Assembly (NCBI RefSeq): GCF_008370495.1
Contig: NZ_VTUX01000003.1
Location: 434,001-498,000 of the forward strand
Direction of reading: 5' to 3'
DNA length: 64,000 nt
Origin: Pseudohalioglobus sediminis
Lineage (GTDB): Bacteria > Pseudomonadota > Gammaproteobacteria > Pseudomonadales > Halieaceae
The notes beneath the pieces were generated by a model. The model was not told the DNA's origin. It saw nothing but the letters and a program-made list of their open reading frames with translations, and ran no database searches. The stretch's first letter is position 1; every line of letters begins with the position of its first letter. Shown one piece after another: positions 1-64,000 of the stretch. The position numbers were made by a program, and so were the translations under genes.

Positions 1-2054
1 ATCGTGGCATAGTCTTCATCGGTGATATTGTCTGCCGCGATGGCCAGGTCCCAGCGCTCGCTACCCGCGGTGTACGTCACCTTGCCATTGAGGATCCCGT
101 AAGAGTCCTCCTCTTCCAGGTTAGCGATGTCGTGGTAAAATTCATCGGTGTAGTTGTAAACCGCAAACCAGTTGAGATCCCCACCCAGGAAATCATGATT
201 AATGTTCGCGCCGATCGAGAAGGTATTCTCCGGCGCATAGGCCAGTTTCTGTCCGTCAAGCTGCCCCGAGACTATTTCAGCATCCAGGTAAGCGTAGTTG
301 GCCATCAATACCAGGCCATCGACCGGCGCATAGGACAGTTCGGCCTCTAACCCCATGGTTTCAGCATCACCGGCATTCCGGATTTGCTGTCCAGTGTCAA
401 AGCCAAAAATTGCGACCTGCAAGTCCTCATAATCGGTGAAGTAGGCCGAGCCATTTAACTGCATGCGCCCGTCCAGAAGCGTTGACTTCAGGCCGAGTTC
501 GTAAGCGATACTGGTTTCCGGGTCAAAGCCCACTAAGGTTTCGGCGATGAAGTCGCCATCTGTATCAGCGCCCCCGGTATTAAAGCCTCCTCCTTTGTAA
601 CCCTCCGCCACACTGGCGAAAATCATGGTGTCGTCACCAACGTCATACTGTGCGACCAGGCGCGAGGTGAGTTCATCCCAGTCTTCCTTATCGCACAACG
701 GGCCATCAGTGGGACCACCCTGATCAAAGAAATCGTCCTGCAAGGTGTTGGTACACCAATCTTTTTCATCGAAACTCCAGCGCAAACCACCAATCAGGGC
801 TAGCTTTTCTGTTGCCTGCCAGGTGACATCACCATAGATACCGTAGGATTCGTTGTCGGCGTCGCTCTCAATCCGCTGACTGCCGAGCGGAAAGCCGAGC
901 GCGGTGGCCACGTAATCCACTTCCCAGCGGGTGCCTTCAAGCTCTTCGGTGTAGTAGCTCACACCCGTGAACCAGCTGAGTGAATCCGAACCACCATTCA
1001 ATCGAAACTCCTGGTAGAAGGTATCAGCTTCGGCCCCCAGGCCAACGGGAATATCCAGCCCCCCAACGGCCCCACCCAACAAAGCGTTGTCAATAGCGAG
1101 ATCGTCCGCTGAGCCATCAACGTCGTCAAAATAGTCATTCTCACCACTGCGGACATCGGTAATCGATACCAGCGACAGCGAATCATTGATGTCCCAGCTC
1201 AGACGCAGGCCGAACCCTTCATCCTCGTTTTCTTCGGAATTGGGACGGTTAATGGCGTACTTATCCGGATACTCTTCGCCCGGATCAGCCAAATTGAATG
1301 GGATATTAACCGCACTGGTGTAATTGGTTTCAGCATTGCCGTAATTCACTCTGAATAAAGCTTCAAAGTTATCGGTCACGTCCCAACGGGCCGAAAGGCG
1401 CACCACATCGCTCTCGGTATACATGTCATCACCGCTGATGACTTCTTCCCACATGCCTTCCCATTTCTGATGCTGGTAGGCAAGGCGCAGGGCAAAGGAT
1501 TCACTAACTGCCCAGTTGCCAACCACTTCATAGCGTTCCTGGCCCTCATCGCCCAGGGCAATGCCAAGCCGCAAGTCATTGCTATCACCAGGTTTATTGG
1601 ATACCAGGCTGATGGCCCCAGCCGCCGCGTTGCGCCCAAACAGGGTTCCCTGAGGCCCCTTGACGACCTCGATACGATTGATGTCAAAAAAGTTGGACGT
1701 GGCGAATATATTCCTTCCCACGTAGGCGTCGTCATAGAACACGCCCACAGAAGGCTCTGAGCCAATGGTCCAGTCATTACTACTGATACCGCGAATAGCC
1801 CAGGTATTGGTAGCCAGGCCGTAGTCCGCACCGGTCAGTCCGGGCACCATGGGTATAACTTCAGTGATGGTATTGATGCCGGTCTGGTCAAGCATTTCCT
1901 GACTGACCGCACTGATCGCAATTGGCACGTCTTGAAGATTTTGCTCCCGCTTCTGCGCGGTAACCACTACCTCCTCCAGTTGCGCAAACGATGTGCTCGG
2001 TGCGAGAGCGGCGCTGACGGCCATGCTGAGCAAGTACTTATTCGATTTTTTCAT
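1..2054 (-). CDS. TonB-dependent outer-membrane receptor (C-terminus cut by window edge)
   Basis: The frame is open from an ATG at 2054 to the left edge, so about 684 residues are visible and the end of the barrel is missing. An AGGAGG ribosome site lies about six bases before the start. The protein opens with a signal peptide ending near SFAQ, then a TonB-box-like EEVVVTAQKR stretch. A plug domain follows (PGLTG, RGISSNDW, VEVVKGPQGTLFGRNA-type motif), then beta-barrel repeats. Proteins of this branch import bulky or hydrophobic substrates across the outer membrane using TonB energy. It is downstream of the aldehyde dehydrogenase on the same strand, 113 bp away, so it may take up the compound degraded by this cluster. 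The substrate cannot be told from sequence. Confidence 0.93.
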   Translation of the reverse strand, partial: MKKSNKYLLSMAVSAALAPSTSFAQLEEVVVTAQKREQNLQDVPIAISAVSQEMLDQTGINTITEVIPMVPGLTGADYGLATNTWAIRGISSNDWTIGSEPSVGVFYDDAYVGRNIFATSNFFDINRIEVVKGPQGTLFGRNAAAGAISLVSNKPGDSNDLRLGIALGDEGQERYEVVGNWAVSESFALRLAYQHQKWEGMWEEVISGDDMYTESDVVRLSARWDVTDNFEALFRVNYGNAETNYTSAVNIPFNLADPGEEYPDKYAINRPNSEENEDEGFGLRLSWDINDSLSLVSITDVRSGENDYFDDVDGSADDLAIDNALLGGAVGGLDIPVGLGAEADTFYQEFRLNGGSDSLSWFTGVSYYTEELEGTRWEVDYVATALGFPLGSQRIESDADNESYGIYGDVTWQATEKLALIGGLRWSFDEKDWCTNTLQDDFFDQGGPTDGPLCDKEDWDELTSRLVAQYDVGDDTMIFASVAEGYKGGGFNTGGADTDGDFIAETLVGFDPETSIAYELGLKSTLLDGRMQLNGSAYFTDYEDLQVAIFGFDTGQQIRNAGDAETMGLEAELSYAPVDGLVLMANYAYLDAEIVSGQLDGQKLAYAPENTFSIGANINHDFLGGDLNWFAVYNYTDEFYHDIANLEEEDSYGILNGKVTYTAGSERWDLAIAADNITDEDYAT

Positions 2055-2167
2055 CTTATCCTCCTGGAGGAATCTCTAGTGTGAAGTTTTCGGGCCAGGC
2101 CCTGTTGAACTTTTTTATCCTGATCTTTCTTAAAAAATTAGCGCGAGCAACGGCCGTCCAATCGGTT

Positions 2168-3580
2168 TCATGTCATGTGATCGATCATTCTCATCTTGCG
2201 CTCACCATAGGGCGGCCGGATCAGGCTACCCAGGCTATAAAGCCCCTGCCGGTACACCGCCTTACTGTGACTGAACTGCAAGAACCCGTGGTGCCCGTGA
2301 TAGGCGCCCATGCCGCTGTTGCCAACGCCTGCCAGGGGCAGGTCGGAGCATGCTGCGTGCTGGGCACAGTCATTGATGGTGACACCGCCGGATGTAGTGC
2401 GCTGGCACAGCGCTTCTATCTCACGCTTGTCCTTGCCGAAATAGTAGAGCGCCAGTGGCCGCGGCTTGTTGTTGATAAACTCAATAACCTTGTCGAGTGA
2501 CTGGTAAGTCTTGATCGACAGCATGGGGCCGAATATTTCATCCTGCATAATCAGCGAGTCATCATCTGGCTCGACCGGCATAATAAAAGGCAGCTTGTGT
2601 TTTTGCGGATCGTCGAACGCTTCGCCTACAGGATTGAACACCTCGATGCGCACCTTGCGCGCCTCCAGGTCATCGATATACCCCTTGAGCCGCTGCCAAT
2701 GTCGCTCGTTGATGACCGACGTATAGTCGGGATTGTCCAGCAGGGAGTCATAACACCGGGACAACACCGAATGCGCTTCCTCGATAAAGGCTTCCACTTT
2801 GCCTTCCGGGAGAAAGATGTAGTCCGGCGTCAGGCACAACTGGCCACTGTTGACGGTCTTGGTCCCCATTACCCGGTCGGCGACAGTTTTGATATCTGCA
2901 GACTTACCCACCACCACCGGGCATTTACCGCCCAGTTCCAGTGTTACCGGAACCAGATTATCGGCAGCAGCGCGCATAACGTGTTTGGCAACTTCCGGCC
3001 CACCGGTGAATACCAGGTGATCGAAAGGCAACTGGCTGAATTCCTGTGCGACGTCCACACCGCCGTTCACCACCACCATTTCAGCAGGGTCAAAAGCGCT
3101 GGTAACGATCTCTTCCATCAGTGCCGATGTTTGCGGGGTCAGTTCCGAGGGTTTGAGCATGACCCGGTTACCCGCGGCGAAGGCGCCGATAGCGGGAGCA
3201 AACGCTAGCTGGAACGGAAAGTTCCAGGGCGAAATATTGCCGACCACCCCCAGTGGCTGGAACTGCAGTTCCGCCCTGCCCCCGATCATGCGCATCATGA
3301 GAGGCGTTTTGCGACGCTCAGGCTTCATCCACTGCCGAATCTTGCGACGGGTCTCATTCACCTCCATGACGATGCTGGCGATATCCGTTGCCAGGGTTTG
3401 GCCAGGGGGCCTGGCACCAAAATCCGCTTCCAGCGACTCGACAATCTGTTGCTTGTAACGAACGTGAATGTCCTTCACGCGGTCTATCCGGTCGATCCGT
3501 GTTTTCGCCGACGGGAAGCCATCAGCCAGGAACGCCTGACGCTGGATATCGAGTAGGGTGCGCATGGGTGTGGTACTCAT
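2168..3580 (-). CDS. Aldehyde dehydrogenase, coniferyl-aldehyde dehydrogenase (CalB) type
   Basis: This 470-residue NAD(P)-dependent aldehyde dehydrogenase is somewhat shorter than the roughly 490 residues of classical ALDHs, as in the CalB branch. Visible ALDH signatures in order are PWNFPF (about residue 118), FTGGPEVAKH (cofactor loop), ELGGKCP with the general-base Glu, and NSGQLCLTPDY with the catalytic Cys. It would oxidise an aromatic or long-chain aldehyde to the acid in the cytoplasm. It lies seven bases after the membrane protein and below the TetR gene, so the three are probably one leftward operon. The family call is firm; coniferyl aldehyde as the real substrate is only inherited from family naming. 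Confidence 0.9.
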   Translation of the reverse strand: MSTTPMRTLLDIQRQAFLADGFPSAKTRIDRIDRVKDIHVRYKQQIVESLEADFGARPPGQTLATDIASIVMEVNETRRKIRQWMKPERRKTPLMMRMIGGRAELQFQPLGVVGNISPWNFPFQLAFAPAIGAFAAGNRVMLKPSELTPQTSALMEEIVTSAFDPAEMVVVNGGVDVAQEFSQLPFDHLVFTGGPEVAKHVMRAAADNLVPVTLELGGKCPVVVGKSADIKTVADRVMGTKTVNSGQLCLTPDYIFLPEGKVEAFIEEAHSVLSRCYDSLLDNPDYTSVINERHWQRLKGYIDDLEARKVRIEVFNPVGEAFDDPQKHKLPFIMPVEPDDDSLIMQDEIFGPMLSIKTYQSLDKVIEFINNKPRPLALYYFGKDKREIEALCQRTTSGGVTINDCAQHAACSDLPLAGVGNSGMGAYHGHHGFLQFSHSKAVYRQGLYSLGSLIRPPYGERKMRMIDHMT

Positions 3581-3586
3581 GACCGG

Positions 3587-4309
3587 CTAGCCTTCCACCT
3601 GGGCCATTGCTGTCTTGAAGTGGAACGCCATGGCGATAATCACGACCAGGAGGAGCATGGCAACACTCATGAAGTAGGTCGTTATCTCAGTAGCCGCAAT
3701 TACGCCAACCAGTAGCGCGACCAGCATCACCTGATAGAGAACACCAAAGATACCGAGCGCAACCGCCGCCACCCTGGAACTGATTGAATCGCCGTAGAGC
3801 GGCATCATTACCAGTACCGCGAACACGCCATACAGCCAGAAACCCAGGTAGTCAAAAGATGTGTAAAGAGAGAAAGGAATGGACACGTTGAGCAACAAAA
3901 GCAGGGAATCTGCCATCTGGGCGCCCATTGCACCACTGGCAGCGGTCTCTGCGAGCAAGGGGATGGTCCAGATCGCCATGAACTTGGGAATGATAAAGGC
4001 CATCACAGACATCAGTACAACCATCGCCGCCAGCAGTGCCCGCAGAGGGTTCTTTTCCCTGATCTGCCAAGCGGTGGCGAACAGTACACCGGACAAACTG
4101 AGCATGGCGACAATCTGGTTTACCCAGCCGGCAATAAAGGCTCCCCGATTAGCATTTAGCCAGGCAATTCGATCTGCGTGCTCTGCGTTGTAGGCCTCGG
4201 GGGCGTCCAGCGGTAGGAGCATTGCAACCACCGACGTGACAATCACGACGGCTGCGCTCCAGAGCCCAAGCCTGTTTACCTGATAATCGAGATATCCTGG
4301 TTTATTCAT
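3587..4309 (-). CDS. Six-helix integral membrane protein, unrecognised
   Basis: This 240-residue protein has about six strongly hydrophobic segments (near residues 17-35, 62-82, 90-108, 135-165, 178-205 and 210-230) and no soluble domain of size. I do not recognise the family. The start ATG overlaps the TetR stop by four bases (ATGA), which shows translational coupling. The dehydrogenase follows after seven bases. A role in transport or membrane handling of the substrate or product of this cluster is inferred from the operon alone. Confidence 0.75.
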   Translation of the reverse strand: MNKPGYLDYQVNRLGLWSAAVVIVTSVVAMLLPLDAPEAYNAEHADRIAWLNANRGAFIAGWVNQIVAMLSLSGVLFATAWQIREKNPLRALLAAMVVLMSVMAFIIPKFMAIWTIPLLAETAASGAMGAQMADSLLLLLNVSIPFSLYTSFDYLGFWLYGVFAVLVMMPLYGDSISSRVAAVALGIFGVLYQVMLVALLVGVIAATEITTYFMSVAMLLLVVIIAMAFHFKTAMAQVEG

Positions 4310-4890
4310 GCAGTAGCTCCGTACCTGTTTTCAACAAATTCAAGAATCGTACCCCGCACCAGCGCACGGTCTTTTTCCCATCGCCTGCCCTCGCCGGTGA
4401 AAAGTGACTCACCCTCCAACAGCGACATCAGGCAGAGAGCTTCACCCTGAGGTGATTCGATGCCGGCCTTTTTCATTGCAACCACCAGGTATTGCAAATA
4501 CTCGGCATAAATCTCTTCCAGCAGGTCAGCAACCAGTGGCTCAACCTCTTCCATCGCCCACAACTGCGGCCATAGTTTGTCTCCAAGCGAGATCTCTCCG
4601 GGCAAGGAAGTTCCGTCAAGCATGAAGGCGGCTATGTCATATACGGTTGCGTCTTCGTCGAGCCCCTGACTTCTCCACTCCGCTTTAATCTCGCTTTCAA
4701 TGACTCCCACCAACGACCGCAGCAGGTCTTCCCATGTTCGAAAGTGATACTGCAAGGCGCCCAGCTTCATACCACTCGCCCTGGCAAGTGATCGCATCGA
4801 CAGGGAGCTGTAGCCTTCATCCGCGATGATTTCGATAGCGAACTGCAGAATTTCCAGCTTGCGCTCACCCGCCATTTTGGGGACTTCCAT
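4306..4890 (-). CDS. TetR/AcrR family transcriptional regulator
   Basis: The first 60 residues form the TetR helix-turn-helix: ILQFAIEIIADEGYSSLSMRSLARASGMKLGA, with the LQYHF segment that closes the domain. The remaining 130 residues are a helical ligand-binding part with no obvious motif. The start is either the ATG at 4890 or the one five codons later (4875). The gene starts within two bases of a cluster of palindromes (4892-4933), as expected for an autoregulated repressor that also controls the divergent oxidoreductase gene. It is the first gene of the leftward operon with the membrane protein and the aldehyde dehydrogenase. The ligand is unknown. Confidence 0.9.
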   Translation of the reverse strand: MEVPKMAGERKLEILQFAIEIIADEGYSSLSMRSLARASGMKLGALQYHFRTWEDLLRSLVGVIESEIKAEWRSQGLDEDATVYDIAAFMLDGTSLPGEISLGDKLWPQLWAMEEVEPLVADLLEEIYAEYLQYLVVAMKKAGIESPQGEALCLMSLLEGESLFTGEGRRWEKDRALVRGTILEFVENRYGATA

Positions 4891-4891
4891 T

Positions 4892-4933
4892 TGACATGTC
4901 AGGCGACATGCTAGAACATGTCATTTGACATGT
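4892..4933. promoter_or_regulatory. Probable TetR operator cluster between divergent operons
   Basis: There are four GACATG/CATGTC half-sites in 42 bases. TGACATGTCA (4892-4901) is a perfect palindrome, GACATG-N6-CATGTC spans 4905-4922, and ACATGTCA-TT-TGACATGT (4916-4933) is a perfect 8-2-8 inverted repeat. They fill the short gap between the tetR start and the divergent Tat oxidoreductase start, so binding would block both promoters. That TetR binds here is an inference from position and symmetry. Confidence 0.75.
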
Positions 4934-4952
4934 AAAGCATTTGAGAACAACA

Positions 4953-6875
4953 ATGACAAAACGAGTGACTAGACGCGATTTCCTGAATGGTGTGGCAGTA
5001 GGCGCTGGCGGATTACTGTTAGCGGGCGGTGCCCGGGGCTCAGTAGGTGATGCAAATACCTACGCCGCCACTCTATCGGGATCTACGACTTCTACTTATT
5101 ACCCCCCCACCCTGACCGGTATGCGAGGCAGCCACGAAGGCTCATTCGAAGTCGCTCACGCCTTAGCCTGGCGCGGGGAAAAACCCGCCCAGTACCAGGC
5201 ACTGAACGAGCACTACGACCTGGTTGTTGTCGGCGCGGGTATGAGTGGCCTGGCCGCCGCCTGGTTCTACCAGGACAAAATGGGGCCAGAGGCAAAAATC
5301 CTGGTGCTGGATAATCACGATGACTTCGGCGGCCACGCCAAGCGCAATGAATTCCACCAGGACGGCAGGATGATGTTGAGCCTGGGTGGTGCCCAGAACG
5401 TGGAGAACCCCGCTGGCTACAGCAAACCGGCCTCCAGCCTGATGCACGCCATTGGCATCGACGACGATTTCGTTGCCAGCATGGGCGCGAATACTCCCGC
5501 AGACCAGTTCCTGGCGGGGGAACTTGACGCTCCCAATGGCGTCTCGCTCCCCGGCCCCGACGGCCATACGACTTTGGCCGGTAACTGGTTAACCACCATG
5601 TACGGCGGCGCAGGTTACGAAGACTATATACGTAAACTGCCTGTCCCGAGCAGCGAGCAGGACAAGTTCATCGACTTCTTTGGCGGCAAGCGTGACTTTC
5701 TCGACGACTTGTCACTCAGCGAAACCTGGGAGTACATCAACACCGTCAGCTACAACCGATTCCTGCTCGATCGCGTTAAGCTCGACGAAACATCACTGCC
5801 GGTAATGAATGCCATGCTGGTCCACCTCACGGGCATGTCCGGTTGGAACCTCAGTGTGCTGGAAGGTATTACCATGGGGGGGCCTGGCATAAAGTCTCTG
5901 GGCTGGCTGGCCCGGACCTCTGCATCCATTGCCGGTGCATTCATAGACAGCCTGCTGAACGTCAAGATGTTTCCCGATGGCAATGCCTCGGTGGCGCGTC
6001 TTATCGTGCAGAAACTTGTTCCTGCGGTAGCGCCAGACATGCAGGGTCCAGCGGACGTTGCTGTCGCTCGATTTAACTACGATGCCCTGGATCGCGCCAA
6101 CCAGCCCAACCGTATTCGCTTGAACAGCACCGTGGTAGGTGCACGAGAAATCGATGGCAAACATGTGGAGGTCGACTATGTGCAAAAGGGCCAGGCACTA
6201 CGCGTTACCGCCGACCACTGTGTTATGGCTTGCTATAACGCCCTGATTCCTCATCTCTGCCCGCAAATGTCCGAGGCACAGAAAAAAGGCCTCAGTTACG
6301 GAGTCAAAACGCCTTTCGTCTACGCCAACGTGCAGCTGGATAATGGTCGCGCCTACGAGGAGTTGGGCGCAGAAATTTTCCAATGCCCTCAAGATCCGTT
6401 TCAATGGGTGAGCAGAGCCCCCGGCATGAGCGTCGGCGGTTACGAGCCACCGCGTGGGCCAAATGACCCGATGGTGGTCTTCATGATGAACTCACCCATG
6501 ACCGAGGCCCAGGAGCAGGGTTCCGGTCGCGACCAGCTGCGGATGGGACGCCACCGCGTGTACAGCACCCCCTTCGCCACTTACGAACAACAGATTCGCG
6601 AACAACTGCAATCCATGCTGGGCCAGCATGGCTTTGAACATGAGCGGGATATTCGCGCGATTACCGTGAACCGCATTCCCCACGGCTATGCATACCCCTA
6701 CCTCGCGCTTGACGATCCCGATTGGGAGGAAGGACAGGCGCCCCACGAAATTGGCAGAGCCCAGTTCGGGCGCATCTCAATCGCCAATACCGATTCTGAA
6801 GCAATCGCGCTGATGGATGCGGCGTTTGATGCGGCTTTCCGGGCAGTAGAGGAACAGACCCAGAACGCGCTGTAA
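4953..6875 (+). CDS. Tat-exported FAD-dependent oxidoreductase, spermidine dehydrogenase (SpdH)-like
   Basis: The N-terminus carries a twin-arginine signal (TRRDFLNG followed by a hydrophobic stretch and GGARG), so the folded flavoprotein is exported to the periplasm. After about 90 residues comes the Rossmann FAD motif DLVVVGAGMSGLAAAW, then the DNHDDFGGHAKRNEF segment typical of amine-oxidase-like flavoproteins. The total of 640 residues fits the SpdH group. I prefer the ATG at 4953, with GAGA six bases upstream, over the in-frame TTG at 4941, which has no ribosome site. The thiolase-like gene follows 61 bp later. Oxidation of a periplasmic substrate is supported; spermidine itself is only the family name and would be odd in this catabolic context. 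Confidence 0.85.
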   Translation: MTKRVTRRDFLNGVAVGAGGLLLAGGARGSVGDANTYAATLSGSTTSTYYPPTLTGMRGSHEGSFEVAHALAWRGEKPAQYQALNEHYDLVVVGAGMSGLAAAWFYQDKMGPEAKILVLDNHDDFGGHAKRNEFHQDGRMMLSLGGAQNVENPAGYSKPASSLMHAIGIDDDFVASMGANTPADQFLAGELDAPNGVSLPGPDGHTTLAGNWLTTMYGGAGYEDYIRKLPVPSSEQDKFIDFFGGKRDFLDDLSLSETWEYINTVSYNRFLLDRVKLDETSLPVMNAMLVHLTGMSGWNLSVLEGITMGGPGIKSLGWLARTSASIAGAFIDSLLNVKMFPDGNASVARLIVQKLVPAVAPDMQGPADVAVARFNYDALDRANQPNRIRLNSTVVGAREIDGKHVEVDYVQKGQALRVTADHCVMACYNALIPHLCPQMSEAQKKGLSYGVKTPFVYANVQLDNGRAYEELGAEIFQCPQDPFQWVSRAPGMSVGGYEPPRGPNDPMVVFMMNSPMTEAQEQGSGRDQLRMGRHRVYSTPFATYEQQIREQLQSMLGQHGFEHERDIRAITVNRIPHGYAYPYLALDDPDWEEGQAPHEIGRAQFGRISIANTDSEAIALMDAAFDAAFRAVEEQTQNAL

Positions 6876-6936
6876 CCTCTGCCCGACTTCCTCTATATTT
6901 GCTCTTTTCAAAAATCTCGAGAAAGGACCCTAAACT

Positions 6937-8466
6937 GTGGCTGTAGACTTTTCCTCACTGGCGCCCAACACACCTATCATCGTGGGCGCCGGACAGAGTG
7001 TTGAACGCGATGCCGGTACAACTTCCCACCTGGGCATGGCATCTCAGGCGGCAGCGATGACTGTAACAGACTGTCGTGGCAACGCAATTGCAGAGAGTAT
7101 CGATACGATCTGTGTCATCAGGTTGTTTTCCGACTCAGCGCCAAACTGGCGATCGGAATTGGGTCGCAGCAATAACCCGCCTGAATCCATCGCGACCGCG
7201 ATCGGAGCCAGCCCGCGTCACCGGATCTACTCTCACGCTGGAGGCAACGAGCCCCAGGCACTTCTCATGGAGTTTTTTGCCGATATCGCGGCAGGTGAAA
7301 GAGAGATGGTGCTGCTGGCGGGTGCCGAAGCACTGCGCAACCAGCGCAAGGCCCAGCAGCAGGAGTTGCAGCTGGACTGGAATGAAGAATTCACAGCCCC
7401 GCTGGAAGATCGGGGCTTAGGCAATATCTATCCCAACCCACAGGAGATTGCCAACGGCATGTTGATGCCCCTGCACTACTACACCCTGATTGAACAGGCC
7501 CGGCGCAGCGATCTCGGCATGAGCCGGGAAGCCTATCTGGATGAAACAGCAAAGCTGATGGCCTCATTCAGCGAGATCGCCTCGAAAAATCCTTACGCCC
7601 AATGGCCCGGGGCCATGTCTGCCGCACAGATTCGCAACGCCGAGCCACTGACCCACCTCTATACCAAGCGCATGATTGCGCAGGACAGCGTCAACCAGGG
7701 GGCCTCCCTTCTGATCACCAGCGTCGCCAAAGCTCGCTCACTGGGTATCCCCGAAGATCGCTGGGTCTTTATGCACGGCGCAGCCCAGGGAATGGACGTT
7801 GACGTCAGTATTCGTCCAACGCCAGGCACTTCGGTAGTTGCTGGAGCCGTGCTGGACAAGGCGCTGGATATGGCTGCCTGCACGCCAACCGACATAGACC
7901 TGATCGACATCTACAGCTGCTTTCCCTGCGCGGTCAGTGAAATCAGCGACCACCTCGAGCTACCGTCTGATGGCTCGGTCCCGCTCACCCTGACCGGCGG
8001 ACTGCCGTTCTTTGGCGGGCCTGGCAACAACTACAGCATGCACGGTATAGCCGAGATGGTTTGGCAGCTACGCAAGGCTCCCGGGCACCTCGGCCTCGTT
8101 CATGCCAATGGCGGTTTTCTTACCAAGCATGCTACCGGTATCTTTTCTTGCGCGCCGAGCACTATCGACTGGGCAAGCGCTGACACCCGAATCAGGTCCG
8201 ACACTACAAAACGTAGTGAAAGAGCCAACAAGCCGGAAACTGGTGTGGTGAAAAGCTACTGTGTCAATTTCTACAAAGGCACACCCGCAAACGTGATAGT
8301 GCTGGCTGAGACAGACGCTGGCCAACACTTTGTGTGCTCTACAGCACCCACAGACCGCGATACGGCTCAGCGAGTACTGGCAACAGACCCAACTGGCAAA
8401 CGAGTGGCAGTAACGCCTGGCGAGCGGGAGCACAGCTGGTACCTCACGCTTGTCAGTGACTGCTGA
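6937..8466 (+). CDS. Thiolase-superfamily protein (acetyl-CoA acetyltransferase-like), non-canonical active site
   Basis: This 509-residue protein has a GTG start with GAAAGGACC upstream. It has the thiolase fold layout: TPIIVGAGQSVERD at the N-terminus, LLAGAEALRNQRK where thiolases have the AGG-x-E-x-M segment, and HANGGFLTKHATGIFS near the C-terminus. The place of the N-terminal nucleophilic Cys reads YSHAGGNEPQAL, with no Cys. The C-terminal HPxG and CxG boxes are also altered. It therefore belongs to the divergent SCP2-thiolase-like group whose reaction is uncertain. It is probably co-transcribed with the exported flavoprotein upstream. Confidence 0.82.
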   Translation: MAVDFSSLAPNTPIIVGAGQSVERDAGTTSHLGMASQAAAMTVTDCRGNAIAESIDTICVIRLFSDSAPNWRSELGRSNNPPESIATAIGASPRHRIYSHAGGNEPQALLMEFFADIAAGEREMVLLAGAEALRNQRKAQQQELQLDWNEEFTAPLEDRGLGNIYPNPQEIANGMLMPLHYYTLIEQARRSDLGMSREAYLDETAKLMASFSEIASKNPYAQWPGAMSAAQIRNAEPLTHLYTKRMIAQDSVNQGASLLITSVAKARSLGIPEDRWVFMHGAAQGMDVDVSIRPTPGTSVVAGAVLDKALDMAACTPTDIDLIDIYSCFPCAVSEISDHLELPSDGSVPLTLTGGLPFFGGPGNNYSMHGIAEMVWQLRKAPGHLGLVHANGGFLTKHATGIFSCAPSTIDWASADTRIRSDTTKRSERANKPETGVVKSYCVNFYKGTPANVIVLAETDAGQHFVCSTAPTDRDTAQRVLATDPTGKRVAVTPGEREHSWYLTLVSDC

Positions 8467-8549
8467 ATAAACTCAGCTCGGAGTAAGTTCGGGGTTCTGT
8501 TTGGAACAACTGTTACAGATCTTCGGCTTCAGAGAGATACCCCTGCCGA

Positions 8550-9140
8550 TTATTCAGCAGGCACCAGCTTACCCAGGAAGGCGGAGCAATCGCGCAACTG
8601 CTCTCGATTGACACTGCTGTTCCAGGTTGCACCGCCATGGATCAGCTGGTTGCGCAGGGTGTACATGCGCGACAGGACAATGGAGAGGATGGTGGTTGTG
8701 TTGTGATCGGCCAGGGCCTTGTTAGCCGCGACTTTGGCGCGGTCGAATTTCGACTGCCAATCCACCGAGTCCGGCAGGCCGTCGTGGTGATCCCAGAAGG
8801 GTTGGTAGACGAACTCGTTGTCCAGTAGCACGCGGATTGAACTCGGAAACTCGTTCCAAATCAGTTCGTAGAGTACGTCGTCCTTATCCAGGTCAATCAA
8901 CTTCTTCAGGAACCGGCCAAAGACTTTCTGCTCCGGGGAGCGCTCCTGGTCGTAGATCTCGTTGGCATAGGCGGCATTGAAGGCAATCCACAGGAAAATG
9001 AAACGCCCATCGTCATCCTCGCACCGCTCCGCCCGGTCGAGCCAGCTCAGGGCGCGGTGGACGCGCAGGCTGAGGTTGAACGGGTAGCCTTCTCGTTCAG
9101 CCCTGTGCCGGGTCTTGAGTAATGTGTAGCCTAGCTCCAT
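8550..9140 (-). CDS. HEPN-domain protein, possible RNase toxin
   Basis: This 196-residue helical protein has RNQLIHGG at about residue 166. This is the R-N-x3-H form of the Rx4-6H motif of the HEPN superfamily, in the Apea-like subgroup with an upstream IFLWIAFNAAYAN helix. HEPN proteins with this intact motif are usually metal-independent RNases in toxin-antitoxin or abortive-infection systems. No MNT-type antitoxin is adjacent. The nearest candidate partner is the divergently transcribed XRE regulator at 9368, across an AT-rich 227-bp gap. The motif is seen; the toxin role is inferred. Confidence 0.8.
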   Translation of the reverse strand: MELGYTLLKTRHRAEREGYPFNLSLRVHRALSWLDRAERCEDDDGRFIFLWIAFNAAYANEIYDQERSPEQKVFGRFLKKLIDLDKDDVLYELIWNEFPSSIRVLLDNEFVYQPFWDHHDGLPDSVDWQSKFDRAKVAANKALADHNTTTILSIVLSRMYTLRNQLIHGGATWNSSVNREQLRDCSAFLGKLVPAE

Positions 9141-9367
9141 GCCTTATGTATTCCTCAAAACGGTTATACACACAATTTCCTAACACTGAGTGAGCGCATC
9201 AACCCATCGTTACAAGGGCTTTTCCAGCCTATACGCCCATCATCTTTTTATTTGATATTCTATTATTCGGATAAATAAGGACGGAAGTCACCAATAATTC
9301 CAACCTATTTATACGAAAACTCATCTTTCTAAATACAGCACCTACAAAAGCCAGAGAGCTTGCTTCC

Positions 9368-9745
9368 ATGCCAATCGTGTACTATATAGTACACATGACA
9401 TTCGGAGAATACATCCGTGAACATCGCGAGGCCCTGAAGTCAGTGGATCGGCGATTCTCTGTCAGGCAGGTCGCCCAGCGAATTGGTGTGGAGCCCGCCT
9501 ACCTCAGCAAAATAGAACGCGGGGATGTGGCGCCGCCTTCCGAGGCCAAAATCCGGGCCCTGGCCGAAGAGCTTGGCGAAGATTCGGACGTGTTGCTGGC
9601 GATGGCCGGGAAGGTATCGTCGGATTTGCAGGAAATCATCCGGAAACGGCCGCAACTGTTCGCCGAACTGATCCGCCAGCTCAAATCCGCACCGGATCAT
9701 GCTCTATTGCGTATTGCCCGGGATGTCCGCGATGGCGACTGGTAA
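9368..9745 (+). CDS. XRE-family helix-turn-helix regulator
   Basis: This 125-residue protein has an XRE/Cro helix-turn-helix at about residues 12-75 (RFSVRQVAQRIGVEPAYLSK, then IERGDVAPPS), followed by a helical tail. The ATG at 9368 has a weak AGAGAG nine bases upstream. An alternative in-frame ATG at 9395 directly follows an 18-bp palindrome but has no ribosome site. It is followed after 17 bp by the 332-residue gene, with which it is probably co-transcribed. The regulator is probably autoregulated through the palindrome. Confidence 0.88.
   Translation: MPIVYYIVHMTFGEYIREHREALKSVDRRFSVRQVAQRIGVEPAYLSKIERGDVAPPSEAKIRALAEELGEDSDVLLAMAGKVSSDLQEIIRKRPQLFAELIRQLKSAPDHALLRIARDVRDGDW
9377..9394. 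promoter_or_regulatory. Perfect 18-bp palindrome, probable XRE operator
   Basis: GTGTACTATATAGTACAC is identical to its reverse complement. It lies inside the first codons of the XRE gene (or just before the alternative start at 9395). This is the size and placement expected for a dimeric XRE repressor site, and the same region could serve the divergent HEPN gene. Confidence 0.7.
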
Positions 9746-9762
9746 CTTGTGGAGAAAAGACA

Positions 9763-10761
9763 ATGATTGAACTGTTGAACAACCAACTGACTTTCCGATT
9801 TCCGGAGGTACACCGAAAAGCGGCCTGCAGTATCGATTTCCAGCGCACCTTGCGGATCCCGGATGACAACCGGGAGTACCCCCTCCCGCCCGGTCTGGGT
9901 CGGTTCCCGGTGGAGCACGTGGATGACTATGCTCATAAGTTGCCTGATACCTGGCGGACACATGGTGGCGTCTTTATACCCATGTATCAGTCAGAGGCAC
10001 TATGGATCAATTTTTCCGGCGGCTACCCCTGCGCCGTCAAGATTGCCGCTGGCAAGATAAACGCGGTTTTCGGGGAGCCCTGGAGCAATGGGCTTTCGGG
10101 CAGCCCGCAGGACTATGCGGTGATACCGGAACAGCCCTGGCTGGATGGGTTCAACGTCTCGGAGGATTTTATTCGGCAATTTGTCGCCATGCCGCTGGGT
10201 GAAGGCTTCACAGCCGAAGAGCAGATTACGGGGGCGGCTGAACACGGCGGACTCCAGATTATCGTCTACCCGATGAAGCGTGACGTTTACGTCGAACAAT
10301 TTGAGCGCACCTTTGAAGCAGACATAGACTACTTCGACATACCGATGTTCAGTCGTAGAGTATGCGAATCGGCGGCTCCGGATATGGGGCTTGCACCAGG
10401 TGGCTTGATGCGGCAGGAAATCTACGAGGACGAGTACGGCATCGATGCATGGGATCAAGACAACGGTTTCCGGTGCTTCATCCACCTGGCCAACAGCGAG
10501 CAATATCTGGCAATCACAGGGCACAAACCACCGCATCGGCCACCAACAACCAGCGATTACACCAGTGCCGGGCTACCCTGGTTTGACTACTACAGTGATG
10601 GCAAGGCGCTGTCCGGTTCGGACACATTAGGCCAGCTGACCAGTGTCGCTGCAAAGGTGATCGAGAAAGGTAAAGGACTGCTGCCGGACAACGATCCGGT
10701 TCACCCGAAAACTGTCAAGATAATCAGCAAAGGCAATCTGGTTCGGGAGGGGGAATTCTGA
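9763..10761 (+). CDS. Conserved-looking protein of unknown function (332 aa)
   Basis: The start is well defined by GGAGA eight bases before the ATG. The protein is soluble and acidic, with no signal peptide, membrane segment or nucleotide motif that I recognise. Notable stretches are VFIPMYQSEALWINF, FGEPWSNGLSG, GLAPGGLMRQEIYEDEYG and a tail rich in Lys. The coding pattern is convincing and it sits 17 bp after the XRE gene. No function is proposed. It lies at the ICE-proximal edge of the accessory region, so it may be ICE cargo. Confidence 0.75.
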   Translation: MIELLNNQLTFRFPEVHRKAACSIDFQRTLRIPDDNREYPLPPGLGRFPVEHVDDYAHKLPDTWRTHGGVFIPMYQSEALWINFSGGYPCAVKIAAGKINAVFGEPWSNGLSGSPQDYAVIPEQPWLDGFNVSEDFIRQFVAMPLGEGFTAEEQITGAAEHGGLQIIVYPMKRDVYVEQFERTFEADIDYFDIPMFSRRVCESAAPDMGLAPGGLMRQEIYEDEYGIDAWDQDNGFRCFIHLANSEQYLAITGHKPPHRPPTTSDYTSAGLPWFDYYSDGKALSGSDTLGQLTSVAAKVIEKGKGLLPDNDPVHPKTVKIISKGNLVREGEF

Positions 10762-10815
10762 AACGTTTGCACCCGAATTTCACCATGGGAGATGTGATTG
10801 AGAGAGATATATCAG

Positions 10816-11067
10816 ATGGAAAATCAGCGCAAAGCATTTACAGTGTTCATGGCATGCCTTGGAGGCATACTGTTTGGCGCGAAGACTATCGTTCGCGTCA
10901 CAAGCTTGCTTGTGATGGGCTTCATTGGCCTACTGGCCGATGCTGTGATCATTCGTGAGGATAAGACGGATACTGAAGACGGTTACCTAACCGGAGACTA
11001 CAATTTCCGCACCCGAAAGTTTGATAATGGCACGGATCCGTACGGCTGGTATGAAGAGGATATTTAA
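10816..11067 (+). CDS. Small two-helix membrane protein of unknown function
   Basis: This 83-residue product starts at the ATG at 10816; the in-frame TTG at 10798 is less likely. It has a hydrophobic stretch at about residues 8-45 (FTVFMACLGGILFGA, then VTSLLVMGFIGLLADAVII). A polar tail ending in DNGTDPYGWYEEDI looks conserved in composition. It follows the 332-residue gene by 54 bp on the same strand and faces the end of the transfer operon seven bases away. Unrecognised. Confidence 0.6.
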   Translation: MENQRKAFTVFMACLGGILFGAKTIVRVTSLLVMGFIGLLADAVIIREDKTDTEDGYLTGDYNFRTRKFDNGTDPYGWYEEDI

Positions 11068-11074
11068 CAGCGAT

Positions 11075-12640
11075 TTACCGCTTCGCTCCCTTCGACACAA
11101 CCGCTTTGCCGATACTTCCACCCTGCCTTCCAGCATCTTGAGCGCGCATTGCGAACTCACCTTTCACCGAATTGATCGAGCGCCCTACATTTACCCCCGC
11201 CCACGCCATCATCCCACTCCAAAGTAACGGCAATCCCAGATAAAGACTGGTGGTGATCATATTCAGCAGCATTCGCTTGGCGTCGTGCTCACCAGGATTG
11301 GCGAAAATCTGCAGGAAGACGTTGACGTCGGGGTACATCGCAAGAATCAGGTTCTGATCCACCCACATGGCCAGGTACCAGAGCACCGTCCAGAATTTTA
11401 TGGTGAAGATCGCCATGCCAGCGACCACCATCATGGCAATGGAGTAGCGGGATAAGACGACCACCAACGGCAACAGAGCATAGATACCCAGCAACATAAT
11501 GGCCTGGATCATGGGCAATGACTGAAGCACGGCGGTCATCGTCACCGAAAATAGGGCGGATGCAGTGATGACACCACCGGCCGCCAGGCCACTTTTAACG
11601 ATTGATCCAGCGGTGTTGGCCAACCCCGCCCCAGATGCGTTGTTGGCGATCAATTCATTGCTCGACCAGGAGGGCGGTGCATTGGTGAGAACCGTTTTGG
11701 CGACGGCATCGTTTTGCTGCTCACCGGCCAGTGCAGGCGCGATGGCTACCACCAGCCCGGAGAATCCGCCTGAGGTGGCATCCGCCTCATTGATCAGTTT
11801 TTCGCGCAAGCCAATAGTCCCGTCCTCCCACCACTGTTTGCAGTAGGGTTTGCCCCAGGCCGGTGGCGCGGTGGGGTCGTACTCCGTATCCCTGGCCGCA
11901 TTGTAGGCCCAGCCCGTGATCTGATTGACCGGTCGCAAAGTGTCGTAATAGCCCGCGGTATCCCGGTAGACATGTGAGCCCATCCAACCCGGGTCATCGG
12001 CGCCGTAGGTAGCGAGGATGCCACCAACCGCCGGGGTATCCGGTCGCTCTGCCTGGTATTTAGAGCGCGCGGGGATAAAACACTGGCTGAAGAACTCGCT
12101 GACCTCTTTTCGCAGGCGCGGGTCGGCAATGGTGGCCAGATGGGCTTGCTGCTCATAAGTTCGCATATCCGCCACCGTCGGCAGGCCTTCGACGATGGCG
12201 TGGTTCAAACCTGAACTGAGGGCGATGACGCCATACCACCAAACCGGGACATTGACGGTCGCGGCAGAGCCGGTAAACCCGGAAGTGCCATAGGTACTCT
12301 GTGGCGCAGCTACAGTTGCGGCGGCTGGGGCTGGATCCAGCAAGGTCGGTGGTGGCGAATACGACAGGGTTGCCGCATTGAGCGGCGTGAGCGCAGCGGG
12401 TTGCCCGGCAAGCACGACGACCAATAGTGCGATGAACAGTTCGATCTCCATACGCCGTAGAGAGAGCCCGCTGGCATGGCCAACCTCACCACCCTGCGCC
12501 GGTTCACGCCAGTTATCGATCAGAATGCCCAGAAACGGGAGAAAGACAATGCCGGTACTGACCAGTACATCCCACAGAATGCCGTAGAAGGCCCAGCCGA
12601 AAAGCGAGGTAAAGAGCTCAAGGTAACTGTCGACACTCAT
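11075..12640 (-). CDS. TraG-like mating-pair stabilisation / T4SS inner-membrane protein
   Basis: About 521 residues from the ATG at 12640, which overlaps the upstream stop by four bases. The longer open frame to 12742 has only a GTG and no support. The N-terminal part has three to four membrane helices (ELFTSLFGWAFYGILWDVLV; FIALLVVVLAG), a large periplasmic domain with conserved Trp/Cys residues (WGKPYCKQWWEDG), and a second helix cluster around residues 370-470. This matches the N-terminal TraG-type protein found last in the GI-type T4SS operon. It acts in pilus assembly or mating-pair stabilisation. No relaxase gene follows it in this window. Confidence 0.85.
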   Translation of the reverse strand: MSVDSYLELFTSLFGWAFYGILWDVLVSTGIVFLPFLGILIDNWREPAQGGEVGHASGLSLRRMEIELFIALLVVVLAGQPAALTPLNAATLSYSPPPTLLDPAPAAATVAAPQSTYGTSGFTGSAATVNVPVWWYGVIALSSGLNHAIVEGLPTVADMRTYEQQAHLATIADPRLRKEVSEFFSQCFIPARSKYQAERPDTPAVGGILATYGADDPGWMGSHVYRDTAGYYDTLRPVNQITGWAYNAARDTEYDPTAPPAWGKPYCKQWWEDGTIGLREKLINEADATSGGFSGLVVAIAPALAGEQQNDAVAKTVLTNAPPSWSSNELIANNASGAGLANTAGSIVKSGLAAGGVITASALFSVTMTAVLQSLPMIQAIMLLGIYALLPLVVVLSRYSIAMMVVAGMAIFTIKFWTVLWYLAMWVDQNLILAMYPDVNVFLQIFANPGEHDAKRMLLNMITTSLYLGLPLLWSGMMAWAGVNVGRSINSVKGEFAMRAQDAGRQGGSIGKAVVSKGAKR

Positions 12641-13014
12641 CTGACGATCGGCCCTGCGGTTACACCGAGAAACTTCATTACCAAGCCCTGACCCAGCACC
12701 AATTCGAAGATAACCAGCCAGGTGACGGCGCGCCAGCGACACCGGTGTAACTGCTCTGCTTGGTCGAAATTGATCTTTCCGGTTCTGGCAAAGTGTTCAA
12801 CTCCGACCTTCCAACCGAACGCCACCAGAGCGATCACTGTCCAACGGCATACCGTCAGTGCTATGCGCCAGGTGTCGATACTCTGCTGGATGGACAGCAC
12901 AGACTCTGTCTGTAACCGATGCATCAACAAATAGCCCACCAGCACTGTTAGTAACCCGGCCACCAACGTAGCGATCAAGAGAACTTTGCGCTTTGCCCGG
13001 ATGTTATTGAACAC
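12637..13014 (-). CDS. Small inner-membrane protein of the ICE transfer operon
   Basis: The GTG at 13014 gives 125 residues starting VFNNIRAKRK. It overlaps the upstream PFL_4711 gene by 11 bases and the downstream TraG by four, so it is part of the coupled operon. Three hydrophobic segments are visible (VLLIATLVAGLLTVLVGYLL, LTVCRWTVIALVAFGW and AVTWLVIFELVLGQGL). The longer frame to 13149 would overlap the neighbour deeply and is unlikely. The exact family is not recognised; a role in transfer is inferred from position. Confidence 0.7.
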   Translation of the reverse strand: MFNNIRAKRKVLLIATLVAGLLTVLVGYLLMHRLQTESVLSIQQSIDTWRIALTVCRWTVIALVAFGWKVGVEHFARTGKINFDQAEQLHRCRWRAVTWLVIFELVLGQGLVMKFLGVTAGPIVR

Positions 13015-14344
13015 GGCCGTCTCGCAACGGTTTCGGATCGAGGGTTGGCACTTCCGGAACGGTGAGAGAGCTCTGCCTTCTGGTTGCCGCTCGCTCGAGT
13101 AACGTGGCGACGGTGTCGGAGACCACTTCCTTGCGCACACGGGTTTCAAACAGCAGGTTTTCGATTTCCTTGTCGAGTTCGGCGATGGAGTTGTCCGCGT
13201 GCTCGCGAGCCACCTCAGTGGCGTAGACCTCAGGAACCTGCCTGCCTGACAGCAACAGCCGCCGTGCGATGAGTGCTTTCTCGACCGTGCGCGCGGTGCT
13301 GATTTCAGAGACCAGGCGGCCCATGATCAGGCTTTGCTCCGAGGCCGGCATTTCACGGATCGCTTCGATCACCTGGCGGGAGATGGCCACCCCCGGCGCG
13401 GTGATCTGTTCGAGGTTAGGCAGCGTGGGTGGTGTGGCGCCGCTGACCAAGTTCTGGATTTCGGTGGTGACGGTGGCGGACTCCTGGTAGAGCTTGGGTA
13501 GCAGCCCCGTGCCGGGTATGCTGTCCTTGCGGCAGGTGTCGCAGGTAGTGACGATGTTCTCGCCCACCACATCGACGGTCCAGTCGCGGGCATCGGCGGG
13601 TGATGGCCAGATTTCAGACAGGCGCGTGGCCGAGGCCGCCGGCACTGGCGTGGTATCTGTGACGGCTCTGTTCATATTGATGTTGTAACCCGCCTCGACA
13701 ATATCACCGGTGAATTCCAGCACCGGTTGCCCGCTGCCCCCTGCTTGCCCACCAATCCAGGGTACGCCATTGTCGCCATTGGAGGACTCCACCGTATCTT
13801 TGGCGGTAACGGCATCATTGCCGCCAATGCCCATCTGCACTTTCCAGTCATTGCCCTTGGATAAGGTAATCAGATCGGCATAGGGATTTTTGCCCTGGGC
13901 GATCTCGGCCTCCATCTGTTCACAGGATTTGGTGGCCAGTTGCATGGTTTCTTCAGCCTTGATGAGGGCATTCTGGAAGAGATCGTAGAGCCCGGGATTG
14001 GCCCGCTGCAGGATCAATGCCGGCAAGGCCGCAATAGCACTGGTGGCCGCTGCGGTCATCGCATTCATCATGTTATCGACCCCGGCCCCTATATCATTCA
14101 GCGTATTGGTCACTGCAGCCACCGGATCAAACTTTCCACAGCTGTAGCCAAGCCCCAATTGGGCAGAGCCACCCAGGGTGACGGAGACTACCGACGGATT
14201 GGCGGGGACGGATACGGGTTCTGCACCGCCGATTTCGTAGTACCAGAAGCTATCTTCGGTTGGCGCCTGGGCAGCTCTTGCGCTGAGACTGACACAAAGT
14301 GCCGAAGACAACAGCAGTGTATATAGTGGGTATCGCTTGATCAT
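13004..14344 (-). CDS. ICE protein, PFL_4711 family (TIGR03755), TraH-like
   Basis: This 446-residue exported protein has a signal peptide ending near SARAA, a long Ala-rich middle (IGAGVDNMMNAMTAAATSAIAALPALI) and conserved segments such as LGLGYSCGKFDP and CEQMEAEIAQGKNPY. Cys pairs (CDTCRKD) fit a periplasmic protein needing disulfides. The family sits just upstream of TraG in GI-type ICEs and is a pilus-assembly or outer-membrane complex component. The start overlaps the upstream PFL_4710 stop by four bases. Confidence 0.88.
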   Translation of the reverse strand: MIKRYPLYTLLLSSALCVSLSARAAQAPTEDSFWYYEIGGAEPVSVPANPSVVSVTLGGSAQLGLGYSCGKFDPVAAVTNTLNDIGAGVDNMMNAMTAAATSAIAALPALILQRANPGLYDLFQNALIKAEETMQLATKSCEQMEAEIAQGKNPYADLITLSKGNDWKVQMGIGGNDAVTAKDTVESSNGDNGVPWIGGQAGGSGQPVLEFTGDIVEAGYNINMNRAVTDTTPVPAASATRLSEIWPSPADARDWTVDVVGENIVTTCDTCRKDSIPGTGLLPKLYQESATVTTEIQNLVSGATPPTLPNLEQITAPGVAISRQVIEAIREMPASEQSLIMGRLVSEISTARTVEKALIARRLLLSGRQVPEVYATEVAREHADNSIAELDKEIENLLFETRVRKEVVSDTVATLLERAATRRQSSLTVPEVPTLDPKPLRDGRVQ

Positions 14345-15363
14345 GGCGGGTAGTTGATCCAGTCGATGTTGAAAAGAAATATGCCGCGATCCTGACAGCA
14401 GCTATAGGGGCGCCACAGATTCCAGGCATAATCCCCTTGCGCATCGACACGACCACCGCCCCAGCCAGTGATACTGGCCAGATCATTGGTGCCAAAGACC
14501 TTGCAGGTGGATTCCGGTTTCGGCAGCAGCATCTGCCATTCGCCCGTATCGGGCTTGTCTTCAACCAGAGCTCCCGGTGACCAAACGCGTTGCCTGGAAC
14601 TGGAGCCACCGGTTATGGGCACGTAGATGTGGGGTTGCCCCATGCGGGTAACGATGTCGCCGGCACGCTGCGCATTGATTGCCGCTGCCTTGGGCTCCTC
14701 CGCCTGAGTAGTCCAGCCGGTGCGGGGATAGACCCCTCCCCAGGTCTGCAGAGGCCAGGTGCCGATCTCCCGCATGCCGGGTATCAGGCTCGCCGGGTAG
14801 AACATCTCCGGGATTTCCATCCGCCAGGAGAGTGCATCCAGTGCTGACAGGAAGTAGGGAAAGAAGGACGTGGTTTGTGAGTTACAGAGGTAGCCGGTAC
14901 TGGCGACGACGCTCGTCAGGGAGCTGACCGGGTGGCCGATGACATCCGTTTCCCGAAAAACAAGATTGCGGTGATCCTTATTGCCCTGCCCTCCTTCCGT
15001 TCGGTTACCTGCACTGTCGATCGGGACGGCCAATAAACTGCCGAGCAACCCATTCGCGGCTGATTGTTGTGCCACGCCCAACGTACTGCGAATCTCAATC
15101 CAGGGGTTGCCACCGAGTTCGTTGTAGCTACTTACCACTGCATCAGGCTGGTAATGACCCACTTTTACGGATGTCTCGACACTACATTCATAAATGGAAC
15201 AACGCAGCCAAAAGCACATCCCCACTGGCATCCAGCGCATGCAGCTAAGTGCTGCGCTGGTGGTCTGCGCGATAATTTCCGGGGTAGTAATGGTGCCCGT
15301 GTGGGCGCCCAGTGGCATCCAAAGCAGCAGAATCAGCCAGCCACGATGCAGGGCGGTCTTCAT
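14341..15363 (-). CDS. ICE protein, PFL_4710 family (TIGR03756), TraU-like
   Basis: The protein is 340 residues from the ATG at 15363, which overlaps the upstream stop by four bases; the longer frame to 15387 is not supported. A signal peptide (LILLLWMPLGAHTGT) precedes a Cys-rich N-terminus (SCMRWMPVGMCFWLRCSIYECS) typical of TraU-family periplasmic pilus-assembly proteins. It ends with WRPYSCCQDRG. The density of cysteines suggests dependence on a disulfide chaperone, perhaps the DsbC-like PFL_4693 protein encoded at 32210. Confidence 0.9.
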   Translation of the reverse strand: MKTALHRGWLILLLWMPLGAHTGTITTPEIIAQTTSAALSCMRWMPVGMCFWLRCSIYECSVETSVKVGHYQPDAVVSSYNELGGNPWIEIRSTLGVAQQSAANGLLGSLLAVPIDSAGNRTEGGQGNKDHRNLVFRETDVIGHPVSSLTSVVASTGYLCNSQTTSFFPYFLSALDALSWRMEIPEMFYPASLIPGMREIGTWPLQTWGGVYPRTGWTTQAEEPKAAAINAQRAGDIVTRMGQPHIYVPITGGSSSRQRVWSPGALVEDKPDTGEWQMLLPKPESTCKVFGTNDLASITGWGGGRVDAQGDYAWNLWRPYSCCQDRGIFLFNIDWINYPP

Positions 15364-15797
15364 TGTCGTGTACCTTCTGTCTGCCACTTCCGATATAGCC
15401 GGATGGCGGTGCTGACATCAGTAAGGCCATAAACCACGGCTTCACCATCGAAGACAATAGCTGGATAGCGACCAATGCCGTACTGCCTCGACTGGACCAA
15501 GCCTTTAGCCGCATTTTCCAGTTCGCCGCTGAGTTGGGCGTCCATTCGCTGAAAGCGATGCAGGACAGCCAGTTTTGCGGCTTTGGGATCGACCGGTAAG
15601 TCTCTGGACAGTTCTCTCTCAAATCGATATATCCTGTCTATCAAGTACACGGTCATACCTTCATCGTCATTCACGATCTGGGTTCTCGAATCGGTAAATA
15701 CCTCGATGAAATCTTGTTGTTCCTCGGCATGGGTGTACTCACAGAGCATACCTGTTAGGAAAATCGAAAGAATGAGATGCGCTCTTGCAATCGTCAC
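15360..15797 (-). CDS. ICE protein, PFL_4709 family (TIGR03757), TrbC/TraW-like
   Basis: This 145-residue exported protein has a GTG start, a signal peptide ending near YTHAEE and a thioredoxin-like-fold domain without active-site cysteines (IEVFTDSRTQIV, then RYPAIVFDGEAVVYGLTDV). It precedes the TraU-like gene with a four-base overlap, in the usual family order PFL_4709-4710-4711. It is separated from traC by 118 bp in which I see no gene. Confidence 0.88.
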   Translation of the reverse strand: MTIARAHLILSIFLTGMLCEYTHAEEQQDFIEVFTDSRTQIVNDDEGMTVYLIDRIYRFERELSRDLPVDPKAAKLAVLHRFQRMDAQLSGELENAAKGLVQSRQYGIGRYPAIVFDGEAVVYGLTDVSTAIRLYRKWQTEGTRQ

Positions 15798-15915
15798 AGG
15801 TGGCCATCCAGGTCCGAATATCTTTGAGAGGGTACTTATGCTGAAGGATTGGCAATGCCTGAGATACGGTTTATCCAGACACGGTGGGTCGACGTTTCAA
15901 GCCAACCCCACTACG

Positions 15916-18642
15916 TTAACGGGACTGCTCAATACGGCGGGCAATCTCATAAACCGCTTCCAGCTCGGTGCAATTCTCTTCCCGCATGGTGGCTGCTCGC
16001 GCGGCCTTTTCATGTTTTTCGGTCATGGCCAGAGCGAGTGACAAGGCAGGCGGGACATTGCGGAACAGGGCTTCGACTTTATCGGCCAGGACAACGCCCT
16101 CAACGTATTTACCAGGCTCCTTGCGGGCAGAGAGCAGTAGGCTACGCTGTTCGTCGTTCAGATCCTTGAACCGGGCTATCTGTTCCACCTCCTCCTTGGG
16201 TATCACCAGGCACAGCCACCACTCCATCATATTGAGCATCTTGCGGCTTGCGTCGGGAAAGTCTTCCAAATTCTGAGTGGCGATCCAAAACCAGGCACCG
16301 AGTTTGCGCCACATTTTGGTGATCTTGACCACATAGCGGGCCAGCAAGGGATTGGTGGTGATGATATGGCCCTCATCAGTGACCACTAGAGTGGGCCTCT
16401 CATCATGCTGGCGCCGCTCCACCAGGTCATTAATGTGACTCATCATGGACAGGTAAGCGACGGTAAGCTGGTCTTCATAGCCCTCTCTGGCCAGCATGCC
16501 CATTTCGAGGACGGTGACATCGGCTTCCGGCCAAGGCTGACCTGGACGGTTGAAGAAGTGACCCGCCAGGCCAGAACAGAAAAGCGCCATGCCATCGCCC
16601 ATCTCCAGGGCACGATTACGCCGTTGTTCGGGCAATTCCATGTTGGAGGCGATGGCCTGAAAGGCATTGACCACGTCCTGAGTCACCACCTGGGTTCGGT
16701 TGGTCTCTTGTACTGTTCTCGCAGCCAGAAAGATGGCATTGCGGATCAATAGCCTGTCGGCTCGAGTCAATCTTGCATCTTCCCGCTCATCACCGCCCGT
16801 AATCATAATGCGTGCACCGATTTCCATTTCACCGAGGATATCGCGCCCTCCCTCTTCTTCTTCGATCTCGTCATCCTGGTCCATTACTTCCTCCAGCGTG
16901 GGCTCATCAACATCGAGTGGATTAAACGTATGACGCCGATCGAGCAAGCGCAGCGCATCGGCAAAAGGCGGCAGGCTGACATCGACATTGGGATTCAGGG
17001 TGATCTGATTGACCGACAGGCCGTGTTGCGCGAAATGTTGCCCCAGAAGGGAAAATGAGCCTCCCGCCTCGATGATAAAGATGCGTGGCCGATGGCGTGC
17101 CATCATCTGTTGCAACAGATACACCAGCAATGCCGACTTCCCCGCCCCCGTCGGCCCCAAGATCAACATGTGGGCGTTCTTTTTACGGTCATCCCGATGT
17201 AGGGGGTCAAATACCAGAGGCTCCGCACCCCGGTTATAGAACACCAGGCCCGGATGGCCAGTTCCTCGGGATCTTCCATAGAACGGCACCAGATTGGCAA
17301 CATGACGGGAGAAAATCAGACGCGATCGCCGCCGCGATTTATCCAGTTCCACATCGTAAGCCATGGGCAAATTGCGGATATAACTATCAAGCGCCAGTAA
17401 ATCCGCTTCCTGGGTAATGGGCTGTAAGCCGTTGGGCAGAAGCAATGCATTGAGCCGATTCAGGTTGTCGCGAAGTGCTTTATGATTATCACCGCGCACA
17501 TAGAAGGCCAGGTTGACGGGATAAAGTTTGTTGCCTTGAGCCATCTCCCGCTCCACTTGTTCGGCGTCTTCCCGAGTAAGTGAGGCTTCCGCCGAATCTC
17601 CCACGGAGGCACGCTTGATCTGGGCAATGTGAGTGCGGGTCGTGTCCTGGGGTTTGATCGTAATCGTCATTGTCATGACTGTGTGCTCGGGCAGACGATC
17701 GAAAAGGGAGAACACCTGGTCACCCGCCTGGTGCTCTGCGGTAAAGTGTCCAATCTCCGGTGCTCGCCGTAAGCTTTGGATAGTCACGACGGTATGCGGC
17801 ATATTATCGAACACCCAGCTTGCCGTTGCCTCGTCGGCGCGCGGCATCGACAGGGTCAATTGTTCAGCAAAATCGTAACCGAAGGGTAGGTGTTCATCCC
17901 CCGGGTATGGGGCAACCTGAGACAAGGTTTCCGTATCACTACCGGCGAACGGCGGGTTTGGATTGAACCAGCTCAGCAACCATTCATAGAACGCCTCACC
18001 ATCAGCTCGCTGGGCATGAATCCCCGCAGAGGCCAGTGCGGCGATCCATTTGGTGGCGACATCATTGAGCGCCTCCTCCACCTCGATGGCTGCCGGGGTT
18101 TTGCCGTTGTGCTTCAAACGACGGTAGAGCACGACGCGGATTCGACGCTGCTGACCCTGCCAACGGGAACCGGTGACCGTGGTATCGTCGAACAACCCGC
18201 CCGACCGGCAAATCGCCTGTAAATGCTTCGACATTACCGACTGGTAATGCTGTGAATAGTCCGATGTACGTACTGCCGGCGACGGATAACTGGCCAGTAA
18301 TCCATCAAACTGGGTGAGCCGCGGTTCATCCTGCACATAGATTTGTAACACCCAAGGCCCATCGTCGCGTTCGGGAATAGCCTCGTTGATCGCGGTTTGT
18401 ATCGCATCGCGCAGTTGTGTCATAAACGCAGGAGTACGCGCTTCGCAACCGACCGGGGTTACTTCAAACAGCGCGCCCAGACTGATGCCGTCCTCCAAAA
18501 GAAAGGCTTTGCTCTCCGGAAGGTATTCCATCCAGGGCAGCAGATCGGTAAAGGACGGCGGACGGGTATAGTGCTGGTTGATGATCGCGCTGGTTAGGGG
18601 CGATGCATTCGAGATATCCGATTGGTTGTCTGGCATGTGCAC
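15916..18642 (-). CDS. traC: Conjugative T4SS ATPase TraC (VirB4 family, TIGR03744)
   Basis: This 908-residue ATPase energises pilus assembly at the inner membrane. Walker A GPTGAGKSAL is at about residues 496-505, an acidic insertion (EEVMDQDDEIEEEEGG) follows, and Walker B is VVTDEGHII near 770. The N-terminal 400 residues are the VirB4 N-domain. The length matches the PFL_4706 family. It starts two bases before the end of the lipoprotein gene, in the same operon. Confidence 0.95.
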   Translation of the reverse strand: MHMPDNQSDISNASPLTSAIINQHYTRPPSFTDLLPWMEYLPESKAFLLEDGISLGALFEVTPVGCEARTPAFMTQLRDAIQTAINEAIPERDDGPWVLQIYVQDEPRLTQFDGLLASYPSPAVRTSDYSQHYQSVMSKHLQAICRSGGLFDDTTVTGSRWQGQQRRIRVVLYRRLKHNGKTPAAIEVEEALNDVATKWIAALASAGIHAQRADGEAFYEWLLSWFNPNPPFAGSDTETLSQVAPYPGDEHLPFGYDFAEQLTLSMPRADEATASWVFDNMPHTVVTIQSLRRAPEIGHFTAEHQAGDQVFSLFDRLPEHTVMTMTITIKPQDTTRTHIAQIKRASVGDSAEASLTREDAEQVEREMAQGNKLYPVNLAFYVRGDNHKALRDNLNRLNALLLPNGLQPITQEADLLALDSYIRNLPMAYDVELDKSRRRSRLIFSRHVANLVPFYGRSRGTGHPGLVFYNRGAEPLVFDPLHRDDRKKNAHMLILGPTGAGKSALLVYLLQQMMARHRPRIFIIEAGGSFSLLGQHFAQHGLSVNQITLNPNVDVSLPPFADALRLLDRRHTFNPLDVDEPTLEEVMDQDDEIEEEEGGRDILGEMEIGARIMITGGDEREDARLTRADRLLIRNAIFLAARTVQETNRTQVVTQDVVNAFQAIASNMELPEQRRNRALEMGDGMALFCSGLAGHFFNRPGQPWPEADVTVLEMGMLAREGYEDQLTVAYLSMMSHINDLVERRQHDERPTLVVTDEGHIITTNPLLARYVVKITKMWRKLGAWFWIATQNLEDFPDASRKMLNMMEWWLCLVIPKEEVEQIARFKDLNDEQRSLLLSARKEPGKYVEGVVLADKVEALFRNVPPALSLALAMTEKHEKAARAATMREENCTELEAVYEIARRIEQSR

Positions 18643-18644
18643 CC

Positions 18645-19103
18645 TTACTTGTTTGACGGTGAAGGACTGACTGGCGAAGGTGACTCACCGGACACTTCCC
18701 CCTGCACTTCCCCAGGTAATGCGTACTCCACCTTTTCATAGAAGGGGAAGGTGGTCACATAACCCGGTACCGGGGTGCGCTCACTGCCTGACAGGTGGGG
18801 AAAGATGTACATCACCAGGGTGGGATTGGGCAGGCGGGGAAACACCGTATCGATTTCATTGGCGGCTTCCCGCACAAAGCCCTGGTAATGCTCGATACCG
18901 GATCGGGGTAACGGCTGACCGCCGATCGTGCGTCGATGGTTAAGTTTTTGGACATCCACCATGTGCTGGTCGTAGATCGACTTCATGGTGGGGCCCTCCT
19001 GAGGCAGCACCGTCTCCTTGGTGCTGGCACAGCCGACCGCCAACAGACTAGTCCAGACCAGAACCAGCGGTAATAGTGGCTTCTTGAAATAGCTTTGCTT
19101 CAT
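18645..19103 (-). CDS. ICE lipoprotein, TIGR03751 family (TraV/VirB7-like)
   Basis: The ATG at 19103 gives 152 residues with a lipoprotein signal (LVLVWTSLLAVGC; Cys is residue 24). Next comes a conserved TMKSIYDQHMVDVQKL segment, PNPTLVMYIFPHLSG, and a Ser/Pro-rich tail. It is the outer-membrane lipoprotein of the T4SS core complex. The start lies 55 bases inside the end of the VirB10-like gene. That overlap is long but normal for this compact operon, and the longer frame to 19235 would be deeper still. Confidence 0.88.
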   Translation of the reverse strand: MKQSYFKKPLLPLVLVWTSLLAVGCASTKETVLPQEGPTMKSIYDQHMVDVQKLNHRRTIGGQPLPRSGIEHYQGFVREAANEIDTVFPRLPNPTLVMYIFPHLSGSERTPVPGYVTTFPFYEKVEYALPGEVQGEVSGESPSPVSPSPSNK

Positions 19104-20484
19104 GATGCAGTTTCCTGCCGTTGGAGTGAAAATCGATGGGGAGTTCATGATCGACATGGATCGCCAGCTCGACACCGGCGGGCACAAAGACCGCGTCGAA
19201 ACTTTGCGCCTGACGCTCACGCAACCACTGGGCAACTTCGTCGCTGCCCCCGCTCAGTGTTTTGCCTAACACGTACTTTCCGGTCTCGCCGGAGACCACG
19301 CTCGTGGCACTACCTGAATCGCTGATTAAGGTGGTGGTTTCGGCCGCCGCCGCGGCTTCTCCCGCCGCTTCGAGCGCCATCACGCCAATGCGCTGGGTGA
19401 GGAATGCGGGCGCGTTGGTCTTGCGCTCACCTGTGATACAGGGAATACCCCGCGCATCGGAAATCCAGCCCAGCGGTCTATCCTTTGTCCCTCTCGCGTT
19501 GTTTCCACTGGAACCACCCAACTGGTTGTCGTCACTGGATAGGGTCTGGATGGTGCCGTCCTCGAATACAAAGGTCACCGACTCCAATTTCCCCGTCACG
19601 CAGGAAAGCGTCCAGTCGCCGATGGCTGTGCCGCTCCAGATCATGCCCTCTATGCCAGGGATGCGCAGGCCATTGGCCGCCAGGTTTTCCTTACCGGTAA
19701 TCACCTTGAACGGCATAGGGTCACGCACCTGCCCCTGTATAGGCACCCTGCCCACCAACGCTGTCATTCCGGTGGAGCCAATCAAGGTGGCATTGCGAGG
19801 CACTGTGTAAACGGGTATTTCGGTATTCAGGGCAGCAGAGCCCTCGGCGACCAGCGATTCCACGGGCGAACGCGCACTGCCAAGCGCATTGCGGCCTGTG
19901 CGACTGAAACGATTGAGCAATGTCTCATTGTCATCGCCGGGCGATGGTGATAGTTCCAGAGGGTTGACCCAAACCAGCGATTCCGGTTCTGCAGTGGGCG
20001 TTTTTAGACTATCCAGCCCAAGTCCGATGGGAATATCGGAACCCACAGCGGGCGAAGGTTGAGCCGACTTGCCGTATCGGTTGGCCAGGGAGTCCACCCT
20101 GGCGGTCAAGGCGGCAATAGCAGATGTCGTTGCCGGTGATTCAGCGTCCGGCCGTTTGGCTTTTAGTGATTGCCGTAACCGGGACAGCACATTGTTTTCG
20201 ATCTGCTTTCTGTCTTCGATCAGCTCTCCGTTTTCCTGTTTAAGTGCCGTGTTGTCGCGACGCAGGGCATTGAGCTCCGAGGTCATGGCGCTGACATTGG
20301 CAGTCAGCGTCTTGATAGTGTCCGCCGGCGTATCAGCATCCGGTTTCGGCGCCTGCGGCACGGCCTCCAAGAGCCGCGTCTGCTCTTGATCCGGCGAGCA
20401 AGATTTCACCCCAACGAGCGCCGCCATCAGTACCACGGACCCGGCGAGGAGGGGTAATAAACGATTACTGGTGACCATCGACAT
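19048..20484 (-). CDS. ICE protein TIGR03752 family (TraB/VirB10-like)
   Basis: This 478-residue protein has one N-terminal membrane anchor (LLPLLAGSVVLMAALVGVKSC). A coiled coil follows at about residues 55-115 (Asn/Leu/Glu-rich heptads), then a Pro-containing linker, and a C-terminal beta domain with IPVYTVPRNATLIGSTGMTAL. It spans the periplasm and links inner- and outer-membrane parts of the secretion channel. The order here (K-like, B-like, V-like, TraC) is the family order. Confidence 0.9.
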   Translation of the reverse strand: MSMVTSNRLLPLLAGSVVLMAALVGVKSCSPDQEQTRLLEAVPQAPKPDADTPADTIKTLTANVSAMTSELNALRRDNTALKQENGELIEDRKQIENNVLSRLRQSLKAKRPDAESPATTSAIAALTARVDSLANRYGKSAQPSPAVGSDIPIGLGLDSLKTPTAEPESLVWVNPLELSPSPGDDNETLLNRFSRTGRNALGSARSPVESLVAEGSAALNTEIPVYTVPRNATLIGSTGMTALVGRVPIQGQVRDPMPFKVITGKENLAANGLRIPGIEGMIWSGTAIGDWTLSCVTGKLESVTFVFEDGTIQTLSSDDNQLGGSSGNNARGTKDRPLGWISDARGIPCITGERKTNAPAFLTQRIGVMALEAAGEAAAAAETTTLISDSGSATSVVSGETGKYVLGKTLSGGSDEVAQWLRERQAQSFDAVFVPAGVELAIHVDHELPIDFHSNGRKLHHEAKLFQEATITAGSGLD

Positions 20485-20505
20485 GGGGTAGATTTCTCTC
20501 CTCTC

Positions 20506-21315
20506 TCAAAGCGCCACATCGAAAGGTCGATCCGAGATCAGATAGACCGCGGTGGTATCGGCTTCACTACCGGCAGATAACAGGCGATTGTGTTGAAACG
20601 TGGCAGCCAGCCAGGCACCTCGCAGTTGGCGTGGATCCAATACGACCGGTCTTTTGGTACGATTGATGAGTTTTACGGCGGTGATGTAGCGCAAGCCCGC
20701 TTTCCAGGCTGCGACAGGTACGGCTTCAACCTTGGCACCATGCACCAGGTCGACCGGTTCGGGACTGACTGGCATGGCGACCACGCCCGATTTACGAGGG
20801 ACAAGTCGAGTTGGCGCATAGAGTTGTTGAGCTGCGTAGCGCGTGAGTGCGATGTAGCCCCATGGATGTGATCGATTGTCATCGTTTGACGCTGCAGTAC
20901 CGTTGCCTTGCGACCTCTCCAGCAGAACCTGTACATCAGGTAACGAATAGCTACCGGATTCGAGAGGTTCCGCCGAAATATCAAGGACATACATCGGTCC
21001 CTCGGTTTCCGATCGCACAATAACGCGGGTGGTGTCGAACGGATGTGTGGCCAGCAGGTATACGGTTCCGTTGATACTCTGACTGCGCAGCAATGGTGTC
21101 AGTGACTGCGGCAGGCCTACGCTTACCGAGCCTGGAAAATGCACCAGGCGCTCTTCGCCGACGACCAACGTAATCGCGATAGGCGTTTTGCTCCAGACTA
21201 CGCGTTCAGGGAGAGTCGTTGCAGCGTCATCGGTTTGCGCAAAGGTCTGGAGGGGAATCCATAAGCCGAAAAGGACGATCCATTTCAGTGGATCACACAT
21301 ATTACGGGCATTCAT
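20506..21315 (-). CDS. ICE protein TIGR03749 family (TraK/VirB9-like)
   Basis: This 269-residue secreted protein has a signal peptide ending near QTFAQ and a beta-rich N-terminal domain (ERVVWSKTPIAITLVVGEERLVHFPGSV) typical of TraK secretins of the T4SS outer-membrane core. The C-terminus LLSAGSEADTTAVYLISDRPF matches the family. The start overlaps the TraE-like stop by four bases. Confidence 0.9.
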   Translation of the reverse strand: MNARNMCDPLKWIVLFGLWIPLQTFAQTDDAATTLPERVVWSKTPIAITLVVGEERLVHFPGSVSVGLPQSLTPLLRSQSINGTVYLLATHPFDTTRVIVRSETEGPMYVLDISAEPLESGSYSLPDVQVLLERSQGNGTAASNDDNRSHPWGYIALTRYAAQQLYAPTRLVPRKSGVVAMPVSPEPVDLVHGAKVEAVPVAAWKAGLRYITAVKLINRTKRPVVLDPRQLRGAWLAATFQHNRLLSAGSEADTTAVYLISDRPFDVAL

Positions 21316-21989
21316 TGGGAGGATTCCTTATTGGCATTGGCATCAGTTGCAATGGGTTCGGCCAGTTCGGTGCCAGTCAATCGACGCGGGCCGTCACTGG
21401 CGTACCCATCGAGTGCCAGACCCCAGGGATTGGTTTCCGGATCGATTGCCTGGCGCACCACGCGAATCGGGTAACGAATGGTGGTTTGCTTGACAGTCAT
21501 CCCTTTCACTGACTCCATCAGGTCCAGATCCAGCCAGACAATCCAGGCATCAGGCGACAACACGTCGACGCGGCGTTCCTCATACCCATGCCCTGGCACT
21601 TCGTGAACACCGCGGACCCGATATGTCAGTTCGCCGCGGCGGGCTTTGAGCTCCATATCAGCGATCAGGTCATTGCGATACCGCGGTGTCAGGTAGGGTG
21701 AGATTCGGAAAATCGCGCTACCGTAATCCGTTGCGCCGTTATCGGGCCAGCGATTGAGTTGCTGGAAAATATAGAACGCGAAGGCATAGACATTGGCTGG
21801 AGGCACCTCCTCGGCCGCCAGGACTGCACCGGAGCGCAGATCCGGCGGCACGTAGACCCGCAATTGCTTGGGCGCCTGGCTCCAGCCTATCCAGAGCGCG
21901 AGGATGATTAGCCCTTGTAGACCGATGACGATCCATAAAGAGCGCAAATGGGACCGCACGTTATCGATTTCGAGACGATAGCGGCGCAT
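21312..21989 (-). CDS. ICE protein TIGR03746 family (TraE/VirB8-like)
   Basis: The ATG at 21989 gives 225 residues beginning MRRYRLEIDNVRSH, with one N-terminal helix (LWIVIGLQGLIILALWIGW) and a periplasmic domain containing YAFAFYIFQQLNRWPDNG. The family nucleates the inner-membrane part of the T4SS. The open frame to 22106 would bury 146 bases in the neighbour. The chosen start still overlaps the TraL-like gene by 29 bases. Confidence 0.88.
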   Translation of the reverse strand: MRRYRLEIDNVRSHLRSLWIVIGLQGLIILALWIGWSQAPKQLRVYVPPDLRSGAVLAAEEVPPANVYAFAFYIFQQLNRWPDNGATDYGSAIFRISPYLTPRYRNDLIADMELKARRGELTYRVRGVHEVPGHGYEERRVDVLSPDAWIVWLDLDLMESVKGMTVKQTTIRYPIRVVRQAIDPETNPWGLALDGYASDGPRRLTGTELAEPIATDANANKESSQ

Positions 21990-22341
21990 GTTGCGTCCTC
22001 CCGATGTCCCAGGCGCCAGTACGTAACACCCACGGCGCACGATAAAGCCCAATCGACTGCAGTCGGATACGCAACCATTGCTGGTAATACCCTTCAGGGC
22101 GCCCACGCTTGATACGCTGAAACACCGTGGCCATCACCACGACGGTTGCGACCACGCCGACACCGGCAATACCAAAGCCCATGGTGATGGCGCCGAGCAA
22201 CCAGGCCAGCAACAGGCTGAGGGGTAGCCAGATCACAATGGCCAATCCCACAATCATGCCGAGCTGTGAGGATGAGCAGCCCTTAAAGATGGCGGGCTCG
22301 GCATTGAGCCGGTCCGCCAGGATTTCATGGTCGTTGGACAT
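21961..22341 (-). CDS. ICE protein TIGR03750 family (TraL/VirB3-like)
   Basis: This 126-residue inner-membrane protein has two helices (LGMIVGLAIVIWLPLSLLLAWLL-type first, GFGIAGVGVVATVVVMATVF second). The cytoplasmic tail holds RPEGYYQQWLRIRLQ, the conserved signature region. It would anchor pilus assembly with TraC. It follows the pilin-like gene by 38 bp. Confidence 0.87.
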   Translation of the reverse strand: MSNDHEILADRLNAEPAIFKGCSSSQLGMIVGLAIVIWLPLSLLLAWLLGAITMGFGIAGVGVVATVVVMATVFQRIKRGRPEGYYQQWLRIRLQSIGLYRAPWVLRTGAWDIGRTQHAPLSSRNR

Positions 22342-22379
22342 TCGTGTCTCTCACTGGATGCTGCTATAAAGGCCGTGTG

Positions 22380-22757
22380 TTAGATGACACCGGCCGCCTC
22401 GGTCAGCAGATAGCTGGCGAAGATCAGGACGATCGCCCCGACAATGCCCAATACACCCACTTCTGCCCATTCGGCCTTGCCCTGTCGTGCCTCGTTGAAT
22501 TTCGCGAAGCCCAGATACGCGATCCAGAGAAAGCCCAGAACCGCAATGGCCAGTCCCAGCACAAGACCGCCGTCTTTGATATAGCCCTGGATCAGGCCAA
22601 TCCAGTCACCCGCCGCTGGAGCGGTACTCGGCGCGACCGGCGTAGGCAACGCCGCCCAAAGCGGCAGTGGTAAGAACGCCGCGACTGCTGCCAATAGTGG
22701 CTTGCGAAAGACAACCGTTTTTCCGCTGAAACCGTATTCTGTTTTTGATGTACCCAT
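22380..22757 (-). CDS. ICE protein TIGR03745 family (pilin-like membrane protein)
   Basis: This 125-residue product has a long leader (to about LPLWAALP) and two hydrophobic helices (GGLVLGLAIAVLGFLWIAYLGF and GVLGIVGAIVLIFASYLL) separated by a charged KFNEARQGKAEW turn. That is the layout of VirB2/TraA-type pilins and of this ICE family. It lies between the second small membrane protein and the TraL-like gene. Confidence 0.87.
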   Translation of the reverse strand: MGTSKTEYGFSGKTVVFRKPLLAAVAAFLPLPLWAALPTPVAPSTAPAAGDWIGLIQGYIKDGGLVLGLAIAVLGFLWIAYLGFAKFNEARQGKAEWAEVGVLGIVGAIVLIFASYLLTEAAGVI

Positions 22758-22857
22758 AAGAAATATCCTCTTCTGTAACGCTGAAACGAATGGGGCCTAT
22801 CCCCGCATCCCACTGCGATGCATCGCCGTTTGCCCTTACCAGGCTTTTTCGATTGAC

Positions 22858-23088
22858 TCACCGCAAATAGAAACCCAGAACCATCAAAACAATGCATGCC
22901 CGGAGGCTGCTCCAGGTCAGGTCAAAGACTGTGGCCTGACCTTCTTGCCAGGCCCGAAATGTGCCCATGGCGACCCAAATAACCCACACAAACGCCAACA
23001 CCAGGACCATCGATGCGATAGCCGTCAGCATCGTGGCCGGTGTAATACCGGAGCCAGCTTGAAACGCAGCTTGTTGTGCCCCCGTCAT
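22858..23088 (-). CDS. ICE protein TIGR03758 family (small membrane protein)
   Basis: This 76-residue product begins TGAQQAAFQAGSG, with helices at about residues 18-42 and 58-75. The family is always found between the RAQPRD protein and the TIGR03745 protein, as here (eight bases from RAQPRD, 100 bp to TIGR03745). It is a probable pilus or inner-membrane component. Confidence 0.87.
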   Translation of the reverse strand: MTGAQQAAFQAGSGITPATMLTAIASMVLVLAFVWVIWVAMGTFRAWQEGQATVFDLTWSSLRACIVLMVLGFYLR

Positions 23089-23096
23089 CGCTGGAC

Positions 23097-23399
23097 CTAT
23101 CGACGGTAATCGCCGCGCAGTGGCGGGAATGCACGCGGTTGAGCGCGAGGAGCATCGATGTGTGACTGGATGCCGTCTCTGATTTGCTTCAGGTCCTGAC
23201 GCAGCCAGTCGTAACGAAAACGAACACGGGAATCCTGATCAGCATTCACCTCGGCCTGCTTGATTAACGGTTCAAGGGCATTCAGCTCATGGGTGATTCT
23301 GGCCAGCGCCTCACGCTCGGCATCCGCATCAGCGAAAGCCACCGGCGTGACGAACGATCCTATGATCAGAAAAGAAGGTAGCCAGAGATGGCGTTTCAT
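23097..23399 (-). CDS. RAQPRD-family ICE protein
   Basis: This 100-residue exported protein has a signal peptide ending near VAFADA, a helical middle (ERRALARITHELNAL-like) and the family tag near the C-terminus, here RAQPRA instead of RAQPRD. It heads the leftward pilus sub-operon. Upstream is a 208-bp gap and then the defence-like insertion. The gap must hold the promoter for this sub-operon unless transcription passes through the insertion. Confidence 0.88.
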   Translation of the reverse strand: MKRHLWLPSFLIIGSFVTPVAFADADAEREALARITHELNALEPLIKQAEVNADQDSRVRFRYDWLRQDLKQIRDGIQSHIDAPRAQPRAFPPLRGDYRR

Positions 23400-23607
23400 G
23401 GCACTGCTGCTCCCGTGTGTTGTTACGAGGCATAGTGCGGGAATTAGCTATAAGGGACGATAAAAAATCAATTCGGTGGGTGGGGTTGTTTAAAAGCCTA
23501 CAGACACGGACTGCTTTCAGCTGCGGACATCGAATGCCATTAAAGCGTCAAAGATAACGCTCATTTTTTTAACGTGGTATACCTGTGGCACGGAATGATT
23601 GTTGTAT

Positions 23608-26106
23608 TTACTTCTCAGAAAGTGACCGATACCAACGCCTTACTGTTGGTGATGAAGATGTGTCATCATACCTAAAGCACTCAGACATGGCCTCGATTGA
23701 GTTGATAACTCCATTGAGAACTGGCGCAGAGAAACTACTACTACCTCCGGTCGCGTAGTGACTTACCCAATTGCTAACGATTGCTGGCACATGAGCATTC
23801 AGCACATCCTGAACCTGCTGCGCTTCGAGAACAAGTGTACCTGCCCTCTGATGCAGATCAAACGCTTCTCTTATTGCATCGAGGCAATTGCTAACCATTT
23901 TGTTCGTATCCTTAATCGCAAAATCGAGCGGAACAGGAATTTTCACTTTACGGATAATTTGCTGAAGCTTGTACTCCAGATACTGACGAACAATCGGTTC
24001 AGCTTCGCTGACCTGCCCGGCAGAAAGGAGTGTTGTGACACGCGTTTTAAGGCGATCCGCACCCTGCGCCTGATGGAGAATATCTCCCATTGGAGGACAC
24101 CCTTGCAGTTTATTATGATGCCAATCTGCTGTTCCGCCCTTGGTGTCAAAATACTTTTCTAGCAATCCATCGTGACTAAGTATGATGAACTGTAGTCCAT
24201 CTGCATTCTGTGGATGCTGTAGCTTAGTCCTGATCAATTCCATCAAGTAGAACTGGTGCCCGGCATCAAAGCTCGATGTGACATCATCAAGAACAATAAA
24301 GCGCGGCGCACCGGAATTCTTCATTGCAGCCGCTAGAAAGACTGATATAGCTAGAGCGTTTCGATAACTTTCAGACAGCAGTGCGCGGGCAGACAGATTA
24401 TGCTGACCATGAAAATCGCTGAGTTCCACATTCAGGTCTTCTTTATCATCGGCGCGCTGCAAATCAGGCACAACATCGCCCACCTGCATGATGTCCTTGT
24501 ACATGAATTTGTACTCGGTATCGATGTCATTGATCTTGCCCTTGGAGAGCGCCGCCTCTGCGGCTGCAAATCGCGAGGATGTATTGGAGATAAAGGTTTT
24601 CCATCGCTCGCGAATATCCAGTCGTGCCTGTTGTTCCGCTTCTTCCGATTGACCTTGCTTGTACTTGGCCAAGGCTTCTTTGAACTGACGTCCATATTCT
24701 ACTTGCTCAGTAAGCTGAACGAGAGACGCTGGAAGCTCGGCTTCTAGATTTGCCTTCTTTTCCCGCGCATTCTCCAGTAAGTCGGAAACGAGGCCCGTAA
24801 GCTCGTTTGTGCGCGTTACCGCTGCAGTGGCTTCGGCTTCGCTCAGCTCGCCCGATTTCATCCTGGTATCAAGCCGCGCGAGGATTCTGTCATCCACTTT
24901 TACACCCAGCACCTCTGCGAGTTCGTGGTCGGACAGGCGTTGCCGCCATGCAGAACCTTCCCATAGTCCGTCAAGCTCCTTCGTCTTGGCCGCCGAGTCG
25001 GCGTACTGGGTGAGTTGATGCTTTATGTGGGCGCTTATAGAGCTTTCTAATCCACTCTCACAGAGCGGACACTGGGCATCATTCGACCATTCATCACTCT
25101 CGACCACATCCTGTGCTGCCGAATAGAGCTTTTCAAATAGATCACCACGGGTAGCTGCCAACAATCCATCCCGCTCGTCTATAAGCTCTTTAATCTTCTC
25201 CTGCTCTTCACCAATTACCACTGAATCGTTAGCTCCCAGAGCCTCCAGGGCGGAAATATCGGCAATGGCAGCCTCAAGTTCTTTGCGCTTTTCTCCGCCT
25301 TCAGCAGTTTTGATGGCATCCTTAATGGCATCAAAGTCAATGTCATCCAACGCCTTGCCGTCAAAGTGCTCTGAGAGAAGCTCAATGTTTCCGAGAGCCT
25401 GTAACACCTCGGAGGCGTACTGATCGAGTTTACCCACATCTTCGAGCGGCTTTCCCGCCACTTTCTCGAAATTGATTCGGAGTGCCGCCAAAGTTTGCTG
25501 GATTGTGCGCTGCGTTCCGGCGATTTGTGTCGCCAATACCTTCATATCCAGATCAGTATTTGTCGTTCGAGTATCGGAAACAACCTGCAGCGCTTGGCGG
25601 CAATCAGAGTACTCCGAAAGCCCGAGAAGGGCGGAGAATGTCCGGCCTCGCTCCAACGGCGACTCTTCTATGAAGCGTGAGAACGTGCGGTAATCTAGAA
25701 GTGCAAAGCTCTCTTTCAGCGTATCGAGAAAACTTTCGGGATCAGTATGCCCGCTGGGGCTGGAAACGGTTCGGTTTCCAGCAGCATCTCGCTTCACCAA
25801 TATGGAAACGACGACTCCGCCATCATCTGGCTCAAGCTCGATCTCGATAATTGCGTTGTTGTCGGAGTGAAAACGGTTGCAGTAGTATTCCTGGGGACGT
25901 TCGTGTGTCTTAAGGTCGTCAAGTTTCGGAATCGTCCCATGAATAGCATAGTACAGCGATTCAAAAATCGAGCTTTTTCCTATTCCGTTAACTGCAAACA
26001 CGGAGTTTACAGCATCGGGCTTGAAGTTGATGTCTAACGGGTTGCCTTGGTTGTTAACGCCCCGAAAACCTTCGACCTTTAATCGTTTGAGGAAGAAGCG
26101 GGGCAT
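23608..26106 (-). CDS. SMC/RecF-like AAA ATPase with a CxxC hook (putative defence ATPase)
   Basis: This 832-residue ABC-type ATPase has Walker A NGIGKSS (about residues 40-46), long coiled coils around residues 190-340 and 420-520, and a CPLC motif at 346-349 at the coil tip. The ABC signature is LSESYR (577-582), Walker B FIVLDDV with SSFD (603-613), and the switch LSHD is near 643. A 180-residue C-terminal domain after the ATPase is of unknown type. The layout resembles Rad50/RloC-like proteins, but I see no RloC anticodon-nuclease signature. Its start codon overlaps the stop of the 79-residue gene by one base (TAATG). It interrupts the T4SS operon between RAQPRD and TIGR03747. Confidence 0.85.
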   Translation of the reverse strand: MPRFFLKRLKVEGFRGVNNQGNPLDINFKPDAVNSVFAVNGIGKSSIFESLYYAIHGTIPKLDDLKTHERPQEYYCNRFHSDNNAIIEIELEPDDGGVVVSILVKRDAAGNRTVSSPSGHTDPESFLDTLKESFALLDYRTFSRFIEESPLERGRTFSALLGLSEYSDCRQALQVVSDTRTTNTDLDMKVLATQIAGTQRTIQQTLAALRINFEKVAGKPLEDVGKLDQYASEVLQALGNIELLSEHFDGKALDDIDFDAIKDAIKTAEGGEKRKELEAAIADISALEALGANDSVVIGEEQEKIKELIDERDGLLAATRGDLFEKLYSAAQDVVESDEWSNDAQCPLCESGLESSISAHIKHQLTQYADSAAKTKELDGLWEGSAWRQRLSDHELAEVLGVKVDDRILARLDTRMKSGELSEAEATAAVTRTNELTGLVSDLLENAREKKANLEAELPASLVQLTEQVEYGRQFKEALAKYKQGQSEEAEQQARLDIRERWKTFISNTSSRFAAAEAALSKGKINDIDTEYKFMYKDIMQVGDVVPDLQRADDKEDLNVELSDFHGQHNLSARALLSESYRNALAISVFLAAAMKNSGAPRFIVLDDVTSSFDAGHQFYLMELIRTKLQHPQNADGLQFIILSHDGLLEKYFDTKGGTADWHHNKLQGCPPMGDILHQAQGADRLKTRVTTLLSAGQVSEAEPIVRQYLEYKLQQIIRKVKIPVPLDFAIKDTNKMVSNCLDAIREAFDLHQRAGTLVLEAQQVQDVLNAHVPAIVSNWVSHYATGGSSSFSAPVLNGVINSIEAMSECFRYDDTSSSPTVRRWYRSLSEK

Positions 26107-26345
26107 TATTCAGATTCCTCATCAACTTCTTGTGTAAGAAGGTAATCCAAAGCTGTTGCAATAGCTTCGTTGAAAGTTATTCGGGCCTTTGTGTCTCTTT
26201 CTCCCTCGCGAACGACGGATATCAATTTATCGCTGTGAGCAATAAGTAACTTCGCCATTTCAGCATCAATATCTTTTGTACTTTCTAAAAAATCGGTTCG
26301 ATTTTCTTCAAAACTTTTTGCGCGATCAAACGAGAATTCTGTCAT
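26106..26345 (-). CDS. Small acidic protein coupled to the SMC-like ATPase
   Basis: This 79-residue acidic helical protein (FSFDRAKSFEENRTDF; DAEMAKLLIAHSDKLISVV) has no recognised domain. It is translationally coupled to the ATPase (TAATG overlap). It probably acts as its partner, inhibitor or subunit; this is inferred only from coupling. Confidence 0.7.
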   Translation of the reverse strand: MTEFSFDRAKSFEENRTDFLESTKDIDAEMAKLLIAHSDKLISVVREGERDTKARITFNEAIATALDYLLTQEVDEESE

Positions 26346-26444
26346 GAAAATCCCTCACCTATAAAATGTAACCTTTAAACTTTTCAATTCCCGCTTTGGG
26401 TGACCCGACGAAAATATATCTATAAACCCTGACCATTCGTGGTT

Positions 26445-27041
26445 TCAGATAAAACAATATTGTCTCATCATCTCAATAATCCGAGTGGTCTGCCGACTAT
26501 CTATCTCCGCTCCATGAGTTCCTTCGCTCTTTGATCTAAGGTCTTCAACGCCAAGTACCTCTGTTAGCAAATCCAGCGACGGGCCCCTGTGGCTACATGG
26601 CAAATTATTAGCCTGAGCCCATGGAATAGCCGCTTTCTGGCTGCAAAATACGCCTTCGATTTGCGGCATCGTTAAATTGTATCGGGCAACGTGATCCAGC
26701 AGGATGGGCCAGTCAAAACTGGCATTGTGGATGACGATAAGTTGATCTCTTAAATATTCGCCAATCTGGCTCCACTGTGATTCAAAGGTTTCGAATGCGG
26801 CAGCTTGTGCGTCTGTAATGTCGTGTACGGCTTGCGCTTCTTCTGAAATTGCTCGCGTCGGTCGTATTTCAAACTCCACGGATTCTGCTATATCCCGCCC
26901 CCTGACTACCGTTATACCCAACGTAACAATATCAGGCAGGCCATCCTCATCTGGCAGCCCGGTTGTTTCGGTATCAAGAACGATGTAATCGTTGGGGAGT
27001 TGAGTAAAGATCCATAACAGTTCGTCATGCATGGCCACCAT
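26445..27041 (-). CDS. DEDDh 3'-5' exonuclease (DnaQ-like)
   Basis: This 198-residue single-domain exonuclease shows motif I IVLDTETTGLPDEDG (about residue 20), motif II VIHNASFDWPIL (about 107) and motif III HGAEIDSRQT (about 180), with His five residues before the last Asp, the DEDDh pattern. It would degrade single-stranded DNA or RNA ends with two metal ions. It begins seven bases after the RES toxin stop, so it is most simply the third gene of the Xre-RES operon. Then follow a 99-bp gap and the ATPase pair. Confidence 0.87.
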   Translation of the reverse strand: MVAMHDELLWIFTQLPNDYIVLDTETTGLPDEDGLPDIVTLGITVVRGRDIAESVEFEIRPTRAISEEAQAVHDITDAQAAAFETFESQWSQIGEYLRDQLIVIHNASFDWPILLDHVARYNLTMPQIEGVFCSQKAAIPWAQANNLPCSHRGPSLDLLTEVLGVEDLRSKSEGTHGAEIDSRQTTRIIEMMRQYCFI

Positions 27042-27047
27042 CTCCTG

Positions 27048-27743
27048 TCAATGGCTCCTGCCACTTCCGTCCAGGGATTCAACATCGACGATGGATCCCT
27101 GGTCGTAGTGGTAACGCAGGTAGCGCCAGTGAATTGCATCGCCGAGCACCTTGGGACGCATCACACCGTAACACTCACCTTCCGATCTCACGCTCTGGTA
27201 GTGCACACCGTAACTTTTTGCATCCCGCAGGGCGTAACCAAGCTGTTGCGCTTCACCGTAGTCATCGGGGTCGTATATGGCATCACCGACCAGCTGCCGT
27301 AAATCGTGTAGGGAGGCCGGCCCCAACTGTGCGCGAATAACGCGCATCTCCTGGGTGGTCTTGTCGATGCGTGATTCGCGCAGGAAGCGCGCGCGATGGA
27401 ACGACGATTCGGCGATGGCCACCCCCTCATCGGCGGCGCAGTAGTAGATACCAAAATCCCGATTGAAGCGTCCGCCTCGACCGTCTACCGGCGGGTGTGT
27501 GAAGGCCGCCATGATCCAAGATGCACCATCGCCATACACCCGATCTTCCGGTGGTACCAGGCGAATATCACCCACCTCATCGCGCAACCTGGGATTGGTC
27601 AGAGATTCGACCGCATAGAGCACGTCCCAATCCTGCGGACGGGATACGCGCTCGAACAGGTGGATCTGGGGATAGCGTGACAGAATGACCCGATAGACCG
27701 GCTCATTGACCTCGCTAATGGGCAGCGTCTCGATATCGATCAC
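27048..27743 (-). CDS. RES-domain toxin (type II toxin-antitoxin)
   Basis: This 231-residue protein has the RES-domain layout: YRVILSRYP with the Arg, GRGGRFN-x4-GIYYCAADEGVAIAES with the Glu, and HYQSVRSEGECYGV with the Ser. RES toxins act on NAD+ or ADP-ribosylate targets such as Prs. The gene overlaps its antitoxin by four bases (ATGA). Together they form the RES-Xre (MbcTA/ParTS-like) module. Confidence 0.92.
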   Translation of the reverse strand: MIDIETLPISEVNEPVYRVILSRYPQIHLFERVSRPQDWDVLYAVESLTNPRLRDEVGDIRLVPPEDRVYGDGASWIMAAFTHPPVDGRGGRFNRDFGIYYCAADEGVAIAESSFHRARFLRESRIDKTTQEMRVIRAQLGPASLHDLRQLVGDAIYDPDDYGEAQQLGYALRDAKSYGVHYQSVRSEGECYGVMRPKVLGDAIHWRYLRYHYDQGSIVDVESLDGSGRSH

Positions 27744-28141
27744 CAGCCGCCCCGCTCTGCATCGAGGAAGTTCCTGACCACGGCCAGATCCACTACCTGA
27801 CCGGCAAGCAACCGATCCAGCGGCGCTGTGCCATTGAACAGGGGGTTGTCATTAGGGGTAGCCAGCCACTGGTCGGCCAGCGCCTGGTCCGGCAATAAGA
27901 TCTCCAGAGACTTGTAGATCCCCAGGATGTAGCTCGCCCGTTCCAGCAAGTCCCTCGTTAACTTGGCCTTTTCCGGCTGGCTCTTCCAGTTATAGAGGGT
28001 CTTCTCATTGGTCAGCCCCAGCAGGGTCATCTGCTGGGCACCGGTTAGGCCCCACTGACTGAAAATAGCGAAAATCGCCGGCAGCAGTGAACTGGTGACA
28101 CTGGAACCACGTTGCAGCAGTTGTTCAGCTTGAGCGATCAT
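27740..28141 (-). CDS. Xre/MbcA/ParS-type antitoxin (DUF2384)
   Basis: The protein is 133 residues from the ATG at 28141. The start is chosen because GGAGG ends five bases before it; the ATG four codons upstream overlaps that ribosome site. An N-terminal Xre-like HTH (TGAQQMTLLGLTNEKTLYNW) is followed by the toxin-binding DUF2384 domain (ERASYILGIYKSLEILLPD, then WLATPNDNPLFNG). It neutralises the RES toxin and represses its own promoter, where two inverted repeats lie. Confidence 0.92.
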   Translation of the reverse strand: MIAQAEQLLQRGSSVTSSLLPAIFAIFSQWGLTGAQQMTLLGLTNEKTLYNWKSQPEKAKLTRDLLERASYILGIYKSLEILLPDQALADQWLATPNDNPLFNGTAPLDRLLAGQVVDLAVVRNFLDAERGGW

Positions 28142-28154
28142 GGCCACCTCCAAT

Positions 28155-28206
28155 ACTGTACCATTACAGTGCTTAGATACAGGCTAACAAACTGTAACAA
28201 TACAGT
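28155..28206. promoter_or_regulatory. Two inverted-repeat operators of the Xre-RES operon
   Basis: ACTGTA-N4-TACAGT occurs twice as a perfect 6-4-6 repeat, at 28155-28170 and 28191-28206, just upstream of the antitoxin start. A further ACTGTA-like half-site follows at 28209-28214. They are probable binding sites for the antitoxin. Confidence 0.75.
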
Positions 28207-28214
28207 CAACTGTA

Positions 28215-28946
28215 TCAGATATACTTTTTGAAGGTACTGGCCGTGATGGTCACGGCAAAGGCAAAAGCCAGGGCAAACGGCAAGATGATCCAGGATGGGT
28301 GCAAACTGAACGGAAGCGCCAGGTACAGCACCCAGGCGATGATAATTACGGGTATGGCGGCTTTTTTAGCGTAGTGATAGACGAATGAGCTTTCCCGACC
28401 CCCGCGCCAGCGCCGCAAGTCCCGTCGCACTAGTCCATCCACCAGCGCCACCAGGGTGAACAGCCCAAATACCGGTGTAGCGAGCGTCAGAATGGCGAGT
28501 CGCACAGCAAACACCTGGGTGATCTGCATCCCAGCCAGCACATAGTCGGCTACAGGCAGATAGAGCCGGTGAAGTACGGGGCGCACACCTGGCTCTTCGT
28601 TAGACGGAATTGGCGTTATCCACCGGATAAGATCTACGATCCCAGTCCACTCAAAGGCGATAGTGTAGAAGCTTTCCGATAAATCACTGGCGAATTGCAT
28701 GGGGTGTGCGGTCAACCAGCTTCTATGGAAATCTGTGCCGAGGAACTGCAGCTCGTTCACCAGCATTTGTCGGCTGTGCGCCACGCCCTGCTCCTCCCAC
28801 CAGAACGTCATACCAACCCATTCGATCAGGATGGAAAAGGCCAGGGAAATGATCAGCCACTTCAGACACTGGGCGATGCCCGTCAACACCCGGGAGACTG
28901 TGCCAGGGCGGGCTAGGGATCGGCGAGGATCGGCTGGTTCTACCAT
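28215..28946 (-). CDS. ICE integral membrane protein, TIGR03747 family
   Basis: The ATG at 28946 gives 243 residues beginning VEPADPRRSL and overlapping the traD stop by seven bases. The longer frame to 29006 is not supported. Membrane helices lie near residues 28-50, 138-165 and 195-235, with a periplasmic loop containing LNELQFLG-like residues. The family follows TraD in GI-type ICEs. Confidence 0.87.
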   Translation of the reverse strand: MVEPADPRRSLARPGTVSRVLTGIAQCLKWLIISLAFSILIEWVGMTFWWEEQGVAHSRQMLVNELQFLGTDFHRSWLTAHPMQFASDLSESFYTIAFEWTGIVDLIRWITPIPSNEEPGVRPVLHRLYLPVADYVLAGMQITQVFAVRLAILTLATPVFGLFTLVALVDGLVRRDLRRWRGGRESSFVYHYAKKAAIPVIIIAWVLYLALPFSLHPSWIILPFALAFAFAVTITASTFKKYI

Positions 28947-31078
28947 GCACAGGCTGAGCCACCGGAAGCCGTGGGCTCCCCCGCCGCCTTGGAGACGGCG
29001 TGCCACCAGCGCTCAGTCATCCGGTACCAGTGATCGTTGGTGACGTAGCTGCGCCGCATGGCATCGGCCATCTCCTCAAAATCGCTCGGCATAGCAGGAT
29101 CAGCGCGGCCATCTGGCAACGGAATACGAATTTTCCAGAGTTGCCCCCCTTCCAACAGCGCGAAGGCCTGCCCCTTGGGAAGCGTGACCATATCAGCCGC
29201 AGTCAGCATCGGCACTTCCGAGACGCTGATCCGATCTTCATTCCGGGATTTGAAGTCGACCCCGGAACCGGGATCCGATGAATCATCGACACCGGAAACG
29301 CTCATCAGGGTGAAGACCTCCACCCGGGGCAGCTGATCGGTCAGCATAGCGGCCGTATCCAGCTCTTTCACCCGCAGCATCAGCATAGTATTGAAGTTAC
29401 CAGCCACCTGGCCTGCCTTGGCTCTATTACCGATACGCGCCTCAACGTCCGACCAGGTCTGGGTATAGGCCGTGACCTGAAAACCGGCGCCACCCGCCTT
29501 GTTCAACAACGGCACGAATTCATCACCGATCAGTTCGTTAAACTCATCGGCGTGGAGGGAGATCGTGGGAGTCGATTGCGCTGTAGTATCCGTATCTGGC
29601 GCATCCGTACCATTGGCCGCCACGCCATGCTTGTAGATATAGCCCGCTACGGATACCAGATCGGCAAACATGGAATTGCCGACCGCGCTGGCCACGGTGG
29701 TGTCTGTCAACGCATCGAGCCCGACATAGACAATACCCTTGCGCCGGACTACCTCCATCCACTCGAAGATCGGCCTTGTATCCTGCTCATCCTGGTAATC
29801 CGGCGAGATCAGCGCTGCGATAGTGCCGGTGGTCAGTTTCTCCATCAGCGGGCCGACGGAGCTGACAATCTTATCGAAATAGGTCTTGTCGTATTTAAAG
29901 GCCGAAATAAGACCATCCAGAACAGGGTCGTAAATTGCATTCTCCTGCAACAAGCGCATACAGGCGATGGCTTCCATCGACCGCCCGCGCAGCGCATTAG
30001 GCAGATTGCGCTCCTTGATATCCCCTGCGCGCTCTTCTACCAGAGACGACCAGGCTTCAATGCCAGCCACTTCGGCACAATGGCCAGCATATTCCACAAA
30101 CAAGGGTTCGATGTCATTGATATAGCGGCGTATCTGTTGGTAGTCCGGCCGCCGCTTCAGCGCCACCAGCGCCCGTGCAATGATGTTGACAAAACGCCAG
30201 GCGAATTCCTTGAACGCCGCGGAGTTGCCCTCGTTCGGCAATTGATTGGCGATACGGGTGGCGACCTCAGTGATTCGTGAGAAATTTCCGATAGCGTTGT
30301 AACGTGCCGACAGTTCGGGGAAGCCCAGATGAAAGAGATAGAAATCGTCCAGGCGGCCGGCCCGCTTGGCCTCGGCATAGACGCGGCGCAGCAGGTCAGC
30401 ATCCCCTTTGGGATCGAAGACGATGACGACATCGCCCCGCCGGATATCCTGGCTGATCAGCAATTCGGCCAATCGTGTCTTGCCGACGCGCGTGGTGCCC
30501 AGCACAAGCGTGTGCCCGACCCGCTCCCCGAGGTCCATCCACACAGGTTGCTCTTGTGGTTCAACTGCATGCAGCGCTGGCTTGCCGCCGACCGCGGGTA
30601 ACGGTGCCAGTGGATTCCAGCGGGAGCGGCTGCGCAAGCCTTTGGCCCATATTGACAGTACGGGGATTGACTCCCAGGCTACTTCCTTTTGCCTGGCCCA
30701 CTGGTAGAGCGCGCCCGGCTGAACGTAACGCTGAACCTCCGGCTTCAGGGTATCGCGCAGCCGTTGTGTGTGTTGCTGGGTCCAGCGAAAACCTTTTCCC
30801 AAGAACAACTTATGACGACTGACAGGAATCTGGCCTGCCCGCACTCTATATTCCGGTAGCCGCTTCATGTGGTGTTGGTAGCGCAGTACGCGCCAGGCCT
30901 GGCGGCCCCGCCAAATTCCGAAACTGATGAAAGTCGCACCGGTGGCCATCGCGATTCCCGGTGGCATCATCAACGCCCAGGGTGCCAACCAGGCCAGAAT
31001 CCCAGCCGCAAATGCAGTAACGGTAGACCACAGCTCTACCGGAGGCCGCAACAGTGCTTCCATGGGATGCGTGCTCAT
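28940..31078 (-). CDS. traD: Type IV coupling protein TraD (TIGR03754)
   Basis: This 712-residue protein has two N-terminal membrane helices (about 20-55), Walker A GTTRVGKT at about 194-201, Walker B ISLHADEFNEL near 515, and the FtsK/VirD4-like ATPase body. It couples the relaxosome to the T4SS at the inner membrane. Its start overlaps the PFL_4695 stop by four bases. The matching relaxase is not in the window. Confidence 0.95.
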   Translation of the reverse strand: MSTHPMEALLRPPVELWSTVTAFAAGILAWLAPWALMMPPGIAMATGATFISFGIWRGRQAWRVLRYQHHMKRLPEYRVRAGQIPVSRHKLFLGKGFRWTQQHTQRLRDTLKPEVQRYVQPGALYQWARQKEVAWESIPVLSIWAKGLRSRSRWNPLAPLPAVGGKPALHAVEPQEQPVWMDLGERVGHTLVLGTTRVGKTRLAELLISQDIRRGDVVIVFDPKGDADLLRRVYAEAKRAGRLDDFYLFHLGFPELSARYNAIGNFSRITEVATRIANQLPNEGNSAAFKEFAWRFVNIIARALVALKRRPDYQQIRRYINDIEPLFVEYAGHCAEVAGIEAWSSLVEERAGDIKERNLPNALRGRSMEAIACMRLLQENAIYDPVLDGLISAFKYDKTYFDKIVSSVGPLMEKLTTGTIAALISPDYQDEQDTRPIFEWMEVVRRKGIVYVGLDALTDTTVASAVGNSMFADLVSVAGYIYKHGVAANGTDAPDTDTTAQSTPTISLHADEFNELIGDEFVPLLNKAGGAGFQVTAYTQTWSDVEARIGNRAKAGQVAGNFNTMLMLRVKELDTAAMLTDQLPRVEVFTLMSVSGVDDSSDPGSGVDFKSRNEDRISVSEVPMLTAADMVTLPKGQAFALLEGGQLWKIRIPLPDGRADPAMPSDFEEMADAMRRSYVTNDHWYRMTERWWHAVSKAAGEPTASGGSACAW

Positions 31079-31650
31079 TGCCGGATGCTGTCACTGGTAA
31101 TCAATACCGGATAGCGATCAATACCCAGCGCGACGGCCAGATCACCCCCGGACCCCAAGGTGATGGGTAAGCCTTGCGCCACATCCGCTACCTGTCGTAT
31201 ATCGGCCTCAGTCTCGGCTTGTATCAAGAGACCCACCGCCCCCAGACGCTTTAGTGTGTTCCGGTGCGAGTTCAGCCATTGCAACGACACCGTATCCGAT
31301 CCAATCAGAAAAAACGGCCGTGGATTGCCCTGCGCGAGCCGGGCCATCACCTCGGGATTTAGTGTACTGGTAGTGACATTTCCGACACTCAGCCCGGGTG
31401 AACGCACCGGCAATAGGTTGCTCAGTATTGCCGGACCGTATCTGGCCGATGGATTCAGGGGGGCGTTTGCGGCGGGATCGGTCGATGGTGTTTCCTCTAC
31501 CAGAAGCGGATCAAGCAAGGGCGCTATTGGCCACGTTTGACCGTTGTCATAAATTACCGTTAACTCGGCGCGTGCATTGGGACCCACAGCGAGAGAAAGT
31601 AGTAATCCGAACCCAAAGGTCCGCAACAGTATTCGATTACGGAGAATCAA
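31075..31650 (-). CDS. ICE protein PFL_4695 family (TIGR03765)
   Basis: This protein of about 191 residues has a signal peptide ending near NARAEL and family segments ILSNLLPVRSPGLSVG, RPFFLIGSDTVSLQWL and DRYPVLIT. The most likely start is the TTG at 31650, because GGGAGG lies six bases upstream. The ATG at 31734 would overlap the transglycosylase gene by 98 bases and lacks a ribosome site. It is a probable periplasmic protein of the transfer apparatus. Confidence 0.85.
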   Translation of the reverse strand: MILRNRILLRTFGFGLLLSLAVGPNARAELTVIYDNGQTWPIAPLLDPLLVEETPSTDPAANAPLNPSARYGPAILSNLLPVRSPGLSVGNVTTSTLNPEVMARLAQGNPRPFFLIGSDTVSLQWLNSHRNTLKRLGAVGLLIQAETEADIRQVADVAQGLPITLGSGGDLAVALGIDRYPVLITSDSIRQ

Positions 31651-32197
31651 CGGGCACCTCCCGCGTACTATCGATCCACTGCGTCCATCGTTGTTCGACC
31701 CGTCTGCCATATCTGTCTGCGCGAGCTGGATCATTGGGCGCGTGATAACAGCCGGCAGTCTCCATCCACTTGCGGCGCTCGGCGAAACATTCCCGCAGTA
31801 GAGCGGCGGCCACTCGGAGGTTGTGGTAGGGATCCAGCGCCTGCCAGGGTGAACCCAAGGCCGACCGGTGGTAGCGCCAACTGATCTGCATCAGCCCGAT
31901 ATCCACCGAGGCATCAGTTCCTGCCAATGCCATCTGCAGTGCATGCCATGTCTCCTGGCGGGATGGGAAGTAGTGCCCAACACCGTCAATATTGAGTACC
32001 CATGGCCAAGGCCGATATTGTCCAAGGCTGAACGAGCTCTGACCGCTCTCTGTCAGGGCTACCGCATAGAGTAGTGCCGCTGGTAGACCGTATTCGCCTG
32101 CGACCTGACGATACCCTGCTGGTACCAGTTGCGACTGCGCACCCGTCGACCACCACAATAGGCTGACAAACCCGACCGAAATCAACCGGCTAGTCAT
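31637..32197 (-). CDS. Lytic transglycosylase, SLT domain (VirB1-like)
   Basis: This 186-residue exported protein has a signal peptide ending near GAQSQ and an SLT goose-lysozyme-like domain with catalytic Glu in VALTESGQ, then DIGLMQISW and YHNLRVAAALL. It would cut peptidoglycan locally to let the T4SS pass. Its place between PFL_4693 and PFL_4695 is usual for this ICE group. Confidence 0.9.
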   Translation of the reverse strand: MTSRLISVGFVSLLWWSTGAQSQLVPAGYRQVAGEYGLPAALLYAVALTESGQSSFSLGQYRPWPWVLNIDGVGHYFPSRQETWHALQMALAGTDASVDIGLMQISWRYHRSALGSPWQALDPYHNLRVAAALLRECFAERRKWMETAGCYHAPNDPARADRYGRRVEQRWTQWIDSTREVPVDSP

Positions 32198-32209
32198 GAT
32201 TGGCGCACG

Positions 32210-33031
32210 CTAAAACTGTGAAACTGGCAAGGGGGCCAATTGACCCTCCCGGCGCAGTATCAGTACCGGCAGATCCTGACTCTGTTGACCTGTATGGACG
32301 GCGACCTGGTGGAACGCGCCAGCATCGATGTTCAGGGTAATCTTGTGATCGCTGACCCATTGGGGATCTATCTGTTTTGCCACCGCCCAGTCGCGTATAC
32401 GGGATTCCTCACCGGCCGGCACATCGGTCAGATAAAAGTCGATGCCGCCGAATTGTTTGATCTGGCTGACCAATCGCTCCAACACGGCGTCACAGTGTGG
32501 GCACTGCGTCTCGGTAAAGAACAACACCCGGTCATCGGGCTGCCACGTCACGTTCTCTGTTCCACCCTGATGGGCCACCGACGCCAGGGCATTGGCATCG
32601 ATCAATAAGCCGTTGGGAAACAGGTGCCGCTGGGCGTCGTCGTAGGCGCGCTGAAAGGCCAGAATCCGCTCGGCGTCATCACGCATCATAACGGCCCACT
32701 GTTCCGCGTAGCGGCGGCGCTCGTCGGAATTACGCGCGTGGATGCCCAAGACTTCGATGGGCGACAGTGTTGCCGGGCTGACACTGCCCCGAATCCCCTG
32801 CATCAGGAATTTGTAACGCTGCCACTCCGTCAGATCCAACCCCCACTGTTCGGCGCGAAAAGTTTGAGATTCGATTTGTTGAGTCGCGGATTGCTCGATA
32901 GCCAGTGTTTTCGAGGATTGCGATTCCAATGTCTGTCCGTTAACCGCGTTTACTGGCAATGTAATGCACAGCCAGAATCCGATCATCCCGACACTCGATT
33001 TTCGCTTCCTACGCTCAGTGGCCATCATCAT
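32210..33031 (-). CDS. ICE protein PFL_4693 family (TIGR03759), DsbC-like
   Basis: The product is up to 273 residues; the third Met (33025) or the ATG at 32986 are other possible starts. After a signal peptide (FWLCITLPVNAVNG) comes a helical half and a thioredoxin-like domain with an intact CPHC active site (FFTETQCPHCDAV). The likely role is disulfide isomerisation of Cys-rich transfer proteins such as the TraU-like PFL_4710. Confidence 0.88.
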   Translation of the reverse strand: MMMATERRKRKSSVGMIGFWLCITLPVNAVNGQTLESQSSKTLAIEQSATQQIESQTFRAEQWGLDLTEWQRYKFLMQGIRGSVSPATLSPIEVLGIHARNSDERRRYAEQWAVMMRDDAERILAFQRAYDDAQRHLFPNGLLIDANALASVAHQGGTENVTWQPDDRVLFFTETQCPHCDAVLERLVSQIKQFGGIDFYLTDVPAGEESRIRDWAVAKQIDPQWVSDHKITLNIDAGAFHQVAVHTGQQSQDLPVLILRREGQLAPLPVSQF

Positions 33032-33245
33032 TGACCCGCTGATCGACCACTACCGTCAGATCGCGCTGAACGATGGTTTGGCGCGCTGGATCGCAAACGT
33101 GGCCCGAAGATTGGCCAGTGGCTACCCGATCATTCGTGCCGGCTTCAACACCAGTAGAGTGCTGAGTCGGATCAACTCGCCCCGAATCAACACCAACGAG
33201 CAATACTGTTACCAAGACAATGGCCAGGGAAAATGCTTCCATCAC
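33015..33245 (-). CDS. Small exported protein of the transfer operon
   Basis: This 76-residue product has a hydrophobic N-terminus (FSLAIVLVTVLLVGVDSG) and a polar remainder. It overlaps the PilL-like gene by four bases (ATGA) and the PFL_4693 gene by 17, which supports real translation. The family is not recognised. Confidence 0.6.
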   Translation of the reverse strand: MMEAFSLAIVLVTVLLVGVDSGRVDPTQHSTGVEAGTNDRVATGQSSGHVCDPARQTIVQRDLTVVVDQRVNDDGH

Positions 33246-33736
33246 TGTGTTCCTCCTATCGACATGGGATCCGACGCATCCTTACAGCGCTCAAATGCGA
33301 TTAGGCGATGTACCGTATCCTCAACGATGCGAAACGCAGGCCCCACCATCTGCCCCAGCACGGCATTGAGCGGCATAGGCTCGAATTGGCGGTGCGCAGC
33401 GGGCAACGGCAGGTCGAACATAGCGACGACTTCCTCTGACAGAACAGCATCGTCTGCCAGGCGGTAGCCGGAATCGTGCAACAGCCAGTCCGGGGCGTCA
33501 CCCACACGCTTGATGTTGCTCGGGATGGTGATCGCCCTCGCCACGGACAACAGATCTTGCTGTCCGGCCGTGGGCCTTACAGCGATGACTGAATAGCGCC
33601 CAACCTGAGCGTGCGAATCCACCACTGAACTGAGCTGCTGCCCCGCCAATGCCGAGTTGCTGAAGATGACAAGGCCCGACCAGCACAACAGTATTGTCAG
33701 CAGATGTGGAACGCGATGATGTTGGAGGGAGACCAT
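33242..33736 (-). CDS. PilL-like protein (TIGR03748, PFGI-1 type)
   Basis: This 164-residue exported protein has a signal peptide ending near SALAG, VGRYSVIAVRPTAGQQDLL, and the conserved LNAVLGQMVGPAFRIVEDTVHRLI segment of the ICE PilL N-terminal domain. The family accompanies type IV pilus genes in PFGI-1 ICEs, but the other pil genes are absent here, so it probably serves only the T4SS. It heads the leftward transfer operon. Confidence 0.85.
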   Translation of the reverse strand: MVSLQHHRVPHLLTILLCWSGLVIFSNSALAGQQLSSVVDSHAQVGRYSVIAVRPTAGQQDLLSVARAITIPSNIKRVGDAPDWLLHDSGYRLADDAVLSEEVVAMFDLPLPAAHRQFEPMPLNAVLGQMVGPAFRIVEDTVHRLIAFERCKDASDPMSIGGTQ

Positions 33737-33851
33737 ATTTTGCCCTCGTTGATGATGACTGGTCTCATGATCGCCATCAGACGGTCATACTTGAATGGTT
33801 AATCCGCCCTGAGGGTGTCGGCTTTTCTGCGAAACGCCTACGTCCCAAGAA

Positions 33852-34718
33852 CTATCTGCCTAGATAGACGGCGCTAATCTGCTCTCTGGCGTGCCCTAAT
33901 TCGCGGCTGACGGTGAGTCGTGCCTGATGATCCTGCTGTCGTTGCGCAGTGTTCAGGCTGCTGGCGATCGGCCCACCGGCCGCAGGACACGCCCATCCCG
34001 TCAACTGCTGATAGCGTGACTGGGCGTAGGCATGACGCAAGCCATGCAGTTTCGACAAACCGGCTTGCGTGGTGTGGCGCTCGTAGGTTCGTAGCTGCTG
34101 GATGTAGCTTTTCTGTGGGGGAATCAGGGACCCGCCACTGGCCAAACGATGCGCACGATCCAGTACGGCGCGCTGTTCCTGACTGAGCACCGGCAGGACT
34201 CGCGTCTTACCACCCTTAGTCCAGGAGGCCTTCAGCCGAATGTGATCACCTTGATCGGCATAACCGGGCGCAAATTTGATCGCTTCTTCCCGTCGTAAGC
34301 CGAATGCACGCTGCAGCTCCAGGCTCATGCGCACATAATCGTCTTGAATGTTCGACAGCGCTAGGTTGTCTACCGCGACAGCCTTGGACTTGTTGCTGAC
34401 AAATTGCCGATCGGGGATGCCGTAGAACTCATTTGAGCGGGCAATGACATTGCGCCGATCCACTTTCGCCGCCCACCACCGCAGGCAGTTCATGCGATTC
34501 TTGATGGTGCCGGGGGCCATACCCTCACTGAGCCATCGCTTCACGAGGGCATCCACATGCTTGGGCTTCAGGGATCGGGTTGTCATACGCCGATATCCCA
34601 TTTCGTGCAACTGATTGGCGATCTGGTTGAGCATACGCGCACGATTGGCTTGTGTGCTGTAACTGCCATCGCGGTTGCGTTTGCACAATTGTTTCAATTG
34701 GTAGTTCAGGTCTCTCAT
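33852..34718 (-). CDS. Tyrosine recombinase-like protein inside the ICE
   Basis: The ATG at 34718 gives 288 residues beginning MRDLNYQLKQLCK; the 12 codons upstream are probably untranslated. It has an N-terminal SAM-like DNA-binding part and a catalytic domain with AFGLRREEAIKF (Arg I), HGLRHAYAQ (HxxR-like), RELGHAREQISAVYLGR (GH and Tyr). This is the integrase-domain protein that many PFGI-1/SPI-7 ICEs carry in addition to the true integrase. It may resolve dimers or act at an internal site. It is preceded by the 840-bp non-coding region. Confidence 0.85.
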   Translation of the reverse strand: MRDLNYQLKQLCKRNRDGSYSTQANRARMLNQIANQLHEMGYRRMTTRSLKPKHVDALVKRWLSEGMAPGTIKNRMNCLRWWAAKVDRRNVIARSNEFYGIPDRQFVSNKSKAVAVDNLALSNIQDDYVRMSLELQRAFGLRREEAIKFAPGYADQGDHIRLKASWTKGGKTRVLPVLSQEQRAVLDRAHRLASGGSLIPPQKSYIQQLRTYERHTTQAGLSKLHGLRHAYAQSRYQQLTGWACPAAGGPIASSLNTAQRQQDHQARLTVSRELGHAREQISAVYLGR

Positions 34719-34884
34719 CGTGTACTTTCCAGTCTGGTAAGTGTTTGTGACCAACCGCAGGCACGTAGCCTGGCAGGGTCCGCCGAGGCGGAAGGGTCAA
34801 GGGACACTACTCCCCGTTCGACCTGATAAGCCTGGTCGCAGGCAACCTGGCTGCTCTTCTGCTGAAGATGGTGCCGGGTAAACC

Positions 34885-34903
34885 AAAGGCTCGAAGAGCC
34901 TTT
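34885..34903. terminator. Stem-loop AAAGGCTC-GAA-GAGCCTTT, possible terminator or attenuator
   Basis: This is a perfect 8-3-8 inverted repeat. On the plus strand it is followed by CTTG; on the minus strand by GGTTT, so the T-run is weak either way. It stands about 170 bp before the recombinase start on the minus strand, where it could attenuate transcription of the transfer operon. Confidence 0.4.
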
Positions 34904-35236
34904 CTTGATGGTGAGTGTTTCACCTCCTGTTTAATTGGCGGAACCATCGGTCCGCGTGTTGAAAGAAACCGTCAATGTAACGGCGGGTCGAGAGTCGGCT
35001 GCTTGCCAGCCGAATTTGACGTGGCGAAAGCCAGATTGAAGCGAGGACGACGTCCTGCTGTTGAAGAAGTGTTGAAGATGAGCTGCAGCCCGGGGCTGCG
35101 CGTCTTTCAAGCTCTATCGACGCTGTCGCTGCTTATGCCATTTTGGATGGCGAGGGCAACTTCCCCCATCCACGTTACCGCCGTGGCCGCGTATGAAGCT
35201 GTTCGCGATTCGTGGCCGCCAGTATAGCCAGACTGA

Positions 35237-35380
35237 ATTCGCACCGAACGCGTCAATTCGAGCGCAAGCCGTTGTCTTTCCGGGCTCCGCCGCCCTCGTC
35301 ACTACCCCGCTTCGCTTGCCAGTGACGAGGGCTTCGTGCGAATCAACCCCCTCGCCAGGTCTTCGACCTGTCATGGGGGT
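35237..35380. ncRNA. Candidate structured RNA / transfer-origin domain with nested hairpins
   Basis: ATTCGCAC (35237-35244) pairs with GTGCGAAT (35336-35343) and encloses a perfect 12-bp stem, GCCCTCGTCACT (35292-35303) with AGTGACGAGGGC (35321-35332), loop 17. Immediately after is a second two-part hairpin: ACCCCC (35346-35351) with GGGGGT (35375-35380), enclosing CAGGTC-TTC-GACCTG (35356-35370). These are seen directly. Whether the region works as RNA (and on which strand) or as DNA, for example oriT, is open. Confidence 0.4.
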
Positions 35381-35405
35381 CGAGCAGGCAACATTAATCG
35401 ATCCG

Positions 35406-35422
35406 TGGTTACAGTGGAACCA
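35406..35422. promoter_or_regulatory. 17-bp near-palindrome shared with the 39680 gap
   Basis: TGGTTACAGTGGAACCA matches its own reverse complement at most positions. It matches TGGTTCCAGTGGAAACA (39680-39696) at 15 of 17 bases. Both lie in gaps upstream of leftward ICE genes, so a common regulator is possible. Confidence 0.35.
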
Positions 35423-35558
35423 AGGCAAAAATAAAGGATAGGTTAGGTGTTGGCACTTCCAGGTGGAGGAGGTATTGAGCGGATTGGTGTGTCGGCAGAG
35501 AGAAGGCGCCACTTTATCCCAAGTGGCCAGGGCAAGGAGCCGAGTCTTATCGGCGCTA

Positions 35559-35984
35559 TTAATCTTCATTTGGCAGCATGATCGTGACGACCGGTTCTCC
35601 GGCATCGCCGGGGCCAGCTATCAGTTTCAAACTCACCTCCTCGTCTTCTATCGAGTGTCCGTCTCTGGGCACTCGATACAACGAGAAGGATAACCGATCA
35701 CCGGGAGTCGTGGCCGTTCGAATAGCGTAGTACGCCATAAACAACACGTCCCACAAACGACCGGCCTCGTCCTGGTGAACCTGAGAACGGCTATCCCCAT
35801 CAGTCCAGGCAACGCAATCGTACCAGGCCGCACGCGTCAGTGCCGCCGGCCACTTGAAACCGGCTTCACGCGCCGTGCTGGTGACATCGACCAAGACGCC
35901 GTCATCAATAGCCTGTGCTCGGCTGTAACTTGAAACCACAGGACCAAAGACGTCCACAATCGATTCGCTTGATTTAGTTTTCAT
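35559..35984 (-). CDS. DUF6573-type ICE protein
   Basis: The protein is 141 residues from the ATG at 35984 (an in-frame ATG four codons upstream is possible). The family core reads SYSRAQAIDDGVLVDVTS, then TAREAGFKWPAALTRAAWYDCV, a short domain often found on ICEs and plasmids. Function is unknown. A perfect hairpin lies in the gap to the RadC-like gene. Confidence 0.8.
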   Translation of the reverse strand: MKTKSSESIVDVFGPVVSSYSRAQAIDDGVLVDVTSTAREAGFKWPAALTRAAWYDCVAWTDGDSRSQVHQDEAGRLWDVLFMAYYAIRTATTPGDRLSFSLYRVPRDGHSIEDEEVSLKLIAGPGDAGEPVVTIMLPNED

Positions 35985-36028
35985 AAGATTCTCCATGAGG
36001 AAATTAACTGAAACTCAGGAAGCACCTC

Positions 36029-36043
36029 CTTCCCATTGGGAAG
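36029..36043. repeat. Hairpin CTTCCC-ATT-GGGAAG
   Basis: A perfect 6-3-6 stem-loop between the RadC-like gene and the DUF6573 gene, both on the minus strand. No T-run; possibly an RNA-processing or stability element. Confidence 0.4.
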
Positions 36044-36076
36044 CAGGGACTCCCCAATGGATTGAGTAAACGGCTG

Positions 36077-36592
36077 TTAAAGTAATCCGCTCTCGGCAAA
36101 CGATAGCGATTCAGCGGAAGTCACGATGAAATGATCCAGCACACGGATGTCCACCAGTGCCAGAGCATCTTTCAACCGCTGGGTTATCGCCTTATCAGAA
36201 TGACTGGGTTCAGCGACACCGCTCGGATGATTATGAAAAAACAGCACCGCAGCAGCATTGAGGGTCAGCGCCTGCTGCACCACCACACGGGGGTACACCG
36301 ATGCGCCGTCAATCGTGCCTTGAAACAGCTCGGTGGCCTCGATGACCTGATGCCGGTTATCCAGATACACGCAACCAAACACTTCCGCTTTCCTATCCGC
36401 CAACAACATCCGCAAATATTCACGGGTACGATTGGGGCTGGGCAGCTCGGTTCCTGGTCGATGCATCTCCCCCAAAACTGCGAGGGCTAGTTCCAACAGG
36501 GATTGCTTTTCCAGATCGTTCAGCGATGCGATCTTTAGCGCCGCCAAACGGTTTTTATTTCTTGCCTTTGCAGGCGATGATTTCGAAGCCAT
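36077..36592 (-). CDS. RadC-like JAB-domain protein
   Basis: This 171-residue MPN/JAB metalloprotein has the full JAMM motif HNHPSG-x5-SHSD (about residues 119-132) and an upstream Glu in LDNRHQVIEATELF. RadC-like proteins are frequent on ICEs and phages. Despite the name, a DNA-repair role is not established. The short N-terminus lacks the UPF0758 helix-hairpin-helix part of chromosomal RadC. Confidence 0.9.
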   Translation of the reverse strand: MASKSSPAKARNKNRLAALKIASLNDLEKQSLLELALAVLGEMHRPGTELPSPNRTREYLRMLLADRKAEVFGCVYLDNRHQVIEATELFQGTIDGASVYPRVVVQQALTLNAAAVLFFHNHPSGVAEPSHSDKAITQRLKDALALVDIRVLDHFIVTSAESLSFAESGLL

Positions 36593-36629
36593 GACTGGTC
36601 TCCTTTAAAGGCGCGGGGAGACCAATCCC

Positions 36630-36688
36630 GCGAGGAATAGGTTTCCTCGCTAGGTTGGAAGACTGGCAGCATCGGTGGATGCTGCCAG
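36630..36688. repeat. Two perfect hairpins in tandem
   Basis: GCGAGGAA (36630-36637) pairs with TTCCTCGC (36643-36650). CTGGCAGCATC (36663-36673) pairs with GATGCTGCCAG (36678-36688), an 11-bp stem with a GGTG loop. They fill the gap between the STY4534 and RadC-like genes. The second lies just after the STY4534 stop and could be a terminator without a T-run. Confidence 0.45.
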
Positions 36689-36697
36689 GTATTGCGG

Positions 36698-37123
36698 TTA
36701 GGCGACGGCGCTGCTAGTCGCTGACGTTCCCAGGAATGCCTTACCGTCTACCTTGATCCATTGGAATCGCAGTAGACGAGACTTCAAGCCAACACCTGTC
36801 GTACCTGCACGTTCGCCCTGTTTAAAGGTAAACGTTTGAGCCTGCAGATCACTGAGGTGAAAACCCACCAACACTTTCATGTCGGCTTCGACCGCAGGTA
36901 TCAGCTGGCGTACCAGGTCCTTCGCTTCCTCGCCCGATACCACACAATCAAAATGGGTATGTTGGACGTTGTCGGTTGGCCCTCGCAGTGCTGCGATTGT
37001 GACACTGAGAAAGGGAAATCCGTTCTCTGGCGTTACTTCGCGTACACGGTTGAGATAACCGATGCCGTGTATATCAAGATCGAAATACTTCGGTTTTTCA
37101 GACGTAGTTTGTCTACTGGTCAT
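36698..37123 (-). CDS. STY4534-family ICE replication protein (DUF3577)
   Basis: This 141-residue protein has the family segments YFDLDIHGIGYLNRVREV, VTIAALRGPTDNVQHTHFDCVVSG and a single-stranded-DNA-binding-like beta pattern. It is thought to take part in ICE replication or maintenance. It stands alone between hairpin-containing gaps. Confidence 0.88.
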   Translation of the reverse strand: MTSRQTTSEKPKYFDLDIHGIGYLNRVREVTPENGFPFLSVTIAALRGPTDNVQHTHFDCVVSGEEAKDLVRQLIPAVEADMKVLVGFHLSDLQAQTFTFKQGERAGTTGVGLKSRLLRFQWIKVDGKAFLGTSATSSAVA

Positions 37124-37167
37124 GACACATTCTCCTTGAACATTATTGAATGCCGGAGAACGCGATT

Positions 37168-37196
37168 CCCTGGCGGGAAGTCGTTTCCCGGCAGGG
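37168..37196. repeat. Hairpin upstream of the STY4534 gene
   Basis: CCCTGGCGGGAA pairs with TTCCCGGCAGGG with one mismatch and a five-base loop, in the gap between the parM-like gene and the STY4534 gene. Confidence 0.4.
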
Positions 37197-37278
37197 TGAG
37201 TAAAGTCAGGGCAAGCCCAGACGTTGGATTGACGGTAAAACCGCGATGTCGCTTACACAATCCGATGACATCTTCTTT

Positions 37279-37298
37279 GCCACTGAGACCGCAGTGGC
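37279..37298. repeat. Hairpin after the parM-like gene
   Basis: GCCACTG-N6-CAGTGGC is a perfect 7-bp stem 15 bp beyond the parM-like stop on the minus strand. It is terminator-like in place but has no T-run. Confidence 0.4.
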
Positions 37299-37312
37299 CA
37301 CGTACAAAGTCG

Positions 37313-38389
37313 TTACGCCTCCCTCGCGGGGACATTGCAGACGAACTGCAGGTACTTGAGCATGCCACGTGCATTAGCAAAGGCGGCATGGTCGGCAATT
37401 GTCTGATTGGGAAACCAGTTAGCAATATCGTCAGACAATGCCGCACTGCCACCCCCGACGAACAACACCCGATCCAGCTCCACCCCAAGTCCGAGCTTGC
37501 GGCGTGTTTCCGTGTAGAGCCCTTCCACCAACTCCCGTTTCGCCTCCTTCACCAGGTCAGAGACATCGTGATCCTTCCCATGAAGTCGTAATCTGTGCGT
37601 TTCAACAGCCCTGGCAATGCTTTGCTCACCCAGCTCATCGACATCAAATTGTTGCTGAATACCGTTCGCCACACGCACCTTGACATTGAGCATGCCGCGA
37701 TTCAGAAAGCCCGACGATTCGTGGACTATGCCCTGATCCCGGACCACCACATAGTCAGTCGTCCGGCCACCGATGTCGACAATGGCAATGGGCGCGTTGA
37801 CGCGATCGGCATCAAGCGTCACGCCATCGTCGGAGGTGACGATCACGAAGTCATACCAGGCAGCCAAAGCCTCCGGAATGACCTCGTGGAACGCTATACT
37901 GGCTTTGAGTGTTCGCTGTGCTGACGTGTGCGAAACGACAGGCTCTACCGACAATTTCAAGCCATCTCTCTTTGCCTTGATCGCCTGTCGCCGTTGCTGA
38001 CCATCATTGCGGTAGAAAGCAGAGACCGGTAATCCGGTGACCACGTGCACAGATCGGCCCGAAAGGCCCGCTTGGTGTAATGCATGTTGAACGATCACCC
38101 TGTTCAATGCCGAACCCGGGTATTCATTGAATTGGGTGGGCTCACCATCCACCGCGCCAACGGAGTACACGCTGCCCTCGGTTTCGTATTCGTAGATCTT
38201 CTGCTCCTCCTCCCGAATCCAGGTGACACCCGCTGACCCCATCCGCGCCCGGGACGGCACCGCCACAAGACGCCCGTCCGGCAGCGCCACTTTGGTGTAC
38301 GCATAGCCGTCATCCAGGCCTACCGAAACGACTTCCATGGGGTCTTTCAATTCATCGTCAACATATTTTTCATCGGTTAGTTCAGTCAT
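37313..38389 (-). CDS. ParM/StbA-like actin-type segregation ATPase
   Basis: The start at 38389 has CAGGA about nine bases upstream; the ATG at 38398 is too close to that site. The 358-residue actin fold shows phosphate 1 VGLDDGYAYTKVAL, phosphate 2 VDIGGRTTDYVVV and adenosine FVGGGSAALSDD. ParM filaments push plasmid copies apart in type II partition. The upstream small gene is a candidate for its ParR adaptor. On this ICE it would help keep the excised, replicating form. Confidence 0.9.
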   Translation of the reverse strand: MTELTDEKYVDDELKDPMEVVSVGLDDGYAYTKVALPDGRLVAVPSRARMGSAGVTWIREEEQKIYEYETEGSVYSVGAVDGEPTQFNEYPGSALNRVIVQHALHQAGLSGRSVHVVTGLPVSAFYRNDGQQRRQAIKAKRDGLKLSVEPVVSHTSAQRTLKASIAFHEVIPEALAAWYDFVIVTSDDGVTLDADRVNAPIAIVDIGGRTTDYVVVRDQGIVHESSGFLNRGMLNVKVRVANGIQQQFDVDELGEQSIARAVETHRLRLHGKDHDVSDLVKEAKRELVEGLYTETRRKLGLGVELDRVLFVGGGSAALSDDIANWFPNQTIADHAAFANARGMLKYLQFVCNVPAREA

Positions 38390-38422
38390 GGAGTACATCC
38401 TGGCTTCTGTATTTAGGTGTCA

Positions 38423-38818
38423 TTATTCGCCGATCACTCGTCTCAGGTGGGCAAAGGGCTTACCGACAGGGTCATTGGATATTGGAACGGGGTTTGGATC
38501 AGTCTGAGCAAATACGTGACGTTGTCTGCTTTCTTCGGCGGGCGTATCCGCAGAATGGTGATTGTCCGTGTCGATTGGGTGACAACCCTCCATCACGGTG
38601 TGCGTACTCCACGCCCGCGAGATCAAATTGGGGGCGGGCAAAATTTGCTCAGATTTGATGACCTGGCATTCACTGCGAAACCCCACTGAAAGAAGTTGCC
38701 TCAACCACTCGTTTTGCCTGTCCCTGGGTAGACGCTGTAAGCGCTGTAACAGAATCGCTTCGAGGGGTATCCGCCGATCGAGGGATAGACTGATCTGCTG
38801 AAGCGAGCTGGCGCCCAT
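38423..38818 (-). CDS. Candidate ParM partner (ParR/StbB-like), unrecognised sequence
   Basis: This 131-residue protein has an N-terminal helical segment (RRIPLEAILLQRLQRLPRDRQNEWLRQLL) that could form a ribbon-helix-helix-like or oligomerisation unit, and a polar, probably disordered tail. It lies between PFL_4669 (five bases) and the parM-like gene (33 bases). That is the place and size of a ParR adaptor. The call rests on position, not on a motif. Confidence 0.6.
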   Translation of the reverse strand: MGASSLQQISLSLDRRIPLEAILLQRLQRLPRDRQNEWLRQLLSVGFRSECQVIKSEQILPAPNLISRAWSTHTVMEGCHPIDTDNHHSADTPAEESRQRHVFAQTDPNPVPISNDPVGKPFAHLRRVIGE

Positions 38819-38823
38819 GGCGA

Positions 38824-39564
38824 CTAAGCCCCATCTCCGGCCTGGCGAGCGCTGCCTTCGATTTGTCGATACACCACCGGGCGCAGGGCAGGTAGTCGCT
38901 CACCGCGCAGGATGTCGTCCGGTAGGTCACCCATCCGCTCCCTTGCCCTGATGGCCATGGGTGTTTGCTGTCGAATGTCCTGTCGGCAGATATCCAGGCA
39001 GTGATACCCCAGTGGCAACGCAAAAATCCGGCGCACCCAGCGGCCACTACCCGCGACCTGCTCGACCAGATCCGTGGGCATCTCGATACCCAGATGACGC
39101 AAGGTCCTATCTGCACACATCAACTGGTCATACTCGCCCAGCAACTGCGCCGCACGAAAGGCGTAGGGGTTGGCAAACTGCAACGATACGCGCTGGGGCC
39201 GGCTCGATTGCGCCACAACAAACTCCAGCGAGCTGCTGGGTGTTGCCATAAGCGCAGCCATCCTTTGCTGCAAGCCCCCAAGCTGAGCACGGATATCGGC
39301 AATACCCTCCTCCACTTTCAGCAACCACCAGTCTGCGTAGGGGTCGTCGAAGCGAATGGCATGCCATAGGGATTTCAGGCGATCAGCGAACCCGATCAGG
39401 CCGATGATAGCGGGCTTGCCATCGGCAGCCCGTCGACCTCGAATGAGGCCCTGAGCCTGGTACGTCTGGATCGTCAACCAGACGTCACCCTGCAGTGCAC
39501 CCAGCTCTGTCCCAGGTAGTTGAGAATCCTTGGTTTGGTGGGGCTGCTCGGCGCCTGAACTCAT
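38824..39564 (-). CDS. ICE protein PFL_4669 family (TIGR03761)
   Basis: The ATG at 39564 is chosen from three close ATGs because GGGAG stands eight bases before it; the longer frame to 39642 lacks support. The 246-residue protein has WLTIQTYQAQGLIRGR, DPYADWWLLKVEE and FANPYAFRAAQLLGEYDQL, which mark the family, found in ICE maintenance modules. The molecular role is unknown. It is probably the first gene of a transcript with the ParR candidate and ParM. Confidence 0.85.
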   Translation of the reverse strand: MSSGAEQPHQTKDSQLPGTELGALQGDVWLTIQTYQAQGLIRGRRAADGKPAIIGLIGFADRLKSLWHAIRFDDPYADWWLLKVEEGIADIRAQLGGLQQRMAALMATPSSSLEFVVAQSSRPQRVSLQFANPYAFRAAQLLGEYDQLMCADRTLRHLGIEMPTDLVEQVAGSGRWVRRIFALPLGYHCLDICRQDIRQQTPMAIRARERMGDLPDDILRGERLPALRPVVYRQIEGSARQAGDGA

Positions 39565-39679
39565 TGACATCGCTCCCATGCAAGCTTGTTTCTGTCGTGC
39601 TATGAACCCACGATTCGTAGCACGAGACCATGGGATATCCACCCGACCAGTGCGTGGCTTTCATGGGTGACGGAACAAG

Positions 39680-39696
39680 TGGTTCCAGTGGAAACA
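39680..39696. promoter_or_regulatory. 17-bp element in the PFL_4669 promoter gap
   Basis: TGGTTCCAGTGGAAACA resembles the element at 35406-35422 (15 of 17). An identical 17-mer also occurs on the minus strand inside the VirB10-like gene near 19500, where it encodes a Gly/Ser/Asn stretch, so chance cannot be excluded. Confidence 0.3.
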
Positions 39697-39718
39697 CCAG
39701 AGCGGGGCGGCAAAGGAT

Positions 39719-40975
39719 TCAGGTGTCATCATTCAACGAAGCTCGCAGCTTGGCCAGCTGCTCCCGGCCATAGGCCTGGGAACGTTCTCGTTCCTCAGTA
39801 GTTTTGGCCTTTCGGGCCTCGTCCTCGGGTCGCGGCGGGTGATGTATACGTTCCTGCCTGGCTTCAACCACTTTGATGCCAAGATTAGGCACGAACTCGC
39901 CTTGTTGGGCGGCCTTACACAGGGAGTGTAAAAAACGCAGCTCGTCATATACCGGTTTCATACCTTTTTGCTCAGACGCTAGTCGGCCCTGGAGTTCATC
40001 GAGCACCAGCTGACGATCATCAGGGTCAATCATCGCAAGATACCGATCCGCCAGGTGTTTCTGGTTCTCTGTCAGTCGCGGTGGATAAATCAGTGCTTGA
40101 TCCGATGGCAGGGGTATGGGTTGATTGGATTCTGAAAATCCTTGTCTCTCATTGTTGGTATTTGGTGTAGTGGTTGTTGTAGTTGTTTTTTTATAATCAC
40201 TACTACAACGACTACCGTAGTGTTCTTGTGCCCCCGCCTTTGAATTTTGGTGCTGGTCGGATTGCCCAGCTATTCTGGTTTCGGACGACTTATTCAGCTG
40301 ATCGAGGCTAGCGGCATTAAATGTGAAATAGCGACCTTGTTGGTCGTGGTTTCCGCGGCTCTCTGAGAGTTGCCGAGCGGCCTGCAAGCGACGCTCGATG
40401 GCTGACTCCTGCCGGCCGAGGTATTCTCCCTGTTGAATATCCCTATCCAGACTCGCTAACACCGCCTCGGCCACTCGCCGCACCTGTGCATGGTGGTGCT
40501 CCTGGGTTTGTGTGACAAAGGCCATGTAGGCCTCATCCAGGTACAGGGCATCCGCTAGCGGCAAAGGCTCATCATGGAGGCTGTAGACATTACCGGTGAA
40601 GCGACCGCTCTTCTGCCGCACTTTGGCGCACAAGGTCAGCCAACGCGTAAGGCGAAGTATGGCTATGGCGCGCGAGACCGTAGAAGTGGAAGAAACGTTG
40701 GTTTTTGTGGCAATGGTATCGTAATCAGGAAAGGCCGTTCGCCCACCGGTCTCCCGGGCATGAAGCATGATGACCATCCATACCAGCTTGTCGACCGGCT
40801 CCAGTACCGGATCCTGGATGACCATGGCGGGTACGGCCTGATGCCAGTTACCCACAAACAACATGGTATCCGGCGACGATGGATCACTTTCCGCCCGAAC
40901 TTTGGCAATGGTCGCCTTGATTAGTGCGTCGAGCGCAACGGTTTCTGGACGCAATCCGTCCTCATCATGGGCCAT
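39719..40975 (-). CDS. STY4528-family ICE replication protein
   Basis: The ATG at 40975 gives 418 residues and overlaps the DUF2857 stop by 11 bases. The N-terminal half has a winged-helix-like replication-initiator appearance (VDKLVWMVIMLHARETGG; STSTVSRAIAILRLTRWLTL). The C-terminal half is a charged region with a Thr-rich linker (a run of seven Thr). The family is annotated as pathogenicity-island replication protein. Confidence 0.85.
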   Translation of the reverse strand: MAHDEDGLRPETVALDALIKATIAKVRAESDPSSPDTMLFVGNWHQAVPAMVIQDPVLEPVDKLVWMVIMLHARETGGRTAFPDYDTIATKTNVSSTSTVSRAIAILRLTRWLTLCAKVRQKSGRFTGNVYSLHDEPLPLADALYLDEAYMAFVTQTQEHHHAQVRRVAEAVLASLDRDIQQGEYLGRQESAIERRLQAARQLSESRGNHDQQGRYFTFNAASLDQLNKSSETRIAGQSDQHQNSKAGAQEHYGSRCSSDYKKTTTTTTTPNTNNERQGFSESNQPIPLPSDQALIYPPRLTENQKHLADRYLAMIDPDDRQLVLDELQGRLASEQKGMKPVYDELRFLHSLCKAAQQGEFVPNLGIKVVEARQERIHHPPRPEDEARKAKTTEERERSQAYGREQLAKLRASLNDDT

Positions 40976-41567
40976 TCTCGGCAACCCGCTCGGCAGGTAT
41001 GCAGCCGACGCTTTCACCGTACGTTTCCCAACGCTGCACCAGCGCCCACAGCGATCGCAGCCCGATACCCGTTTGTCGCTGGAGGTCGAGATAGTCCGCA
41101 GCGGCCAAGGCGCTTTTGTCTTCCGCAGTCAGGCGTTCTTGCCAGGCATACCAGAGTCTGTGGGTATCCGCTTCGTCCAGCTCGGGCGGCCTGCCTACCG
41201 CCGGCGCCAGCGTCAACAACCGGCGCCAGCGGGTGTATTCCCGCGAACTCAATCCGAACAGCTGTTGCATCATCTCCAATGGCGCGTCGGCAACCAGCAA
41301 TTCACGCTGCAGATCTTCGGATTCTCGCTGATGCTGCAGGTGCTCCAGCATCGGCCAGAAGACATCCCGATTGAGAATGATCTGCAGGCAGTGCACCCGC
41401 AGCGTATCGACCCGATAGAGATCAGCCAGGCTCATTGTTTTCAGGGCATCCAGCTCTTTGGGGCCAAAATTCATCGCCCGTAGCGCTTGCTGGTCCCCCT
41501 CCGCCAGACATCGCATGGCATATAACAGAACGGCGGTGGTGAGATCCGCCTCTTTATTGGACGACAT
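40965..41567 (-). CDS. DUF2857 (STY4526-like) ICE protein
   Basis: The ATG at 41567 fits AGGG eight bases upstream better than the ATG at 41573. The product has 200 residues, with FGPKELDALKTMSLADLYRV and LFGLSSREYTRWRRLLTL, the latter resembling a helix-turn-helix. The gene overlaps parB and the STY4528 gene, confirming a ParB-DUF2857-STY4528 transcript. It may be regulatory. Confidence 0.82.
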   Translation of the reverse strand: MSSNKEADLTTAVLLYAMRCLAEGDQQALRAMNFGPKELDALKTMSLADLYRVDTLRVHCLQIILNRDVFWPMLEHLQHQRESEDLQRELLVADAPLEMMQQLFGLSSREYTRWRRLLTLAPAVGRPPELDEADTHRLWYAWQERLTAEDKSALAAADYLDLQRQTGIGLRSLWALVQRWETYGESVGCIPAERVAENGP

Positions 41568-43074
41568 CGCCATCACCCTGGTCGGATACCCACAACTCGA
41601 TGCCTCGGTCGTAGGCAAGTCGTTTGATAGCACGGTAAGCATCCATTAGTTGCAGCAAATGCTGCCACTCCGGCGGGTTTAGCTGTTGCCAGAGCTGACT
41701 GCTCAGATGACCGGGATCTGGTGTCCAGACGCTATTGAATAGCAATCCGGCATCATGGGATGCCAGTGCCTGGTGCAGCATGGAGGCCTCATCGAGATAC
41801 GCCAGGACACTATCAACCGGTGCCATGGTCAACTCCGAACTCGCCGCCAACTGCCACCACAACGCAGATACCAGCGCCAGCATGTCCGCGTCGAGCGTCT
41901 CGGTCAGATCCTGAGGTGGGACACCGATCAACAAGAAGCCCAGACCTTGATCCGGGAGCTGAATAACGATCTCACGTAATCCGTGCGCTGCCGCCAGCGC
42001 CGAGGCGCAGTCCCACAGCTGATGGCGCAATGCATCTACATCCTTGCGATGGCCAGATGGATTGGCCTTCGCCATTGCGCTGGCCTCAGTCTTTGTATTC
42101 GCCTCCGCACCCCTGACGTGGTTATTAGCCACCGGTGACGAACTGTCGGAAGGCAGGTCATCGGAAATCAGCTTATCTGTGCACTGCGCCTTATCAGTTG
42201 GGTTCTCAGCTTCCAACCCACTATCCGGCCGACCTTCCCCCGGGTGGGCAGGGTTGTCGGTAAATTCGAATGGCCGGCCTGCCAGGTGGGCCTCCATCTC
42301 CAGATGAATCACCTGACGATGCTGTTCGGACTCCACGGCAATCTCATTTTCCAATGCGTCGCGCAACGGCTGGATGTCCCACTCGGGGCCATCGTGACGG
42401 CGGCATAACTCAGCAAACACACTGTCGAAAACCGTATTGTCGCTCAGTCGATGCCGAGCCCAGATCGCTTGGGCTGCACGTTCCAGGGCACGGATCTTTT
42501 CAACCTGAGGCCGCCCCAATCCAGCGGCCAAGGCTTTCGGCATCAATGGCCAGAGAATCTCAACGGCATACCCCATCTTGGAAATCATGCTGTGACTAAG
42601 GCCAAATCCCCTTTCCCGGAATATTGCTTCCAGTTGACGCTGGGACAGATTCTCTTCCGCCAGTTCTTTTTCCAGGAGAGACTTCGCTTCAAATACCGCC
42701 AAGGCTTTGTCGATGAAGGGTAAGCCCCCACGCAATTCGTTTTCGCGCAGGTGGGCAAACAATACGTTCGATTCTTGCGACCAGGGTTTGATGACGCAAT
42801 CGACCCAGCGGAACCGTTCGCCTCCTGTCTCTTCAAAGAGCTCCTGCAGTATCGTCAGCCGCGTATTGCCGCCACTGTGGAGCACATATTCTGAAGACCC
42901 CGGCTCCTGTGAAAGCACCAGCGGCTGGTCCAGGCCTTCGGCCCGAATCGACGCCTTGATGCGGTCGTACTCCGGGTTCTGCTGGCGGCGGGGATTACGG
43001 GAATAATGATGGATGCGAGAGACATCCACGCGAGAAACCTCATGGGTCGATGGCGACTTGTCATTCATCGTCAT
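41554..43074 (-). CDS. parB: ParB-family protein of PFGI-1-type ICE (TIGR03764)
   Basis: This 506-residue protein starts at the ATG at 43074 or two codons later at 43068. The ParB N-terminal domain shows LDQPLVLSQEPGSSEYVLHSGGNTRLTIL (the GGNTR box in place of GERR) and a KorB-like HTH (RQLEAIFRERGFGLSHSMISKMGY). A long C-terminal half is specific to this ICE family. It may bind ICE DNA and nucleotide. No ParA/Soj gene adjoins it in the window. Confidence 0.9.
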   Translation of the reverse strand: MTMNDKSPSTHEVSRVDVSRIHHYSRNPRRQQNPEYDRIKASIRAEGLDQPLVLSQEPGSSEYVLHSGGNTRLTILQELFEETGGERFRWVDCVIKPWSQESNVLFAHLRENELRGGLPFIDKALAVFEAKSLLEKELAEENLSQRQLEAIFRERGFGLSHSMISKMGYAVEILWPLMPKALAAGLGRPQVEKIRALERAAQAIWARHRLSDNTVFDSVFAELCRRHDGPEWDIQPLRDALENEIAVESEQHRQVIHLEMEAHLAGRPFEFTDNPAHPGEGRPDSGLEAENPTDKAQCTDKLISDDLPSDSSSPVANNHVRGAEANTKTEASAMAKANPSGHRKDVDALRHQLWDCASALAAAHGLREIVIQLPDQGLGFLLIGVPPQDLTETLDADMLALVSALWWQLAASSELTMAPVDSVLAYLDEASMLHQALASHDAGLLFNSVWTPDPGHLSSQLWQQLNPPEWQHLLQLMDAYRAIKRLAYDRGIELWVSDQGDGDVVQ

Positions 43075-43351
43075 TTTCCACCGTGGTCTCTTCTACTTCG
43101 GAGTCACATTCGACGCCGTAGAAAATCTCCGGATGCCTGACCATGCTCGCCCGAGGCACGGGCTTCAGCCGCCCGTCAGAGTGGTCCGCCACGATGCGGG
43201 TGTATCGCTCAATTTGCATCGCCATCAGCGGACTGGCATATCGGTGTTGGCCCGCAATCTGATACAAGTAGGAAACCGAGTCGTTGCAAGCGACAGCAAC
43301 TTCCGCCCGCTCCCTTTTGGTTGCCATCTTTAAGAAATACTTTAGCTCCAT
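43061..43351 (-). CDS. Cro/YdaS-like HTH protein
   Basis: The ATG at 43351 gives 96 residues: ELKYFLKMATKRERAEVAVACNDSVSYLYQIAGQHRYASPLMAMQIE is a YdaS/Cro-like helix-turn-helix. It is divergent from the S24 repressor and overlaps parB by 14 bases. The layout is that of a lambdoid immunity region, where this would be the Cro-like first gene of the maintenance operon. Confidence 0.8.
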   Translation of the reverse strand: MELKYFLKMATKRERAEVAVACNDSVSYLYQIAGQHRYASPLMAMQIERYTRIVADHSDGRLKPVPRASMVRHPEIFYGVECDSEVEETTVENDDE

Positions 43352-43362
43352 GCAAACCAACA

Positions 43363-43434
43363 TTAGCACTGTGCCTATTACCCCACAAGAATTCGTGCTA
43401 ATTAAATGTTTATCATTGTGCTAAATTCTGCTAA
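43363..43434. promoter_or_regulatory. GTGCTAA operator set between Cro-like and S24 repressor genes
   Basis: TTAGCAC (43363-43369), GTGCTAA (43395-43401), GTGCTAA (43418-43424) and TGCTAA (43429-43434) lie in the gap between divergent starts. The same motif recurs upstream of the excisionase gene. They are probable binding sites of the S24 repressor, the Cro-like protein, or both. Confidence 0.7.
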
Positions 43435-43443
43435 ACTACATAT

Positions 43444-44112
43444 ATGACAAGAAAGCATATTCCGATACGGCTCAAGAATCTTGAGATCCTCATTCGTGAA
43501 GCTGGTTCGGCGGCGAGCTTGGCCCGTGCTGCGGGCACCAATAGCTCCTACCTCAGCCAGGTTCGAAATCAGTTGCCTACCAAGAAAGGAACACCACGAG
43601 GCATCGGGGATGATCTGGCTGCCAAGTTAGAGACGGCCATGAACAAGCCCCAGGGCTGGATGGACGAAGATCACGATAGTGAGGAGAGCATCGCCCTGGA
43701 GCGCGATGGCCCCAGTCGCGGCAATCACCATCCGTTAATCGCATGGGACCAGGTAGGAAAAGGGCAAGAAATATCCGAGGATAAACCGCCCCCTTACAAT
43801 ACCCAGCTCCTAATCTGCCCGGTCAAATGTAGCGAGGAGACGTTTGTGCTGCGAGTGCGCGGCGCCAGCATGGAACCAAAGTTCCGAGAGGGGGAATTGA
43901 TTTTCGTCGACCCTCAGGCACCCGCCGAGCACGGGAACTATGTCGTCGTTCGTTTTGAAGCATCCAATGAAGTGACGTTCAAGCAATTGATCGTGGAAGA
44001 AGGCAAGCAGTATCTCAAGACGCTCAACCCTGATTGGCCTAATCGCATTATTGAGGTAACTGCAGATACCGTCTTGTGCGGTGTCATCATTTTCAAGGGA
44101 GAGGCGCTTTAA
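43444..44112 (+). CDS. CI/LexA-like repressor with S24 peptidase domain
   Basis: This 222-residue protein has an N-terminal HTH (AGSAASLARAAGTNSSYLSQ) and a C-terminal S24 domain with catalytic Ser in RGASMEPKF and Lys in VTFKQLIVE. The pre-cleavage segment reads HPLIAWDQVGKG, so Val-Gly stands where most relatives have Ala-Gly. It would hold the ICE in the integrated state and be inactivated by autocleavage under DNA damage. It is divergent from the Cro-like gene and upstream of excisionase and integrase. Confidence 0.92.
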   Translation: MTRKHIPIRLKNLEILIREAGSAASLARAAGTNSSYLSQVRNQLPTKKGTPRGIGDDLAAKLETAMNKPQGWMDEDHDSEESIALERDGPSRGNHHPLIAWDQVGKGQEISEDKPPPYNTQLLICPVKCSEETFVLRVRGASMEPKFREGELIFVDPQAPAEHGNYVVVRFEASNEVTFKQLIVEEGKQYLKTLNPDWPNRIIEVTADTVLCGVIIFKGEAL

Positions 44113-44118
44113 GTGCGT

Positions 44119-44183
44119 TTAGCACAGCGGTAAGAATTTCGCGGGAAGGATCGCTTGTTTCAGTGATTAGCTCAGTGCTAATC
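44119..44183. promoter_or_regulatory. Operator set upstream of excisionase
   Basis: TTAGCAC (44119-44125) and the perfect inverted repeat GATTAGC-N5-GCTAATC (44165-44183), which contains GTGCTAA, precede the excisionase start. They share the motif of the 43363-43434 set, which suggests one repressor controls both arms. Confidence 0.7.
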
Positions 44184-44221
44184 TTTTGCGAACTCCAATC
44201 TTACGAGCTTGTGTGACCGCG

Positions 44222-44434
44222 ATGAACGATCTTCTTGACTACAGTGTGCCGCTACCAAAATGGATACGCGGCAAAAAGCTAACAGAGCTCACCGGTTTTC
44301 GCCTGGATGCACAGAAGCACAAGCGCATACAAGGCGTTTGGTTAGAGGGCGTTCACTGGGTGAAAGCGCCGGATGGCAACATCATGTACAACTGGCGCGC
44401 AATTGATGAATGGACGGAAAGTGGCTACCACTGA
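44222..44434 (+). CDS. Excisionase-like protein (Xis)
   Basis: The ATG at 44222 gives 70 residues: WIRGKKLTELTGFRLDAQKHK and GVHWVKAPDGNIMYNWRAIDEWTESG, the winged-helix pattern of small excisionases (DUF1233 type). It overlaps the integrase start region and is under the GTGCTAA operators, so excision would follow repressor loss. Confidence 0.85.
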   Translation: MNDLLDYSVPLPKWIRGKKLTELTGFRLDAQKHKRIQGVWLEGVHWVKAPDGNIMYNWRAIDEWTESGYH

Positions 44435-45782
44435 CAAATCGACCGGCACATCGTCAGCAAAGTCATCCAAGACAGAACTGCCTGATGGCGTACAAGTTCA
44501 CGGGGCCGCGATCCGTATCGATTTTCGGTATCGAGGGGTAAGGTGCCGCGAAACTTTGAAAGGCTTGCAGGTTACCAACGCCAACATCAAATTCGCTGAA
44601 AAAAAGCGTGCAGCGATTCTATTTGAAATTGGTCGCGGTACCTTTGACTATGCCAGCCACTTCCCCGACTCCAACCGCTGCAGCCAGTTCGGCAGCAATC
44701 CCCACCGTGACCGCACCGTTGACCAGGCCCTGGACCTCTGGCTGTCCGTCAAGAAAATCCGGACCGCACAATCAACCTATGTGAACTACAAATCCAAAGT
44801 TGAAAATCACATTCGTCCTCGCTGGGGCTCGCACAAGCTCGCTTCAATCACGAAGACAGAAATAGAGAAGTGGATTGCGCTGGATCTCATCGCGCTCTCT
44901 AATAAAACCATCAACGAAATCATGATTATTCTGCGCGGCATCTTCAAAGATGCAAAAGCTGATAACGTGCGCTACGACTCTCCCCTTGATGCGATCGATA
45001 ACCTGCCGCTGGGTGATCGGGAAGATCCCGACCCCTTCACCCTGACAGAAATCGAAACCATCTTATCCACCCCGACGAAACGCGTGCAGGAGATCCACAT
45101 GATGGGGTTTGCGTTCTGGTCGGGACTGAGAATCTCCGAGCTGATCGCGTTGGCCTGGGAAGATATCGACCTCGAGCGTGGGACGGTCAAAGTCTGTCGT
45201 GCCAGGGTGAACGGTACCTACAAGCAGACCAAAACCAAACGCTCCACCCGGGAGGTGGAACTGATCACACCTGCAATCGAATGGCTGAAACTACAACGCC
45301 CGCTCACGGAGGGATTGGCGCCGCGTCAGCTGAAGGTCATGTCGCGCGACAACAAGAAAAGTTCTTCCGAAAAAGTTCGACCCGTCTTTCTAAACAGTAA
45401 TACCAAGCGGCCACACGAATCCGACGGGACGGTGCGAAATAACTTTTGGCGCGCCCATCTAAAAAAAGCCAAGGTGCGCTATCGCGGGCCGAACAATGCG
45501 CGTCACACCTTCATCAGCCAATTGCTGACCGCCGGCATTCCAAAGGAGTGGATTATTCGCCAGGTCGGGCACACCAGCACCCGCATGATCGATGAGCACT
45601 ACGGCAAGTGGATATCCGAAGATGCCGCCGGCATGGCGGCATTCGTATCGGAAAAATTAGGGGTTTCTGAGAGTTTGGTCCCAAAATGGTCCCAAACCGA
45701 GGAGGGAAGAGATCTTATTCCAATGAAATCAACCCTTTATATGGCGGAGAGCGAGGGATTCGAACCCTCGATAGGGTATTAG
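44406..45782 (+). CDS. int: Tyrosine integrase of the ICE, C-terminus encoded by tRNA-Ser
   Basis: The protein is about 458 residues. The start is uncertain: ATG at 44373 or 44406, or GTG at 44421. Domains in order: Min27-like arm-binding (DUF3596, GVQVHGAAIRIDFRYRGVRC), SAM-like core-binding (RTAQSTYVNYKSKVENHIRP), and catalytic with SGLRISELIALAWEDID (Arg I), NARHTFISQLL (box II), VGHTSTRMIDEHYGKW (nucleophilic Tyr). The last 13 codons (45741-45779) and the stop lie at or in the antisense of tRNA-Ser, so the end is built from the attachment site. It would mediate integration into, and excision from, that tRNA. Confidence 0.93.
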   Translation: MNGRKVATTDKSTGTSSAKSSKTELPDGVQVHGAAIRIDFRYRGVRCRETLKGLQVTNANIKFAEKKRAAILFEIGRGTFDYASHFPDSNRCSQFGSNPHRDRTVDQALDLWLSVKKIRTAQSTYVNYKSKVENHIRPRWGSHKLASITKTEIEKWIALDLIALSNKTINEIMIILRGIFKDAKADNVRYDSPLDAIDNLPLGDREDPDPFTLTEIETILSTPTKRVQEIHMMGFAFWSGLRISELIALAWEDIDLERGTVKVCRARVNGTYKQTKTKRSTREVELITPAIEWLKLQRPLTEGLAPRQLKVMSRDNKKSSSEKVRPVFLNSNTKRPHESDGTVRNNFWRAHLKKAKVRYRGPNNARHTFISQLLTAGIPKEWIIRQVGHTSTRMIDEHYGKWISEDAAGMAAFVSEKLGVSESLVPKWSQTEEGRDLIPMKSTLYMAESEGFEPSIGY

Positions 45783-45832
45783 CCTATACACCCTTAGCAG
45801 GGGTGCGCCTTCAGCCACTCGGCCAGCTCTCC
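45742..45832 (-). tRNA. tRNA-Ser(GCU), ICE attachment site
   Basis: The 91-nt gene includes an encoded CCA. Acceptor stem is GGAGAGC/GCTCTCC, the D arm contains GGCCGAGTGGCTGAAGGC, the anticodon stem-loop CCCCTGCTAAGGG has anticodon GCT, a long variable arm follows, and the T arm is GAGGGTTCGAATCCCTC. Long variable arm and G discriminator are as expected for tRNA-Ser. The ICE adjoins its 3' half. The neighbouring csrA-lysC-alaS order is the usual gammaproteobacterial one. Confidence 0.95.
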
Positions 45833-45871
45833 AAATTGTGTTCCCTTTCGGGGTTCCCGCTGAGCCTGCGG
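45811..45871. repeat. Direct repeat copy 1: tRNA-Ser 5' end plus its upstream region
   Basis: These 61 bp cover the first 22 nt of tRNA-Ser and 39 bp upstream of it. They match 45963-46023 at 58 of 61 positions, 152 bp apart. A CTGAGCC-TGC-GGCTCAG hairpin (45860-45876) lies at its end. Confidence 0.8.
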
Positions 45872-45962
45872 CTCAGTAGGGGTGCGCGTTACTCGTCGCT
45901 TTGCTCCTCGCCCTTCGGGTCGCCCTGCGGGCGCTCCCTGCGCGACCTGCTGCCGCTCCGGG

Positions 45963-46023
45963 TCAGCCACTCGGCCAGCTCTCCAATTTGTGTTCCCTTT
46001 CGGGGTTCCTGCTGAACCTGCGG
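45963..46023. repeat. Direct repeat copy 2: tRNA-Ser 5' fragment
   Basis: The copy contains only the 5' 22 nt of the tRNA and the leader; no anticodon arm, T arm or 3' end follows, so it is a remnant and not a second tRNA. The 91 bp between the copies are GC-rich and show no gene. Confidence 0.75.
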
Positions 46024-46108
46024 GCTCGTCAAAAACCGCACCAGCGCAGGCGCGGCATAATACCACAATCAGAACGAAATCAAAGTCATAGAGGGAACTG
46101 AGAAGGGA

Positions 46109-46303
46109 TTATTCAGGCTTGTCGGCAGGGTCCGGCTCTTCGCCGTCCTGAATGCGTTCGTAGATTTCTTCGCGGTGCACGGCAATATCGCGGGGCGCAT
46201 TAACCCCTATGCGCACCTGGTTGCCCTTGACGCCCAGCACGGTCACGGTGATCTCATCACCGACCATAAGTGATTCGCCTACTCTGCGAGTCAGTATCAG
46301 CAT
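46109..46303 (-). CDS. csrA: Carbon storage regulator CsrA
   Basis: The ATG at 46303 gives 64 residues beginning [20 protein letters not shown]; four codons upstream in frame are not part of the known protein. The RNA-binding beta strands (LTRR at the N-terminus, [17 protein letters not shown]) are intact. CsrA binds GGA motifs in mRNA leaders and controls carbon flow, motility and biofilm. It lies after lysC in the usual order, with 175 bp between that probably hold its own promoter. Confidence 0.97.
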
Positions 46304-46478
46304 TCTGTTCTCCAAAAACAGCTATTACCGCCAGGCTTGCGCGGGCTAATGATAGTTTGTGACGCGCGCGACTACGGGTCACAAGTTACTTCCGATACAG
46401 TCAGTTTAGTTAACTGATCGTCAAGGGCCAGATTAGGAAGTGTACTTTCCCATTTCCGACGCCGTGTTCACTCGCTGG

Positions 46479-47720
46479 TTAGGCAGCGTTTTCGTCTCGC
46501 GGTTCCCCGTCGAGCCCGAAAGATGAGTGCAGGGCGCGCACGGCGAGTTCCAGGAACTTTTCCTCGATGATAACCGATATCTTTATTTCTGACGTGGTGA
46601 TCATCTGGATATTGATGCCAACTTCTGCCAATGCGGCAAACATCTGGCTGGCCACCCCGGCATGAGAACGCATACCCACGCCCACGACGGAGACCTTGGC
46701 GATCTTGCTGTCGACACGCACTTCACGGGCATTGATTTCAGTGGCCACACGCTTGAGCACGTCCTCGGCACTGGGCAGGTCGTTACGCCCCACGGTGAAG
46801 GTAAAGTCGGTAGTACCGTCTTCAGCCACGTTCTGCACGATCACATCTACTTCAATATTGGCTTCGCCGATCGGGCCGAGGATATGGTGCGCAATACCGG
46901 GCATATCCGGTACACCAAGGATGGTTAGCTTGGCCTCGTCGCGATTGAAAGCGATGCCGGCAATAGTGGGCGTTTCCATTTCCGTGTCTTCCTCAAGTGT
47001 TATCAGCGTTCCGGGGCCTTCCTCGAAACTGTGCAGCACGCGCAGTGGTACGTTGTATTTTCCGGCAAACTCAACCGCCCGGATCTGCAGCACCTTGGAA
47101 CCCATGCTGGCCATTTCCAGCATCTCTTCGAAGGTAATCTTGTCCAGGCGTCGGGCACCATCCACGATGCGTGGATCGGTAGTGTAGACGCCATCCACAT
47201 CGGTATAGATCTGGCACTCATCAGCCTTCAGTGCCGCCGCCAGTGCCACCGCGGTAGTATCGGAACCGCCGCGACCCAGGGTGGTGATATTGCCATGCTC
47301 GTCCACACCCTGGAAACCGGCAACCACGATAACAAAGCCGGCATCGAGATCGGCGTGCAGGCGCTGGTCGTCAATCTCCCTGATCCGGGCCTTGGTATGG
47401 GCGTCGTCAGTGAGGATACGCACCTGGCTGCCATTGTAGCTCTTGGCTTTAACGCCACGCTTGTCCAGGGCCATCGACAACAGGGCTGTGGTGACCTGCT
47501 CCCCGGTAGAGACCAGGACATCCATCTCCCTCGGTACCGGACGCTCCTGTATTTCATTGGCCAGGCCGATGAGGCGGTTGGTCTCACCAGACATCGCCGA
47601 GACCACCACCACGACATCGTGGCCCTGCTCGCGGAAGCCGGCAACTTTCTCCGCCACCTGCTCGATGCGCTCGATAGAGCCCACGGACGTGCCACCGAAT
47701 TTTTGTACGATTAAACTCAT
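46479..47720 (-). CDS. lysC: Aspartate kinase
   Basis: The ATG at 47720 gives 413 residues beginning MSLIVQKFGGTSVGS; the upstream ATG at 47738 is less likely. The kinase domain has KFGGTSVGS and GRGGSDTTAVALAAAL. Two C-terminal ACT domains (LTILGVPDMPGIAHHIL; VSVVGVGMRSHAGVASQMF) give feedback inhibition by lysine and threonine. It phosphorylates aspartate at the head of the Lys/Thr/Met pathway. Confidence 0.97.
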   Translation of the reverse strand: MSLIVQKFGGTSVGSIERIEQVAEKVAGFREQGHDVVVVVSAMSGETNRLIGLANEIQERPVPREMDVLVSTGEQVTTALLSMALDKRGVKAKSYNGSQVRILTDDAHTKARIREIDDQRLHADLDAGFVIVVAGFQGVDEHGNITTLGRGGSDTTAVALAAALKADECQIYTDVDGVYTTDPRIVDGARRLDKITFEEMLEMASMGSKVLQIRAVEFAGKYNVPLRVLHSFEEGPGTLITLEEDTEMETPTIAGIAFNRDEAKLTILGVPDMPGIAHHILGPIGEANIEVDVIVQNVAEDGTTDFTFTVGRNDLPSAEDVLKRVATEINAREVRVDSKIAKVSVVGVGMRSHAGVASQMFAALAEVGINIQMITTSEIKISVIIEEKFLELAVRALHSSFGLDGEPRDENAA

Positions 47721-47734
47721 GTCATCTCGCTGAT

Positions 47735-47753
47735 GCACGCCCCGCGGGCGTGC
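47735..47753. repeat. Hairpin GCACGCCC-CGC-GGGCGTGC before lysC
   Basis: A perfect 8-3-8 stem-loop 15 bp upstream of the lysC start. Placement suggests a leader hairpin affecting lysC translation or read-through from alaS. No T-run. Confidence 0.4.
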
Positions 47754-47810
47754 GCCTGTTAAATACCGCTGAAAAAAGCGGCGGTATTACACACCACTTC
47801 ATACCTGAAT

Positions 47811-47850
47811 TAAAGCCCCCCGCCTTCCGCACGCTCAGCTGCGGCGGGCG
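47811..47850 (-). terminator. Probable rho-independent terminator of alaS
   Basis: On the minus strand, a GC stem (GCCCGCCGCA with a bulged partner TGCGG-AAG-GCGGG) is followed by CTTTAATT shortly after the alaS stop. The stem is imperfect and the T-run short. Confidence 0.45.
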
Positions 47851-47862
47851 CAGGTCCTCAAT

Positions 47863-50463
47863 TCAACTGACTTGTGTCGACACCCAGTCGGGTACCGCCT
47901 TCAGCACTGCCGGCAGTGCCGCTGCATCGGTGCCGCCGCCCTGGGCCATATCCGCACGCCCACCGCCCTTGCCGCCGAGGCGGCCGGCAAATTCACGCAT
48001 CAGGTCGCCGGCCTTAACGCGATCGGTAAGGTCCGCGGTGACGCCGGCTGCGAGCGCAACCTTGCCATCGTTCACTGCCGACAGCAGCACCACGCCGGAG
48101 CCGAGCTTGTTCTTGACCTGGTCCAGGGTGTCGCGCAGCGATTTGGCATCAGCGCCATCCACGTTGGCGGCCAGCACCTTGAAGCCGGCAACGTCCACCG
48201 CCTCGGCAGTGAGATCGGAACCGGCGCCGGAGGCGAGCTTCTGCTTGAGCCGGGCGATTTCTTTTTCCAGGTCACGGTTCTCAGCGCGCAGGCCGGCAAC
48301 TTTTTCGGCCACGTTGTCCGCCGTACCCTTTACCACCGCGCACACGGCGGTCACCTGCGCCTGCAACGCATCGATGTGGGCCAGCGCGTTGGCACCGGTC
48401 ACCGCTTCAATACGGCGCACGCCGGCCGCCACGCCCGATTCTGCAGTAATGCGCAGCAGGCCGATATCACCGGTCCGGGACACATGGGTGCCGCCGCAGA
48501 GTTCCACGGAAAAATCGTTCTCGCCCATGGAGAGCACGCGCACCTCGTCGCCATACTTCTCACCGAAAAGCGCCATGGCCCCAGCATCAATGGCCTGCTC
48601 CATGGACATCAGCCGGGTGTTGACCGGCGTGTTGGCGCGCACCTGTTCGTTGACCAGGTTTTCGATTTCCTTCAATTGCGCCTCGGTCACCGCCTCGAAG
48701 TGCGAGAAGTCAAAGCGCAGGCGCTGCGAATCGACAAGCGAACCTTTCTGTTGCACGTGCTCGCCAAGCACCTTGCGCAGGGCGGCATGCAGCAGGTGTG
48801 TGGCGGAGTGGTTGAGACGGGTACGCTGGCGCAGGGTCTGGTCCACACGCGTGTCGAGCACGTCGCCCTTGTGCACACTGCCTTCCAGCACTTTCACGTG
48901 ATGCAGGTGCTGGTCGGAAGCCTTGGTGGTGTTGGTCACTTCCAGTTTTACGCCGCGGGCCGTCATGAAGCCGGTGTCGCCCACCTGGCCGCCCGACTCC
49001 CCGTAGAAAGGCGTATTGGAAAGCACCACCACGCCCTCCTCGTCCGTTTCCAGGCTGTCGACCGGGGCGCCTTCCCTGAGCAATGCGGTCACAGTACCCT
49101 CGCCGTGAAGATCCTCATAGCCGGTGAATTCGGTGTGGCCGTCCAGTTTCAGGATGTCGTTGTAATCCACCTTGAAGCTGCCGCCCTCCTGCGAGCGCGA
49201 GCGCTGCTCGGCCATCGCCGCCTCGTAGCCGGCCATATCCAGACCCAGGCCACGTTCCCGGGCAATGTCACCGGTGAGGTCTACGGGAAAACCGTAGGTG
49301 TCGTAGAGCTTGAATACCACGTCGCCGGGAATTTCATCGCCCTGCAGGCCCTGCAAGGCCTCCTCCAGAATCTGCATGCCGTTATCGAGGGTGCGGGCGA
49401 ACTGCTCTTCCTCGGTAAGCAGCGCTTTTTCAATCTGCGCCTGCAGTTTCAGCAGTTCCGGGTAGGCCCCGCCCATCTCCCCGGCCAGGGTCGACACCAG
49501 CTTGTAAAAGAAGGGCTCGCTGGCGCCCAGCTTGTTGCCGTGGCGCACGGCGCGACGAATGATACGGCGCAGTACATATCCCCTGCCCTCGTTGCCCGGC
49601 AATACGCCGTCGGCGACGAGGAAAGAGCAGGAGCGGATATGGTCCGCTATCACCCGCAGCGATTTGTGCTCCAGGTCGTCAACACCAATGATGTCGGCCG
49701 CGGCCTGGATCAGTGCCTGGAACAGGTCGATCTCGTAATTGCTGTGCACGTGCTGCATCACCGCGGCGATGCGTTCCAGGCCCATGCCGGTGTCAACCGA
49801 AGGCGCAGGCAGTGGGTGCATCTCCCCGGAGGCATCGCGATTGAACTGCATGAACACCAGGTTCCAGATCTCGATATAGCGGTCGAGATCGTCATCGGCG
49901 CTGCCGGGGGGGCCGCCGGGCACATCCGGGCCGTGGTCGTAGAAAATCTCCGAGCAGGGGCCACAGGGGCCGGTATCGCCCATCTGCCAGAAGTTGTCTT
50001 CATCCAGGCGGGAAATGCGTTCCCGCGGGAAGCCGATCTCTTTGACCCAGATCTCCTCGGCCTCGTCGTCGGAGACATGGCAGGTCACCCACAGGCGTTC
50101 CGGCGGCAGGCCCAGCGTGCCGGTGAGGAAATCCCAGGCAAACTGGATCGCCTCGCGCTTGAAATAGTCGCCAAAACTGAAGTTGCCGAGCATTTCAAAG
50201 AAGGTGTGGTGCCGGGCCGTGTAGCCCACGTTTTCCAGGTCATTGTGTTTACCGCCGGCGCGCACACAGCGCTGGCTGGAAGCGGCGCGAACGTAGGGGC
50301 GAGGGTCGGCTCCCAGGAACGTGTCCTTGAACTGGTTCATGCCCGCGTTGGTAAACAGCAGCGTGGGATCATTGGCCGGCACCAGGGAACTGGAGGGAAC
50401 CCGGGTGTGTCCCTGCTGCTCAAAAAAGTCCAGGAAAGCCTCGCGTATTTCTACGGTCTTCAT
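47863..50463 (-). CDS. alaS: Alanyl-tRNA synthetase
   Basis: This 866-residue class II synthetase is complete: catalytic core at the N-terminus ([36 protein letters not shown]), tRNA-recognition domain, editing domain with [11 protein letters not shown] and [13 protein letters not shown] (the metal-binding His and Cys residues), and the Gly-rich C-terminal domain ([15 protein letters not shown]). It charges tRNA-Ala and clears Ser/Gly mischarging. Confidence 0.98.
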
Positions 50464-50495
50464 AGTTTGTCTCGTTGTTGTGCGGGCGGGACGCT

Positions 50496-50843
50496 TCAGC
50501 CCGCCATGTGTCCTTCCGGGAACGCTGCGCCGGCCAGGATATGCAGGTGCAGGTGGAAGACGGTTTGCCCGGCACCTTCACCGTTATTGATAATGAGGCG
50601 AAACGCGTCCTGTACACCCAGTTGTTCAGCCACTTTACCGGCGGCCAGCAGCAAATGGCCCAGCAAGGCCTGGTCTGCATCGACTGCATCTACCAGACGG
50701 GGAATGCCGCGCTTGGGAATCACCAGCACGTGCACCGGCGCCTGCGGTGCGATGTCATTGATAGCGATACAGTGCTCGTCTTCGTAGAGCAGGTCTGCGG
50801 GAATCTCACCGGCAATGATCTTGCCGAAAATCGTGTCTGACAT
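50496..50843 (-). CDS. HIT-family purine nucleoside phosphoramidase (HinT-like)
   Basis: The ATG at 50843 gives 115 residues beginning [21 protein letters not shown]; the seven codons upstream are not conserved in character. The histidine triad HLHLHIL is at about residues 98-104. The protein hydrolyses AMP-lysine or phosphoramidates. The gene starts five bases after the Trm112-like stop and ends 33 bp before alaS. Confidence 0.93.
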
Positions 50844-50847
50844 CGCC

Positions 50848-51033
50848 CTACCCCAGCTTCTCATCTGCAGTGAGCTGTCGCGCCTCGGATTCCAGCATCA
50901 CCGGTATGCCGTCGCGCACCGGATAGGCCAGGCCGGAGGCCTTGCATACCAGTTCCTGTTTTTCCTCATCGTATTCCAGCGGCGCCTTGCTTACCGGGCA
51001 CACCAGGATACTGAGCAACTTCTTGTCGATCAT
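50848..51033 (-). CDS. Trm112-family / YcaR-like small protein
   Basis: The ATG at 51033 gives 61 residues: [25 protein letters not shown] and [18 protein letters not shown], the classic UPF0434 pattern. The first CxxC of zinc-binding relatives is reduced to one Cys (CPVS). It may act as a methyltransferase or LPS-enzyme partner; its role in bacteria is poorly defined. Confidence 0.92.
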
Positions 51034-51154
51034 AAGCAATCGGACCCTGTTCAAAGGGCGAGCATTATACGGCTTTTTGTGCGCACCGCATATCGGGTGC
51101 GCGGCGATTGCGGCGGGGTTTGACGGCGTTGCTGCGGTGCGGTTGGACGGCGTT

Positions 51155-51997
51155 TCAGGGCTGGTCCGGGGCGTCCGCTTCGACAACCATTTCCGGCACC
51201 AGCAGCTGCGGGTCAACGCGCTCGTTGCGCCAGCTCATGCGCCAGTCCAGGTGCGGCCCGGTGGCCCTGCCGGTGGCCCCGACCTCGCCGATCAGCTCAC
51301 CCGTGCGCACCTCCTGCCCCACATTCACGTGCAGCTTGCTCATGTGCAGGAAGGAGGAAGACAGGCCGAAACCGTGATCCAGTATGACGGTCCCGCCAGA
51401 GTAGAACAGGTCCGGCTGCGCCAGCGTCACCACGCCGGAACTGGGCGCGTACACCGGCGTACCCGTTGGCACCGCCACGTCAACACCATAGTGGGGGTTG
51501 CCCGGCTTGCCGTTGTAATAGCGCTGGCTGCCATACACCCCGGAAATCCGGCCGGTAGCCGGCCAGGCGAAGCCCGCCAGGGCATCCTGCAACAGGTCCG
51601 GACGCTGCAAGCGCTGCCCCTTGGCGGCGCGCACCAGTGCGCGCTCCCGGGCGATGCGATCGAGGTGCTCCGGTGACGGGGTAACCGTCTTTTGCGGTAC
51701 GCCTTCTACCCGGGAAATGCGGTACTCGCGCTTGCGGATGGGCAGGGACTGGCGACAGGGCTGCTCACCTTCTATCACCAGTTCCGCGCTGGCCGCCGCG
51801 TCCCGGCCGAAAGCGGCGAAGAAAGTGCCATCAGCGAGTACATCCAGCGTGTTGCCGTCCAGGCTGACCGCGCTATCGGGAGTTGTTTTTCCCCAGACCA
51901 GCCCGCCCTGCACCAGGTTGCCCTGCAACGGCGGGCAATTGGCGCTGGCCGCCATCGAACCGGCCAGCACTGTGAACGCAACTATCAGGTATTTCAT
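51155..51997 (-). CDS. M23-family metallopeptidase (LytM type), exported
   Basis: The ATG at 51997 gives 280 residues with a signal peptide ([16 protein letters not shown]). The beta domain is followed by the M23 domain with motif HYGVDVAV (HxxxD zinc site), [15 protein letters not shown], and [11 protein letters not shown] where the usual HxH is HxD. It cuts or binds peptidoglycan peptides in the periplasm. The His-to-Asp change could alter zinc binding, though this variant is common enough in proteobacteria that activity is not excluded. Confidence 0.9.
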
Positions 51998-52142
51998 CAA
52001 TGTCTCCGCAAAGCTTGCCGTGATCACACCACGGTCACAGCGCAACATTATCACGCGCCGTGGGGTCACCGACAACGCCTGCGGCAGGGACCAATCCATC
52101 TCACTTTGGCAAAGGCAGCGCCATAGCCATAGAATGCGCCTT

Positions 52143-52640
52143 ATGGGACGTTACAGACCACCGCGCCGGCGCGGCTCCGCCTACATCACCCCCGAAGGTG
52201 AGGCCGCATTGCGCACAGAGCTACACCAGCTCTGGAAAGTCGAGCGCCCGCAGGTTACCCACGCGGTGCACGAAGCGGCCAAGAACGGCGACCGCTCGGA
52301 AAACGGCGACTATATATACGGCAAGAGACGCCTGCGCGAGATCGACTCGCGGGTACGTTTTCTCAATAAACGGCTGGACGAACTGGAAGTCGTCGCGCGC
52401 CCGCCTGACGACACCAGCAGGATCCGCTTTGGCGCCTGGGTCACCCTCGAGGATACTGGTGGCGAGGAGAAGCGCTGGCGCATTGTCGGCCCCGATGAGT
52501 TTGATTTGCGCGCGGGCAGACTGAGCATGGACTCCCCCATGGCCCGGGCAATGCTGGGCAAAGGGGTGGATGATGAGGTGGTAGTGCACAGTCCCGCGGG
52601 AGAGCAGGTGTTTTACATTGTCGACATCAGCTACGACTGA
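52143..52640 (+). CDS. greB: Transcription elongation factor GreB
   Basis: The ATG at 52143 gives 165 residues. The N-terminal coiled coil carries GDRSENGDYIYGKRRLREID with the acidic tip, and the C-terminal FKBP-like domain carries RWRIVGPDEFDLRAGRLSMDSP. GreB stimulates RNA cleavage by backtracked polymerase. It overlaps the MFS gene start by 23 bases. Confidence 0.96.
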   Translation: MGRYRPPRRRGSAYITPEGEAALRTELHQLWKVERPQVTHAVHEAAKNGDRSENGDYIYGKRRLREIDSRVRFLNKRLDELEVVARPPDDTSRIRFGAWVTLEDTGGEEKRWRIVGPDEFDLRAGRLSMDSPMARAMLGKGVDDEVVVHSPAGEQVFYIVDISYD

Positions 52641-54033
52641 ACCCCAACCTGCAGCGCCCGCCACGACAACCAGCCGCGGCCAGGCACACTATGCGCTGCT
52701 GGTACTGCTACTTGCCTACATCCTGTCGTTTATCGATCGCAACGTCATGGCCGTACTGATCGGCCCCATACGCGAGCAGTTCGCCATTACCGACTTCCAG
52801 TACAGCCTGCTGCATGGTTTCGCTTTTTCGATGTTCTATATCGCCCTGGGACTGCCCATCGCCCGGCTCGCCGACCACTCCAATCGCAAGTGGATCATCA
52901 CCATTGGCGTATTCCTGTGGAGCCTGATGACCTGCCTTTGCGGCACGGCCAAAAACGTGCAGACGCTGTTCCTGGCGCGCATTGGCGTGGGCGTGGGGGA
53001 AGCCGCGCTGTCTCCGCCGGCGTACTCGCTGCTGGCGGATATGTTCGACCCCGAGCACCTGCCCCGCGCCATCGCGGTCTACACCCTGGGCATCACCCTG
53101 GGCGGCGGGCTGGCCTACATCATCGGCGGCGCTGTGTTCCAGCACTTCGCCGCCAGTGGGCCGGTCTCCCTGCCCCTGCTGGGAGAACTCAGCGCCTGGC
53201 AGATGACCTTCATCGCGGTCGGCGTGCCGGGTTTCCTGGTGGTCGGGCTGCTGGGCTTTGTGCACGAGCCGCGCAGCAGCGCTGCCCGTTCCATACGCAA
53301 TCGGGACTGCGCCACATCCGAAAGCCCTGCTACCCCGCAGCCAGGCCTTGCCGATATCGGCAGGCAACTGCGCCAGCACTGGCGCGCCTACCTTGGCCTT
53401 ATAGGTTCCATGTCCATGCTGGCTATTCTTGGCTACGGCACTATGGCCTGGTATCCGGAGTTCATGCTGCGCACCTATGCCGTCGAGCGTGCCGCTGTGG
53501 GCGGCCAGTTCGGGCTGATTTTCATTGTTGCCGGCAGCATCGGTGCCCTGGCAGGTGGGTGGAGTGTCAAGCCACTGGCGGACAGCGGACACAGTGATGC
53601 CCCCATGCGCATCATCATATTGTGTGCCCTGCTCTGGCTGCTGCCGGCCTGCCTCGGACCGCTGGCACCTTCACCCTCACTGGCGCTGGTGGCCGCTGGG
53701 CCGATCCTGTTTTTCCTCAACGCCTACTTCGGGGTCGGGATCGCCGGCGTGCAACTGATCACCCCCGAGCGCATGCGCGCCCAGGTGTCCGCGCTGATGC
53801 TGTTTTCCACTAACCTGTTCGGGCTGGCATTTGGCCCCAGCGCGGTAGCGCTGCTCACTGATTTCCTGTTCGCAGATGATGCCGCGCTGCGCTACTCGCT
53901 TGCGCTGCTGCCCGCCGTGGTCTGCCCGCTTGCCGCCGTGCTGGGCTGGCAGGGACTGGCCGGCTACCGCCGCGCACTGAACGCGACAGCGGCGGGCGCC
54001 AGGGCAACATCGTCAGCCGATAGGGACGCCTAG
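52618..54033 (+). CDS. MFS transporter, spinster-like
   Basis: The product is 471 residues from a TTG at 52618, inside the end of greB; no better start precedes the first helix. Twelve membrane helices are visible, with SFIDRNVMAVLIGPI (helix 1), LPIARLADHSNRKW (loop 2-3 signature), and LARIGVGVGEAALSPPAYSLLADMF, typical of the spinster-like subgroup of marine proteobacteria. The substrate is unknown. The stop overlaps the convergent TonB receptor stop by four bases. Confidence 0.9.
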   Translation: MSTSATTEPQPAAPATTTSRGQAHYALLVLLLAYILSFIDRNVMAVLIGPIREQFAITDFQYSLLHGFAFSMFYIALGLPIARLADHSNRKWIITIGVFLWSLMTCLCGTAKNVQTLFLARIGVGVGEAALSPPAYSLLADMFDPEHLPRAIAVYTLGITLGGGLAYIIGGAVFQHFAASGPVSLPLLGELSAWQMTFIAVGVPGFLVVGLLGFVHEPRSSAARSIRNRDCATSESPATPQPGLADIGRQLRQHWRAYLGLIGSMSMLAILGYGTMAWYPEFMLRTYAVERAAVGGQFGLIFIVAGSIGALAGGWSVKPLADSGHSDAPMRIIILCALLWLLPACLGPLAPSPSLALVAAGPILFFLNAYFGVGIAGVQLITPERMRAQVSALMLFSTNLFGLAFGPSAVALLTDFLFADDAALRYSLALLPAVVCPLAAVLGWQGLAGYRRALNATAAGARATSSADRDA

Positions 54034-56153
54034 AAGCGATACTCCAGGCCTACTGAAGCCGTGCGCGGCTTGTTCGGACGTGCGCCATCGGGCAGGCGCG
54101 ACACGATGGCGCGCTCGTCCAGCAGGTTCTCGACTTTGAGGAACACCACAGCGCTGTCGTTCATTTCATAGCGGCTGATGTAGTCCAGCACAAACAGGTC
54201 CTCACTCTGGTCACGGGCGTCGCCGCCGACGCAGCCCACACTCATGCACAGCTCGTCGATGTACTTGGCCACGGCGTAGTTGTTCCAGCCGCTGGCGGAC
54301 TCGAGACCCAGGCGCAGGCTGAAGGCGTTTTCAGGAATCGAGGCCAGCTGGTCGCCCTTTTCAAAGCCTTCATCGGGGTTATCTTTACTGATCTCGGCGT
54401 CAGTGTAGGTGTACATGACGTCGAGCGGCATGGTGAACGCGCCCAGTGCAAAACTGGTGCCCGCCTGCAATTCCAGGCCGGCGATAACCGCTTCACCGGT
54501 ATTGAACGAGCCCGAGGTGGAGCCGTCGGAGCAGGGGTTGGCGTTGGAGCAGTTCTCGGTCTTGTTGTCGAAGTCAGAGTAGAAGCCGACGGCCTCCACG
54601 AACCAGGCGCCGCGATAACGCACACCCGCTTCGTAGTTGACGCTGGTCTCCGGCTCCTCGAACGATTGGGCACCACCACCAAGGGGAGAGAAGCCCTTGT
54701 GCACACCACCCAGCACCTGCCAGGCATCGCTCAGGTCGTAGGTAAAGGAAGCGCCCGGCAGCCACTCGTCGTTATCGTTGCTGCGGCGGCTGTTGAGCTC
54801 ATTGCGTTCCGGGTCAGCGTATTCCTTGCGCTCAGACTCCACGTCTTCCCAGCGCAGTGCCAGGTTCAGATTCAGCGCATCGGTCACCTGCCAGGCATCT
54901 ACTACCCACAGGGAGGTGGCATCGGCCTTTTCCAGGCGATTGTCACTGCCGGTAGGCTGTTTGATGCCGGTGAAAACCAGTTCGCCATTCACCTGGTCGT
55001 AGTACTCAACAGGCTGGAAGCGATCCATTTCATCTTCATGAATACGACCACCGAGAGCCAGCTGATGGCTACCCAGGGCAACATCGAAATTCAGTTCAAT
55101 ACCCCTGGACTCGTATTCGCGGTTGTTGTGCTTGTAGGCCAGGTCCTGGAAATCTTCGCTGCCGTCGAGCACACCCTGGGCGAAGGCGTCACCGTCATTG
55201 GCAGCCTCTATCAGGCTGCCACCGCCACTGAGCTTGAACCAGTCGCGGGCAAACTCGTTGTAGTACCCGGTAGCGGTCATGTTCACGTTATCCGCCAGGC
55301 GCAGCCGGTAAACCAGGTTGTAGCCCTGATGGTCGTTGTCCATCTGGTCGGGGGCTGACAGGCCGTAGCGTCTGTCCTCATCACGGTCAAAATCGGTGTC
55401 GGTCAAACCGAGGTAGGTCTCATCCGAGGTTTCCTCTGAGTACTGGGCCTTGAAATTCAGGCTCTGCAGTTCTGTCTCCCATGCCAGCTTGACCACGTAA
55501 TCCTGTATGTCATAACCGGTATCGTCACTGCTGCGATCGATTTCCTTGAAGCCGTCACTGCGGCGCTGGGCTGTTTCCACCAGGAACCCGAAGTTGCCAC
55601 TGCGGGCACCGTAGTTTGCCAGCAGGTCCGCCTCTCCGTTCTGGCCATAGGCCAGTTGCAGGGCCCCGGCGCTGTCCTCGGGTATGGGGGTAGACACCAG
55701 GTTGACCACACCACCGGTAGTCTGGGGACCGTAACGCAGCAAGGATGCGCCTTTCAGCACTTCCACACTGTGCATGCGGCTCATGGTCGGGAAGTAATAA
55801 GCTGAGGGATTGGAATAGGGGGCAGGCGCGATCATCACACCGTCTTCCATCAGGGTTACCTTGGAGGAGCGCTCTGCGGTGGCGCCGCGAATACCGATAT
55901 TCGGCCGCAGGCCGTAGCCGTCTTCCTCCTGTATATAGATGCCGGGCACGGTTTTGAGCAACTGGTTGATGTCCCGCGCGGCCTCAATGGATATCTGTTC
56001 GTAATCCACCACTGAGCCCGTACCCGCCAACAGGCGCGCCTGTTCCTTGTCACCGATGATGGTGACCTCTTCTATAGCGTTGGTGTTGGTGTTGGCAAAA
56101 GCCTGGGCGGTCAGTGCTGCGCCCACGGCGGCAGCCAGTATCCGTTGTTTCAT
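54030..56153 (-). CDS. TonB-dependent receptor, FecA/siderophore type
   Basis: The 707-residue receptor is complete: signal peptide ending near AQAFA, plug domain with VPGIYIQEEDGYGLRPNIGIRG and VEVLKGASLLRYGPQTTGGVVN, long barrel, and C-terminal YRF ending in Phe. A Fur-like box lies 44 bases upstream of the start, so it is probably induced by iron shortage and takes up a ferric chelate. CGGAGA is the ribosome site. No siderophore synthesis gene is near. Confidence 0.93.
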   Translation of the reverse strand: MKQRILAAAVGAALTAQAFANTNTNAIEEVTIIGDKEQARLLAGTGSVVDYEQISIEAARDINQLLKTVPGIYIQEEDGYGLRPNIGIRGATAERSSKVTLMEDGVMIAPAPYSNPSAYYFPTMSRMHSVEVLKGASLLRYGPQTTGGVVNLVSTPIPEDSAGALQLAYGQNGEADLLANYGARSGNFGFLVETAQRRSDGFKEIDRSSDDTGYDIQDYVVKLAWETELQSLNFKAQYSEETSDETYLGLTDTDFDRDEDRRYGLSAPDQMDNDHQGYNLVYRLRLADNVNMTATGYYNEFARDWFKLSGGGSLIEAANDGDAFAQGVLDGSEDFQDLAYKHNNREYESRGIELNFDVALGSHQLALGGRIHEDEMDRFQPVEYYDQVNGELVFTGIKQPTGSDNRLEKADATSLWVVDAWQVTDALNLNLALRWEDVESERKEYADPERNELNSRRSNDNDEWLPGASFTYDLSDAWQVLGGVHKGFSPLGGGAQSFEEPETSVNYEAGVRYRGAWFVEAVGFYSDFDNKTENCSNANPCSDGSTSGSFNTGEAVIAGLELQAGTSFALGAFTMPLDVMYTYTDAEISKDNPDEGFEKGDQLASIPENAFSLRLGLESASGWNNYAVAKYIDELCMSVGCVGGDARDQSEDLFVLDYISRYEMNDSAVVFLKVENLLDERAIVSRLPDGARPNKPRTASVGLEYRF

Positions 56154-56543
56154 GCTATCTCCGGGTGGTTGTGCAAATGATTCGCGAGGATAGTATTGCC
56201 AATCATTCTCATTTACAAGCGTAGATGGGATTAATTCTCATATACGGATTCAGCTCACCTCGGGGGATTCGGGCAAGGGGGCCTGAGAGCCGGGGAATAA
56301 AAGCTTGGCGGGTAGCGCAACCCCGGTGCAGGATTTGCGCCCGTCGCTGGCGCACAGCAGGCGCGACGATGCGAACCCGGGCGGAGTTCAGGCGCAGTTA
56401 GCGGCCGCTTGAAGGCATTCGAGGGGAGCGTGCTGTGGCTCCCCGGGGCCAGTGCCCATAAGTTGCCCACATCCGGCCTGATCACCTTCGCGAGCATACG
56501 CCGGCGCCGCAGTTTGCACTGCGGGCCGGCTCAATACATGCAG
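56154..56543. other. 390-bp intergenic region: Fur-regulated promoter, otherwise GC-rich spacer
   Basis: It holds the Fur box and the promoter of the receptor at its left end, and a second ATGAGAAT half-site near 56230. The remaining 300 bp are GC-rich, and I see no gene or clear terminator in them. Confidence 0.6.
56197..56211 (-). promoter_or_regulatory. Fur box
   Basis: Reading on the minus strand, TGAGAATGATTGGCA matches the 7-1-7 Fur consensus TGATAATNATTATCA at 11 of 14 defined positions. It sits 44 bp upstream of the TonB receptor start. Iron regulation is inferred. Confidence 0.75.
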
Positions 56544-58709
56544 CTAGCCGCCGGGCGTATAACCGTCCACGGTGCAGGGCAGGCTGGGGTCGCAGGTATC
56601 GACGAAGCGCCCTACCCCGTCCGGCATCAGGAAGAAGTGTTTCTGCTCCTGGGCGACAGGGTCCTTGCGCGGCCGGCTGTGCGGATCCTCGCCAAAGTCC
56701 GGCTCAAACGGAGGCGTATTGGTGATGGGCGGCGCCGCAGAACCGCCATTTTCAGCACCGCCGCCAACCGGGCCATTATCCCAGATCGAGATAGCCGAAC
56801 CGCGATAGACACCGGCAGGCACCGGTTCCAGGTCGACATACGGGTTGCTGTCCGGGTGACGCCCAGGCTCCGTTGCCGGCACCCGCAGGCGCGCGCCAAT
56901 GGCCCGGGCCATGGACTCCGCTGCCCACATGCTCACCTGGTGATCGCCAAAGGCCACCTGCAGTAACACTGCATGGGAGGGCGTATTGGGCAGCGTATTG
57001 TTCTCGATGTGGTAGACATAACCGCTGGACTCGGCGCGGTCCCACAGCATCTGCGCGAAGGAAAGCAGGAAGCCCTGGTCCTTGATACTGGGATAGCCGC
57101 CACCGCCGTCGCCGGTGCTACTGCCGCTGAAGAAGGGCTTGTAGATATCGAAGTCGATGCTGCGCCGCAACAGGAAACTGTAGGCCATGCCCGGCACCCC
57201 GAGTACACCCCGGGTTACATCCTGGATAACACCCATCAGTGCGCCGCCGAGAATACCGCCCTGGCTGTTGCCGTCGTAATAGACCACGGAATTGTCGAAC
57301 ACCGGCACGCCGGCTGACTGGAACGCCTCGTGCGCGGCGAAACCGGCCTCGTGCTTGAGCAGCCGGCCCAGGAACATGAAGTTGAGCATGCCCTGCTGCT
57401 GGCGGTCGAAGAATGCGGGTATCAGGCTGAAGTCCTGCAGTACCTGGATAGCGAAGCCTGCGTCCTCGCTGGCAAAGCCGCTCCAGTCGGTGGCGCAGAA
57501 CATCATCCGGTAATCATCCGCCATGATGTCCACATTGTTGCCAGTGCCGCCCTGCACTTCCCCGGCGCTGCCGAGCAGGCCGTGACCGTAGAGCGAGGGG
57601 CGCGCCTGCGCCTTGGGCGGCTGGCTGAAGTCCTCGCTCACCGAGCGCGGAATGCGGCAGAAAAACCTGGCCGTAAACAGGTTGTCGCCACCGAGGCGAT
57701 CGGGCAGACCGTCATCGGGCTCGGCATAGTAGAAGTTGGAGCCCGGGCCACCCTCGTCGGAGTCGAGAAAGTTGGGTACCGAGAAGGTGCCGGCCACTTC
57801 CCGGCTGATTTGCTCGTCCTCTCCTTCCTGGCAGCCGTCGTCGCCACAGGGCGCAAATTCATTTACCTCGGTAACCTCGAACATGGGCGCGGATCCGCCG
57901 AGATCAGCAAAAGCCTCATCGCGAATGTGCAGCAGGCGCTCGGTGATATTCTCCACCGATGCGATATTGAAATCCCAGGCCAGGTAGAGCGCATCCCGGT
58001 CAATGCCGGCATCGGCCAGGGTGTCAAAGATGTCCTCCATGGCCGCGCGGCGATCCTCAATGGCATCGTTATCCGTCAAGGTGCCGTCACGGTAGGCACG
58101 AAACACCTCCGGCGCCTCGATCAGTTCACCGTCCCCGTCACGCAGGTTGCGCAGCGCAACGATATAGTGCCCACCGCGATCAAACTGCTGCATCGGGCGA
58201 ATGAGTAAAGCCTGTTCGGCGGGGTCGTCCGTATTGGCGTCCAGTTCGGCGAAGATCAGGTGCCGCTCGCCAGTATCGGCATTGATTACCACGATGGGCG
58301 CATCCGGGTCGCGGGACGTGGCCAGGTCAGTAATCGCCGTGGCGCCGGTTTGCGCCAGGTCAATTCCGGGCACCTGCAGCATCACCAGTTGCGAAGGCGA
58401 AAACCCGTCATTGCGATTCCACTGCGTCGGGTCGACATGCACGCCCTGCTTGTTGGCAGGCAGCGACTCGGCGACCAGGTTGACCCGCAGGCCGGTGCGG
58501 GTGGATTCATCCGCTACGGTGAACGCGCTGCTCGGCCAGGGAAACATGCAGTTGACGGCATCGAGTATTTCGCAGCGCTCGGCATTGGGGGTTTCAATGC
58601 TGATCAGCGGCGGCGATGACGGCCTGTCGCTGCTGTCGGAGCAGGCACTGAGCGCTGCCACCAGTAACGGCACGAACCATAAACGACTGCATGGGTGAGG
58701 TAATGTCAT
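56544..58709 (-). CDS. Large lipoprotein with alpha/beta-hydrolase elbow (lipase/esterase-like)
   Basis: This 721-residue lipoprotein has a signal and lipobox (LLVAALSAC). A serine-hydrolase nucleophile elbow GNSQGG (Ser about residue 470) follows a YGHGLLGSAGEV segment that could give the oxyanion hole. Candidate acid and His residues cannot be assigned with certainty. It also contains a Cys-rich loop (CGDDGCQEGEDE). The N-terminal part resembles bacterial lipase-like virulence factors. It is probably surface or outer-membrane bound. Nothing close suggests the substrate. Confidence 0.75.
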   Translation of the reverse strand: MTLPHPCSRLWFVPLLVAALSACSDSSDRPSSPPLISIETPNAERCEILDAVNCMFPWPSSAFTVADESTRTGLRVNLVAESLPANKQGVHVDPTQWNRNDGFSPSQLVMLQVPGIDLAQTGATAITDLATSRDPDAPIVVINADTGERHLIFAELDANTDDPAEQALLIRPMQQFDRGGHYIVALRNLRDGDGELIEAPEVFRAYRDGTLTDNDAIEDRRAAMEDIFDTLADAGIDRDALYLAWDFNIASVENITERLLHIRDEAFADLGGSAPMFEVTEVNEFAPCGDDGCQEGEDEQISREVAGTFSVPNFLDSDEGGPGSNFYYAEPDDGLPDRLGGDNLFTARFFCRIPRSVSEDFSQPPKAQARPSLYGHGLLGSAGEVQGGTGNNVDIMADDYRMMFCATDWSGFASEDAGFAIQVLQDFSLIPAFFDRQQQGMLNFMFLGRLLKHEAGFAAHEAFQSAGVPVFDNSVVYYDGNSQGGILGGALMGVIQDVTRGVLGVPGMAYSFLLRRSIDFDIYKPFFSGSSTGDGGGGYPSIKDQGFLLSFAQMLWDRAESSGYVYHIENNTLPNTPSHAVLLQVAFGDHQVSMWAAESMARAIGARLRVPATEPGRHPDSNPYVDLEPVPAGVYRGSAISIWDNGPVGGGAENGGSAAPPITNTPPFEPDFGEDPHSRPRKDPVAQEQKHFFLMPDGVGRFVDTCDPSLPCTVDGYTPGG

Positions 58710-58804
58710 GAGAAAACTCCGTTTTTATTGTCTGCTACAGTCTAGCCGAAAAATAGTAAGCCATCGCCGCTGTGGGCGGCATGATCAACATCAACCCCTT
58801 TGCG

Positions 58805-59404
58805 CTAAAGCCGCAGCGCGGCGATGCGCTCCCGCAGGGCCGGCAACACCCGCTGTTCAAACCACGGATTGCGCCGCAACCACAGTGTGTTGCGCGGCGA
58901 GGGATGTGGCAGGGGGAAATACCGCGGGCCAAACTCCTGCCAGCGCCTGACACGTTCGGTCAGCGTTTCCCGCGGCGCGTCCAGGTAGTATTGCTGGGCG
59001 TAATTGCCGACCAGCAGCACCAGCTCCAGCCCCGGCATATGGTGCAGCAGTTGCGCATGCCACAGGCGAGCACACTCCGGCCGCGGCGGCAGGTCTCCCG
59101 ACTTGCCTTTGCCCGGGTAGCAGAAGCCCATCGGCACAATCGCAATGCGACTGGCATCGTAGAACACCTCGGGCCTCAGTTGCAGCCAGCTCCGCAGGCG
59201 GTCGCCACTGGGATCGTTCCAGGGGATGCCCGTGGCATGCACGCGGGTACCCGGCGCCTGCCCCACAATCAGCAGCCGTGCGGTGACACTGGCGCGCAAT
59301 ACCGGGTTGGCACCGAGCGGTAGCGCGGGCTCACAGTGACGACAGTCCCTGACCCTGGCCAACAGGTCGTCCAAAGTGCCGTCTGGTGCGTATTGTTCAG
59401 GCAT
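58805..59404 (-). CDS. Uracil-DNA-glycosylase-family protein
   Basis: The product is about 199 residues from the ATG at 59404; a GTG at 59428 is an alternative. It has RDCRHCEPALPLG, motif 1 LLIVGQAPGTRVHATGIPWND (with PSGDRLRSWL), and motif 2 LPHPSPRN, the layout of the UDG-fold COG1573-like group. The two Cys at the N-terminus are fewer than the four that hold the Fe-S cluster of families 4 and 5. Base excision activity is thus not certain. Confidence 0.85.
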   Translation of the reverse strand: MPEQYAPDGTLDDLLARVRDCRHCEPALPLGANPVLRASVTARLLIVGQAPGTRVHATGIPWNDPSGDRLRSWLQLRPEVFYDASRIAIVPMGFCYPGKGKSGDLPPRPECARLWHAQLLHHMPGLELVLLVGNYAQQYYLDAPRETLTERVRRWQEFGPRYFPLPHPSPRNTLWLRRNPWFEQRVLPALRERIAALRL

Positions 59405-59516
59405 AGCGTAAGAATTCGGGGCATACACAGTTTATTGGCTATGGGCTTTTAGGCTGGTACTATCGCGCCCGTCTACGACGCCCACTTGCAACCCCACTGC
59501 GTTAGCCGGAGCACTT

Positions 59517-62408
<2,892 letters not shown>

Positions 62409-62480
62409 GGCGGAGAACGCGGCCCCGGCTGCAGCGGCGCGGGTCCGTCCCTCAGCACCCTGAACCTAAAGCTGTGCCGG

Positions 62481-63278
62481 TCAGTTCACCACCAGCACAT
62501 CGGCTGCGGTATGGTCGAGTATTTTTTCTGAGGTATTGCCAACCACGCTGCCCTTGATGCCGCTGCGCCCCACTGTGCCGATGATAATCAGGTCCACGGC
62601 GATGTCGTCTGCCAGCTGGCTGATCACCGGCGCCGCGGAACCCTTGATCACGTGGGCGTGTTCCAGTGGCGCACCGCAGATCCTGGCCAGTTCAGCCTGC
62701 TCCAGCGGGTGGTTACTGTCGTGGTAGGCGCTGACGAAGTGCGCATCCGAGCCGTAGGCATCGGTAAAGTTCTGCGCAAAACTGATGATCAGGTTGTTGA
62801 GTTTCCTGTGCGCTGCATCAGTGGCCTCGGCATTGACCGCCGCCAGTACGCGGCGATGACTCCAGTCACGCCTGTCTTTCACTAGCAAAACCGGGCACGA
62901 GGCCAGCCGCAACAGGGTAAAATCCGAGGTCGGGCGCATCGCGCGCTGCACATCGCGGTGCTCGAAGGAATTCTTGAATATCATGGATGCACCACAGCGT
63001 GCCGCCGCGCGCACCGCCGCCTCGCTCCAGGCATCATCCCATTCGAGCTCTTCCACCGCCTCGATACCTGCGTCCTGGCAGCGCAGCAGGAATCCCCTGA
63101 GCATATCCGCTACCCGCTGTTCGCAGGCCTCCCTGTCGTCGCCGGCGAGCGCGCTGGTCAGGCAGGCATAGAGATGCAAGCGGGTGCCGGTCATCTTCGC
63201 GGATTGCAGGCCGCGCTCGAACGCAGCCTGTTCTTCAGTGGTAGGGTCCAGGAGGACAAAGATCTTGTTGAGCACCAT
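62481..63278 (-). CDS. Tandem universal stress protein (UspE-like)
   Basis: This 265-residue protein has two Usp domains. The first begins KIFVLLDPTTEEQAAFE. The second carries the ATP-binding signature IIGTVGRSGIKGSVVGNTSEKILDHT (GxxGRSG-type) near the end. Tandem Usps act in stress survival. It is convergent with gcvP. Confidence 0.93.
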   Translation of the reverse strand: MVLNKIFVLLDPTTEEQAAFERGLQSAKMTGTRLHLYACLTSALAGDDREACEQRVADMLRGFLLRCQDAGIEAVEELEWDDAWSEAAVRAAARCGASMIFKNSFEHRDVQRAMRPTSDFTLLRLASCPVLLVKDRRDWSHRRVLAAVNAEATDAAHRKLNNLIISFAQNFTDAYGSDAHFVSAYHDSNHPLEQAELARICGAPLEHAHVIKGSAAPVISQLADDIAVDLIIIGTVGRSGIKGSVVGNTSEKILDHTAADVLVVN

Positions 63279-63434
63279 GCGCGTCGGTTCCCGCCAGTGA
63301 GCAGTTCATTATTTCGGGTAATGATGACCGCAGAGCTGGTGTCATGAGTTGACGCGGGTCAAGGTTTAGTCAGCTGGCGCGCGACCGCCCCGCCGACTCC
63401 GCCGCAGTCTGCGAAAACAGACCGCAGCGGCGTT

Positions 63435-64000
63435 TCAGTCCTGCAGCCCGAGCACGCCCCGGGCGTACGCCAGGGCAGACAAGGCGTCAACGCGCACGCT
63501 GTAGGCCTCGAGAAACAGCTTGCCGACGACCCGGCCCCCGGGATCGATCACGATGGCGCCCGGATGCGGAATCCCATAAGCATCGTCTCCCGGCTGGTAG
63601 GACTCGTTGAGAATACCCAGGGTCTTGAAACTGAGTGCGTCAACGTCGTGCAGTATCGGGTACTGGATATCCCATTTGTCGATGAAGGCCTGCTGCAGCG
63701 CCGGGGCGTCATAGGTGATCGCGACCACACCAATCCCGGCCTCGTCGTAAGCCGCCTTGTGCTGCTGCAGTTCAATCATCTGCTTCATACAGTAGGGGCA
63801 CCAGTCGGCCGAGCGCGTGGCTACCAGCATGGTTCCGTTTAAGCCTGCAAATTCTTGCAAGCCCCGCACGGGCCGCCCCTGCCAGGTTGCATTGACGCCG
63901 GGAAACGTCGAGCCCAGCTGTGGGCCCGGGTCAAAGTCGTCCTCGTCAGCGGTGACAAACATATCTTTGGTGAGCGCATCATAGGCCGCCTGCTTCGCCG
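63435..64000 (-). CDS. Peroxiredoxin/redoxin-like protein (5' end beyond window)
   Basis: The frame stays open to the right edge (reading AKQAAYDALTKDMF at its visible start), so the internal ATG at 63962 is probably not the start. The thioredoxin-fold domain shows RSADWCPYCMKQM, a CxxC at the usual redox site, then VAITYDAPALQQAF and a PHPGAIVIDPGGRVVGK strand. It probably reduces peroxides or disulfides; location is unknown without the N-terminus. Confidence 0.88.
   Translation of the reverse strand, partial: AKQAAYDALTKDMFVTADEDDFDPGPQLGSTFPGVNATWQGRPVRGLQEFAGLNGTMLVATRSADWCPYCMKQMIELQQHKAAYDEAGIGVVAITYDAPALQQAFIDKWDIQYPILHDVDALSFKTLGILNESYQPGDDAYGIPHPGAIVIDPGGRVVGKLFLEAYSVRVDALSALAYARGVLGLQD

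Follow-up and report, generated by a model that had tools for sequence, protein, structure and literature searches.

The window analysed here (64,000 nt of contig NZ_VTUX01000003.1 of Pseudohalioglobus sediminis) carries genes of a PFGI-1-class ICE, in which a gap at 34719–35558 separates a tyrosine-recombinase-like gene (33852–34718, minus strand) from a DUF6573 gene (35559–35996, minus strand). The element meets the criteria of its class, carrying the class-typical core T4SS, TraD, PilL and ParB genes. A search for its left end turned up no repeat of the tRNA 3' end exceeding 12 bp, either in the 60 kb to the left of the window or inside the window to the left of the tRNA. The features considered are as follows.

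28940–31078, minus strand: the TraD coupling protein of this ICE (TIGR03754), which entered the co-occurrence test below.
33242–33736: PilL (TIGR03748), the next gene after the recombinase.
Gene families of the PFGI-1 class matched in the element: TIGR03744, 03746, 03747, 03748, 03749, 03752, 03754, 03755, 03756 and 03764.
33852–34718, minus strand: tyrosine-recombinase-like protein of 288 aa (PF12834 and PF12835 by Pfam), homologous to MpsA and proposed as an atypical relaxase.
34733–34886, minus strand: structured RNA core, covariance model R1 (135 bits, E 3.6e-38), with outer and inner P4, P5, P6 and P7 helices and 3' motif AAACACTTACC.
34735–34746, minus strand: RNA 3' motif AAACACTTACCA, with variants in nearly all relatives examined; the SGI1 version is TTTCACTTACC.
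34749–34798, minus strand: helix P7 (34795–34798 with 34749–34752), closing a multibranch, with compensatory changes in three of its four pairs.
34801–34814, minus strand: P6 hairpin GGGAGTAGTGTCCC, almost invariant.
34830–34843, minus strand: P5 hairpin GCCTGCGACCAGGC.
34885–34965, minus strand: 5' extension of the RNA, comprising a variable hairpin (34885–34903), AGGAGGT (34922–34928) and a hairpin (34938–34955).
35230–35345, minus strand: proposed oriT region, the hairpin plus the conserved flank on its RNA side; the flank is kept in homologues (ssDNA fold z −4.4).
35292–35332, minus strand: oriT-candidate hairpin, GCCCTCGTCACT-17 nt-AGTGACGAGGGC, a perfect and conserved 12-bp stem.
35346–35380, strand not given: two-part hairpin, its inner part conserved in close relatives only.

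An earlier, sequence-only reading had described the gap as devoid of genes and as a structured RNA or oriT candidate, an interpretation that a conserved ORF with synonymous-biased substitutions would have refuted. No such ORF was found: homologues differ in their longest open stretch (69 to 248 aa), their alignment contains many indels, and a hidden gene in the gap was rejected because no open frame is conserved. Ten further elements of this family share the gap at 79–91% identity, along its full length or most of it. Searches with the recombinase protein recovered related loci in 37 named contigs, mostly gammaproteobacterial (Halieaceae, Alcanivorax, Pseudomaricurvus, Pseudomonas and others), and divergent relatives retain two blocks, one of ~155–240 nt by the recombinase start and a hairpin ~340–1070 nt upstream of the start codon. 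A search of plasmid DNA with the gap as query gave no match, our promoter scan detected no sigma-70-like promoter and the terminator scan returned nothing useful. Separately, immediately beyond the 3' end of the DUF6573 gene, window positions 35500–35555 (TTTATCCCAAGTGGCCAGGGCAAGGAGCC) form a block that is 91–97% conserved in elements where the rest of the gap is unmatched.

The same reading had listed several stems and judged their pairings unlikely by chance. Each stem was present: the 12-bp stem (35292–35303 with 35321–35332), an outer 8-bp stem (35237–35244 with 35336–35343), an 8-3-8 stem-loop (34885–34903) and the two-part hairpin at 35346–35380, which is readable from the sequence. The claim about chance also held, two parts of the gap folding better than all of 200 shuffles. 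Of these, the outer 8-bp stem lacks conservation even in close relatives. Divergent elements preserve, as structures, the 12-bp stem and the 8-3-8 stem-loop region. The strongest structure of the gap, at 34733–34886, had not been described at all.

This structure is an RNA fold of ~155 nt directly upstream of the recombinase gene. When the 236 nt beside the recombinase were folded as RNA, z was −3.1 and none of 200 shuffles was as good. The sequence-only reading had proposed aligning the homologous gaps, testing for covariation and comparing with Rfam. The alignment revealed conservation and, in several helices, compensatory changes; Rfam held no matching family (none of 4227 covariance models, the region giving nothing but chance matches below threshold). 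When 24 divergent sequences were aligned with MAFFT, eight of the 17 predicted pairs had changed on both sides. For 18 named pairs in the MAFFT alignment, 96.8% of cells pair, as against 33–55% when the partners are slid, and 41 cells had changed on both sides versus 12.5 in shuffles; the covariation score was 0.298 versus 0.152 in shuffles, a value that none of 500 reached. Of the two controls, sliding is the more informative, since it preserves the relatedness of the sequences, which shuffling does not. Many more pair types were found for the outer P4 helix in a structure-fitted alignment, which is biased towards the structure; the figures for outer P4 are therefore supporting only, and our main claim, that the fold is conserved and covarying, rests on the MAFFT alignment. 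A pseudoknot between the P5 loop and a GGTCG further 3' is a tentative possibility. AGGAGGT in the 5' extension (window 34922–34928) is strongly conserved, yet no conserved start codon follows it.

At the level of the order, model R1 matched 22 of 294 genomes; at that of the class, 11 of 321. Downstream and on the same strand we found the recombinase, in full or truncated, at 23 of the 29 loci in one fetched set and 15 of the 18 in another. The RNA ends ~15–25 nt before the start codon in most loci and lies 340–980 nt from the recombinase gene in another subgroup. Folding energy left the strand undecided (−65.5 vs −68.0), and the consensus folds equally well on both strands. On the recombinase strand, G-T pairs outnumber A-C mismatches by 55 to 28, giving that strand moderate support. 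We assigned the RNA to the minus strand on the basis of synteny, of SGI1 and of this moderate G-T excess. The possibility that the RNA acts as a guide pairing with oriT was unsupported, as cognate complementarity (18.2) was close to that of non-cognate combinations (17.6, sd 2.3).

The hairpin with the 12-bp stem lies ~400 nt further upstream than the RNA and contains the stem motif GTCACT. Folded as ssDNA, the 156 nt around the stem gave z = −4.4, with none of 200 shuffles as good. Counting perfect stems of at least 9 bp that contain GTCA[CT]T within 1200 nt upstream, we found one in 29 of 42 loci with relatives of the recombinase, against 0.0 expected from Markov shuffles, and it is usually the longest hairpin of its upstream region. 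Loci bearing it include Pseudomonas, Legionellales, rhizobial and Pasteurellaceae elements. Across them the spacer or loop varies from 4 to 24 nt, the stem is preserved and changes in the stem are compensated. That this hairpin is the core of an oriT is an inference from SGI1 and from the comparative data; there are no direct data on oriT function.

The recombinase-like protein shows 30% identity (E 3e-24) to MpsA of the Salmonella island SGI1, the presumed tyrosine-recombinase-like relaxase required for its transfer (PMC6414798). Both belong to the PF12835 group, their catalytic R, K, HxxRH, H and Y align, and in both the catalytic Tyr lies at the extreme C-terminus. The window protein has an N-terminal SAM-like domain (PF12834), whereas MpsA has no Pfam N-terminal domain; it is conceivable, by inference only, that PF12834 fills the role of the SGI1 protein MpsB. 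Of 50,697 phage records, just two matched the recombinase at 1e-5, one of which is a fragment of SGI1 (OR851053.1, here L075). Deposited as 'Salmonella phage S.Kent 1-2-1', this record holds the SGI1 mobilization region and not phage genes. In a Pseudomonas relative (L054), a radC RNA (RF01754) occurs at 6684–6820, ~1.8 kb downstream of the recombinase. Two small plasmids typed as non-mobilizable, L068 (pSIO1, 4906 bp) and L069, carry the recombinase beside a VirD4-like coupling protein, and relaxase typing may thus miss such plasmids.

We used L075 to compare the two systems. A 321-aa protein encoded on it matches the published residues R162, H247, R250, H251 and Y319 exactly and is followed by a 99-aa MpsB-like ORF. 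With SGI1 coordinates mapped by the published numbering (PMC9299015, PMC6414798) and the mpsB stop taken as position 1, oriT occupies L075 1100–1224, the sgm-sRNA core 1222–1499, and mpsA starts at 1528. The order oriT, sgm-sRNA, mpsA on one strand is that of the window module (PMC9299015, PMC6414798), where the covarying fold likewise sits between the oriT candidate and the recombinase; for the window, support for the strand is only moderate and transcription is inferred. The SGI1 oriT hairpin, CCCCGTCTCTGT-14-ACAGAGACGGGG, fits the published IR3, and the counterpart of the window hairpin, judged by position and form, is the 12-bp perfect part of IR3 in the mapped oriT. Both are GC-rich, with stem motif GTCACT in the window module and GTCTCT in SGI1. 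Deletion of the right arm of IR3 is cited as lowering SGI1 transfer 40-fold. The RNAs have in common a motif near the 3' end, CACTTACC, which the SGI1 offset places at mob ~1320–1332; the CACTTACC/TTTCACTTACC motif falls at the published 3' boundary of sgm-sRNA, 1295–1329 (PMC9299015).

The window module meets the SGI1 criteria of an MpsA-like protein with catalytic R, H, R, H and Y and of an upstream inverted-repeat hairpin. It is nevertheless not a member of the SGI1 group in the strict sense, having neither MpsB nor a recognisable sgm sequence or fold. No mpsB lies immediately downstream of the recombinase, where PilL follows with no small ORF between. Likewise, a search of L075 with R1 gave nothing at E ≤ 1, only the CACTTACC motif being common, and because of this lack of a match, common descent of the window RNA and sgm-sRNA is not shown. 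Moreover, the window module, unlike SGI1, is part of a PFGI-1-class ICE that is self-transmissible and has a T4SS and TraD of its own. A similar arrangement was previously known only from SGI1; new here are an RNA family of its own, the absence of MpsB and the location of an SGI1-like module within an ICE. MobK (pIGRK) and TcpM (pCW3) are likewise tyrosine-recombinase-like relaxases, and their oriT lies upstream of the relaxase gene, as proposed here (PMC8152469); they are described as unrelated in sequence to MpsA (PMC9299015), and, in contrast to the window module, no RNA has been described for them.

Several RNA copies lack the recombinase. In eight of them (L078, L079, L090, L092, L133, L137, L142 and L143) the RNA is intact and similarity to intact loci ends 38–94 nt past the end of the model; such copies often retain the hairpin. 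Since copies without the gene keep the RNA, the RNA is probably not merely a leader of the recombinase. In L137, L142 and L143 the start codon is gone and CCTGAAC..CCAACTTCAA-like nucleotides are retained, and nucleotides of the first recombinase codons are kept despite loss of the frame or start codon in L137, L142, L143, L092 and L078. These retained nucleotides suggest that the selected element extends ~25 nt into the gene. Some RNA-only copies lie beside tRNA genes and might be relics; L079 is in an island with integrase and nitrous-oxide-reductase-type genes.

The P. sediminis genome itself contains a second RNA copy (G000:C17:226443-226592; L122, L128), with a 63% identical recombinase and a GTCACT hairpin. 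Its neighbours are integrase, tRNA-Arg, RND efflux and thioesterase genes, and it appears to be a separate mobilizable island. Single genomes can hold six to seven copies (G666, with L132, L141, L146 and L148; G511, with L139, L144 and L147), the fetched ones each with its own recombinase.

The MOBH relaxase TraI (PF07514, TraI_2) of PFGI-1/ICEclc-type ICEs fills the same functional niche and accompanies the same TraD family in related ICEs. It is absent from the window ICE, and the host genome (100% complete) has neither PF07514 nor PF03432; other relaxase families, such as MOBF, were outside the search. PF07514 is missing in 19 of 20 genomes with the module, the single match being on another contig. 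Among TraD contigs (TIGR03754) from 294 genomes of the order, 11 carry TraI_2, 15 carry the recombinase and none both (Fisher p = 5e-4); assignment to contigs was manual, over distances reaching ~110 kb, and eight TraD contigs, mostly from draft genomes, have neither enzyme nearby. One genome (G269) contains two TraD elements, one of each kind. Both the absence of the two families from the host genome and the mutual exclusion with TraI_2 are direct observations: MOBH TraI was never found on the same TraD contig as a module of this type. The recombinase-like enzyme has probably replaced the normal DNA-nicking relaxase of the element, its own nicking activity being inferred.

We consider it likely that the gap and its adjoining gene form a conjugative-initiation (mobilization) module of a self-transmissible PFGI-1-class ICE, composed of an oriT, a transfer RNA and an atypical relaxase. 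The MpsA homology, the covarying fold, the conserved hairpin and their fixed order and orientation are established; nicking, the identity of the hairpin as oriT, synthesis of the RNA and its action in trans or in a relaxosome are inferred from SGI1 and the comparative data. In the proposed mechanism, the protein encoded at 33852–34718 would act as an atypical relaxase in place of MOBH TraI, recognising oriT (core hairpin 35292–35332), nicking one strand and handing it to TraD. A same-strand transcript that reads from oriT in the direction of the recombinase gene would yield the structured RNA (34733–34886 plus its 5' extension). Transfer would require this RNA, as that of SGI1 requires sgm-sRNA, and the RNA would probably be a component of the initiation complex.

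The sequence-only reading had left three options, a non-coding RNA of the ICE, a leader controlling the transfer operon or an oriT. Covariation supports the first and the conserved hairpin an oriT, both within one gap. The leader is disfavoured by gene-less copies, by copies distant from the gene and by the trans-acting SGI1 counterpart (PMC9299015). In its specific form, the RNA would be a cis-acting 5' UTR, riboswitch-like or autoregulated, controlling translation or transcription of the recombinase, with oriT confined to the hairpin. Its end close to the start codon in most loci favours such a role, and it would fall within the recombinase mRNA if transcription starts upstream. Against it stand the copies without a recombinase gene, the subgroup with the 340–980 nt separation and the SGI1 RNA, which works in trans and is not needed for MpsAB expression (PMC9299015); we regard a leader as unlikely.

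Less probable still is a site-specific recombination module, in which the recombinase would resolve multimers or invert DNA with the hairpin as crossover site, unrelated to transfer nicking. The protein does belong to the tyrosine recombinases, and the hairpin is a dyad like recombinase core sites. However, crossover sites of tyrosine recombinases have a fixed short spacer, so the 4-to-24-nt range between the arms counts against a crossover site; in addition, module-bearing ICEs lack TraI_2 near TraD, and the nearest characterised relative, MpsA, is required for transfer (PMC6414798). A third view holds that the covarying helices are ssDNA structures of an extended oriT and that no functional RNA is made. 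Equally good consensus folding on either strand agrees with it, as do the gene-less copies, which keep the region in cis; but the 55-to-28 excess of G-T pairs on the recombinase strand and the SGI1 segment, which is essential and acts as RNA in trans, outside oriT (PMC9299015), speak against it, and we find it improbable.

The preferred reading, a mobilization module with its own RNA, bears on more than this element. Until now sgm-sRNA has been reported as a peculiarity of SGI1 with an unknown mode of action; a well-defined covarying fold in many gammaproteobacterial elements makes the function of such an RNA testable by compensatory mutation. A bolder reading is that tyrosine-recombinase-like relaxases generally start conjugation as a ribonucleoprotein process, with a conserved RNA obligate in the initiation complex of widespread ICEs, mobilizable islands and small plasmids, and sgm-sRNA as a divergent member; taken as one joint claim, we would not wager on either side of it. 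The module further provides a candidate relaxase and oriT for ICEs and for small plasmids classed as non-mobilizable by typing tools; it also suggests a wholesale exchange of the MOBH relaxase of this ICE class for an unrelated enzyme.
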